From NCBI GenBank assembly GCA_016181265.1, contig JACOZP010000010.1, positions 1 to 39,535 on the forward strand: 39,535 nucleotides of DNA. The letters are read 5' to 3'. The notes below the pieces were generated by a model. That model was not told the origin of the DNA. It was given only the letters and a program-made list of their open reading frames with translations, and made no database searches. Source of the stretch: Candidatus Woesearchaeota archaeon (GTDB lineage: Archaea > Nanobdellota > Nanobdellia > Woesearchaeales > GW2011-AR9). Within the stretch, counting starts at the first letter, position 1. Every line of letters begins with the position of its first letter. The position numbers and the translations under genes are program-made. Below are positions 1 to 39,535 of this stretch, one piece after another.

Positions 1-218
1 CTTTGCCTTTGCTTGAAGCTGCGAGCGACCCGAGCCCGTAGGCGAGCATGCCATCCGGTGTAGAGTTCCACCGGTGGTGGTCGCTCGCATTTGACAAATC
101 TCATCAATTTAACCGTTCTATCGTGACAGAAATTAGTTCGGCAACTGCTTTTTATCCTGCAGAGGATTATCATCAACAATATTTAGCAAAACGAGGGTTG
201 AAGACATGTCGAATCTGA
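1..218 (+). pseudogene. msrA: Peptide methionine sulfoxide reductase MsrA, C-terminal part, interrupted
   Basis: The frame ending at TGA 216-218 encodes the C-terminal MsrA signature (IVTEI, then FYPAEDYHQQYLAKRG), the part that helps form the active site reducing methionine-S-sulfoxide in proteins. The gene runs off the left edge. The same frame is open at positions 3-20 (LPLLEA) and again from 90 (FDKSHQFNR), but between them lies a 69-bp palindromic insert containing an in-frame TAG at 39-41. Removing positions 21-89 gives a smooth join, LPLLEA-FDKSHQFNR. The gene is therefore probably broken by the insertion, unless the stop is bypassed. Identity of the C-terminal part is clear; the reading before the element is inferred from frame and plausibility. 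Confidence 0.75.
20..89. repeat. Palindromic element inside msrA
   Basis: The ends TGCGAGCGACC (20-30) and GGTCGCTCGCA (79-89) are perfect 11-bp inverted repeats. An inner stem pairs CCGGTG (55-60) with CACCGG (69-74). The element is much more GC-rich than its surroundings. It sits within the msrA frame and keeps the phase (69 bp, 23 codons) but brings one TAG. No transposase is encoded, so it would have to be mobilised in trans, if it is mobile. Confidence 0.7.
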
Positions 219-229
219 GTTTTAACAAA

Positions 230-859
230 CTATCTTTTTGGTCTTCTTGAATCAAGTTCAATTACGGGTGCAATTCTTTCCTCTGGAAAACCATAGGCTC
301 TGCGTGTCCATTCTTCCATCTTGCCGAGCCGGTCTATCTGTTGATCAATAATTGATTGTTCTACTTCGGGGTTCTGCTTAATCCGGCCTCGGTCATATGT
401 CTCTACTGATACTTTTTCCCAGCGGCCATTGCGTACGGCAAGGAGGAGTCCATTTTTGAAACGCAATGGTTGATCAACATTCTGAACATACACACCAGTT
501 CGAACTGTCAGAAAATCTGATTGTATCTGGCGAATATCAAGATAAGAGCCGGAATGGAATTCGTCTATCGTCCAAATCTGCCTGTTATCGTCTCTGATGT
601 AATCTCTACGCCAGGGTCGTATGAGGTGTCTTTTTGCTTTACAGCTATGATCAATATCAACATTAAACATCGTTCCTCCAGTTACATCTTCGTCTGGAAA
701 AAGTTTTAAGCCATAATGTACTTTGCGTGATCTGTCGTACGGGTCTGGTACGACTTGGTGTTTAGTATAGATTGCTTGGCCTTGTGCTGCTTGCTGTGCG
801 CCGCTACGTAGACCTAGCGCACATGATTGTAAAGATAGGACAATGAAGTCACTATTCAG
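230..859 (-). CDS. Unknown protein; N-terminus probably starts upstream of the first ATG
   Basis: The family is not recognised. The first ATG (670) would give 146 aa, but the same frame stays open to a TAG at 877-875, and the extra part (QAIYTKHQVVPDPYDRSRK and onward) reads like real protein. No ATG, GTG or TTG lies in that extension. A TATA-like box at 876-885 predicts transcription starting near 855-859, exactly where a CTG codon lies (859-857), giving 209 aa. That start would be leaderless and non-standard. The N-terminus is mildly hydrophobic with one Cys (FIVLSLQSCALG), weakly reminiscent of a lipoprotein signal. Alternatives are a start at ATG 670 or a frameshift near the 5' end. It converges on the msrA remnant. 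Confidence 0.55.
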   Translation of the reverse strand: MNSDFIVLSLQSCALGLRSGAQQAAQGQAIYTKHQVVPDPYDRSRKVHYGLKLFPDEDVTGGTMFNVDIDHSCKAKRHLIRPWRRDYIRDDNRQIWTIDEFHSGSYLDIRQIQSDFLTVRTGVYVQNVDQPLRFKNGLLLAVRNGRWEKVSVETYDRGRIKQNPEVEQSIIDQQIDRLGKMEEWTRRAYGFPEERIAPVIELDSRRPKR

Positions 860-875
860 GAGTAAAATGTTTGTC

Positions 876-885
876 TATTTAAAAG
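876..885 (-). promoter_or_regulatory. TATA-like box for the unknown gene at 230-859
   Basis: Read on the minus strand this is CTTTTAAATA. It lies about 25 bp before the proposed start at 859, the usual archaeal TATA-to-start distance for a leaderless transcript. Confidence 0.45.
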
Positions 886-929
886 TCTTTGCTTAGAAAA
901 TGTGAAAAAGAAAAATAAAAAGAAAAGTC

Positions 930-1448
930 TTACCGCACTAATCCTCTACCTTTTTTGCCGGCAGAAGTTACACCATGATAGACCCTACTTTGGTTCTTCT
1001 TGGTCATCATCCATTGTAAGCTTTTATCACTTTTGATTACAGGATGATGTGGATCGACCAGAATTACTTCAAACCAGAAATGTTTTCCGTCTTGTCCAAC
1101 CCAATACGAATTGAGAACGACGAGGTTGTGGAATTTCTTCTGTGCACGTTCTTCGGCAATCTGTTGGTAATTCTTACGCAGGTTCATATTTGTGCCGTAG
1201 CGTTTTGGGCGGCGACCACTTTTAATTTGTGGTCTGACATGCCCGCCACGCACAACTCGTTGACGGACAACAAGAATTCCCTGTTTCGCTTTATATCCTA
1301 AAGAGCGAGCTCGATCAAGACGTGTCGGATGTTCCAGCAAGGTTGTTACTGGATCTTGTCTCCATTGGATCAACCGTTCTTTCATCAGTTCCGGCATGGA
1401 CTGCTTTGGACTTTTCCAAAGTTCTCTCATCTGTTTGTATAAACTCAT
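930..1448 (-). CDS. rpl15e: 50S ribosomal protein L15e
   Basis: This is a component of the large ribosomal subunit found in archaea and eukaryotes but not bacteria. Family signatures are clear: [52 protein letters not shown] and [10 protein letters not shown]. The protein is basic throughout, as expected for an rRNA-binding protein. The start is set at ATG 1448-1446 (172 aa) rather than ATG 1460, because GGAGG lies 5 nt before 1448 and overlaps the first codons of the longer reading. It stands alone, diverging from the helicase gene. This gene is the strongest single sign that the DNA is archaeal. Confidence 0.97.
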
Positions 1449-1453
1449 TTTGG

Positions 1454-1458
1454 CCTCC
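1454..1458 (-). promoter_or_regulatory. Ribosome binding site GGAGG of rpl15e
   Basis: GGAGG on the minus strand is spaced 5 nt from ATG 1448. It decides the start, since the upstream ATG at 1460 lies immediately in front of it. Confidence 0.8.
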
Positions 1459-1632
1459 ATAATACGATTTTTATGTTTTTTTAGTTCAATTCTTCATGGA
1501 TTCAGGTAAGCCACTACCCACATCTCCACAGATCGAGAAAGAAAGCTCTTTGTTTAAAAATGTTTCTGGAATTTAGTTTAGGTATCAAGAAAAGATAAAT
1601 CCATTCTTAAAAATAAATATTCAACAGTCTAT

Positions 1633-1640
1633 TTTATAAA
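1633..1640 (+). promoter_or_regulatory. TATA box for the DEAD-box helicase
   Basis: TTTATAAA is centred about 26 bp before ATG 1663, and there is no Shine-Dalgarno between them. This fits a leaderless archaeal transcript starting at or next to the ATG. Confidence 0.65.
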
Positions 1641-1662
1641 GGATACATTATCTAGTTTGGAA

Positions 1663-3033
1663 ATGAGCACATTTACGGAATTACAATTAATTGAACCGAT
1701 ACTTCGAGCTGTTAAAGAAGAAGGGTATACTACACCTACGCCGATTCAGGCGCAGAGCATTCCTCATCTCCTAAAAGGAAGAGACCTCCTCGGTTGTGCG
1801 CAGACAGGAACGGGAAAAACTGCGGCATTTGTCTTACCTATTTTACAGCAGCTGTCTATTCGCAAAAAAGTAACAGCACGCGGTGCACCACGCGCTTTAA
1901 TCCTTGCTCCAACACGAGAGTTGACGGCCCAGATCGGACAGAGCATTCGAACATACGGGAAGTATCTACGTCTTAATAGTGCGGTTATCTTTGGTGGTGT
2001 AAGTCAATTTCCACAAGTTAAGACATTACGACAGGGAATCGATATCTTAGTCGCAACACCGGGTCGCTTGTTTGACCTTCTTAACCAGGGTCATGTTCGA
2101 TTAAATGAGGTAGAAATGTTCGTCCTTGATGAAGCAGATAGGATGCTTGATATGGGATTTATTCATGATATCAAGAGGATCATTGCAAAACTTCCGACCA
2201 AACGCCAATCTCTTTTCCTTTCTGCAACATTGGATTCACGAGTGGTTGCTCTTGCTCGAACATTAGTTCATGATCCGGTGCATGTGACGATTGAACCAGA
2301 AAAACCGACTGTTGATCGGATTCAGCAAAGTGTCTTTTTTGTTGATAAAGGTAATAAAGATGCACTTCTGACGAAAATTCTTCGTAACCCGGCGGTAACT
2401 CGAGCAATCGTTTTTACGTTGATGAAACATGTTGCAAATAATGTAGCGGTGATGTTAAATCACAATGGAATTCGTGCAGATGCGATCCACGGAAATAAAA
2501 GTCAAGGCGCACGCTCTGCAGCTTTAGATGCTTTTCGTCGTGGTAAGATACGAGTATTAGTTGCGACGGACATTGCCGCGAGAGGTATAGATATTGATGA
2601 TATTTCTCATGTTATTAATTATGAACTTCCTAACGAACCAGAATCGTATGTGCATCGTATCGGAAGAACTGCGCGGGCAGGTTCAAGTGGAGTGGCGATT
2701 TCTTTCTGTAGTTCTTCAGAAAGAGATTATCTCCAGGCGATTGAACGACTTATCCGTAAACGTTTGGAAGTAGTACGAGATCCGAATTTCCATTCTGATA
2801 CCGCGATGAATGCAACGGGAGCTGCGGCGCGACCACCGCCACGAGGAGGCAGAGGGGGAAGAAGAAATGGGAGCCAAAGTTTTGGTGGGGGCCCGCGTCG
2901 TCCTGGCTTTTCTGAATCTAGCGGACGTAGTCATTCATTTTCACATCAACGTAGATCTGGCTCGCGTAGTAGTTCTAGTTCGGGATCCGGTTCCGGTCCA
3001 CGTCACGGTTCAAATCGAGGACGTAGAGGATAG
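1663..3033 (+). CDS. DEAD-box ATP-dependent RNA helicase
   Basis: A cytoplasmic RNA helicase that unwinds or remodels RNA at the cost of ATP (456 aa). All core motifs are present in order: Q-motif region TPTPIQAQSIP, Walker A AQTGTGKT (residues 46-53), PTREL, TPGR, Walker B DEAD (from residue 156), SAT, ATDIAARGIDI and HRIGRTAR (from residue 331). The last 70 or so residues are a low-complexity Gly/Arg/Ser-rich tail with RGG-type repeats, typical of tails that bind RNA or drive condensate formation. The start is ATG 1663, six bases after a TTG in the same frame, chosen because of the TATA spacing. The J-domain gene follows 14 bp downstream. Such helicases are often cold-induced in archaea; nothing here shows that directly. 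Confidence 0.95.
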   Translation: MSTFTELQLIEPILRAVKEEGYTTPTPIQAQSIPHLLKGRDLLGCAQTGTGKTAAFVLPILQQLSIRKKVTARGAPRALILAPTRELTAQIGQSIRTYGKYLRLNSAVIFGGVSQFPQVKTLRQGIDILVATPGRLFDLLNQGHVRLNEVEMFVLDEADRMLDMGFIHDIKRIIAKLPTKRQSLFLSATLDSRVVALARTLVHDPVHVTIEPEKPTVDRIQQSVFFVDKGNKDALLTKILRNPAVTRAIVFTLMKHVANNVAVMLNHNGIRADAIHGNKSQGARSAALDAFRRGKIRVLVATDIAARGIDIDDISHVINYELPNEPESYVHRIGRTARAGSSGVAISFCSSSERDYLQAIERLIRKRLEVVRDPNFHSDTAMNATGAAARPPPRGGRGGRRNGSQSFGGGPRRPGFSESSGRSHSFSHQRRSGSRSSSSSGSGSGPRHGSNRGRRG

Positions 3034-3047
3034 GCAAGGGTATTACC

Positions 3048-3584
3048 GTGGCAACAATAACTGTAAAAGGACATACATTTAATGCGTTCATCGTCAAAGA
3101 TTCTTTTAATCGTAGGGCACAAGGCTTTAAGAATACAATCATTCAATCTTTAGGGAAGATAGGTATTAGAGAAGATCAGACCGATATCGTTCTAGAAGCT
3201 TTTGCATTAAAGAGAGCTCCCGCTTCGGCAACTTGGTTTATGGATGGCTATCGTCTTTATTATAGTTATAATGGCTCACTTAAGTTTGTAGAAAATTTGT
3301 ATGTTGTGATGAAAGTGATCGAACTCGAAGTTAATGCTTTGCTTAATGAAGAGAAAACAGCTGAAGAATTCATCAGAGCGTTCACTGAAGATCATGATAT
3401 CGAAGAACAACGTAAAGAGGCACGAGAAATTTTGGGTGTTGAGCCGGATTCTTTAGATCTAGACCTGATAAATAAGAAATATAAAGAATTAGCGAAAGAA
3501 CATCATCCTGACATGGGTGGTAATCCTGAAACATTCAAAGCGATTAATCGTGCACATAAAATGTTGAGGAGAGAATTGGAATAA
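3048..3584 (+). CDS. Protein with C-terminal J domain (DnaJ-like)
   Basis: The C-terminal 45 residues form a short J domain with the diagnostic HPD at residues 153-155 and the preceding amphipathic helix (INKKYKELAKEHHPD), followed by GNPETFKAINRAHKML. J domains stimulate the ATPase of Hsp70 (DnaK). The N-terminal 130 residues match no family I recognise; they contain a Tyr-rich stretch (YRLYYSYNG) and charged helices. Having the J domain at the C-terminus, without Gly/Phe or zinc regions, sets it apart from true DnaJ. The start is GTG at 3048, 14 bp after the helicase stop, so co-transcription is likely. The client or partner is unknown. Confidence 0.8.
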   Translation: MATITVKGHTFNAFIVKDSFNRRAQGFKNTIIQSLGKIGIREDQTDIVLEAFALKRAPASATWFMDGYRLYYSYNGSLKFVENLYVVMKVIELEVNALLNEEKTAEEFIRAFTEDHDIEEQRKEAREILGVEPDSLDLDLINKKYKELAKEHHPDMGGNPETFKAINRAHKMLRRELE

Positions 3585-3605
3585 GATCTTTTCTACAAAT
3601 CATTT

Positions 3606-4658
3606 CTACATCCATTGTTTTTTTCTAAAATAAAAGATCATCCCGACCGTTATCCCCACCATCAGACTGATCACGAGAAAATAGCCGTGCTTCCATTGCA
3701 GTTCTGGCATGAATTCAAAGTTCATTCCATAAAGGCTAGTAATGAAAGTCAAGGGGATAAAAATAGTACCGATCATCGTCAATACTTTCATGATCTCGTT
3801 CATACGGTTACTCATAGTTGATAAGTAGAGATCAACCATGCCGGAGGTCATCTCCCGGAACACTTCAATATTATCAATGATCTGGATAGTGTGATCATAG
3901 ATGTCTCGGAGATAGATGAGTGTGGTTTTCTTGATGAGTGGACTCTCTGACCGTTCTAGACCATATACTACTTCTCTGATCGGCCAGACCATTTTGCGTG
4001 AAATCAATAATTGGCGTTTTAGATCGTTGATTTTTTGAATGGTATTTGTCGATGGTTCGGCGATCAATTCTGCTTCTAGCTCTTCAACATTCTCACCGAT
4101 CTTTTCGAGAACAAGGAAATAACTGTCGACGAGAGAATCGATAAGGTAATACGCAAGATAATCTGAACCAAGACCCCTCGCTTTTCCTTTCGCCTTACGG
4201 ATCCGCTCACGGATATTGCTAAAAATATCTTCTTCCTCTTCTTGGAACGTAATGACAAAATTGTGCCCGATGATCAATGAGATCTGTTCTGTCTTCATCT
4301 CACCCGCACTATATTTTAATCTTTTGAGGACGAGAAAAATATGGTCACCGAAATCTTCCATCTTCGGCCGCTGCTCAGTATTCATGATATCTTCTAGAAG
4401 GAGCGGGTGAAAGCCAAAATGTTTACCGATCCGTCGGATAACATCGGCATCATGGATTCCATCAACGGTAATCCATGTGACGCTGGGTTTATCTTTGAAT
4501 GGAAAACATTCTTCTACTTCATGTACTTCTTTTTCTTCAATATTATCTTTGTCATAATCGATAACGGTGATGCGCGGGAGATGTTTTTTGACCTCGCCAA
4601 CATGGACTAAAGAACCAGGCGGAAGTCCAATTTTTTCAGATCGTTTACGTTTTGCCAT
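3606..4658 (-). CDS. corA: CorA-type magnesium/cobalt transporter
   Basis: A pentameric inner-membrane channel for divalent cations (350 aa). The long N-terminal soluble domain (to about residue 290) is followed by two membrane helices. The signature YGMN (residues 310-313) ends the first helix, and a positively charged tail (FRKKQWM) ends the protein, as in CorA. The conserved region PKMEDFGDHIFLVLKRL and helix-rich funnel segments also fit. Mg2+ is the usual substrate of this family, with Co2+ or Ni2+ possible. It is transcribed alone and convergently with the J-domain gene, with 21 bp between their stops. Confidence 0.95.
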   Translation of the reverse strand: MAKRKRSEKIGLPPGSLVHVGEVKKHLPRITVIDYDKDNIEEKEVHEVEECFPFKDKPSVTWITVDGIHDADVIRRIGKHFGFHPLLLEDIMNTEQRPKMEDFGDHIFLVLKRLKYSAGEMKTEQISLIIGHNFVITFQEEEEDIFSNIRERIRKAKGKARGLGSDYLAYYLIDSLVDSYFLVLEKIGENVEELEAELIAEPSTNTIQKINDLKRQLLISRKMVWPIREVVYGLERSESPLIKKTTLIYLRDIYDHTIQIIDNIEVFREMTSGMVDLYLSTMSNRMNEIMKVLTMIGTIFIPLTFITSLYGMNFEFMPELQWKHGYFLVISLMVGITVGMIFYFRKKQWM

Positions 4659-4825
4659 GATATGATGAAGACCGTTTCTGTTTGATAAAGAAAGAGTTAC
4701 TTTTCATGGCTCCAGGTGAGATTCTTTTTTATTTAAAGTTTTTGTTTTCGGCCACAGGTCAGAAACAGAATCATTTAAATACTTTAACTCTCTCTTAAAA
4801 GAAGAATTATTTGGGGTGAATATTT

Positions 4826-5998
4826 ATGGATATTACATCAGGAATTAATAAACAATTTCTCCGGTTAGATACAGAGATGAGCGTCTCCGAAATGATCGGT
4901 TCACTAAAAAAAGCAAGTTCGAAGTTAGGTCTTGTCTTTCGTAATGGCAAATATGTTGGCTTAGTTGAGAAAAAGCGCTTGCTGAGGGTTAATCTTGATC
5001 CTGTAACGACTAAGATAGGCAATTATCTTCATGCTGCACCGGTGGTCAATGAACATGCTGATGTGATCGAAACTGCTTATATGATGCATCAGAGTAATAC
5101 GGATCTTGTTCCTATTGCCAGTGCGAATACGATCATCGGCGTCCTTCCAGCGATTTCTCTTCTGCATGTTGCTGCCGAGCTGCCGGAAACTAAAGAAGTT
5201 AGAGTCGGTGATCTGCGTGTCCTCGAAAACCTAAAAGTAAAAGTAGATGAGCCATTAGCTAAAGCATTACAATTAATGTTTACAGAAAAGGTTGATGAAT
5301 TGCCTGTCTTTGATGCAAAAGGGTTATACGGGGTTCTTAGTGTCCAAGATGTCTTGAGAGAATTTATGGTCTGGCCAGCGAAGCGGGAGTATTCTGCCAA
5401 GATGAAAAAAGAAAAAGGGGGTTCGCGTTCCGCAGAAGTAGATACGCCAACGTTGGCTAATCTCCCTGTCTCTTCGTTCAGCACGAATGAAAATCTCCAG
5501 AAAATTGATCTGAATGATCGCTTTGGTGATGCCGTCCAACAAATGGAGAAAAATAATATTTCCTGCTTGATGGTCTATTCCGGGAAGCAATATGTGGGCT
5601 TGTTGTCGGTAAAAGGATTACTACGATATGTTGCTAGTCTGGAAGTTCCGCAGAACTTTAACATCCAATATGTTGGTTTGAATGCTGTTAAGCTTGCTTC
5701 GTATGAGAAGGAAAGCTTTCAGAAAGTAGCTTCTAACGAGAGTTTCAAGTTGCAACGCCTTGTTCACAATGACTTTAAGTTAGTTATCCACTTGAAGGCG
5801 TATGATAAAGATGGAACTCGACAGAAATATTCAGTGACAATGCGTCTTGATTATCCAGGCAAGCTTGTTGAAGCAACGGCTGTCGATTGGGATATTGTTA
5901 CAGCATTACGTAAAGCGTTTGATGGGACGAAAAATGAACTTCAAAAAATGTTTCGTAAGACCCAGAGTAGGAAGGAAACTCCTCGACGGCAAAGATGA
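4826..5998 (+). CDS. Multi-CBS-domain protein with C-terminal RaiA/HPF-like region
   Basis: At least three to four CBS repeats occupy residues 1-270, seen as recurring patterns such as NTDLVPIASANTIIGVL, VDELPVFDAKGLYGVLSVQD and ISCLMVYSGKQYVGLLSVKG. CBS pairs bind adenosine nucleotides and act as energy sensors. A charged linker (near residue 190) splits them. The last 100 residues (KLVIHLKAYDKDG, YSVTMRLDYPGKLVEATAVDWD, then a basic helix) resemble the ribosome hibernation factor fold (HPF/RaiA), but this is judged by pattern only. If right, the protein could link nucleotide status to ribosome activity. GGGGTGA lies before ATG 4826. A 51-aa frame overlaps its stop. Confidence 0.75.
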   Translation: MDITSGINKQFLRLDTEMSVSEMIGSLKKASSKLGLVFRNGKYVGLVEKKRLLRVNLDPVTTKIGNYLHAAPVVNEHADVIETAYMMHQSNTDLVPIASANTIIGVLPAISLLHVAAELPETKEVRVGDLRVLENLKVKVDEPLAKALQLMFTEKVDELPVFDAKGLYGVLSVQDVLREFMVWPAKREYSAKMKKEKGGSRSAEVDTPTLANLPVSSFSTNENLQKIDLNDRFGDAVQQMEKNNISCLMVYSGKQYVGLLSVKGLLRYVASLEVPQNFNIQYVGLNAVKLASYEKESFQKVASNESFKLQRLVHNDFKLVIHLKAYDKDGTRQKYSVTMRLDYPGKLVEATAVDWDIVTALRKAFDGTKNELQKMFRKTQSRKETPRRQR

Positions 5999-6150
5999 GT
6001 AGCGTACTCTGGCAACCTTCTTTTTCTTTGGGTTATGATTTTAAAGTCTTGTTAGATCAAGATTTTGCCAGAGCCATGGCGACGGCGGCTAATCAACAAT
6101 ATCTCTTTGATCTCTGGGTAAAGTATGCAGATATCTTAAAAGAAAAATAA
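5995..6150 (+). CDS. Small unknown protein (51 aa) coupled to the CBS gene
   Basis: The start overlaps the CBS stop as ATGA (5995-5998), an arrangement typical of translational coupling. The 51-residue product begins MSSVLWQPSFSLGYDFKVLL and ends VKYADILKEK. It is amphipathic, without cysteines or a membrane segment. No family is recognised. The ATGA overlap and protein-like composition argue for a real gene, but its length alone cannot prove it. Confidence 0.5.
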   Translation: MSSVLWQPSFSLGYDFKVLLDQDFARAMATAANQQYLFDLWVKYADILKEK

Positions 6151-6177
6151 AGAAAGGTGTTTTAGATACAAGAGATA

Positions 6178-6546
6178 TTATCGTTTCTCTTTTTGTTTCT
6201 TCAAAAATGCTTTCGCATTCTTCTCATTGATGAAACGATGAGTTTTGCCATTGAATTCCAGTTCATAGACATCTTCTATATCCATCAATGGCTCACCAGT
6301 AAGTGCATCTTTTCCTAATTGCCCCGAATCCGTTGCACCTTCCATAAAACCCTCTTCCCACGTGTCAATTTCATCGTCTTCTTCTAATAATTCGCGCCCT
6401 TTCTTAGTATAAACTTCTTCATCTTCTTCACCAAGGTCCATCGCTTCTCCTTTTTCTTCTTCGGTTTCTTCATGGAGAATGCCTTGTTCTTCAGCAGGAT
6501 ATAATTTCTCACTATCACTATTCTTTTTTTTAGATGATTTTGCCAT
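6178..6546 (-). CDS. Acidic unknown protein with a degenerate YHS-like C-terminus
   Basis: 122 aa. After a Lys-rich start (MAKSSKKKNS), residues 15-80 are strongly acidic (Glu/Asp runs) and probably disordered. The last 45 residues (GEPLMDIEDVYELEFNGKTHRFINEKNAKAFLKK) have the rhythm of a YHS/TRASH metal-binding domain (strand, Gly-Lys, Phe, then a helix ending AFLKK) but lack the cysteines. That resemblance is tentative and no function can be assigned. It converges with the CBS/51-aa pair and diverges from the hydrolase gene. Confidence 0.65.
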   Translation of the reverse strand: MAKSSKKKNSDSEKLYPAEEQGILHEETEEEKGEAMDLGEEDEEVYTKKGRELLEEDDEIDTWEEGFMEGATDSGQLGKDALTGEPLMDIEDVYELEFNGKTHRFINEKNAKAFLKKQKEKR

Positions 6547-6662
6547 AAAACTAAGAAGTAAATTAGTGTTTAAAAGGATTGTGGTTGTCTTGTATTATCG
6601 AAATAGCCCTATAGAAAACATATGCTCAACATTTTTAAGGGATCTTTCTTTGATTGATTTCG

Positions 6663-7370
6663 ATGAAACTTGTTGATACTCTAAAAGGCATTATCAGTGA
6701 ATGGCATCACTTAGGTTATCAAGTGCTATATCATGGAAAAGATCTCCAAGGAAAGTTAACGCTACCTTTTGATTCTTATAGAGAGACGGTGTTGTTAACG
6801 CATGGGTATGGGGCCCGGGGACGTTCGCTAGAATATATTGCCAGAAAATTACATGACGATGGTTTTAATGCAGTTCCTTTGTATTATCATTTTTGGGATG
6901 ATCTTGAAGAAGTTGGTTTAGAGTTGGTAAGAAATATTCGTGAATATCACGGGCGTCAGGATAAAGCTCGACAGTTACATCTCATTGCGCACAGCATGGG
7001 CGGTTTAGTTACGTGTGATGCTTCACGAATGGTCCCAGATCTTATTGCGAGCGCAACGTTTTTAGGGACACCTTTCGGTGGTACGTCAAAAGCACGATTT
7101 GGGATCGGGAAGAGTGCAGAACAGCTACAGCCGCAGAGCGAGTATCTTCAAAGATTACTCTCTGGCGGTCTTCCGGAAGAGATAGAGTATGCGGTCGTGC
7201 AAGGTACGCGTGATAAAGTTATTACGCTTGAGAAGAGCCGACTCAGTTTGGATCAGCCAAATATTACACATTACCAAATTGAAACGGGGCACCTAGGATT
7301 GACTGGGATGAAAGGATACAATATCGTCAAACAGGTCGTAGGTAGAAGAGGATCTAAACGAAACAGTTAA
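6663..7370 (+). CDS. Alpha/beta hydrolase, lipase/PGAP1-like
   Basis: A serine hydrolase of the alpha/beta fold (235 aa). The oxyanion strand (TVLLTHGYGARG) is followed by the nucleophile elbow AHSMGG, then GTPFGGTSKARFG, a Thr-Pro-Phe-Gly-Gly pattern seen in lipase/PGAP1-type hydrolases. The conserved acid is probably in VVQGTRDKVI and the base in TGHLGLTG near the C-terminus. No signal peptide is visible, so it is likely cytoplasmic. The substrate (ester, lipid or GPI-like) is unknown. The start is ATG 6663; a TTG three codons upstream is possible. The half-size MFS gene follows 24 bp later. Confidence 0.85.
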   Translation: MKLVDTLKGIISEWHHLGYQVLYHGKDLQGKLTLPFDSYRETVLLTHGYGARGRSLEYIARKLHDDGFNAVPLYYHFWDDLEEVGLELVRNIREYHGRQDKARQLHLIAHSMGGLVTCDASRMVPDLIASATFLGTPFGGTSKARFGIGKSAEQLQPQSEYLQRLLSGGLPEEIEYAVVQGTRDKVITLEKSRLSLDQPNITHYQIETGHLGLTGMKGYNIVKQVVGRRGSKRNS

Positions 7371-7394
7371 ATACTCTTTAAGCAATGATTTATC

Positions 7395-7970
7395 GTGAAT
7401 AAGAATATTAGAATTCTGTTGTATGGTGCAAATCTCTGGTACTTTGGTGCAGGGATGCTTGGCCCGTTGTTTGCGATCTTTACTGAAAGGATAGGTGGGG
7501 ATATCTTAGATGTGGCCTGGGCCTGGGCAACGTATCTTTTTATCACCGGAATCTTATATATTGTAATTGGAAAGATGACAGATGATAGAGATAACAAGGA
7601 AAAGATAATGGTCTTGGGTTATTTTCTCAATGCATTTTTTACTTTCGGATATCTTTTTGTTTCATCGCCTTGGCACTTATTTGTCGTTCAGGCTGGTTTA
7701 GGGGTAGCAGAAGCCTTAGCAACACCAACGTGGAATGCATTATATGCTAAACATGGGAATAAGAGACAAGAGGGTCTGCAATGGGGGCTAGCAGGTGGGC
7801 AAGGACAGATCATAACAGGTATTGCTCTGGTGATCGGTGGTCTGCTCGTTAATTATTTTTCTTTTACTGCTCTTTTTCTAACGATGGGCATCCTTTTGAC
7901 ATTAGCGGCTTTCTATCAAGCCCAAATATTAAGAATAGCCCGTAAACAAATAAAATCTATAGGTAAGTAA
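7395..7970 (+). CDS. Half-size MFS-like membrane protein (six helices), paralogue 1
   Basis: 191 aa with about six hydrophobic segments, equal to one half of a 12-helix major facilitator transporter. Features of an MFS N-half are present: GPLFAIF in helix 1, a short charged loop after helix 2 (GKMTDDRDNKEK, matching the MFS A-loop position) and an aromatic-rich helix 4. It starts with GTG 7395. The protein at 13757-14368 is clearly related (see that entry). Half-size proteins could work as dimers. The substrate is unknown. Its last 14 bp overlap the convergent dolichol-kinase-like gene. Confidence 0.75.
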   Translation: MNKNIRILLYGANLWYFGAGMLGPLFAIFTERIGGDILDVAWAWATYLFITGILYIVIGKMTDDRDNKEKIMVLGYFLNAFFTFGYLFVSSPWHLFVVQAGLGVAEALATPTWNALYAKHGNKRQEGLQWGLAGGQGQIITGIALVIGGLLVNYFSFTALFLTMGILLTLAAFYQAQILRIARKQIKSIGK

Positions 7971-8553
7971 CGAGCAGATACATAACTGTTCCTGCAACGA
8001 GTGGAACAACGACGTTATCATCAACAGGTTTCTGATTGAAATCGATTTCTATCACTTCAGCAATCATCGCGGCAAAACTGCCGAGAAAAGCCTGCGACAA
8101 AGGGACGAAAATAGCCGCGGCAAGAAAGCCGACAAGTGCGCCAGCAACTGTTCCTTCCAAGAGTTTCTTACTCTTGCCGTTAAAGATATTTTTAAGCTGA
8201 CCAAATCGTTCTCCTACAATATGGCTGATAGAATCACCGAAGGCGAGAACCATGATAGAAGCAAAAGCAATATCTTGTGGGAAAAGCTGGATAACTAAGA
8301 GAACCCCGATAAAGAAGAAAATTAAACCTCTTCCGGGAAACGTTTTTCTTTGCTCCTCGCGTTCTAAATGTTTAAGGAAGAAATGGAAGAGAGGAAGGCT
8401 TTTCCGCTTGCTGATGAAGCTGGCGAGAATTCCGATGACGATTAAAAGGAAGAGTGAGAGCGAAGTGAGAATTTCATAATAGAGTAGAGTAACGACAACA
8501 ACACCGATAATCAGATGAAGGATCTGACGCAAGAGCTCTTGTTTTGTAAGCAT
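7957..8553 (-). CDS. Dolichol kinase / CTP-dependent polyprenol kinase-like membrane protein
   Basis: 198 aa with about six membrane helices. The conserved core of the SEC59/DGK1/VTE5 family is visible: FGDSISHIVGERFG, GKSKKLLEGTVAGALVGF, a proline-containing helix, AEVIEI and PVDDNVVVPLVAG. Members use CTP to phosphorylate long-chain lipids such as dolichol, diacylglycerol or phytol. In an archaeon the likely substrate is a polyprenol used for glycan carrier recycling, or an isoprenoid alcohol; this is inference. It starts at ATG 8553 and stands alone, converging with the MFS-like gene. Confidence 0.85.
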   Translation of the reverse strand: MLTKQELLRQILHLIIGVVVVTLLYYEILTSLSLFLLIVIGILASFISKRKSLPLFHFFLKHLEREEQRKTFPGRGLIFFFIGVLLVIQLFPQDIAFASIMVLAFGDSISHIVGERFGQLKNIFNGKSKKLLEGTVAGALVGFLAAAIFVPLSQAFLGSFAAMIAEVIEIDFNQKPVDDNVVVPLVAGTVMYLLVTYL

Positions 8554-8644
8554 AGATTAGAAATCGAGGCTCTATTTTAAAAGAATTGTGGAAGAAATAT
8601 ACTTAGATACTCCCCACGTCGCTTCCTCTTATCACTTCCTCTAA

Positions 8645-9412
8645 TCATATTCTCATCAATCTAGCTTTGACTTCTTCTGTGGTGAGACAACGTTTTTGGG
8701 GTAATGTATTTCTACTACTAGTGTAAACCGTTTTAGGATGTATTGAGTCGTCCATTCTACTTGGTGGTTCTATAGTTAAATCGTGAATAACGTAGAGATC
8801 TACAGAATATTCTCTAAGAAGAGTTTCAAGCACGGGTCTAAGACAGCCATCATTATATCCACCACCCGCAAAAATTCGTTTTCCTTTAAACCTGTTGAAT
8901 TCTCTACTATCTATTGGCATTCCAGTGTTATATTCAGATATGAGTGCGCTATCAAGCAAGCCTTGCTCTAGTAGTAAGCTTGTTGCAGCAGCGTAATGAT
9001 GCAACGTTTCGAGAACAACTGATCCAGCTGTTTTTGTTCTCTGCAACCAATGAAAGAAATTGATTAATCTTTTAAGATACGCATCTGTTTCTTCTTGTAA
9101 TTCTTCTAATCCTCTCAGTTGAGGAGCATTAGTCATCGGCAAATAGAATGGATGAACCAGAAGTACGATGTTTTCTTGTGCTACAGGGAAACGATACTGA
9201 AAGAGATGTTTTTCTACTGCTTTGAAGAGGCCCCTATCTTCTTCGCCAAAATATTTGTAGCGAGCACTATGTTTTCGACTATGCATGTTCTCGGCAATAA
9301 GATCTTCCCATTTTGCAAATGTTTGATTCAGCACAACCCCTTCTGGTTTTGTTGCGTGGAGAAGTCTGCGGAGATTGGGTTGGTATGGCTTTAGTTCATC
9401 AGCTTTTGACAT
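8645..9412 (-). CDS. Unknown soluble protein (255 aa)
   Basis: Not recognised. The protein is soluble, rich in His, Arg and Glu, without signal peptide or cysteine pairs. Notable stretches are VLLVHPFYLP, HHYAAATSLLLEQG, RIFAGGGYNDGCLRPVLETLL and DLYVIHDLTIEPPSRMDD, which look like alternating strands and helices of an alpha/beta domain. It diverges from rtcB with a shared upstream region of 95 bp. There is nothing to suggest transfer. Confidence 0.75.
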   Translation of the reverse strand: MSKADELKPYQPNLRRLLHATKPEGVVLNQTFAKWEDLIAENMHSRKHSARYKYFGEEDRGLFKAVEKHLFQYRFPVAQENIVLLVHPFYLPMTNAPQLRGLEELQEETDAYLKRLINFFHWLQRTKTAGSVVLETLHHYAAATSLLLEQGLLDSALISEYNTGMPIDSREFNRFKGKRIFAGGGYNDGCLRPVLETLLREYSVDLYVIHDLTIEPPSRMDDSIHPKTVYTSSRNTLPQKRCLTTEEVKARLMRI

Positions 9413-9482
9413 CTTTTTTCTTTTTGAAACGTATTTTATAAATTTATCACTTCTAAATGATTATCTATCATCTAGGCAAAAC

Positions 9483-9490
9483 CTTTATAA
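9483..9490 (+). promoter_or_regulatory. TATA box of rtcB
   Basis: TTTATAAG lies 18-25 bp before ATG 9508, and no Shine-Dalgarno intervenes. It lies inside the longer open frame that begins at 9457, so it argues for the shorter, leaderless start. Confidence 0.6.
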
Positions 9491-9507
9491 GTACTGTTCT
9501 TTCAGAT

Positions 9508-10995
9508 ATGCCTATGGAACATGTTCAAAAACCTGCCGGCCCACCAGCGGAATTAAAGCGTATTAATGCAGTAACTTGGGAACTCCCCGTGACCTATAAA
9601 GAAGGTATGCGTGTGCCGGCACGAATTCTAGCGAGTGAAGACTTAATCAAGGAAATGGATGCGGGTGTTTTTGACCAAGTGACGAATGTAGCGACGCTTC
9701 CCGGAATTACTGGCTATGCATATTGTATGCCAGATGGGCATTGGGGATATGGTTTTCCGATCGGCGGAGTAGCAGCATTTGATGTTGAGGAAGGAGGAAT
9801 CATCTCTCCTGGTGGAATTGGTTTTGACATTAATTGTGGCATGCGTTTGATGACGACAAATCTGACGATCGATGAAGTTCAACCTAAAATCAAACAGCTA
9901 GTTGATGAGTTATACAAAGCTGTACCAGCAGGCGTCGGGTGTAAAGGCTTTGTTAAAGTTTCTAAAGAAGAATTCAAAGACGTCATGCGTGATGGGGCAC
10001 AATGGTGCTTGAAGAAAGGCTTTGCTACACAACATGATATTGAACATATTGAGGATCAAGGGAAGATTGCATGGGCAGATCCAAGTAAGGTGACAGATAG
10101 AGCAATCAAGCGCGGGTTTGACCAGATCGGAACGTTAGGAAGCGGTAATCACTATCTTGAAATTCAAGTAGTCAAAGAAGAAAATATTTTTGACAAAGAA
10201 GCGGCAAAAGTGATGGGGATCAATAAGCCAGGACAAATCGTGATCATGGTCCACTGCGGTTCACGCGGGTTTGGCCATCAGATCGGTTCTGATTACTTAC
10301 GTATCTTCCTTGATGTGATGCCGAAGTACGGTATAGAAATACGAGATAAAGAGTTAGCGTGTGCCCCGTTTAATTCCCCAGAAGGGCAAGATTATTACAA
10401 AGCGATGGCCTGTGCTGCAAATATGGCGTTTGCCAACAGACAGGTTATTACTCATCGCATCCGTGAGGTCTTTAGTAAAGTTTTTGGACGGACAGCAGAA
10501 GATATGGAGATGAATCTGATCTATGATGTAGCACATAATATCGCTAAATTAGAGAAATATGTTATCGATGGCAAAGAGAAAATGCTCCTCGTACATCGAA
10601 AAGGGGCAACACGGGCATTTGGTCCAGCACGTGTGAAAGATTTACCTCAAGAATATCAAAAAATTGGGCAACCGATCATTCTTGGTGGTTCCATGGAAAC
10701 AGGTTCGTATCTTCTGTTAGGAACTGATGCTTCAGATAAAACGTTTGCTTCAACGGCGCATGGAGCAGGAAGAACAATGAGTCGAGCAGAAGCGATGCGT
10801 ACGATTAATGGGGAACAATTACAACAGACTATGGAAAAACGGGGAATATATGTTCATGCAGTGACGATGAAAGGCTTAGCAGAAGAAGCGGGAAAAGCAT
10901 ACAAAAATATCGATACGGTGGTAGATACACTTGACCAAGCAGGTATCACTCGGCCAGTTGTTGCACTTAAGCCGATCGGTAATGTAAAAGGGTAA
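9508..10995 (+). CDS. rtcB: RNA-splicing ligase RtcB
   Basis: Joins RNA 2',3'-cyclic phosphate ends to 5'-hydroxyl ends using GTP and Mn2+; in archaea it is the tRNA ligase that seals exons after intron removal. Family landmarks are all present: MPDGHWGYGFPIGGVAAFD, SPGGIGFDINCGMR (metal Cys in DINCG, about residue 110), GSGNHYLE, HCGSRG and STAHGAGR. The His of HGAGR (about residue 418) is the guanylate-accepting residue. Length from ATG 9508 is 495 aa, near the usual 480. The frame stays open to 9457, but TATA placement supports 9508. No intein is present, though rtcB is a common intein host in archaea. Confidence 0.97.
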   Translation: MPMEHVQKPAGPPAELKRINAVTWELPVTYKEGMRVPARILASEDLIKEMDAGVFDQVTNVATLPGITGYAYCMPDGHWGYGFPIGGVAAFDVEEGGIISPGGIGFDINCGMRLMTTNLTIDEVQPKIKQLVDELYKAVPAGVGCKGFVKVSKEEFKDVMRDGAQWCLKKGFATQHDIEHIEDQGKIAWADPSKVTDRAIKRGFDQIGTLGSGNHYLEIQVVKEENIFDKEAAKVMGINKPGQIVIMVHCGSRGFGHQIGSDYLRIFLDVMPKYGIEIRDKELACAPFNSPEGQDYYKAMACAANMAFANRQVITHRIREVFSKVFGRTAEDMEMNLIYDVAHNIAKLEKYVIDGKEKMLLVHRKGATRAFGPARVKDLPQEYQKIGQPIILGGSMETGSYLLLGTDASDKTFASTAHGAGRTMSRAEAMRTINGEQLQQTMEKRGIYVHAVTMKGLAEEAGKAYKNIDTVVDTLDQAGITRPVVALKPIGNVKG

Positions 10996-11251
10996 TCTTA
11001 TGGATTGGAAATTTTATATTACACTTCCGGGATTTGATCGTTCTGGCTTAGGATTTGCTGCAGATGTTGACTATCAGATTAATGATTCTCCGACAACACT
11101 GTTGATAGGATGTTTACCGGAAAAAATCTTCTTGCTCAGATAGGACATGTTTGGCAGTGCGGATCGGGAAAAACAGACTGGGGTGTGCATTATTTTCTGT
11201 TTGGTGATCACTGGGAATTAACTGGCGAAGTAAATGGTAGACTTACATTAA

Positions 11252-11304
11252 ATGTGCCAGAAAGCCCGCACTTTAGTGCGAGGATGAATGGCTTTCTAGC
11301 ACAT
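11252..11304. repeat. Palindromic block 1 in the gene after rtcB
   Basis: ATGTGCCAGAAAGC (11252-11265) pairs with GCTTTCTAGCACAT (11291-11304) over 14 bp with one mismatch. A small inner hairpin, CGCACT-TT-AGTGCG, lies at 11268-11281. The block is translated within piece 2 of the broken gene. Confidence 0.65.
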
Positions 11305-11313
11305 TTATGTCAC

Positions 11314-11387
11314 AAAGTGCGGGGTTAAGAAATCGTCTCTTTCAAGCCTCGCTCTTTAGAGCGTGGTGAGACGATTTCCCGCACTTT
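11314..11387. repeat. Palindromic block 2 in the gene after rtcB
   Basis: AAAGTGCGGG (11314-11323) and CCCGCACTTT (11378-11387) are perfect 10-bp inverted ends. Inside, AAATCGTCTC pairs with GAGACGATTT, and CGCTCT-TT-AGAGCG forms the tip. CCCGCACTTT also occurs in direct orientation at 11265-11274 inside block 1. The block carries the TAA at 11326-11328 that interrupts the frame. Confidence 0.7.
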
Positions 11388-11600
11388 TATGACTCAAACA
11401 GGGGGAGATATCCTTGTTCCAAAAAGGGATGCGAATCGTCTTATTAAAGCAAGTTGGGATTTAATATCAGTTCAGAAGAGTTTAGCTGGTTCTTTAGAGA
11501 AATGTATTCTCACACTAGAACAAAAGAAAAGAGGCTTATAACGTTTATTCAGACTCTTTGCTTCGGAATACTCCGTGTTTTAAAAGAGAATACTAACATT

Positions 11601-11636
11601 TTTATATATTCTGCTATTTATGGGTTTGAAAGGAGG
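11601..11636 (+). promoter_or_regulatory. TATA box and strong Shine-Dalgarno for the secreted cupredoxin protein
   Basis: TTTATATA at 11601-11608 is followed by AAAGGAGG at 11629-11636, 9 nt before ATG 11646. The Shine-Dalgarno sets this start and rules out the much longer open frame from 11454. Confidence 0.65.
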
Positions 11637-11645
11637 CATTTCACT

Positions 11646-12527
11646 ATGAAGAATAGACTTACTGTTACATTAACTGTTATATTGGCTTTTCTAACCCTAC
11701 TTCCGGTAGCTCTTGCAGAAATCAAACAAGTTGATCTCGAATCTGAGGTTATGGCTATCCAAAACGAAGTGGTTGGTCAAGAATTGACCGGTCCGATAGC
11801 CAAACTCTTTGGTGATGAAAAGATAAATGTACATTTAAGTACAGCCAGCGGGGAAGAATCTATTATCGGTATCATCACTGAAGATAAAAAAGTGAAAGCG
11901 CTTGGATTAAATGAAGTTTCTGATGCGTCGTTAGATGTATATACTGATGAGAAAACAGCAGCAAGAATTCTCATCGCACAAAATCCAGCAGCTCAATTAC
12001 AGAAAGCATTAGGCGAGAAGAAGATAACGTACAAAGCAAAGGGGTTCTTTCATAGGATGAAATTAGGTTTTGTTGATATGTTTGTCGATGTTCTTAAAGG
12101 AGCCGAGACTGGAGCAACAGAAGAAGAATTTGAAGTTGAGATAGTCAAAGCATTGCCGATTGTTGCAAAAGAGGAAAAGAAAGAAGAACCAAAAGAAGAA
12201 GAAGAAACCCCTTCGGGAAACGATCTAACCGGTAATACGGTTGTTGATGTCCAGCCCAAAGGAAATATCTGGGAAGTACAGCTGACAGGGTATGGTTTTG
12301 AACCAGAGATAGTTACGCTGGAAGCGGGTGATACAATTAAGTTCACGAATGTCCGTTCCGGCTCATTGAAAAATTCTCAGCTGATCGGGACACAAGCCTG
12401 CCGAGCTTTGAAAAGCAGTAAACTGGTGCCGGGAGATACGTTTGAATGGACATTTGACAAGCCCTTGAAATGCTTTATTACCGATGTCTTTATGACAACA
12501 AAAGCGGTTAGAGTCCTTGTGGAGTAA
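11646..12527 (+). CDS. Secreted protein with SCP2-like and cupredoxin-like domains
   Basis: 293 aa beginning with a Sec signal peptide (MKNRLTVTLTVILAFLTLL, cleavage probably after ALA). Residues 25-150 form a domain with VHLSTASGEESIIGII, VTDEKTAARIL-type strands and a helix, resembling SCP2-like lipid-binding modules; this is by pattern only. An acidic Lys/Glu linker (near residue 180) leads to a C-terminal cupredoxin-like domain (YGFEPEIVTLEAGDTIKFTN, then LKCFITDVFMTTKAV). One Cys and one Met sit where copper ligands occur, but the usual histidines are missing, so copper binding is doubtful. It is probably exported and anchored or soluble outside the membrane. Transcribed alone. Confidence 0.7.
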   Translation: MKNRLTVTLTVILAFLTLLPVALAEIKQVDLESEVMAIQNEVVGQELTGPIAKLFGDEKINVHLSTASGEESIIGIITEDKKVKALGLNEVSDASLDVYTDEKTAARILIAQNPAAQLQKALGEKKITYKAKGFFHRMKLGFVDMFVDVLKGAETGATEEEFEVEIVKALPIVAKEEKKEEPKEEEETPSGNDLTGNTVVDVQPKGNIWEVQLTGYGFEPEIVTLEAGDTIKFTNVRSGSLKNSQLIGTQACRALKSSKLVPGDTFEWTFDKPLKCFITDVFMTTKAVRVLVE

Positions 12528-12539
12528 AGGTTACTACTC

Positions 12540-12547
12540 TTTTTTTT
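12540..12547 (+). terminator. Oligo-T terminator after the secreted cupredoxin gene
   Basis: Eight T residues begin 13 bp after the stop codon, with no stem before them. This matches the usual archaeal intrinsic terminator, which needs only a T-tract. Confidence 0.55.
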
Positions 12548-12602
12548 CTCATTCTTGAATGAACACAAAGCATTTTAAAGGTAGAATCCTCTTCTAAAAG
12601 GT

Positions 12603-13748
12603 ATGGAGAATAGTTTGAAGGTGATGCGTGTTCTAGGTATAGATATCTACCTTCATTTCTCTTGGTGGTTTGTCTTTATCATCCTTACGTGGAGCCTCGC
12701 CACTGGTTTCTTCCCTCATTATTATCCCACTCTAACCACTCAAAGTTATTGGCTGATGGGAATAATGTCAGCAGTTTTACTTTTTGTTTCTGTTCTGCTT
12801 CATGAGTTAAGCCACTCTCTTGTTGCCCGCTTCAAAAAGATAAAGGTTAACTCAATAACCCTCTTTTTTTTCGGTGGAGTTGCCAATATCTCTAAGGAAG
12901 ATATGGAACCAAAGTCAGAATTCTTCATGGCAATTGCTGGGCCATTGTTTTCGTTAGTTTTAGCAGGGGTCTTTTATGGGTTGTATCGCTGGGATGGAAA
13001 TCTCTTTGTCACAGCAATTACATATTATCTTTATCAGTTGAACTTGATTCTTGCTGTCTTTAATCTTGTTCCAGGTTATCCGCTAGATGGTGGCCGTGCT
13101 TTCCGTGCCGTCTTGTTCGGCTATTATAAAGATCTTAAGAAAGCGACGAAGATTGCGGCTACAGGGGGAAAATTTGTTGCCGCTTTTTTATTTATCGTTG
13201 GCCTATTTTCTATGATCAGTGGCCTGGCTAATGGCTTATGGTTCATTCTCTTAGGCGGTTTTCTGTATATGATTGCTGGTGCGAGCTATGAGCAAGTTGT
13301 GATCAAAGAAACATTATCTCCGATAAAGATCAATAACTTGCTAGAACAGGATTTTCCAATTCTCTCGCCAAATATACCGTTGCAGCAGTTTATCAAAGAG
13401 TATGCAGTTTTAGGAAAACGCTTCTTTCTTGTTCAGAATGATCAGTTTCAAGGGGTAATTGATATTCAGCAAACCTTACCTGTTTCTCATAAGCTACAAA
13501 AGACATTGACCGTAAAAGATATTGCACTCTCTTTCTCACGCTCTCCTTCACTAGAAAGTAAGGCTTCAGCATATACTGCTTTTAAGATGTTTTTGGAACA
13601 GAGGAAAGAAATTCTTCCAGTGAGAGAGAAGAAGAGAGTTATTGGTTACATTACACGTGAAGCGGTGATGAATCGCTTGTTAGCTGAGTTGAAATTCAAT
13701 GATCCACATCCGATCCACGTCGTTGCACGTGTCCATCGGCGACGCTGA
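12603..13748 (+). CDS. Site-2 protease family zinc metalloprotease (M50) with CBS pair
   Basis: A membrane protease that cuts within transmembrane segments. The zinc site is seen as HELSH (residues 67-71) and the second motif as PGYPLDGGRAFR (LDGG at 161-164). About six membrane helices occupy residues 15-235, and a cytoplasmic CBS pair fills the rest, as in the SpoIVFB/archaeal S2P-CBS class in which nucleotides may regulate cleavage. The start is ATG 12603, with ATTTTAAA about 27 bp upstream, so the transcript is probably leaderless. The half-size MFS gene follows 8 bp later and is likely co-transcribed. The substrate is unknown. Confidence 0.92.
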   Translation: MENSLKVMRVLGIDIYLHFSWWFVFIILTWSLATGFFPHYYPTLTTQSYWLMGIMSAVLLFVSVLLHELSHSLVARFKKIKVNSITLFFFGGVANISKEDMEPKSEFFMAIAGPLFSLVLAGVFYGLYRWDGNLFVTAITYYLYQLNLILAVFNLVPGYPLDGGRAFRAVLFGYYKDLKKATKIAATGGKFVAAFLFIVGLFSMISGLANGLWFILLGGFLYMIAGASYEQVVIKETLSPIKINNLLEQDFPILSPNIPLQQFIKEYAVLGKRFFLVQNDQFQGVIDIQQTLPVSHKLQKTLTVKDIALSFSRSPSLESKASAYTAFKMFLEQRKEILPVREKKRVIGYITREAVMNRLLAELKFNDPHPIHVVARVHRRR

Positions 13749-13756
13749 GGTGCTTT

Positions 13757-14368
13757 ATGAATAAGACCATTAAATTGTTATTGTTATCAGATATCTTTAT
13801 CTCGACTGGCTTCGGATTGATCGGGCCGATCTTTGCTATTTTCGTCAAAGAGAATATTGCCGGGGGTACAATTTTTGCGGCAGGTATTGCAAGTACCATT
13901 TATCTTTTAGTAAAAAGTCTTTGTCAGCTTCCTTTTTCGCGGTATGTTGATGCGCATGATAACAAGGTTTTATGGTTGATTGTCGGTGCATTTCTGACTT
14001 CAATGGTTCCTTTGTTATATCTGTTCTCTACTTCCATCTATGATATCTATTTGGCGCAGGCATTATACGGTATGGCCAGCGCATTGGCTTATCCGACTTG
14101 GCTGGCGTTATGGAGCGTCAATCTTGATAAGAAACATGAAGGCTATGAATGGAGCTTATACTCAACATCAACTGGTTTAGGCGCGGCGGGGACGGCAGCA
14201 ATTGGCAGCGCCATTGCTGAGTTCATCGGATTTTCTTATACATTTGGTTTTGTTGCGCTTCTTTCTCTGTTTGGATGGATGACTCTCTTTGGTTTAGAGA
14301 GAAAAAAAGTCAAAGAGAATGGCGTTAAGTTAAAACAGTATCACCAGCGTAGAAAATTAGTAGAATAG
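13757..14368 (+). CDS. Half-size MFS-like membrane protein (six helices), paralogue 2
   Basis: 203 aa with about six membrane helices, the size of one half of an MFS transporter. It shares a pattern with the protein at 7395: MNK-I-LLL at the start, G-IGPIFAIF in helix 1, D-NK before helix 3, AQALYGMASALAYPTW-AL (paralogue 1: AGLGVAEALATPTWNAL) and a Lys-rich end. This is clear homology seen directly. A GAGGTG Shine-Dalgarno precedes the ATG. It shares an operon with the site-2 protease, but what it transports, if anything, is unknown. Confidence 0.75.
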   Translation: MNKTIKLLLLSDIFISTGFGLIGPIFAIFVKENIAGGTIFAAGIASTIYLLVKSLCQLPFSRYVDAHDNKVLWLIVGAFLTSMVPLLYLFSTSIYDIYLAQALYGMASALAYPTWLALWSVNLDKKHEGYEWSLYSTSTGLGAAGTAAIGSAIAEFIGFSYTFGFVALLSLFGWMTLFGLERKKVKENGVKLKQYHQRRKLVE

Positions 14369-14442
14369 ATGTCAAAGATTTGATGCTTGTGTTCATCTTT
14401 CATTCTCTTATCTTAGCTGTTCATTCATTTTGGAGAAGGAGG

Positions 14443-14464
14443 AAAGAAAAAAAAGAAAAAAGAA
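14443..14464 (-). terminator. T-rich terminator downstream of the micro-ORF
   Basis: On the minus strand this reads as three runs of T separated by single C residues, the longest eight T. It lies 42-63 bp after the micro-ORF stop and is a good archaeal T-tract terminator candidate. Confidence 0.4.
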
Positions 14465-14505
14465 TAACCGTTTTGAGCTAAGATTAACCCATCATCACTG
14501 ATTAT

Positions 14506-14547
14506 CTATTGTCGTTTTTTCTTAGCTGCTGCTTTTTTCTTAGCCAT
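14506..14547 (-). CDS. Possible 13-residue Lys/Ala-rich micro-peptide
   Basis: The frame encodes MAKKKAAAKKKRQ. A GAGGTG Shine-Dalgarno lies about 9 nt before the ATG, and a TATA-like stretch (ATTAATATATG on the minus strand, near 14593-14604) lies another 45 bp upstream, so it has the layout of an expressed unit. The sequence resembles the tails of basic DNA- or RNA-binding proteins. It may be a genuine micro-gene, the remnant of a larger Lys/Ala-rich protein, or part of a small RNA. Evidence is positional only. Confidence 0.35.
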   Translation of the reverse strand: MAKKKAAAKKKRQ

Positions 14548-14811
14548 TAAATCAGACACCTCTTTTATTGATATCATTGGAATGATTATGATCATATATT
14601 AATGTTTCCCTACTTTTTTTCACGACGATTTTTAAAAATTTCTCGTCGGAAAAAAAAGATGATTTATTTACAATAGAAAGAAGAGATTTTAGGTGTTCTG
14701 TCAGAATTTTTTTGAAAAAAAATACACGAAAAATATCCCAAAGAAAACCTGACCTTTCACTTTTCCTCCATCACCATAATCTTTAAAAGAGTAAGCTACG
14801 CTTTTAAGTGG

Positions 14812-17316
14812 ATGACCGAGCCACGTAGTGTCTTAGATATCGATCCAGAAAATTTAACGCCAGGAATGAGACAGTATCATGAAGCAAAGACCGCGCATCC
14901 CGATTGCCTGATCATGCTGCGAATGGGTGATTTTTATGAAATGTTTTATGAAGATGCAATCGTAGCTTCGCGTGAATTGGAGATTACACTCACTGCCAGA
15001 GGGAAAGGAGAGAAGCGTGCTCCTTTGGCAGGGATCCCTTTTCATGCGTTGGAACCATACTTAGGAAAATTAGTGAAAAAAGGGTATAAAGTTGCCATCA
15101 TCGAACAGCTGGAAGATCCGAAAAAAGCAAAAGGATTGGTCAAACGTGGCCTTGTTCGCATCGTCACTCCCGGGACAGTGATCGAATCGACGATTCTGGA
15201 GGAAAAAGAGAATAATTATCTGGCGGCAGCGACTGTTTCCGGTGACCAATTTGCGTTGGCCTGGTGTGATATCTCTACGGGAGAATTCTCAGCAACAATC
15301 CACGCACAAGAGAATGCTCTCTTACATGATATAGTCAGATTGAGGCCGCGTGAATGTCTTGTCCCGACAAGCCTGCTGGTGAATAAGGAGTTTATCCAAC
15401 ATTTAAAAGGTCAGGGTTGTTATGTAAATACACTCGATGACTATTTCTTTGCACTAGAGAAGTCTGAACAGCTCTTGCAACAGCAGTTCCATCTTTCCTC
15501 TCTTCAATCATTAGGGATAGAACGAAATTCTCGGATGATCTGCGCAGCAGGTGCACTTCTTCATTATATCATCGATACGCAGAAAAACTCGGCTGCTCAT
15601 ATCAAAACTCTTACTGTCCGAAGCAATCAACAGACAATGTTGCTTGATGCGAGCACTTTTCGAAATTTGGAGATCGTACAGAATCTACGTGATGGAAGTT
15701 TACGAGGAACTTTGCTTTCGGTCTTAGATCATACTAATTCTGCTGCAGGCTCGCGCTTATTGAAGAAATGGCTGCGAGAACCGCTGCTTGATCAGCAGAT
15801 GATAGAACAACGGCTGGAAGCAATAGAGAATTTAAGTCAAGAGATGATGACGCGTGAGGAGATACGCAGTGTCTTAAAAGAGATATCAGATATTGAACGA
15901 CTCATTGGTCGTGTTCAGTATGGAACAGCAACGCCGCGGGATCTAGTCTCATTACGACAATCTTTAGGACTTCTCCCCCGGATCCAGCAGCTTGTCCAGA
16001 AATTTTCTGGCGAATTATTACAACTAGTTGCATCTTTACCGATGTTACAGCCGTTACGAGACCTCTTGCAAGATGCGTTGCGGGATGATCCCCCCGTAAC
16101 AATTAGGGAAGGGGGAATGATCAAACCACAATTTCATCCTGAATTAGCTGAACTAGCAGCACTACGTGCAAATGCCCGACGTTTTCTTCAAGAGATAGAA
16201 GAACAAGAACGGGTGAAGACGGGAATTTCTACATTAAAGATTGGCTATACCAAAGTCTTTGGTTATTTTATCGAAGTGACAAAAAAGAATATGTCGCTCG
16301 TCCCTGCTTCGTATATCAGAAAACAGACGACGGCACAAGGCGAACGTTACATCACAGAAGAATTGAAAAAAATCGAAGAGAAGATCCTAACTGCTGAAGA
16401 AAAAATGGTAGAATTAGAATTTCAGATTTATCAGGATATCTTACGCCGCTTGACAGCGCAGACACAGGAATTCCAGGAAATAGCACGGAAGTTGGCGATG
16501 TTAGATGTCTTATGCTCTTTAGCAAAAGTAGCGGTAGAATATGGATATCGCCGACCGTTCTTTGTTAAAGAGAATAGTATTTCAATGAAAAAGGCACGTC
16601 ATCCAGTTGTTGAGAGGGTAGAACCTCGGTTTATTTCTAATGATCTTTCTCTTGCTGATGGAGAGATGATGATTATCACTGGTCCGAATATGGCTGGAAA
16701 GAGTACGATCATGCGTCAAGTCGCATTGAATATCTTACTTGCGCAAATTGGCAGTTTTGTTCCAGCGGAGGAAATGATCTTAGGAATCGTAGACCGTATC
16801 TTTACGCGTGTTGGCGCTGCAGATGATATCAGTTCTGGCCAATCGACATTTATGGTCGAGATGACAGAAACCGCAGCTATTCTCAATAATGCAACAGAAC
16901 GTAGCCTTCTTATCCTCGATGAAATTGGACGAGGTACATCAACATTTGATGGTGTTTCTATCGCTTGGAGTGTGGCTGAACATATCCACAATCAGATCAA
17001 AGCGAAGACGTTATTTGCTACGCATTATCATGTCATGAACAAATTGGCCGAGAAATTTCCGCGGATGAGAAATTATAACATTGCCGTAAAAGAAGAGAAA
17101 GGGGAAGTGATCTTTCTGCGCAAGTTAGTGGTCGGAGGAACAGATCAGAGTTATGGGATTCATGTTGCCCAAGTTGCGGGATTGCCATCGCAAGTTATTT
17201 CACGTGCACGAGAGATCCAACAGTTGCTAGAGCAGGATGATGACATGATGCGTAAAATCAAAGCGAAGAAACTAGAAGAACAGAAGAGTCTGGCTTCATT
17301 CTCAACGACGAATTGA
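14812..17316 (+). CDS. mutS: DNA mismatch repair protein MutS
   Basis: Recognises mismatches and small loops in DNA and starts repair as a dimeric ATPase (834 aa). The mismatch-reading Phe-x-Glu is present in GDFYEMFYEDA (F41, E43). The connector, lever and clamp regions follow, then the ATPase: Walker A GPNMAGKST (from residue 624), ISSGQSTFMVEM, Walker B LLILDEIGRGTSTFDG and the switch ATHYH. Length and order match bacterial-type MutS1, which most archaea lack, so acquisition from bacteria is probable. No mutL lies in this window. A TTTAAAAG box about 26 bp upstream suggests a leaderless transcript. Confidence 0.97.
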   Translation: MTEPRSVLDIDPENLTPGMRQYHEAKTAHPDCLIMLRMGDFYEMFYEDAIVASRELEITLTARGKGEKRAPLAGIPFHALEPYLGKLVKKGYKVAIIEQLEDPKKAKGLVKRGLVRIVTPGTVIESTILEEKENNYLAAATVSGDQFALAWCDISTGEFSATIHAQENALLHDIVRLRPRECLVPTSLLVNKEFIQHLKGQGCYVNTLDDYFFALEKSEQLLQQQFHLSSLQSLGIERNSRMICAAGALLHYIIDTQKNSAAHIKTLTVRSNQQTMLLDASTFRNLEIVQNLRDGSLRGTLLSVLDHTNSAAGSRLLKKWLREPLLDQQMIEQRLEAIENLSQEMMTREEIRSVLKEISDIERLIGRVQYGTATPRDLVSLRQSLGLLPRIQQLVQKFSGELLQLVASLPMLQPLRDLLQDALRDDPPVTIREGGMIKPQFHPELAELAALRANARRFLQEIEEQERVKTGISTLKIGYTKVFGYFIEVTKKNMSLVPASYIRKQTTAQGERYITEELKKIEEKILTAEEKMVELEFQIYQDILRRLTAQTQEFQEIARKLAMLDVLCSLAKVAVEYGYRRPFFVKENSISMKKARHPVVERVEPRFISNDLSLADGEMMIITGPNMAGKSTIMRQVALNILLAQIGSFVPAEEMILGIVDRIFTRVGAADDISSGQSTFMVEMTETAAILNNATERSLLILDEIGRGTSTFDGVSIAWSVAEHIHNQIKAKTLFATHYHVMNKLAEKFPRMRNYNIAVKEEKGEVIFLRKLVVGGTDQSYGIHVAQVAGLPSQVISRAREIQQLLEQDDDMMRKIKAKKLEEQKSLASFSTTN

Positions 17317-17374
17317 TCTTTCTTCCGAATGATCTTAGCTAATCTTTTTAAAGAGTTATGGAAAATAGAAAGGT

Positions 17375-17893
17375 ATGGAAAGAAGTGGAGGAGGAAACTA
17401 TTCTGGACTTGCAGTTCTGGTTATCGATATGCAAATTCCGTACCTAAAGCATTTGGATCCAACTGTCCGGCTGGCACTGGTGGGTAATCAATGGCAGGTT
17501 ATCAACTATTATAATCAAAGAGGTGTTCCAATACTTGGTGTTGAAACTAAACATCACGGGAGGACAATCCCCATTTTAAGACGAGGCTTGACGGGAGAAG
17601 CAGTTCAGAAATCTTCTCGCGATGGTCTTCTAAATACTGATCTAGAAGAAAGATTAGATGGCTTCCACAGTAGAGATCTGATCGTGATGGGAATTTATCG
17701 TTCAGAATGTGTTGCTGCAACAATTGAACGTGCATATCAATTTGGATACAAAGTTTCTACAGCAAATTCAGTTATTGCAGATTATCCAGGAATAAAAAGA
17801 CCACTTAATGATCGACAATTACAACATTTTTGTTCTCTCTACCGAGATCATCGAGAGCTCTGCTCACCAAGGGAAGGAAGCGAGAAAGATTAA
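17375..17893 (+). CDS. Isochorismatase-fold cysteine hydrolase
   Basis: 172 aa with the catalytic triad of the isochorismatase-like family in order: Asp18 in AVLVIDMQ, Lys79 in AVQKSSRDG and Cys112 in GIYRSECVAAT. Members include nicotinamidase, N-carbamoylsarcosine amidase and related amide hydrolases, and the substrate cannot be read from the sequence. The metal-binding Asp-x-His of nicotinamidase is not visible, so nicotinamidase is less likely. It is cytoplasmic, downstream of mutS by 58 bp and upstream of the MgtC-like gene by 36 bp, in the same direction. Confidence 0.85.
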   Translation: MERSGGGNYSGLAVLVIDMQIPYLKHLDPTVRLALVGNQWQVINYYNQRGVPILGVETKHHGRTIPILRRGLTGEAVQKSSRDGLLNTDLEERLDGFHSRDLIVMGIYRSECVAATIERAYQFGYKVSTANSVIADYPGIKRPLNDRQLQHFCSLYRDHRELCSPREGSEKD

Positions 17894-17929
17894 TATAATC
17901 CTTTCTCCTTTCTTAAGTGGGTTTGATAG

Positions 17930-19174
17930 ATGTTAGATATTAATTTGATTCAGCAATTTCTGGTCGCACTCGTATTAGGGGCTCTGATTGGTCTAGAGAG
18001 AGAATATGCTCATTATCGGGGAAAGGGCCAGAGTTATGCTGGTATTCGAACGTACCCGCTTATTGCTTTATTCGGAGCATTATCTGCGTATTTGGGAGAA
18101 CTGATCTCACCCTGGATCTTACTGATTGGGATGGTTTTAGTCGGCGGTCTTATCCTTATTGCATATTTTAACATGAACGAGCATGTTCATAAGTATGTTG
18201 GTGCCACTTCAGAAGTTGCGGGATTTATCACTTTTTTTATCGGTGTCGTAGTATATTATAATCAAACGTTGCTCGCAACAGTCTTAGCTATTGCGATGAC
18301 AATTATCTTATATGCGCGCTCGGTGCTTCATAATTTTGCACGGAAGATGGAGAAAAAAGAGTTAGCAGATACATTGAAATTCGTGGTGATCGCGTTTGTT
18401 ATCTTACCGTTTCTTCCTAATAAAGGATACGGTCCCTTTGAGGTCTTTAATCCATATCAAGTTTGGCTGATGGTCGTTTTTATCTCGGCGATTAGCTTTG
18501 TAGGTTACATCCTTCTGAAGTGGTTTGGAGAGAAAGGAATTACATTAGCAGGATTCCTGGGCGGCGTGGCAAGCAGTACTGCGACGACGTTGAGTTTTTC
18601 AGAACGGAGTAAAAAAGAGACGCGGATTTTTAGAGCGTTAGCCTTGGCGGTTATTTTAGCGAACGTTGCGATGTTCGGAAGGATCTTGGTTCTGATTGCG
18701 GCAGTAAATATACACGTTTTCTGGCAGATCCTGCCGTCTATCTTGATCTTGCTCGTTCTGACAGGAATTTTTTCTTATTATCTTTGGAAGAAAGCAAGAA
18801 AAGTGAAATCAAAGATTACGTTGAGTTCTCCTTTTACATTATGGCCGGCATTGAAATTTGGTTTACTCTTTGCAGTAATTGTAGCATTGACAAAAGTTGC
18901 GAATGTATATCTGTCCACACGGGGGATCTATTTAGTAAGCTTCTTCTCAGGTTTTGTTGATGTTGACCCAATCGTATTGTCGTTAGGCCAGCTTGCAAAG
19001 ACAGCGATTTCAGAGAAAGTAGCTCATGATGGTATCTTAATCGCGATGCTGACAAATATTTTAGCAAAAGGTGGGCTTGCCTATTGGATGGGAGGTAGGG
19101 CTTTTGGTAAAATAGTATTATCCTTCTTTTTGGTACTAACACTAATCGGCATTGGATTGTTGTATTTATTCTAA
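17930..19174 (+). CDS. MgtC/SapB-type membrane protein with DUF4010 domain
   Basis: 414 aa with around 11-12 hydrophobic helices. The N-terminal 150 residues match the MgtC family (FLVALVLGALIGLEREYAHYRGK, then GIRTYPLIALFGALSAYLG), and the remainder matches the DUF4010 module commonly fused to it (FAVIVALTKV, GFVDVDPIVLSLG). MgtC-like proteins modulate magnesium or ATPase-linked ion homeostasis in bacteria; the role of the long MgtC-DUF4010 form is not settled. The start is ATG 17930. It is the last gene of a same-strand run from mutS. Confidence 0.88.
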   Translation: MLDINLIQQFLVALVLGALIGLEREYAHYRGKGQSYAGIRTYPLIALFGALSAYLGELISPWILLIGMVLVGGLILIAYFNMNEHVHKYVGATSEVAGFITFFIGVVVYYNQTLLATVLAIAMTIILYARSVLHNFARKMEKKELADTLKFVVIAFVILPFLPNKGYGPFEVFNPYQVWLMVVFISAISFVGYILLKWFGEKGITLAGFLGGVASSTATTLSFSERSKKETRIFRALALAVILANVAMFGRILVLIAAVNIHVFWQILPSILILLVLTGIFSYYLWKKARKVKSKITLSSPFTLWPALKFGLLFAVIVALTKVANVYLSTRGIYLVSFFSGFVDVDPIVLSLGQLAKTAISEKVAHDGILIAMLTNILAKGGLAYWMGGRAFGKIVLSFFLVLTLIGIGLLYLF

Positions 19175-19186
19175 GTGAGTCTTATA

Positions 19187-19247
19187 GTAATAGTAGAATG
19201 TATATACCACATAATCACAACTTATTTATCATTTAGACTACTATTAC
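19187..19247 (+). promoter_or_regulatory. Inverted repeat flanking a TATA box
   Basis: GTAATAGTAG (19187-19196) and CTACTATTAC (19238-19247) are perfect 10-bp inverted repeats, 41 bp apart. Between them, ACTTATTTAT (19220-19229) sits 26-35 bp before ATG 19255 and can serve as the TATA box. A dimeric repressor binding both arms could close the promoter; the arms could also pair in the upstream transcript. Confidence 0.45.
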
Positions 19248-19254
19248 GAAGTAC

Positions 19255-19860
19255 ATGATTCTTACTGAATTGACTGACTTTTTGGCCGACACAATTAGAG
19301 ATTCAGTCCAACGACATCATTTCCCGTTGTCCGAGGCAGGACAGCATTATCTCCAAGACATGCTTACACGCTTTGTTGATCCGAATTCTCTTTTTCAAGT
19401 ATATGATCTCCATGGCGAAAGAAGATATGGATTGAAGCCGATCACTTTTCAACAGTTTGAAGCGTGGGAAAAAGCTTTGGGAGATGGCACGAGTGGGAAA
19501 GAATTGGGTATGCAACAGGTAGCTGAGCGCTGTCTTTTTTTGGTAGGGTTTTGTTATGATTATGTACGTCGAAATGGTGTTGGTTCTGTACGATTTCATC
19601 GTGATACGGGTGCTGTTGCTTATGACGGCCTGGGAGTTCTAACAGGGGTGGACACGTTTCCAGAGATTGCAGCATCGTTTGATGCTTGTGCCGTTGTTGT
19701 TGGTGACCTTCATGTTCCAGAATTGAAAAAAGACAGCCAAAAATTAAAAAAAGTCCTTGACCGGTGGGTAGAAACAAGGGATAGAAGATATGGATTATTG
19801 ATCGAAGCCGCTTTGGGTCCTCAGAACTTTGCTGTTGGATACAAAGGAGGAGTTAATTAG
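19255..19860 (+). CDS. Unknown protein resembling an uncharacterised bacterial ~200-aa family
   Basis: 201 aa, soluble, no signal peptide. The middle part (QVAERCLFLVGFCYDYVRRNGVG, then TGAVAYDGLGVL and PEIAASFDACAVVVGD) has the order of a conserved hypothetical family widespread in bacteria (a Leu-Phe-x-x-Gly-Phe motif, a Tyr/Gly-rich motif, then a helix). I recall the pattern but no function or name. The gene stands alone behind an unusual promoter and before a palindrome-rich stretch. Transfer from bacteria is possible, not shown. Confidence 0.7.
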   Translation: MILTELTDFLADTIRDSVQRHHFPLSEAGQHYLQDMLTRFVDPNSLFQVYDLHGERRYGLKPITFQQFEAWEKALGDGTSGKELGMQQVAERCLFLVGFCYDYVRRNGVGSVRFHRDTGAVAYDGLGVLTGVDTFPEIAASFDACAVVVGDLHVPELKKDSQKLKKVLDRWVETRDRRYGLLIEAALGPQNFAVGYKGGVN

Positions 19861-19886
19861 AAACTTTTAGAATCTGAACAGTTTAG

Positions 19887-19925
19887 AGAACTCTGCATAA
19901 TTCTAGATTTTATATGCAAAGTTCT
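19887..19925. repeat. Hairpin after the unknown gene at 19255
   Basis: AGAACTCTGCATA (19887-19899) pairs with TATGCAAAGTTCT (19913-19925) over 13 bp with one mismatch and a 13-nt loop. It lies 26 bp past the stop, so it may stabilise or end the transcript. No T-tract follows directly. Confidence 0.5.
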
Positions 19926-19937
19926 TAAGAGAATTTG

Positions 19938-20078
19938 AAATAGTGGGGGATTTTGGCATGATGAATCACGTATACTAAAATTCCCAAATAGCCGAATATT
20001 TAAGGAGGAATTTTATATATGCCATTATTTGTTCGAAATCTATGGCATTTTAGTATAAATTTACCAAAATCACTATTT
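19938..20078. repeat. Large nested palindrome between convergent genes
   Basis: Three blocks pair in nested order: AAATAGTG (19938-19945) with CACTATTT (20071-20078), ATTTTGG (19950-19956) with CCAAAAT (20064-20070), and TATACTAAAAT (19971-19981) with ATTTTAGTATA (20047-20057). A further inner stem, ATGCCAT with ATGGCAT (20019-20025, 20042-20048), closes the tip. The whole spans 141 bp between convergent genes. It could be a MITE remnant or a two-way terminator. Confidence 0.6.
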
Positions 20079-20091
20079 TTCAAACTTCTCT

Positions 20092-20385
20092 TTAGAAAAA
20101 CTCTACTTTTGGCTCGAAATCAACTGTTTTCTTTTGCTGATTACGAGTCAGATTGAGGAATGAGGTGAAATCGGGCGGCGTGTTGGGGATTTCTTTTTGT
20201 GCTGCTGCAGGAGGAGAACTGTCCTGAGAGAACATATTCATCATATTGGCTGTATCAACTGTTTCAGTAGAAGCTGAAGATGAGTAGGAAGTATTTCCTT
20301 TTTGATCAAGAATACTAGTTAGAATGTGGAGAACCTTCTTGATATCATCGTGGGTGTCAACTTGCGTGTCAATAGTTATTTTCAT
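20092..20385 (-). CDS. Unknown small protein (97 aa)
   Basis: The N-terminal 30 residues (MKITIDTQVDTHDDIKKVLH, then ILTSIL) form a strand followed by an amphipathic helix. The middle is Ser/Thr/Met-rich and probably disordered, and the end is polar with an aromatic tip (VEFF). I associate this N-terminal pattern with small proteins of DPANN archaea but know no function. Its 3' end abuts the large palindrome; 63 bp separate its start from the next minus-strand gene. Confidence 0.7.
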   Translation of the reverse strand: MKITIDTQVDTHDDIKKVLHILTSILDQKGNTSYSSSASTETVDTANMMNMFSQDSSPPAAAQKEIPNTPPDFTSFLNLTRNQQKKTVDFEPKVEFF

Positions 20386-20448
20386 CTAGTCACTCTCTTT
20401 GATTGGAGGAAGTAATAGGGATTTATAATAATTTCTAAAAGGAGCGGC

Positions 20449-21021
20449 TTATGCTTGTTGTTCTGTAAGTTTGTGATAGTTGCCTATATTTGTCTCTAAT
20501 TCTTTAACCATTAATGGGGCAACTTCTCTTCCTAAAGGGATATAGAATATTTCAGCGTCGTGTACTTTTCGTTCAATGCTTTCTGGCTTCTTCAGAGAAG
20601 CTAGATCTTGGGTATTATGAATCATATCGGCAATTTTGACGCGTTTAACGGTATCTCGAGCAAAAGATAAACGTACTTTATAAAGCTGGTCCTCGGTTAG
20701 AATTCCGAGATCAAGACAACGTGCTAAAGATTGTCTTGTTCCTTCTCTGATTGTATTTTTGGAAAGGACAAAAACACCATTTGCTATTTCATAACCAAAT
20801 CGATCTTTAATCTCCCCAGTGATTACTTCCGTATCTTCAACAACATCGTGGAGTAACGCGATACATTGAGTAATGACATCAGTGTAGCCATAGCGGCTTA
20901 AAATTCCTGCTACTTCGATGGGATGAGTAGAATACGGTTGATTTCTTCCTTTTCGCCACTGGCCTTCATGAAAGTGGACACAATATTCACGAGCAAGCTC
21001 GATAAGATTGGACGAGATCAT
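20449..21021 (-). CDS. HD-domain phosphohydrolase, SpoT/Mesh1-like
   Basis: 190 aa made of a single HD domain. It follows the (p)ppGpp hydrolase layout: HFHEGQWRKGRNQPYSTHP (metal His33), ALLHDVVEDTEV (His58-Asp59, then Glu62-Asp63), FGYEIANGVFVLSKN and ADMIHNTQDL (metal Asp132). In SpoT and Mesh1 these residues hold Mn2+ and remove pyrophosphate from ppGpp or phosphate from NADPH. There is no synthetase, TGS or ACT domain. Archaea generally lack ppGpp synthesis, so another nucleotide substrate is plausible. It starts at ATG 21021, next to the Lrp gene on the same strand (46 bp). Confidence 0.85.
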   Translation of the reverse strand: MISSNLIELAREYCVHFHEGQWRKGRNQPYSTHPIEVAGILSRYGYTDVITQCIALLHDVVEDTEVITGEIKDRFGYEIANGVFVLSKNTIREGTRQSLARCLDLGILTEDQLYKVRLSFARDTVKRVKIADMIHNTQDLASLKKPESIERKVHDAEIFYIPLGREVAPLMVKELETNIGNYHKLTEQQA

Positions 21022-21067
21022 TATTTATTAATGAAAAGGAGAGATTTAAAAACCTTTCTTAGAGATT

Positions 21068-21517
21068 TTACACATTTACAAATTCAGTCTTCAATTGCTT
21101 CATGGACATTAACGTCTTAGTCTTACTGATACCCCTTCTCGAAAGAACACGGCGGACGAGGTCGTAATACGCATCTTGGTCTTTGGTCCGTACTTTGAGG
21201 ACAATTTCCCAATCTCCTGTGCAAATATCAACACTTTCAATTTCTGAATGTTTAGCGAGATCTCGAGCAATCTTTTCCGGGTCAGCATATTCTTCTGGGG
21301 AGAGGCTGACGAGAACGTAGCTGCAGAAACCTTCACCAATTTTCTTATAGTCAAAGACGGCTTTGTAGGTCAGAATCGCTTTTTCGTCCTCTAGACGCTT
21401 GATATTGTAATGGATTGTTGTAGAAGGTGATGTAATTCTCTTTGCTAAGCGTGCAATCTGGGGCGTAGCGTAATCAGTCTTCAGCAAGGTAATTAATTTT
21501 GGTCGAATATCTTTCAT
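21068..21517 (-). CDS. Lrp/AsnC-family transcriptional regulator
   Basis: 149 aa with an N-terminal winged helix (PQIARLAKRITSPSTTIHYNIKRLEDE) and a C-terminal RAM/ACT-like ligand domain (FCSYVLVSLSP, IESVDICTGDWEIVLKVRTKD). Such proteins bind DNA as dimers or octamers and often sense amino acids. The frame is open up to 21682, but the upstream part is hydrophobic and unlike the family. ATG 21517 gives the standard length and lies 26 bp after a TATA box, so the longer reading is rejected. It diverges from the acetyltransferase-like gene and may regulate itself. Confidence 0.9.
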   Translation of the reverse strand: MKDIRPKLITLLKTDYATPQIARLAKRITSPSTTIHYNIKRLEDEKAILTYKAVFDYKKIGEGFCSYVLVSLSPEEYADPEKIARDLAKHSEIESVDICTGDWEIVLKVRTKDQDAYYDLVRRVLSRRGISKTKTLMSMKQLKTEFVNV

Positions 21518-21536
21518 AAGTGGAATTATATTCAAC

Positions 21537-21590
21537 TTTTTATAAATATTTTGGTTAATATTTGAATATTCTCCAAATGGATATATTAAC
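21537..21590. promoter_or_regulatory. Divergent promoter between the Lrp and acetyltransferase-like genes
   Basis: A minus-strand TATA box (AATATTTATAAAA, 21537-21549) is centred 26 bp before ATG 21517. A plus-strand TATA-like GATATATTA follows at 21580-21588. Between them is the perfect palindrome GAATATTC (21564-21571) in an AT-rich stretch with repeated AATATT, a typical place for an Lrp-type dimer to bind. Confidence 0.45.
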
Positions 21591-21623
21591 TTGGTACTAC
21601 TGAGAAAGATTGGTGAAAACAGA

Positions 21624-22259
21624 ATGAAAGTTATCAGAAAGAGTAGTATTAGTACACAACTTGATGTTGTGACAATTGACAAAGGAAGCGGATCATCTGC
21701 TTTAGTGAGGGAATTAAATCACTTGACAGCGCTGTGTTTCGGAAAAGAAGTCCCACTGGTAGAAACAGAAGAGCGTTTTGCACAGAGTGATGTAGTTCAG
21801 CTCTTGTTAGCTGGAGAGGAGGTCGTAGGCTATTCTTTTAATGATCGTCTCCGATTAGCAGGTCGGGATGTTAATTACTTCAGCAGCTGTTTTGTTCATC
21901 CAGACCATCGGGGAGGGGTGTATGTCCCGTTTAACCGTGCGCGTTATCGAGAAATACCTGAAGATGTTGTTGTGACGAGAACACAAAACCCACGGATCTA
22001 TGCTGGTTTCCAGCGTTTCTGTGCCGAGGAAGGATTTCGCTTGTTTCCAGATGTTAAAGGAATGGTCAGTGCTGATTCAAGAGCAATTGCCCACGCGTTC
22101 GCGGCTGATTGTAATCAGGATCAAATCTGTCGAGGGATTTATGGGAGAGAATTGATGGCAGATACACCACGGGCATATGGATCGATTACATCTCTTTTTG
22201 AAAATATAAGACCAGAACAAGGAGATGCCATCGTTCTCGTTGGAATGCGCAATCTATAA
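21624..22259 (+). CDS. GNAT-like acetyltransferase, unassigned
   Basis: 211 aa from ATG 21624. The central strand pair and loop (GEEVVGYSFNDRLR, then YFSSCFVHPDHRGGVYVPF) have the GNAT layout in which a V-x-PxxRG loop binds acetyl-CoA, but the rest is divergent. The later NPRIYAGFQRFCAEEGFRLFPD resembles the GNAT region after the beta bulge. The substrate is unknown. The longer frame from 21591 lacks support. The gene shares its upstream region with the Lrp regulator, whose control it may be under. Confidence 0.55.
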   Translation: MKVIRKSSISTQLDVVTIDKGSGSSALVRELNHLTALCFGKEVPLVETEERFAQSDVVQLLLAGEEVVGYSFNDRLRLAGRDVNYFSSCFVHPDHRGGVYVPFNRARYREIPEDVVVTRTQNPRIYAGFQRFCAEEGFRLFPDVKGMVSADSRAIAHAFAADCNQDQICRGIYGRELMADTPRAYGSITSLFENIRPEQGDAIVLVGMRNL

Positions 22260-22284
22260 ATATTTCCTCTCTTTTCTTCTTTTT

Positions 22285-23382
22285 ATGTCTTTAGAACATC
22301 TTGCTCTAACACAAACAGATAACTTCCCGATACGACATGAAGGAAAGGTTCATTCAGGAAAAGTACGTTCAGTCTATTGGTTGACTCCGGAAGATTCGAA
22401 GCGCTTAATTTTAGAACAGCATTATCATGCTCATCTTTCTACACAACTGGGAGTGATGATTACGAGTGATCGGATATCTGCATTTGATTGTAATTGGCAG
22501 GCAGAAGATGGCTTAGCGGGTGTACCGGGAAAAGGAGCAGTGTTGAATGCGTTTTCCGAGCATTGGTTCGGACGATTGAAAGAGGAAGGTGTAGGCAATA
22601 ATCATCTTTTAGATACTCCCCATCCTTTGGTGTGGATAGTTCAACGAGCAAGACCTGTCTTAGTAGAAGCGATTGCACGACAGTATATTACCGGAAGCAT
22701 GTGGCGAGCGTATGAAAAAGGAGAGCGAGAATTTTGCGGGATCCTACTACCGGAAGGACTGCAAAGAGATCAGCGGTTAGCAAAATTGCTGATTACTCCC
22801 TCAACAAAAGGAACATTACGAGGGATGAAGGGAATTCCTGAAGAGGAAGATACACCAATCTCTTTGGAACAGATACGCCTGCAGTATGCAGCATTTCAAT
22901 TTTATGAGCCAGCAGACGTGAGCATTTGTAGTGGGATGGTACGTGAAGGATTTGCCGATATTGCAGGAGAACTTGTTGCTAATGACTTATTATTAGTCGA
23001 TACAAAATTTGAGTTTGGATATGTCTTGAATCAAAAAGGGGAGTTAGAGTTGATTTTTATGGATGAAGCGGTAACACCCGACTCTTCCAGAATATGGGAT
23101 GGATCAGAGTATGCACGAGGGCGCGTTGTAGAAAATTCTAAAGAAGGTTTCCGTCAATTTTTATTGTCAATGTATGATCGGGAGGTCTTATTAAATTCGA
23201 GTAGGATGACTGAACGAAAAGCACTTGCTGCTGGATCTCGAATTCCGGTTGAGGAATTTATGAGAGTTTCGGAAACGTATCGTTCATTGGCAGGAAGAGT
23301 CATGGGCAGTAAGCCGGAGATACCAGAACACCCGCGTGAAGAGATCATGGAAAGCCTATCAAGATATAAGTTGATCGAATAG
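22285..23382 (+). CDS. purC: Phosphoribosylaminoimidazole-succinocarboxamide synthase (SAICAR synthase)
   Basis: Condenses CAIR with aspartate using ATP, step 8 of purine synthesis. Signatures present: GKVRSVYWL, MITSDRISAFDC, RQYITGSMWRAYEKGERE, LLLVDTKFEFGYV and DEAVTPDSSRIWDG. At 365 aa it is much longer than the 230-300 aa of ordinary bacterial PurC, with extra sequence in the ATP-site loop (PSTKGTLRGMKGIPEEED) and at the C-terminus, as in the long PurC type. ATG 22285 replaces an earlier start at 22225, whose leading residues are hydrophobic and foreign. No other purine genes are nearby. Confidence 0.95.
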   Translation: MSLEHLALTQTDNFPIRHEGKVHSGKVRSVYWLTPEDSKRLILEQHYHAHLSTQLGVMITSDRISAFDCNWQAEDGLAGVPGKGAVLNAFSEHWFGRLKEEGVGNNHLLDTPHPLVWIVQRARPVLVEAIARQYITGSMWRAYEKGEREFCGILLPEGLQRDQRLAKLLITPSTKGTLRGMKGIPEEEDTPISLEQIRLQYAAFQFYEPADVSICSGMVREGFADIAGELVANDLLLVDTKFEFGYVLNQKGELELIFMDEAVTPDSSRIWDGSEYARGRVVENSKEGFRQFLLSMYDREVLLNSSRMTERKALAAGSRIPVEEFMRVSETYRSLAGRVMGSKPEIPEHPREEIMESLSRYKLIE

Positions 23383-23391
23383 ACTTGCTGA

Positions 23392-24444
23392 TCAGTGAAG
23401 AAGTTTCTCAACTTTTTCAATGAGTTCGGGCTGGACATAGCTGTGAATCGTTACAGCATAATGTTCTTTCCACTCCTGCTTCTTTTTGTCAAACTTCCGA
23501 TGACCGAGGTCGTGAGCAAGCGAAATGAAAAGTTGTTCTACTTTCTCTTTTGTTACGTTTTTCTGCCGGAGAAGAAAATGTTTCACTTTTTGGGTAGCAT
23601 AATGGGAACGGACAATATGAGGATAAAATTCTTTCCCACAATATTTTCGAAAAGCTGCTTTGAAATCATTTTCGTGGAGAACGCTTCCGTTTTTAGAAAA
23701 GACAAATTCATCTTCTCTCTTAGTAGCGAGGATAGCTTTTAATCGTTGGCAATAAACTGGCAAGAATTCTTGACTGATCTTGATCGGTACGCCATCCTTG
23801 CCGACGTAATCAAATGTAACGATATTTCCCCGGAGCGAAATATTCTTCTTTGTAAGAGTGGTCAGCCCGGCATGCCCGTGTGCTTTGTAGTACGTTTCAT
23901 TTCCAACGCGCATATAGGTGCTGAGCAGTGTGTAAATGGGAAGGGCGATAAAATCTTTGTTATCAGAAAGACTTTTCTTGACGTTAGAAACTAGGCGAGT
24001 ATATCTCTTTTCAAATTCCTCCACTTTTTGATATTTTTGTTGTTGGTGAAATTGCCTTTTTTTGCGGGTGTAAACATAGGACCACGTTCCTCCTTTATTT
24101 TGATATAAAACATCCCAATGGTCGTGAGACGATTGGTCATGGATTTGTAGATGAGGAGCAAATAAGGAAAATGATTTCTCTAATTTTTCCCCGTTGGGAA
24201 GGAAAGGGATTCGTGCGCCTTGCGGGAGACTTTCTGGTGAGAGCTGGCCTTTGAGAAAGCGAGGATTTTGTGGGTCTCGTAACATAGCCAGCCTGCCTTC
24301 TGCTTTGAAAAGTTTGACAACTTGTTTCAATTCGAAGAATTCTTTTCTACTTGCTTTCCATCCGGCTTTCGTCTTTTCAAAAGCTTTCAGACCATTGAAA
24401 GTGACCCGGACAGAGCCGGGAGGGGTATCAACTCTTTTTTGCAT
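23392..24444 (-). CDS. DNA topoisomerase IB (eukaryote/poxvirus type)
   Basis: Relaxes supercoils by a transient 3'-phosphotyrosine link. The 350-aa protein has the catalytic core in order: Arg179 in YMRVGNETYY, the strand region GLTTLTKKNISLRGNIVTFDYVGKDG with Lys216, Arg279 in HIVRSHYATQ, and the nucleophile Tyr336 in HSYVQPELIE. His328 or His334 is the likely general acid. The N-terminal part (GWKASRKEFFELKQ, HWDVLYQNKGG) fits the DNA-clamping lobe. Topo IB is uncommon in archaea outside Thaumarchaeota and some DPANN genomes. It stands with its 3' end against purC, 9 bp apart, convergent. Confidence 0.88.
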   Translation of the reverse strand: MQKRVDTPPGSVRVTFNGLKAFEKTKAGWKASRKEFFELKQVVKLFKAEGRLAMLRDPQNPRFLKGQLSPESLPQGARIPFLPNGEKLEKSFSLFAPHLQIHDQSSHDHWDVLYQNKGGTWSYVYTRKKRQFHQQQKYQKVEEFEKRYTRLVSNVKKSLSDNKDFIALPIYTLLSTYMRVGNETYYKAHGHAGLTTLTKKNISLRGNIVTFDYVGKDGVPIKISQEFLPVYCQRLKAILATKREDEFVFSKNGSVLHENDFKAAFRKYCGKEFYPHIVRSHYATQKVKHFLLRQKNVTKEKVEQLFISLAHDLGHRKFDKKKQEWKEHYAVTIHSYVQPELIEKVEKLLH

Positions 24445-24481
24445 GATGAAATGAAGGCGTCATGATATATAAATGTAATTC

Positions 24482-25294
24482 TTAGACCCTCAAGTATTCT
24501 TTCCTTTCTTCTTCGGGGAATTTCTCGATGGCATAGCGAAGCATGGTTCGTGGCATTGAGAGATAATGCTCCTTTAGAAATTCCTCCTCTCTGGCTTTAT
24601 CTCTTTTTCCGATTTCACGGAGCATCCAGCCAACTGCTTTATGGATAAGATCATGCTGGTCATGGAGAAGTATTTTTGCGATGTCTAAAGTTTGAGTGGA
24701 TTGTCCTTGACGGATGAAATAGTACGTCGCGATGATGGCGATCCGTCTTTCCCAAAGAACAGTAGAGCGTGCTAATCTTGTGAGGGGTGTTTTATCTTTA
24801 TCGATGAGGTATGCGCCAAGGATTTTATCGGCGGTGAGATCTACTAAATCCCAATTATTGATATATTTGGTATTTTGGAGATAATAATCGACAATGTCTT
24901 CTCTCCTCATTTCATCTGCTTTTTGATATTTTTTAACAAGAATGAGAAGAGCAGTAAGGCGACATTCATGAATTGGATGACAAAGAAGGGTAGTAATTTC
25001 AGCAAGGGGTAAGGAAAAATATTGTTTCGCTATTTTTCGGCACTCTGGCACTGTTATTCCCCAGAATTGGTCACCTTCACCGTACTCTCCTTTTTCTGTT
25101 TTAAACGCGGAGTATTCCACCCCTCTCTTGAGTGGTGGTTTGCGAGCAAACCACTGATTTATTTGTGGAATACTTGCGTGTTCAAAATTAGGCAGGGGAC
25201 CCCCCTGCCTATTTTGACAGAAGCGTAACGCAGTACGTGCTCTTTTCTCATCTTTCAATAACTCTAAAGTTCGGATGATATTTTGCGCATTCAT
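24482..25294 (-). CDS. alkD: DNA alkylation repair protein AlkD, with 38-residue in-frame insertion
   Basis: A HEAT-repeat glycosylase that removes positively charged alkylated bases such as 7-methylguanine. The body matches the family: EKGEYGEGDQFWGITVPECR, NNWDLVDLTADKILG, TVLWERRIAIIATYYFI, HKAVGWMLREIGKRD and MPRTMLRYAIEKFP. Family members usually run ALRFFKTGxGEYGEGD; here 38 residues (CQNRQGGPLPNFEH through KRGVEYSA) sit between RF and FKTEK, encoded by a 114-bp palindromic insert that leaves the frame open. ATG 25294 overlaps the methyltransferase stop as ATGA and is preferred over ATG 25312, implying coupled translation. The insertion lies before the first conserved helix, so the enzyme may still work. 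Confidence 0.9.
   Translation of the reverse strand: MNAQNIIRTLELLKDEKRARTALRFCQNRQGGPLPNFEHASIPQINQWFARKPPLKRGVEYSAFKTEKGEYGEGDQFWGITVPECRKIAKQYFSLPLAEITTLLCHPIHECRLTALLILVKKYQKADEMRREDIVDYYLQNTKYINNWDLVDLTADKILGAYLIDKDKTPLTRLARSTVLWERRIAIIATYYFIRQGQSTQTLDIAKILLHDQHDLIHKAVGWMLREIGKRDKAREEEFLKEHYLSMPRTMLRYAIEKFPEEERKEYLRV
25106..25219. repeat. Palindromic insertion element inside alkD (114 bp, in frame)
   Basis: It is built of two adjacent hairpins. The first pairs TCAAAAT-T-AGGCAGGGG (25182-25198) with CCCCTGCCT-ATTTTGA (25202-25217), 16 bp with one bulged base and a 3-nt loop. The second has outer arms AGTATTCCAC (25111-25120) and GTGGAATACT (25165-25174) around a perfect inner hairpin GTGGTTTGC/GCAAACCAC (25135-25143, 25146-25154). 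It is exactly 38 codons with no stop. No terminal duplication is certain. Confidence 0.8.
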
Positions 25295-25914
25295 TGTTTC
25301 TCCATCCGCCATAAGCCGACGTCAATTCTCTTTACAGGCTTTTCGTGGAAAGCAAATGTTGCTTTGATCGGAAACTCATACTGCCAAAGATGGGTAATTT
25401 TGAAGTGATGGTCTTTGGCTACTGCTTCGACGAATCTCTTTGTTGAGTACTTGTGCATGCTGTAGACGATTTTGCCGATGGTGAACGCTTTTTCGAGAAA
25501 TATCTTGTCGATATGTTCATTCTTTGTGCCAAAAGGGGGATTTTGGACGACACTGTCTGCTTGAACGTCAACTAATTGAATATCGCTGATGATGAATTCT
25601 GCTTTGCCAAGTTCATATTCTTCGGCAAGAACGGCATAATTGTGCTGGCAAATCTGCATCGCTTCGGGGTCTTTATCGACAAAGATAACGTGTTTGGCTC
25701 CAAGAAGAAGGAGACCTAAACCGATGATTCCGGGCCCACAGGCGGCATCAAGAATAGTTTTGTTGACGACTTCTCCAGCCATAGCCATATTCCAGACCCA
25801 CTCAGCAGCGATATGTGAAGGGGTGGGATATTGTTCTAATTGGAAAGAAGGGTTCTCATAATTTTTTAGCTTACTCAAGACAATTTCTAAGTCTTTCTTG
25901 GAACGGATGGACAT
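25291..25914 (-). CDS. METTL5-like rRNA adenine-N6 methyltransferase
   Basis: 207 aa Rossmann-fold SAM methyltransferase. The N-terminal signature FQLEQYPTPSHIAAEW, SAM motif LDAACGPGIIGLGLLLLGA (from residue 56), catalytic NPPFGTKN (125-132) and the later VYSMHKYSTKRFVEAV match eukaryotic METTL5, which methylates the decoding-site adenine A1832 of 18S rRNA. An archaeal 16S target is a reasonable inference. NPPF marks methylation of an exocyclic amino group. METTL5 needs TRMT112 for stability; no partner gene is seen here. The stop overlaps the alkD start (ATGA), so the two are co-transcribed. Confidence 0.92.
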   Translation of the reverse strand: MSIRSKKDLEIVLSKLKNYENPSFQLEQYPTPSHIAAEWVWNMAMAGEVVNKTILDAACGPGIIGLGLLLLGAKHVIFVDKDPEAMQICQHNYAVLAEEYELGKAEFIISDIQLVDVQADSVVQNPPFGTKNEHIDKIFLEKAFTIGKIVYSMHKYSTKRFVEAVAKDHHFKITHLWQYEFPIKATFAFHEKPVKRIDVGLWRMEKQ

Positions 25915-26144
25915 TGGAGATTAATCAACAAATTTCTTTAATAATCTTTCTGAATAGTTGAATTATCATCAATTACCGAAAAATGAAAAGTTAATGCAAG
26001 AGAGTTGTCCAATTGGCGGCTGTCCTTATCTGCTTGGCCTGCCTGTGTTCATAGTCTTGTGATATATTTTTCAGTGTTTGTAATTAGTTTATTGGGGTTG
26101 AGGGAGAAGTAAATGAGTAAAAGTATATCGCGCATTAAAAGAAA

Positions 26145-26666
26145 CTATTTACTGTTAGTGGAGGTATTCTTTATTCTCTCAAATGATTCTTGAGGAGTAC
26201 ACTTCTCTTGCTCATATTTGCTTATTTTTTGGTTCAGATTGAATAGTTCTTTTCCAAAAAAGAAAATAATCATAAGACCCAAGAGAAAAAGAAGATTTGC
26301 TATTAGTATTATGGGATAGTTAAATAATTTGACTTCCAGTAGCGAAGAGAAATAGAAAACTCCACTAAAAAGATATAAATAAAATATTGAGGTTCGGAGC
26401 TTGAGAATTAAATCATAAGCATCTTTTATATTTTCTTGATAACTCTGCCACGCTTTAAAGAATGTATTCAATTCTGATTCAAACTCGTTATTATTTTTTA
26501 ACGCGATATATTGGATTCGCCTTTTGAGATTAACCATCATACTCATTTTAAATTTTTTAAATTTTAAAGTAAATTTTTCTTGGTAAATAGCATTAAATCC
26601 AAAGTTTATGCCAAAAGCAAGAGCCAGTGATAAAGATATTAACGTTATAATTGTAGACTCTTCCAT
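26145..26666 (-). CDS. Unknown membrane protein (173 aa)
   Basis: Three hydrophobic segments: near residues 5-25, 92-110 and 115-137. A charged, Lys/Asn-rich cytoplasmic region lies between the first and second, and a Gln/Lys/Glu helix ends the protein. It has markedly more Ile, Phe, Lys and Asn codons than the neighbours and an AT-rich intergenic surrounding, so it may be a recent arrival. GGGGGC lies just before its ATG. No family recognised. It is transcribed away from the copper operon. Confidence 0.6.
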   Translation of the reverse strand: MEESTIITLISLSLALAFGINFGFNAIYQEKFTLKFKKFKMSMMVNLKRRIQYIALKNNNEFESELNTFFKAWQSYQENIKDAYDLILKLRTSIFYLYLFSGVFYFSSLLEVKLFNYPIILIANLLFLLGLMIIFFFGKELFNLNQKISKYEQEKCTPQESFERIKNTSTNSK

Positions 26667-26734
26667 CTTAGCCCCCTCTACTAAAGCTCTGGATATAAAA
26701 ATCTACTGTTTTTCTGAGGTTTCTCCTCCTAAAA

Positions 26735-26746
26735 GAAACTAGTTTC
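26735..26746 (+). promoter_or_regulatory. Palindromic operator candidate of the copper operon
   Basis: GAAACTAGTTTC is a perfect 12-bp palindrome. CTATTTAAG (26754-26762) just downstream is a TATA candidate for the copZ-copA transcript, about 45 bp before the ATG. The arrangement suits an activator or a repressor binding beside the promoter. Confidence 0.5.
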
Positions 26747-26806
26747 ACGTAATCTATTTAAGATGTTACAGTCCTGAACCCCCCAGAACTAACGGAGATG
26801 ATCCCC

Positions 26807-27016
26807 ATGAAAACAACGTTTACTGTCAAAGGAACCCATTGTAATGCCTGCAAACTCTTGATCGAAGAGGTCTGTACTGAATTTTCAGGCATTAAATCAT
26901 GTCTTGTTGATTTTAAGACGGGTAAGACAACGATTGAACATGACCAACCAATTAATATCAAAAAACTCAGCCAAGAGATTGAATCAATAGGCGAATACAA
27001 AGTGATTTTATCATGA
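26807..27016 (+). CDS. CopZ-like HMA copper chaperone
   Basis: 69 aa heavy-metal-associated domain of ferredoxin-like fold. The copper site is the Cys pair in KGTHCNACKLL (Cys12, Cys15), with Thr-His in place of the common Met-x-Cys spacing. Such proteins carry Cu+ in the cytosol and deliver it to a P-type ATPase. GGAG 9 nt upstream favours ATG 26807 over ATG 26798. Its stop overlaps the copA start (ATGA), so chaperone and pump are made together from one transcript. Confidence 0.88.
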   Translation: MKTTFTVKGTHCNACKLLIEEVCTEFSGIKSCLVDFKTGKTTIEHDQPINIKKLSQEIESIGEYKVILS

Positions 27017-29199
27017 AAAAAACAACTCTTCAAGTCACGGGCATGCATTGTGCTAGTTGTGTGACTATCCTAACGAGAGCGCTGCAAAAAGTAGATGGCG
27101 TCAAAACAGCGATTGTTAACTATTCTACGGAGAAAGCAACAGTAGAATTTGATTCGGCTAAAGCGAATGAACAGAAATTGATTGCAGCGATTAAAAGTAA
27201 AGGCTATGAAGCGCTGATCGCTGATGGCAAAGATCAAACAAAACTTGCAGAAATATCTCGCAAAAAAGAGATCAAACGATTAAAAACACAAGCCATTATT
27301 AGCACAATTCTTGCCTCTCCGATTGTTATCATTGCAATGTTCTTGATGGAACTGATGATCCCTGGAAAAGATTATCTTCTCTGGCTCCTAGCAACACCGA
27401 TTCAATTTTATATTGGTTTGCCTTTCTACAAAGGAGCTTGGGCTGCCCTAAAAAATAAATCAGGAAATATGGATTTGCTGATTGCGATCGGCACGAGTGC
27501 TGCTTATTTCTATTCTGCTTATGTTGTTCTTTTTTCGACCGGGGGGTACCAGTACTTTGAGGCTTCTGCAGTCATTATCACTCTTGTCATTTTAGGTAAA
27601 TATCTTGAGGCCGTGGCGAAAGGTAAAACCAGCGAAGCAATCAGTACGTTGATGAAAACTGGTGCGAAAACAGCGACCATCCTCAAGGATGGAAAAGAAA
27701 TTCAGATTCCAATCGATAATGTAAAAGTTAATGATGTTATTGTCGTTAAGCCCGGTCAGAAAGTTCCTGTCGATGGCATTATTGTAGATGGTCATTCATC
27801 TATCGACGAAAGTATGATTACTGGAGAAAGTATTCCTGTTGAAAAGAAGAAAGGAGATGCAGTTATCGGTTCAACGATAAACAAACAGGGCAATTTTATG
27901 TTTAAAGCAACGAAGGTGGGTGCAGAAACGACCCTTGCTAAGATCATTAAATTAATTGAAGATGCTCAAACACAGAAAGCGCCAATCCAGCGTTTTGCAG
28001 ATAGGATTTCAGCTTTTTTTGTGCCCCTTGTTATCTATCTTGCCCTCATTACGTTTACAATCTGGTTTTCTTTTGCTCACGCACCTGTTTCTTTTGCGTT
28101 GATCACAACTGTTGCCGTGCTTGTTATCGCTTGTCCTTGTGCTCTGGGATTAGCAACGCCAACTTCTATTATGGTCGGCACAGGAAAAGGCGCTAAACAT
28201 GGTATTCTCATCAAAGGCGGGCAGGCATTGGAGACCGCCCATAAAGTTAAATATGTAATCTTTGATAAAACGGGGACGATTACGAAAGGCCAGCCGACGC
28301 TCACTGATCTCTTTTTGGAGAAAGGAATGACCGAAAATGAGCTTCTTGCCATTGTGGGGAGTATTGAGAAGAAATCAGAGCACCCCCTGGCAGAGGCAAT
28401 CGTACGAAAAGCAGAATCGTTAAACTACACACCGCGTGCCGTGACATCATTTAAAGCTCTAACAGGAAGAGGAGTCGAAGCGTCTCTTGGTTCAAAACGG
28501 TATTATATTGGGAATGCCCGGCTCATCGAAGAACTCAAAATATCCCTGAGCAAATGGAAAGATACTCTTTCTCGTCTGGAAGAAGAAGGAAAGACTGTCA
28601 TGGTTGTAGCCGACGGAAAGACAATTCTTGGTCTCATTGCCGTCGCCGATGAAATTAAAGATGATTCCCCTCAAGCGATTCGAGAATTGAAAAAAATGGG
28701 TATCATCCCTTATATGATCACTGGTGATAACGCACGAACCGCAAAGGCGATTGCTCAAAAAGTCGGCATCGAGAAGTTCTTTGCGGAAGTTCTGCCGGAA
28801 GATAAAGCGAAATATGTCCAAAAGCTGCAACAAGCAGGAAAAGTAGCGATGGTTGGCGATGGGATTAATGATGCCCCGGCGTTAGCAAGGGCAGATATTG
28901 GTATTGCCATGGGCTCTGGTACAGATGTAGCCATGGAAACAGGGAATGTCGTCTTGATGAGAAATAATTTAATGGATGTTCCTCGAGCAATAAAACTCAG
29001 CCGCTTCACTATGTCTAAGATCAAACAAAATATGTTTTGGGCTTTATTTTATAACGTCTTAGGTATTCCTATTGCGGCTGGAGTCTTATATCCTTTTACG
29101 GGCTGGCTGTTGAATCCAGTTATTGCTGGCGCGGCAATGGCTCTTAGTTCCGTCAGTGTCGTTGCTAATTCATTATTATTAAAGAGAAAGAGGTTGTAA
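27013..29199 (+). CDS. copA: Cu+-exporting P-type ATPase, CPC type (CopA)
   Basis: Pumps Cu+ out across the membrane using ATP (728 aa). In order: one N-terminal HMA domain with GMHCASC (Cys13, Cys16), two class-specific helices, the A-domain ITGESIPVEK, the metal-site helix ACPCALGLATP (Cys374-Pro-Cys376), the phosphorylated Asp418 in DKTGTITKG, the nucleotide site SEHPLAEAI, GDGINDAPALARAD (from residue 615), and the final helices with YNVLGIPIAAGVLYP. Every P1B-1 hallmark is present. It is the central member of the operon beginning at 26807; the next gene starts 3 bp after its stop. Confidence 0.97.
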   Translation: MKKTTLQVTGMHCASCVTILTRALQKVDGVKTAIVNYSTEKATVEFDSAKANEQKLIAAIKSKGYEALIADGKDQTKLAEISRKKEIKRLKTQAIISTILASPIVIIAMFLMELMIPGKDYLLWLLATPIQFYIGLPFYKGAWAALKNKSGNMDLLIAIGTSAAYFYSAYVVLFSTGGYQYFEASAVIITLVILGKYLEAVAKGKTSEAISTLMKTGAKTATILKDGKEIQIPIDNVKVNDVIVVKPGQKVPVDGIIVDGHSSIDESMITGESIPVEKKKGDAVIGSTINKQGNFMFKATKVGAETTLAKIIKLIEDAQTQKAPIQRFADRISAFFVPLVIYLALITFTIWFSFAHAPVSFALITTVAVLVIACPCALGLATPTSIMVGTGKGAKHGILIKGGQALETAHKVKYVIFDKTGTITKGQPTLTDLFLEKGMTENELLAIVGSIEKKSEHPLAEAIVRKAESLNYTPRAVTSFKALTGRGVEASLGSKRYYIGNARLIEELKISLSKWKDTLSRLEEEGKTVMVVADGKTILGLIAVADEIKDDSPQAIRELKKMGIIPYMITGDNARTAKAIAQKVGIEKFFAEVLPEDKAKYVQKLQQAGKVAMVGDGINDAPALARADIGIAMGSGTDVAMETGNVVLMRNNLMDVPRAIKLSRFTMSKIKQNMFWALFYNVLGIPIAAGVLYPFTGWLLNPVIAGAAMALSSVSVVANSLLLKRKRL

Positions 29200-29202
29200 A
29201 CC

Positions 29203-30639
29203 ATGGCAAAATTTGATCTAAACGTTAAAGGAATGACGTGCTCAAGCTGTGAAATATTAATTGAGCGCTCTCTAAAACAAGTTTCCGGGGTAAAGAATGT
29301 TCATGTTTCGAGAGCAGCAGAGAAAGCGGTGATTGAATGTTCTGATGATGTCAAACTGGAACAGCTGCAGCAAGCCGTGAAAGAGAAAGGTTACATTCTT
29401 ACAGAACAGGTTTCTTCAAATTCTTCACCGGCGAGCCATTCTCTATCCGGCGAAGCAAAGAAAAAGCGCTACAAAGAGATTGGCGCCGTCATTGTCTTTA
29501 TCTTTGCCGCATATTTGCTCTTACAGCAATTCAACATTTTTCCAGAAAACTTTGGCGTTACCGATAACATGAGTTATGGTTTTGTCTTTGTTTTGGGCTT
29601 AATCGCCGCAACGTCTACCTGCTTAGCCGTATCTGGTGGTCTCTTGATTGCATTAGCGGGAAAATTCAATGAAAAATATCCACACGCCACTAAAGCCGAA
29701 AAATTTCATTCGCACATTTATTTCAACATTGGTCGAATTATTTCCTATGCCATTTTGGGAGCAGCAATTGGGTTGGTCGGATCGGCCCTGGCACTTTCGC
29801 CAGTTGTTACGGGAATTATTACCATCGCTGCCAGTGTTCTCATGATTATTGTTGGACTGCAGCTTCTCCATATTTTCCCTCTCTTGGATCGTATTCAGAT
29901 AAAGATGCCAAAGAGTATTGCTCACAAGTTCTATGATGCGAGCAGCCAAGAGCAGAGTTCGCAATCAAAAAGCAAGTTAAAATTTAAATCATTTTTATTT
30001 GGCGCTGGAACATTCTTCTTGCCGTGCGGCTTTACACAGGCGCTGCAGCTTTATGTTTTAGGAAGGGGAGATTGGCTTTCGGGCGGATTAACGATGTTAT
30101 TCTTCGCTCTAGGTACACTGCCTGGTCTTCTTTCGGTAGGAGCGATTTCGAGTCTTAGCAAAGGATCATTTCAACGCTACTTTAAGACATTTTCCGCAGT
30201 CTTGATTATTGTTTTAGGTGTCATGAATTTGCCGAGCGGTTGGACATTAACCGGAGCAACTATTGGATTTAACTTTGACACCTCTACCATTCCTGAATTG
30301 AATAATCAAAACACTCCTCCTCAAAATATCCCAGCACAGAAGGTTGGCGACAACGTGAACGTCATTGATGGGAAACAAATCATTGAAATGAAAGTCGTAG
30401 GCTTCGATTATTCCCCAGATACATTTACGTTGAAGCAAGGAGTTCCTGTAGAATGGCGGATTAACGGAGACGGAGCACAGGGCTGTGCACAAGTCATTAG
30501 CGTGCCTGCGTTAGGGATAACGGAACGGTTGACGAAAGGAAAACCAACAGTGATTACGTTTACACCGTCAAAAATAGGTCAAATCAAATTCAGTTGTTCG
30601 ATGGGTATGGCGGGACCGGGAATGTTTAAAGTAATTTGA
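29203..30639 (+). CDS. HMA - TauE/SafE-like membrane - cupredoxin fusion protein
   Basis: 478 aa in three parts. Residues 1-70: HMA domain with GMTCSSC. Residues 85-350: six or so membrane helices of the UreH/TauE-SafE-like type (GLIAATSTCLAVSGGLL, then NIGRIISYAILGAAIGLVG, FFLPCGFTQALQLYVLG, FALGTLPGLLSVG), with paired Cys in the membrane parts. Residues 385-478: cupredoxin-like domain (VGFDYSPDTFTLKQGVPVEW, GCAQVISVPA, FSCSMGMAGPGMFKVI), where two Cys and the Met are probable copper ligands. The likely role is taking copper from the cytosolic side to an outward-facing copper protein. It lies 3 bp behind copA. Confidence 0.87.
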   Translation: MAKFDLNVKGMTCSSCEILIERSLKQVSGVKNVHVSRAAEKAVIECSDDVKLEQLQQAVKEKGYILTEQVSSNSSPASHSLSGEAKKKRYKEIGAVIVFIFAAYLLLQQFNIFPENFGVTDNMSYGFVFVLGLIAATSTCLAVSGGLLIALAGKFNEKYPHATKAEKFHSHIYFNIGRIISYAILGAAIGLVGSALALSPVVTGIITIAASVLMIIVGLQLLHIFPLLDRIQIKMPKSIAHKFYDASSQEQSSQSKSKLKFKSFLFGAGTFFLPCGFTQALQLYVLGRGDWLSGGLTMLFFALGTLPGLLSVGAISSLSKGSFQRYFKTFSAVLIIVLGVMNLPSGWTLTGATIGFNFDTSTIPELNNQNTPPQNIPAQKVGDNVNVIDGKQIIEMKVVGFDYSPDTFTLKQGVPVEWRINGDGAQGCAQVISVPALGITERLTKGKPTVITFTPSKIGQIKFSCSMGMAGPGMFKVI

Positions 30640-30647
30640 TTGTTGGA

Positions 30648-31178
30648 TTATTGCAAAATAACCACGTTCGTCATTCCCCGTCGTTTGCGCTCAATAATTC
30701 CCGCTCCTTCCATACGGTCGAGAATACGGGTAATCTGAACCTTGGAAAACCCAGTCTTACTAACCAGATCGCTTTGGTAGAGAGACCCTTTATTCTCCGT
30801 AAGAAGAGCATATAATTTTTGTTCTTCTTCGCTGAGCTGCTTTAGATCGACTTCTTTTTTCGGCTTTCTGTAAACCTCATCTTTTGCTAGAGTGGCGGAC
30901 GTTGCTGTCTTTTCTGTTTTCTCAACGGGCAGGAACATCAGATAGAATCCACTTCCTAACAACAGAAAGACGATTCCGAATGCCACGAGCAACAGCCATG
31001 ACGTACTATCTTTATGGGCCGGACATTCCTCCATAGTCAATGCTGGGTCGGCAGCGACCAGTTTACAGAGAAATGTGCTTCTCTCATCGATGTTAACTTT
31101 CACCTGGGCGAGAATGCCAAAGAGTATAATCCCCACTACCAGTAAGATTATCCCCCATTTTCTTGGCGCAATTGTCAT
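30648..31178 (-). CDS. Membrane-anchored winged-helix regulator
   Basis: 176 aa. Two membrane helices (about residues 9-27 and 61-84) enclose an outward loop holding Cys38, Cys52 and His55, possible metal or redox ligands. After a polar linker the last 60 residues form a winged helix (LSEEEQKLYALLTENKGSLYQSDL, VSKTGFSKVQITRILDRMEG, GIIERKRRG), MarR-like. A one-component membrane sensor of external copper is a fair inference from the loop and its position, facing the copA operon's 3' end. Four minus-strand genes run 32196 to 30648 and may be one transcript. Confidence 0.8.
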   Translation of the reverse strand: MTIAPRKWGIILLVVGIILFGILAQVKVNIDERSTFLCKLVAADPALTMEECPAHKDSTSWLLLVAFGIVFLLLGSGFYLMFLPVEKTEKTATSATLAKDEVYRKPKKEVDLKQLSEEEQKLYALLTENKGSLYQSDLVSKTGFSKVQITRILDRMEGAGIIERKRRGMTNVVILQ

Positions 31179-31197
31179 TCTTTGAGTTCCTGACTTT

Positions 31198-31857
31198 TCA
31201 TGTTCTTATCTCTTTTTCTTCTTTTTGCCCAATTGTCATTATTGCAAACAGAAAATTTCGCTGTTGTTTAATTACTTTGACCCCATTTTTTCTAAACAGT
31301 AATCTCACTTCTCTCTTATTATTAATCTTAACGCATCCCGGCTCTATTTTTTGAAACAGCCAATGGACTGGCGGTAGGAAAAAATTAACATCAACAATAA
31401 TTATTTTTCCACTGCTCTTCAAAACTCGTTTCATTTCTGCGATGGCTCGAGATTGAGAATAATAATGATGAAAAGCTTCTGTACAGAGAACATAATCAAA
31501 TTCTTCGCTGCCAAAGGGAAGGCTGTGCACATCTCCTTTAACCAATGTTACTTGAGACGGCAGTTTTTTCCTCGCCACTTCAAGCATTTTCCCTGAGACA
31601 TCCAGTCCGTATAATTTTATCTTTCTTTTATCTCTATTATAGAGCTCTTGCAATAATTCTCCCGTCCCGCAGCTTAAATCTAAAATCTTTATCTCGGAAT
31701 TAAATTGAATCTCGCGCAACGCCGGGACTTGAAATCGCCGCATCCAAAAACGTATCCCTAAAGAGTCGTAAGTCTTAGACCAGCGGTCGAAAAATGCTTT
31801 ATTTGCATTAATGTTCTTCTCTTTTTTTGTAGATTTCACTTTTTTGGGGGCAGTCAT
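31198..31857 (-). CDS. SAM-dependent methyltransferase (UbiE/arsenite-methyltransferase-like fold)
   Basis: 219 aa class I methyltransferase. Motif I is ILDLSCGTGELLQELY, motif II YGLDVSGKMLEVARKK, and post-I VTLVKGDVHSLPFGSEEFDYVL, followed by RVLKSSGKIIIVDVNFF. That order is shared by UbiE/COQ5 and by small-molecule methyltransferases. Only two isolated cysteines besides motif I are visible, without the three-Cys set of ArsM, so arsenite is not supported. It lies between the membrane regulator and ArsR on one strand, hinting at metal or metalloid chemistry. Confidence 0.85.
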   Translation of the reverse strand: MTAPKKVKSTKKEKNINANKAFFDRWSKTYDSLGIRFWMRRFQVPALREIQFNSEIKILDLSCGTGELLQELYNRDKRKIKLYGLDVSGKMLEVARKKLPSQVTLVKGDVHSLPFGSEEFDYVLCTEAFHHYYSQSRAIAEMKRVLKSSGKIIIVDVNFFLPPVHWLFQKIEPGCVKINNKREVRLLFRKNGVKVIKQQRNFLFAIMTIGQKEEKEIRT

Positions 31858-31866
31858 TTTTTTCTC

Positions 31867-32196
31867 CTATCTCTTTCCTGCCAATATCTTGCAGCAATAT
31901 TCTTTCATGTGCGCGTCAATGAATTCCAGCAACGGCTTAATCGTTTTCTCATTGACTGTATAATAGCGGAATTTTCCCTGTTCCTTCTTAAACACCATCC
32001 CGTGATACTCTAGCATTTTCAGATGATGTGAAACCAAACTCTGTTCAAAGCCCGTCGTCTCGCAGATTTGAGTCACATTCAATGATTTTTCACGAAGAGC
32101 GTTAATCAGCGTCAGTCTCGTTTCATTAGCTAGTGTTCCAAAGAAGAGTTGGTATGATTTTTTTCCTATTGTAGTACGAGATGAAGCCATTTTCAT
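31867..32196 (-). CDS. ArsR/SmtB-family metal-responsive repressor
   Basis: 109 aa winged helix: NETRLTLINALREKSLNVTQ (start of the HTH), FEQSLVSHHLKMLEYHGMV (recognition helix and turn), YYTVNEKTI (wing). Cys-Cys near the C-terminus (EYCCKIL) and one Cys in helix 3 (QICETTG) could bind copper or another soft metal. ArsR proteins leave the operator when metal binds. ATG 32196 and ATG 32190 are both possible. A 7-bp inverted repeat covers its start and promoter, suggesting autoregulation. First of four minus-strand genes. Confidence 0.92.
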   Translation of the reverse strand: MKMASSRTTIGKKSYQLFFGTLANETRLTLINALREKSLNVTQICETTGFEQSLVSHHLKMLEYHGMVFKKEQGKFRYYTVNEKTIKPLLEFIDAHMKEYCCKILAGKR

Positions 32197-32214
32197 ATGA
32201 AAAGCTGTTCATAT
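32195..32214 (-). promoter_or_regulatory. Inverted-repeat operator over the arsR start
   Basis: ATATGAA (32195-32201) and TTCATAT (32208-32214) are perfect 7-bp inverted arms with 6 bp between, and the TATA candidate (ATTTAAATATATG on the minus strand) abuts it. A dimer bound there would block transcription. This matches the usual size of ArsR operators. Confidence 0.6.
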
Positions 32215-32337
32215 ATTTAAATGTTTGTGAAAAGAAGAGTTTGGCCGGCGAGCGGATGCCCAAACATTTATAACAACTAAGATCTTTATTCTTCTTTAAA
32301 GTTTGGGAATAATAACTGACAATAAAGGGGTGGAAGG

Positions 32338-32538
32338 ATGAAACAAAATTTAGGGAAATTGGATCGTATCTTTCGTTTCGGCTTAGCTTTCTGGTGGCTT
32401 GGTCCATGGGCGCCGCAGTACAATGTAGTTTGGGCGGGTTGGCCGATTGCCATTGTCGGTTGGATTGCTTTATTTGAAAGCTTTGCTGGCTGGTGTTGGC
32501 TGCATACTTTGCTGAACATCAATAATAAAAGCCAATAA
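32338..32538 (+). CDS. DUF2892 (YgaP-type) membrane protein
   Basis: 66 aa with two membrane helices and the DUF2892 signature: a Lys/Asn-rich start, LDRIFRFGLAFWWLG, and GWIALFESFAGWCWLHTLLN, which pairs with the Cys-Trp end of the family. These small proteins often accompany rhodanese or metal-response genes, but their function is unclear. A strong Shine-Dalgarno (GGGGTGGAAGG) precedes ATG 32338, and TTTATAA at 32267 may serve as TATA. It starts the plus-strand operon with the 49-aa protein and the CopB-like pump. Confidence 0.85.
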   Translation: MKQNLGKLDRIFRFGLAFWWLGPWAPQYNVVWAGWPIAIVGWIALFESFAGWCWLHTLLNINNKSQ

Positions 32539-32566
32539 TGTTATCGTAGGTAATGGGACAGTAAAC

Positions 32567-32716
32567 ATGAAGCAAAAGAATTTCCTCTGCAAACAATGCG
32601 GCTTTTATTACGAACAAAAGGTCTGGGCCGAAAAGTGTGAAGCATGGTGTAAAAAATATCATAGCTGTAACATTAGCATAACTAAACATGCAGTCCAAGA
32701 ATCATCGGAGAAATAA
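32567..32716 (+). CDS. Small cysteine-rich protein (49 aa) before the CopB-like ATPase
   Basis: 49 aa beginning MKQKNFLCKQCGFYYEQKVW. It has five Cys in the pattern Cys-x2-Cys, then Cys and Cys-x5-Cys later (AEKCEAWCKKYHSCN), plus His. The first pair recalls a rubredoxin- or zinc-ribbon-like knuckle; the second half could bind copper. I recall similar short proteins in archaeal metal operons but no assigned function. It stops 2 bp before the pump's start, so the two are surely translated from one mRNA. A metallothionein-like buffer or chaperone is the inferred role. Confidence 0.7.
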   Translation: MKQKNFLCKQCGFYYEQKVWAEKCEAWCKKYHSCNISITKHAVQESSEK

Positions 32717-32718
32717 CC

Positions 32719-34815
32719 ATGGTAAAATACCAGTGTCCAAAATGCGGAATGACATTCAACAAGCCGGGAAAGTGCACGATGGACGGTGCAACGCTTGTTG
32801 CGGTGGGGAACAAGAAAGTCCCTTCCGCTTCTTCTCCCTCTTCTTCCGAACCAGCTAGTCACGATCACAGCCAGCATCACGAAATGATGATCCGTGATTT
32901 TAAGAAGCGATTCTTTCTTTCAATCGTCCTCACTATTCCCGTGCTCCTTTTTTCTCCTTTTATTCAGAACCTATTCTCATTTAATTTCCAATTTAGGGGG
33001 GATACTTATCTTTTGTTTGCCTTCTCTGCGATCATCTTTTTATACGGAGGATGGCCCTTTCTTAAAGGCATCGTTGAAGAGATAAGAAACAAACTGCCCG
33101 GAATGATGACGCTCATTGCCTTGGCAATTACCGTGGCATTCCTCTATAGCTCGTTGGTAGTCTTCGGTTTTCAAGGCGAGATATTCTTCTGGGAACTAGC
33201 TACATTAATTGATGTAATGCTTCTTGGCCATTGGATTGAAATGCGATCTATCCTTGGCGCTTCTCGAGCATTAGAGGCGCTGGCAAAACTGATGCCTTCC
33301 GAAGCCCATCTTATCGTCAGCAAGAATAATATCAAAGACGTCCCTTTGTCTCAATTAAAAGAAGGGGATATTGTCCTCATTCGTCCAGGAGAGAAAGTTC
33401 CTTCCGACGGCGTCATCGTCAAAGGGGAAAGCAGCCTTAATGAGTCGATGTTGACCGGCGAATCAAAACCCGTCAGCCGAAAAAAAGGAGACAAAGTTAT
33501 CGGCGGTTCAATTAACAGTGAAAGCGCTTTAGAAGTAAAAATAACTCATACTGGTAAAGATACATACTTGGCGCAGGTAATCACTCTCGTCAAACAGGCG
33601 CAGGAATCAAAATCAAAGACGCAGGATTTGGCTAACCGGGCGGCAACGTGGCTGACAATCCTTTCCATTTCCATCGGAACGCTTACTTTAGCGGCGTGGC
33701 TTCTTCTTGGAAAAGAGTTTGCCTTTGGTCTCGAAAGAATGGTTACCATTATGATCATCACCTGTCCTCATGCATTGGGTTTAGCTGTACCCCTGGTTGT
33801 TGCCGTCTCAACCGCTATCTCTGCGAAAAACGGTTTTCTCATTCGTGATAGAATCGCTTTTGAAAACATTCGGAATATTGACACGATTGTCTTTGATAAA
33901 ACGGGAACTCTTACGAAAGGGGAGTTCGGCGTAACTGATATTGTCACCGAAAAAGGTTACGATTCTAAACAAGTCTTGTCCTATGCTGCATCATTGGAAG
34001 TCAATTCTGAGCATCCCATTGCCAAAGGAATAATAAAGAAAGCAGCCGATGAGAAAATTAAGACAATCAGTGTACAAAGATTTCAATCTCTTCCTGGTAA
34101 GGGTATACAAGGGGTTATTCACAAAAAAGTAATTCAAATTGTTGGACCCTCTTATTTACGAGAACATAATATAACCATTGGTGAGAAGAGCGCCCTGCTC
34201 GAGAGTCAAGGAAAAACTGTCATCTCCGTTGTCGCGAAAAATAAAGTAATTGGTATTATCGCACTCGCCGATATTATTCGCGAAGAATCGAAAGAAGCAA
34301 TCCAGAAATTAAAAGAGATGAACATCAAGTGCATGATGCTCACAGGAGATAATAAGAAAGTTGCAGAATGGGTTTCAGAAGAGCTTGGGCTGGATGATTT
34401 CTTCGCCGAAGTTTTGCCCGATCAGAAAGCCAATGCAATTAAAGCACTTCAATCAAAAGGAAGGAGAGTGGTGATGGTCGGCGATGGTGTGAATGATGCT
34501 CCGGCTTTGGTGCAGGCTGATGCCGGAATTGCCATTGGCACAGGAACGGATGTGGCGATAGAATCAGCGGACATCATCTTAGTGAGAAATGATCCTAGAG
34601 ATGTTGCTTCGGTTATTGGTCTAGCTAAAGCAACGTACTCTAAGATGAAACAAAACCTGTTGTGGGCGACCGGCTACAATCTTATTGCTATCCCTCTCGC
34701 TGCCGGCGTTCTTTACCGTTACGATCTTCTCTTAAGCCCGGCGTTAGGAGCAGCGTTTATGTCTCTCAGTACCGTCATTGTCGCGATTAATGCTAAGCTG
34801 TTGAGGTTGAAATGA
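32719..34815 (+). CDS. copB: Copper P-type ATPase, CPH type (CopB-like)
   Basis: 698 aa heavy-metal pump. The N-terminus has a YHS-like metal-binding domain (YQCPKCGMTFNKPGKC) and a His-rich stretch (ASHDHSQHHEMM) instead of HMA. The transport helix carries TCPHALGLAVP (Cys349-Pro-His351), the mark of P1B-3 pumps that move Cu2+ or Cu+ outward. Asp393 in DKTGTLTKG, SEHPIAKGI and GDGVNDAPALVQAD complete the ATPase core. Alongside the CPC pump upstream, the cell has two copper exporters with different membrane sites. It ends the operon starting at 32338. Confidence 0.95.
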   Translation: MVKYQCPKCGMTFNKPGKCTMDGATLVAVGNKKVPSASSPSSSEPASHDHSQHHEMMIRDFKKRFFLSIVLTIPVLLFSPFIQNLFSFNFQFRGDTYLLFAFSAIIFLYGGWPFLKGIVEEIRNKLPGMMTLIALAITVAFLYSSLVVFGFQGEIFFWELATLIDVMLLGHWIEMRSILGASRALEALAKLMPSEAHLIVSKNNIKDVPLSQLKEGDIVLIRPGEKVPSDGVIVKGESSLNESMLTGESKPVSRKKGDKVIGGSINSESALEVKITHTGKDTYLAQVITLVKQAQESKSKTQDLANRAATWLTILSISIGTLTLAAWLLLGKEFAFGLERMVTIMIITCPHALGLAVPLVVAVSTAISAKNGFLIRDRIAFENIRNIDTIVFDKTGTLTKGEFGVTDIVTEKGYDSKQVLSYAASLEVNSEHPIAKGIIKKAADEKIKTISVQRFQSLPGKGIQGVIHKKVIQIVGPSYLREHNITIGEKSALLESQGKTVISVVAKNKVIGIIALADIIREESKEAIQKLKEMNIKCMMLTGDNKKVAEWVSEELGLDDFFAEVLPDQKANAIKALQSKGRRVVMVGDGVNDAPALVQADAGIAIGTGTDVAIESADIILVRNDPRDVASVIGLAKATYSKMKQNLLWATGYNLIAIPLAAGVLYRYDLLLSPALGAAFMSLSTVIVAINAKLLRLK

Positions 34816-34970
34816 ATTAGTGAATGGTATCAATTATAATTCTTTACATTACACAGTTCTCCAAATTACTGATCAAAATCCGTTTAAACGCCGCTACAGA
34901 AACTGCTTCTCCAGATAATACCTACCAGTAACTTCTTATATGCTCTTTTTTGCTCTCAAACAACCAACCT

Positions 34971-35558
34971 CTAGCGAATATCGACTTTATTTTTGGGCGG
35001 CTCTAAAGCCCGGTCAATTTTCGCTGCAAGAAGTTTGATGATCTGATTTTGACGAACTCGTATTGAACGAGCAAGATTGCTTAAGAAGATGTTCCCCGAT
35101 TCTTTAAAATCTTTATCAGCTACAGCACCTAAAGTTTGACGATAGGCTTGTAATTTCTGCGCATCTAATTGGGGGTTTCCTTCTATCCCCGTACCACCAC
35201 TCTGGCGAATACGTTCCAGATTTTCCCAATATGACACTGCAGGACTAATGATCTCTTTGCCTAATTTTTCTTTCCAGGCAGGCGCATTGTAGGGAGTAAA
35301 ATTCCTGGTAAACAACCGCTGAAATGCTTCTATATTAGCAAGAAGACGATCTCCTGAGTCGTAGTTATCTTTGAGGAGCGCACGCAGGTCGCGTTCACGA
35401 TAAGAAATTTCTTTGACGTTTGGTTGCGTGTGTGGACGCAAACGTGCTTGGACAAGCTGCTTACGTAAGTCTAGATCACGTTGATAGACCATGCCAACGG
35501 ACTTTGGCCCTTCAATTTTTTCTTTCACCCAACCCATAACTCTTGAAAAAAAGCCCAT
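34971..35558 (-). CDS. Unknown helical protein (195 aa)
   Basis: The family is not recognised. A short aromatic start (MGFFSRVMGWVKEK) is followed by a mostly helical, Arg/Gln/Lys-rich protein with patterns such as YRERDLRALLKDNYDSGDRL, SYWENLERIRQSGG and IKLLAAKIDRALEPP. No signal peptide or membrane helix is present. ATG 35558 is preferred over 35615, because the leading residues of the longer frame overlap the TATA region (TATATATA near 35580). The IS element at 35604 sits just upstream of this promoter. Confidence 0.65.
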   Translation of the reverse strand: MGFFSRVMGWVKEKIEGPKSVGMVYQRDLDLRKQLVQARLRPHTQPNVKEISYRERDLRALLKDNYDSGDRLLANIEAFQRLFTRNFTPYNAPAWKEKLGKEIISPAVSYWENLERIRQSGGTGIEGNPQLDAQKLQAYRQTLGAVADKDFKESGNIFLSNLARSIRVRQNQIIKLLAAKIDRALEPPKNKVDIR

Positions 35559-35603
35559 AACTTCCCAATGTGAGAAAACATATATATAAATGTTCTGGGT
35601 GCG

Positions 35604-36608
35604 GATGCTGTTCAAAGAACGAATGATTTAAACTGACATTCTCTTTTTCTTAGTCAAAAAGTGGGGGTGAGAGGCAGCTATGGAACCAAACACCCCCAAA
35701 ATGTGTTTTGAATGCAAATAAAAACACATTACCAAGAATGGTAAGAAAAAGAATAATGTCCAGAATTTTAAGTGTTTCGATTGCAAAAAGCAATTTACCG
35801 AAACACGCGGAACAGCTTTCTACCGCAAACAATTTGACGCAAAGCAGACACTCCTCGTGTCTGCGCTCCTCAACATCCGAGGAGCAATTAGTTTTCGCAA
35901 TACGGAACAGTTTATTGAGCTCATTTTCTCCAAGAAGAGAGCGCATACAACTTATTATTATCGCCATCTTAGCCTCGAAGGAAACTTCGATGCTGTGCTG
36001 GCACAGCACAAGCTTGATTTTGGTAAAATCTGGCACATTGATGAAGTCTTTACCAAAGTCCGAAAAACACCGGGTGATTTTGGCTACCTTTTCGTCGTCA
36101 CCGATGAAAAGAGCAATCTAATTGCCCTGTATCAATCACAACATCGAGACACGCAATCAGCAAAAATTACATTGCAGATGGCACACAAGAATGCGGGGTT
36201 TGCACCAGACATAATTGTTCATGACGGCTGTCCGATTTATGAACGGGCAGTGACCATTTTTGGCAGAAGTACAAAGCATTGCCAAGCTCATTTTCAAGCC
36301 GAACCATTTCTGCTTGCCAAAGATGGCAAGCAGCTGCTCTACTATTTGAGCAACAATATTGTTGAGCATGTAAATTCGTTTATTCGCTTGTGGTTACATC
36401 ATATGCGAGGCTTTAAGTCGCAAGAGAAAGCGAATGTCTGGTGCAAAATGTTCTTGTCATGCTATAACTTTTGCAAGTCTGCTAGGCTTGTCAGCCTAGC
36501 GGCAGCTCTCCGGAGCTGCTAAATTTTGATTAAAAATAGGGGATGCTTAGGAAAAGGAATGATCTTGTTGAGAAATACTCAAAAATCATTCTCGGATTGA
36601 ACAGCATC
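35604..36608 (+). mobile_element. IS6-like insertion sequence with 8-bp target duplication
   Basis: Imperfect terminal inverted repeats: GATGCTGTTCAAAGAACGAA at the left and, read inward from the right, GATGCTGTTCAATCCGAGAA. Direct 8-bp repeats TGGGTGCG flank it at 35596-35603 and 36617-36624, the duplication size typical of IS6. On the right, ACAGCATC is doubled in tandem (36601-36608, 36609-36616), so the right boundary is 36608 or 36616. Removing the element rejoins ATGTTC-TGGGTGCG-AAGAAAAA. It encodes one broken transposase and is inserted upstream of the gene at 34971. Confidence 0.8.
35680..36522 (+). pseudogene. IS6-like DDE transposase, interrupted by a stop
   Basis: From ATG 35680 the frame has an N-terminal zinc ribbon (MCFECK, then NFKCFDCKKQF), broken by TAA at 35719-35721. 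After the stop the same frame runs to 36522. The DDE core reads WHIDEVFTKVRKTPGDFGYL (Asp), VVTDEKSN, PDIIVHDGCPIYERA (Asp) and a later Glu in NNIVEHVNSF. From the internal start at 35857, 221 aa remain, lacking the ribbon. It could still act with a complete copy elsewhere. Its body is rich in short perfect hairpins (see findings). Confidence 0.8.
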
Positions 36609-36667
36609 ACAGCATCTGGGTGCGAAGAAAAAACACCGCTTCACTTCTGGAAAACTAGGTTCCAAAA

Positions 36668-36742
36668 TATTTATATACGAATTCCCTTTTCTGATCATGA
36701 ATTAAACTGATGATTTCTTATCGCAATACGCGTAAAGGAGGT
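36668..36742 (+). promoter_or_regulatory. Promoter and Shine-Dalgarno of the AhpC-MazG-SOD operon
   Basis: TATTTATATA (36668-36677) is a good archaeal TATA box. AAGGAGGT at 36735-36742 is a strong Shine-Dalgarno 7 nt before ATG 36750. A leader of about 45-55 nt separates the predicted start of transcription from the Shine-Dalgarno. Confidence 0.65.
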
Positions 36743-36749
36743 ATGTACA

Positions 36750-37325
36750 ATGGACGAAAATAAATTAGTAATCGGTTCACCAGCACCACTGTTTGAAGCG
36801 AAAGCATATCACAATGGAAAGATTGTTGATGTTAAATTAAAAGAATATAAAGGAAAATGGGTTGTACTATTTTTCTATCCTGCGGATTTCACGTTTATCT
36901 GTCCGACAGAATTAGGCGAACTTGCAGAGAATTATGAAGACTTAAAAAAATTAAAAGTGGAGTTATTAAGCGTGAGTACGGATACGGTCTACACGCATGC
37001 AGCATGGGCAACGCACTCACCGATGGTAGCGAAAGTAAAATTTCCGATGTTAGCTGATCCCGCTGCGCAAATCTGCACGGATTATGGTACAATTATTCCA
37101 CAAGAGGGAATCAGTTTACGAGGGACTTTCATTATCGATCCAGATGGAGTTTTGAAAGCATTTGAAATCCACGATAATAGTATCGGGAGAAGCACAGAGG
37201 AATTAGTGCGAAAGATCAAAGCAGCACAATTTGTCCGCGAGCATGGCGGTGAAGTCTGTCCAGCAAGTTGGCAGCCCGGTAAGAAGACATTAAAGCCAGG
37301 GTTGGATCTGGTAGGGAAGATCTGA
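36750..37325 (+). CDS. ahpC: 2-Cys peroxiredoxin (AhpC/Prx1 type)
   Basis: Reduces hydrogen peroxide, organic peroxides and peroxynitrite (191 aa). The peroxidatic Cys51 is in FYPADFTFICPTE with the Pro/Thr/Arg surroundings of the family, and the resolving Cys170 is in EVCPASWQPG. SLRGTFIIDPDG and the C-terminal YF-free tail place it among bacterial-like robust AhpC, insensitive to overoxidation in principle. Its partner reductase (AhpF or thioredoxin) is not in this window. The stop overlaps the next start (ATGA), so it is coupled to mazG. Confidence 0.96.
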   Translation: MDENKLVIGSPAPLFEAKAYHNGKIVDVKLKEYKGKWVVLFFYPADFTFICPTELGELAENYEDLKKLKVELLSVSTDTVYTHAAWATHSPMVAKVKFPMLADPAAQICTDYGTIIPQEGISLRGTFIIDPDGVLKAFEIHDNSIGRSTEELVRKIKAAQFVREHGGEVCPASWQPGKKTLKPGLDLVGKI

Positions 37326-37639
37326 TGTCTTTGAAAGAATCACAAGACCGAGTTGATGAATGGGTGCAGCAATATAAAATGGGATACTGGAAACCACACG
37401 AAATCTTCGCTCGTTTAGCAGAAGAAGTGGGAGAAGTTGGTAGAGAAATAAACCACCAATTCGGTCCGAAAAAAAAGAAAGCGGGAGAAGAAGAACATAA
37501 TCTCGGCGTAGAAATGGCTGATGTTATATTTACTCTCTGCTGTCTTGCTAATTCTCAAGGGATAAATTTAAATGAATCTTTTGATCGAGTGATGGAGAAA
37601 TGCTACGGACGAGATAAAGATCGGTTTGAGAAGAAATAA
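37325..37639 (+). CDS. MazG-like nucleotide pyrophosphohydrolase
   Basis: 104 aa with the all-alpha NTP-PPase fold. The metal-binding sets are LAEEVGEVGREI (Glu33, Glu34, Glu37) and GVEMADVIFTL (Glu63, Asp66). MazG-type enzymes cut NTPs to NMP and pyrophosphate and in bacteria clear oxidised or non-canonical dNTPs. Between AhpC and SOD it probably removes damaged nucleotides during oxidative stress; this follows from context. It is a single domain, half the size of full MazG, and would act as dimer or tetramer. Confidence 0.9.
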   Translation: MSLKESQDRVDEWVQQYKMGYWKPHEIFARLAEEVGEVGREINHQFGPKKKKAGEEEHNLGVEMADVIFTLCCLANSQGINLNESFDRVMEKCYGRDKDRFEKK

Positions 37640-37656
37640 CGGGCGGAGGAATAAAA

Positions 37657-38244
37657 ATGACATACACAGCACAAAATTTTGAACATCTCTTAGGTACTGC
37701 GGGCTTTAGCGACCAATTGTTGAAGAATCATTTCACATTATATCAAGGCTATGTAACAAATACAAATAAGCTTTTTGATACATTGATGACAATGAGTAAA
37801 GAAGGAAAAGCAGCGACGCCAGAGTTTGCGGAATTAAAACGACGTTTTGGTTGGGAGTTTAATGGTATGCGCTTACATGAATTATATTTCAGCAACATGT
37901 GCAAAGGTGGAAAGAATCTTGATGAAAAATCTCTTTTCTCTAAAAAAGTACAAGAACAATTCGGTTCCTATGAGCAGTGGGAAGCAGCATTTAAAGCCGT
38001 CGGTGCGATGCGCGGTATTGGTTGGGTTGTTCTAGTATATGATCCCGTTGGAAAAAAACTGTTTAATCTTTGGATCAATGAGCATGATGTTGGACTTCTT
38101 GCCGGGACTGTCCCTCTGTTAATCATGGATGTGTTTGAACATGCGTTCATGCTTGATTACGGTTTGAAGAGAGCGGATTATGTGGCGGCTTTCTTTAATG
38201 CTTTAGATTGGTCGGTCGTCGAAAGAAGACTGGGAAAGGAGTAA
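37657..38244 (+). CDS. sod: Fe/Mn superoxide dismutase
   Basis: Converts superoxide into oxygen and hydrogen peroxide, the substrate of the AhpC upstream. Ligands fit the family: His25 in LLKNHFTLYQGYV, a second His in FNGMRLHELYF, then Asp and His in IMDVFEHAFMLDYG. The metal cannot be chosen between Fe and Mn by eye. The NEHDVG-LLAGTVPLL and DYGLKRADYVAAFF stretches resemble a bacterial subgroup, so bacterial origin is possible. GGAGG lies before ATG 37657. A T-rich end (38246-38274) may terminate the operon. Confidence 0.95.
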   Translation: MTYTAQNFEHLLGTAGFSDQLLKNHFTLYQGYVTNTNKLFDTLMTMSKEGKAATPEFAELKRRFGWEFNGMRLHELYFSNMCKGGKNLDEKSLFSKKVQEQFGSYEQWEAAFKAVGAMRGIGWVVLVYDPVGKKLFNLWINEHDVGLLAGTVPLLIMDVFEHAFMLDYGLKRADYVAAFFNALDWSVVERRLGKE

Positions 38245-38342
38245 GTTTTTTCTATTTTCTCTCCGGAGATTTTTTTTAGGAAGTATAATAAATTATTAAT
38301 AAAGTGGAAAGTGAACCGCATCATCAGGATTCTAATAATAGT

Positions 38343-38615
38343 TTAAAGACGTGACTCAATAACATATCCATCTTTTCGAACCTGTTCGAGAACTGTCTGA
38401 CGGATAGCAGCATCATTTAATGCTGTCCAAACTCCATGGCCGTCCACGACCGGGATTAAACATTGGTATAAAGTTATCAATCCTTCTCCAAAAGCCTCAC
38501 CGGATAAAGATGGACCTTTTTCGTGCATCGAAGGAGTTATACCATACTTTGCACGGTATTCGGTAACAAAATCAGTAATTTCTTTTAATTCTCTTTGAGC
38601 AGTTTCGTCAGCCAT
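38343..38615 (-). CDS. Unknown small protein (90 aa)
   Basis: Begins MADETAQRELKEITDFV. It has helices and a Gly-rich middle (GPSLSGEAFGEGL, VDGHGVWTALNDA) and ends QVRKDGYVIESRL. No family recognised, no membrane segment, one Cys. ATG 38615 is preferred to 38672: a TATA box (ATATTTAAACC near 38637-38647, minus strand) sits about 26 bp before it, so the transcript is probably leaderless. Confidence 0.6.
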   Translation of the reverse strand: MADETAQRELKEITDFVTEYRAKYGITPSMHEKGPSLSGEAFGEGLITLYQCLIPVVDGHGVWTALNDAAIRQTVLEQVRKDGYVIESRL

Positions 38616-38655
38616 ACTTATTTGGTCAGACTTCTGGTTTAAATATTTTGTTAAA

Positions 38656-39141
38656 TTAAAGAACTTTCTCAAAGCAAGGATGAGTCGAATCTTGATATTT
38701 TGAAGGATTTTGAATAAAACCCATCGTTTGATAGAAGCGAATCCCCGATTTATTTCTAGAATTAGGATAGACTAAATATTTTCTAGCTTTTTTTGAACGC
38801 AGAAATTTCTCCCCGCGTCGGACCAATGCTGAGCCAATTCCTTGATGATGAAATGGGGGTAAAATGTAGATCCGAAATAATTCCCAACTACCTTTTCTCT
38901 TACGAATGTGAGAATAGCCAATAATCTTCCGGCGAGAAGTAGCAATACAAAACCAGGCACTCTTTTTCACTGTACTTTGATACGCTTTAATTAATCCTTG
39001 GTCAGAATAATATGCAGCGACGCGTTCTTTTATCATCTTAATGGGATAGATTTTTCGATAGGTATAACGCCATGATTCAAGAGCAACTCTCCGGATCTCT
39101 GGAAAATCTTTCTTTTGCAAAAGCCGATATTGTACCACCAT
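38656..39141 (-). CDS. GNAT-family N-acetyltransferase
   Basis: 161 aa GNAT fold. Acetyl-CoA is held by LPPFHHQGIGSALVRRGEKF (the Q-x-x-G-x-G/A loop in HHQGIGSAL), preceded by KIIGYSHIRKRKG and followed by YLVYPNSRNKSGIRFYQTMGF, the standard order. It resembles general GNATs acting on amines or peptides; the target is unknown. ATG 39141 starts the domain (MVVQYRLLQKKDFPEIRRV); the frame's longer start at 39264 runs into the 151-bp element and is rejected. A TATA-like AATTTATATT lies 20-30 bp upstream. Confidence 0.9.
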   Translation of the reverse strand: MVVQYRLLQKKDFPEIRRVALESWRYTYRKIYPIKMIKERVAAYYSDQGLIKAYQSTVKKSAWFCIATSRRKIIGYSHIRKRKGSWELFRIYILPPFHHQGIGSALVRRGEKFLRSKKARKYLVYPNSRNKSGIRFYQTMGFIQNPSKYQDSTHPCFEKVL

Positions 39142-39201
39142 TTCGATAGTAGAAATATAATTAATAAAACTTACTCTTTCTCTGTTTTTGAATGATAAAA
39201 A

Positions 39202-39352
39202 GCACTGTAGAATTGTTTTTAAATCTCCGTAGCTGTCACCATGACGTGCATTTGCTTTTAGCAAATCTCGTCGACGCTGACTTGGCGGGGGTTGCCCCCT
39301 ACGGGGTGCCGAGTAGGAGATTTAAACAATTTATATAGCAATTCTACAGAGC
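39202..39352. repeat. MITE-like palindromic element (151 bp)
   Basis: Inverted ends GCACTGTAGAATTG (39202-39215) and CAATTCTACAGAGC (39339-39352) pair with one mismatch, and TTTAAATCTCC (39218-39228) with GGAGATTTAAA (39316-39326) extends them. Inside are a small hairpin (ATTTGC-TTTTA-GCAAAT) and a GC-rich core with GGGGGTTGCCCCC. There is no reading frame of its own. It separates the acetyltransferase promoter from the IS3-family transposase. No clear target duplication. Confidence 0.6.
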
Positions 39353-39386
39353 CATGATAAATGTGTTATCCCGAAACTGGTTCGCA

Positions 39387-39533
39387 TCACGAAACTAGTT
39401 CGTCCCAGACTTCTTTTGGAGTTCGATAGTGTAAAATCATGTGCAGCCGTTGTCCGTTATAGTGCTGCACATAGTCTTTCACGTTCGTGAAAGTACCAGT
39501 TGCGAACTCCGTCTTATAACTCAAAAAGAAGCG
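39387..39533 (-). CDS. IS3-family transposase OrfB (integrase core), C-terminal end
   Basis: The last 48 residues of a transposase run off the right edge. RFFLSYKTEF, VKDYVQHYNGQRLH and LHYRTPKEVWDELVS follow the family end pattern (E-R/FF-x-x-LK-x-E, then YN-x-x-R-x-H-x-x-L-G-Y-x-T-P-x-E-x-W/Y). The element's own right end must lie between 39353 and 39386, where CGAAACTGGTTCG and CGAAACTAGTTCG (39372-39384, 39390-39402) repeat. Completeness cannot be judged here. Confidence 0.75.
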   Translation of the reverse strand, partial: RFFLSYKTEFATGTFTNVKDYVQHYNGQRLHMILHYRTPKEVWDELVS

Positions 39534-39535
39534 TT

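Follow-up and report, generated by a model that had tools for sequence, protein, structure and literature searches.

Two hairpin-forming blocks lie side by side within what looks like a protein-coding gene of a Candidatus Woesearchaeota archaeon. What are these blocks, and how did they come to be in a reading frame? The DNA analyzed is a stretch of 39,535 nt (contig JACOZP010000010.1 of assembly GCA_016181265.1), here termed the window. A first-pass annotation had described palindromic blocks inside a gene. The blocks are real but are not local palindromes: judged by sequence comparison, the window insert is one copy of a dispersed mobile repeat family that spans an order of uncultured archaea. 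At this locus, an orphan coding gene has taken up one double-hairpin element directly behind CTTAC, and with it a stop codon.

The interrupted gene

The open reading frame upstream of the host gene is intact and we take it to be rtcB, a name that comes from the earlier annotation rather than from comparison with a family library. The host gene is read in three pieces (Table 1). By hexamer coding score, each piece appears protein-coding in its predicted frame, measured against a mean of 0.42 and a 5th percentile of 0.15 for known coding sequence and −0.62 for wrong frames; the insert, unlike the three gene pieces, scores as non-coding. The interrupted gene thus looks real, though an orphan. The uninterrupted homologue that was to be sought did not appear in 58 relatives, in 371 genomes of the phylum or among the plasmids searched, and the protein has no match in Pfam.

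The net insert is 147 bp, or 49 codons, and as had been read initially, it preserves the phase of the flanking gene and brings a single in-frame stop codon. Piece 1 differs in frame from pieces 2 and 3, which bears out the frame change placed near 11086-11143, and a run of six A residues lies within that region. An in-phase insert with one stop, together with a separate frame change, can fairly be read as a decaying gene or as a base error at the A-run, in line with the earlier proposal of gene decay or an assembly indel. We give almost no credence to the view that hairpins and frame change are assembly errors. The insert is no assembly artefact, since many loci carry its sequence, as do other species whose genomes were assembled independently; only the frame change, which falls in the stretch that holds the six-A run, may be such an error.

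Table 1. Coordinates of features in the window
Feature	Position	Strand	Evidence
rtcB (presumed), intact 512-aa ORF, upstream of host gene	9457-10995	+	ORF list
Host gene piece 1, ATG at 11000, ends at TAG 11141-11143	11000-11143	+	translation; hexamer coding score 0.38
Host gene piece 2, runs to insert	11110-11246	+	translation; coding score 0.24
AAAAAA run, in stretch of frame change from piece 1 to piece 2	11121-11126	+	sequence, frames
Left flanking repeat AC (within cttAC)	11245-11246	+	24-copy comparison; outer-copy table
Hairpin A, bulge on 5′ arm, closed by AC/GT	11245-11310	+	fold; covariation in 16 copies; IS200-type left-end likeness
Apical hairpin of hairpin A, CGCACTTTAGTGCG, then GATGAATGGC downstream	11267-11280	+	
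Centre GT, reverse complement of both flanking AC repeats	11309-11310	+	45 outer copies; same rule in nested units
Hairpin B, irregularity on 3′ arm	11309-11393	+	fold; covariation
TAA, sole in-frame stop brought by insert	11326-11328	+	translation
Apical hairpin of hairpin B, CGCTCTTTAGAGCG	11350-11363	+	
Right flanking repeat AC (element end TATGAC)	11392-11393	+	24-copy comparison; outer-copy table
Host gene piece 3, frame of piece 2, stop TAA 11539-11541	11394-11541	+	translation; coding score 0.28
alkD, otherwise intact	24482-25312	−	Pfam DNA_alkylation
Second double-hairpin family, in frame, about 38 aa, near alkD N-terminus	25104-25217	−	repeat copies, folds; 7-relative alignment

Structure of the insert

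The two adjoining hairpin blocks are borne out by the predicted fold: the 161-nt region has a minimum free energy of −72.4 kcal/mol, versus −36.9 ± 3.8 kcal/mol for dinucleotide shuffles (z = −9.4; 0/200). The blocks, first measured as 53 and 74 bp, in fact extend further, and hairpins A and B overlap at the common GT centre. The bulge usually sits on the 5′ arm in hairpin A, and on the 3′ arm in hairpin B.

Copies and distribution

A search of the window genome found 35 pieces of the element at about 12 places. Stretches that amount to about 380 kb of this 1.0-Mb genome were retrieved for analysis. Twenty-four distinct copies were compared and their flanks are unrelated. The copies fetched have a common outer hairpin pair (the outer copies referred to below), with additional sequence situated exactly between modules. 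In 84,980 species genomes, exact matches to the right end are found only in MAGs titled Ca. Woesearchaeota or Nanoarchaeota. A covariance model built from 16 copies hits 33 of the 242 genomes searched in the order. In a phylum sample of 279 genomes it hits 37, of which 35 belong to the order; the other two hits, both weak, are in the same class.

One genome (G163) has five identical full-length copies of 139 bp with exact ends and unrelated flanks, and two others (G146 and G137) have near-identical copy sets. Among congeners, copies are missing at syntenic places or are found elsewhere around the same genes; the flanks have diverged, and these syntenic regions of related species yielded no clean empty site orthologous to an outer copy. 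Several copies are intergenic or directly follow stop codons. Only 1-2 nt separate the 3′ end of a tRNA-Thr gene (L040 562-633, minus strand; about position 40061 of G000:C10) from an outer copy, whose left end faces the gene. Many contig ends of another genome, G003 (L058, L070, L115, L116), carry 26 bp of hairpin A, CGCACTTTAGTGCGAGGATGAATGGC, which suggests a high-copy IS-like element that breaks the assembly.

Nested units

A scan of 419 kb revealed 16 immediately adjacent hairpin pairs, compared with none in one first-order Markov control. Ten of the 16 display exactly the 5′/3′ bulge pattern, and nearly all are within outer copies. Excision of the nested pairs in silico leaves outer units of near-constant length, about 140-152 bp; sister copies are thus sequence-exact empty sites for the nested units. 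At one locus (L151) a pair is found inside a nested pair, i.e. at a third level, and across several genera the small units are found in identical slots. One small double hairpin, of the form CAC..GTG..CAC, stands alone outside any outer element (L089 5572-5638; about position 65574 of G000:C14); the other bulged pairs from the scan, unlike this unit, are inside outer copies.

Centre and flanking repeats

In 10 of 10 nested events, a direct repeat of 1-4 nt flanks the unit and the centre is its reverse complement. The repeat/centre pairs are AC/GT, C/G, G/C (twice), TG/CA (twice), CG/CG, TTC/GAA, GCTC/GAGC and CGC/GCG; in two of the ten events the terminal repeat base, though able to pair, stays unpaired when hairpin A takes its minimum-energy fold. 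The outer copies follow suit: in all 45 that were readable, centre and right end are reverse complements of each other. Outer flanks fall into two classes, AC/GT/AC, present in 17 genomes, and AT/AT/AT, present in 11. The left flank was read by eye, not blind, with the aligned start as reference and one row (L208) unreadable; it is of the matching class, save that its first base differs in two copies (L111 and L249). Automatic calls of left, centre and right were mixed: in one, the fold could slide by 1-2 nt, and in a second, where closure by one pair was not accepted, 15 of the 17 copies scored agree. The probability of the two-class agreement arising by chance is 1/C(28,11) = 4.7e-8 if genomes are independent, which they are not fully (G447, G298 and other congeners are non-independent).

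Bases that precede the outer repeat are mostly T, and give TTAC or TTAT, a TTAY-like flank. At the level of sequence, the ten nested events and the 45 outer copies read display the pattern of a guide that is complementary to its target site and co-varies with it. The complementarity of centre and flanks suggests that the target may be found by DNA-DNA base-pairing. In the literature accessible to search, mostly outside subscription journals, neither this rule for centre and flanks nor the recursive nesting of one unit within its own kind was found described, and a search on palindromes of Woesearchaeota returned nothing on point.

Stem covariation

Across 16 outer units, 97.7% of stem cells are paired and 22 of 50 stem pairs are altered on both sides. 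In the alignment of these units (A1), 90 cells are altered on both sides versus nine on one side only (0/500 shuffles), and G-U intermediates are very few. The stem changes, almost always two-sided, are unlike the usual G-U drift in RNA. That intermediate states are so rare is unusual; either copying from one arm to the other or selection for the fold could account for it.

Proposed mechanism of mobility

Sequence similarity links the core of hairpin A to the left end of a local IS200-type element. That element, in genome G438 (locus L223), has the left end GCCAGAAA..CTTTAG..GATGAATGGC, and the covariance model matches its left and right ends with E = 4e-4 and 1e-5, respectively. A similar motif is situated 130-280 nt upstream of tnpA in six of 42 Y1 loci, where 0.18 are expected; the enrichment is partly post hoc, as the motif was relaxed after a stricter pattern gave one left-end-like match.

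Bulged hairpins, a centre able to pair with either end, a TTAY-like target and an IS200-like left end favour a non-autonomous IS200/IS605-type element. We consider it probable that the repeat is a single-strand-type element that follows IS200/IS605 logic, has a double-hairpin unit of the class seen in palindrome-associated transposable elements (PATEs) and REPINs, and is mobilized in trans. From the sequence patterns we infer an HUH enzyme, mobilization in trans, a single-stranded DNA intermediate and a guide role for the centre. The proposed element would have the form XY-[hairpin A]-Y′X′-[hairpin B]-XY, and its folded strand would be cut and joined by an HUH-type transposase supplied in trans. 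Central Y′X′ would act as a guide by pairing both with the right-end XY and with the XY of the target; with element and target thus matched, the inserted element would have XY on either side. Larger units would also receive small ones of like build, which would produce the recursive nesting.

The element is too short to encode TnpA (Y1, HUH) and is non-coding. Pfam Y1_Tnp is absent from four element-bearing genomes (G001, G002, G014 and G031) and from two near-complete ones, G008 (98%, 6 contigs) and G018 (96%, 2 contigs). Within the family, Y1 presence shows no association with the element (7/16 versus 6/20; Fisher p = 0.49). Presence of the Y1 transposase does not track the element, and any mobilizing enzyme is thus putative.

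Alternative explanations

That transposase presence does not track the element would be expected if no dedicated transposase were involved and copies arose by template switching at replication. XY microhomology would prime the copying of a donor hairpin pair, and switching from arm to arm would keep stems paired. Stem changes that are nearly all two-sided are what hairpin-templated correction gives, and direct repeats of variable length also fit. Bulges, however, persist at fixed places where correction between arms should erase them; the five identical 139-bp copies, with exact ends at unrelated sites, and the TTAY-like target look directed by an enzyme, and small units at the same slots in several genera also speak against template switching. 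On balance it seems rather unlikely, though it is the strongest competitor of the transposon reading. Conventional DDE transposition fares far worse. A MITE with a 2-bp target duplication would account for the AC or AT repeats that flank outer copies, but not for nested repeats that range from 1 to 4 nt; the ends share no clear terminal inverted repeat, and a centre that tracks the flank is not required of a DDE element. We regard this origin as very improbable.

Perhaps the fold is selected as RNA, in a structured element or a bidirectional terminator or regulatory element situated mostly at gene ends. The strong covariation would agree with this, as would the copies between genes or right after stop codons and the one adjacent to tRNA-Thr. 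The window copy, however, is inside a coding gene, Rfam has no match at E ≤ 1, and syntenic loci differ among congeners. In addition, G-U intermediates are scarce in the stems, and whole hairpin pairs nested together with flanking repeats are unexpected for an RNA motif. An RNA role as the explanation is improbable, less so than a DDE-type MITE.

Other repeats in the window

The first-pass annotation had likened the two blocks to an insert in alkD. The likeness holds in kind, both being double hairpins, but not in family, since the alkD insert belongs to a different one. Copies of this second family are present in the window genome (L184, L185), in G002 (L186-L189) and at L091 14837; in some of them other hairpin pairs take the place of the left hairpin, or nested units are present. 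At the start of the window, positions 1-90 share a palindromic sequence, seen by eye in reverse complement, with the end of contig G000:C19 (L096, about 19900-20000), and this is probably a repeat where the assembly breaks. A transposase-like gene at 35680-36522 (plus strand) matches Pfam DDE_Tnp_IS240 and has an apparent stop near the N-terminus of its frame.

Similarities to known elements

Among known elements the nearest are the PATEs of haloarchaea, with their SMR-A insertions, the REPINs of bacteria and the double-hairpin elements of organelles; within archaea, the PATEs and SMR-A repeats of Haloquadratum come closest. In the available text on Haloquadratum walsbyi (PMC3119063), PATEs are IS605-related, have no transposase and carry near-terminal palindromes; there are 52-bp forms that consist of termini only, and a 4-5 bp targeting sequence is at the 5′ end. 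SMR-A elements, about 110 bp in length, insert into PATE palindromes and are said to do so without target duplication (PMC3119063). The woesearchaeal element is likewise archaeal and transposase-free, with palindromes akin to IS605/IS200-type ends (one close case, the pattern partly post hoc). It also has near-identical copies, no coding score, and a TTAC/TTAT-like 5′ flank in the position of a targeting oligonucleotide. PATEs have strain-specific empty sites that keep the targeting sequence; for the woesearchaeal element, copies are present or absent at syntenic places whose flanks have diverged. Unlike PATEs as there described, the element is built of two hairpins that abut each other, their bulges mirrored, and its centre is complementary to its flanks. 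The units nested in it share the double-hairpin build and reach a third level, unlike PATE/SMR-A, and each is flanked by repeats of 1-4 nt, unlike SMR-A. The PATE host is of a different archaeal phylum, and the likeness is one of description, not of sequence comparison.

REP/BIME and REPIN elements, associated with TnpA_REP (RAYT), also have two inverted imperfect palindromes as the mobile unit and a bulge in the stem, comparable to mirrored hairpins A and B; the accounts available report that complementarity aids the choice of cleavage site, that some dimers are 1-2 bp apart and that some copies are within genes or longer palindromes (PMC3116915, PMC8266576, PMC3733652). TnpA_REP uses a foot tetranucleotide together with the stem bulge (PMC8266576). 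The conserved GTAG/CGTC foot of REPINs (PMC3733652, PMC3116915) is not found here: the outer feet are GT or AT, and nested feet (GT, G, C, CA, CG, GAA, GCG and GAGC) vary with the flank. Recursive nesting also sets the element apart from REPINs, as does the lack of a linked tnpA, and G001, G002, G014 and G031 have no Y1_Tnp match that could represent a RAYT.

Among TnpA_Y1 subclasses, IS200 alone has been observed in archaea, according to the text available (PMC6006769). IS608 inserts 3′ of TTAC at a site set by base-pairing of guide and target (PMC5934647). The hairpin at each end, the TTAC-like target and the core of hairpin A are IS608/IS200-IS605-like features, but there is no transposase gene here. 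Furthermore, IS608 has a guide 5′ of each hairpin, whereas one centre would serve both hairpins here, and a target repeat on both sides, as is present here, is not described in the accessible part of that account (PMC5934647).

Organellar double-hairpin elements (Paquin et al., 2000, cited in PMC2670323) are adjacent mobile hairpins that insert into one another. Organellar palindromes, with Volvox as an example, are short and present in many copies, are inserted into each other and often have TTTA loops (PMC2670323). These are eukaryotic, and the text of that source at hand describes no target-complementary centre; the resemblance carries no evidence of homology. Rickettsia palindromic elements (RPEs) are found in frame in protein genes, as in alkD; they differ in being bacterial and of other sequence, and RPE-4 and RPE-6 are REPs of the CGTC/GTAG type (PMC3733652).

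Implications

The elements may, as a tentative and less probable proposal, represent a distinct archaeal class of single-strand mobile DNA that consists of two hairpins only. One centre would be a rewritable guide for both ends and the target, new specificities would come about by 1-4 changed bases, and the class would amplify into its own kind. The element offers precise, testable cleavage substrates for DPANN transposases. If the centre is truly a guide, there would be many minimal single-stranded DNA elements, without a protein of their own, that have been naturally reprogrammed in target, much as IS608 has been retargeted by engineering. One build rule would then link PATEs, SMR-A, REPINs and organellar double-hairpin elements, and in-frame palindromic insertions in archaeal genes, such as that in alkD, would be explained.
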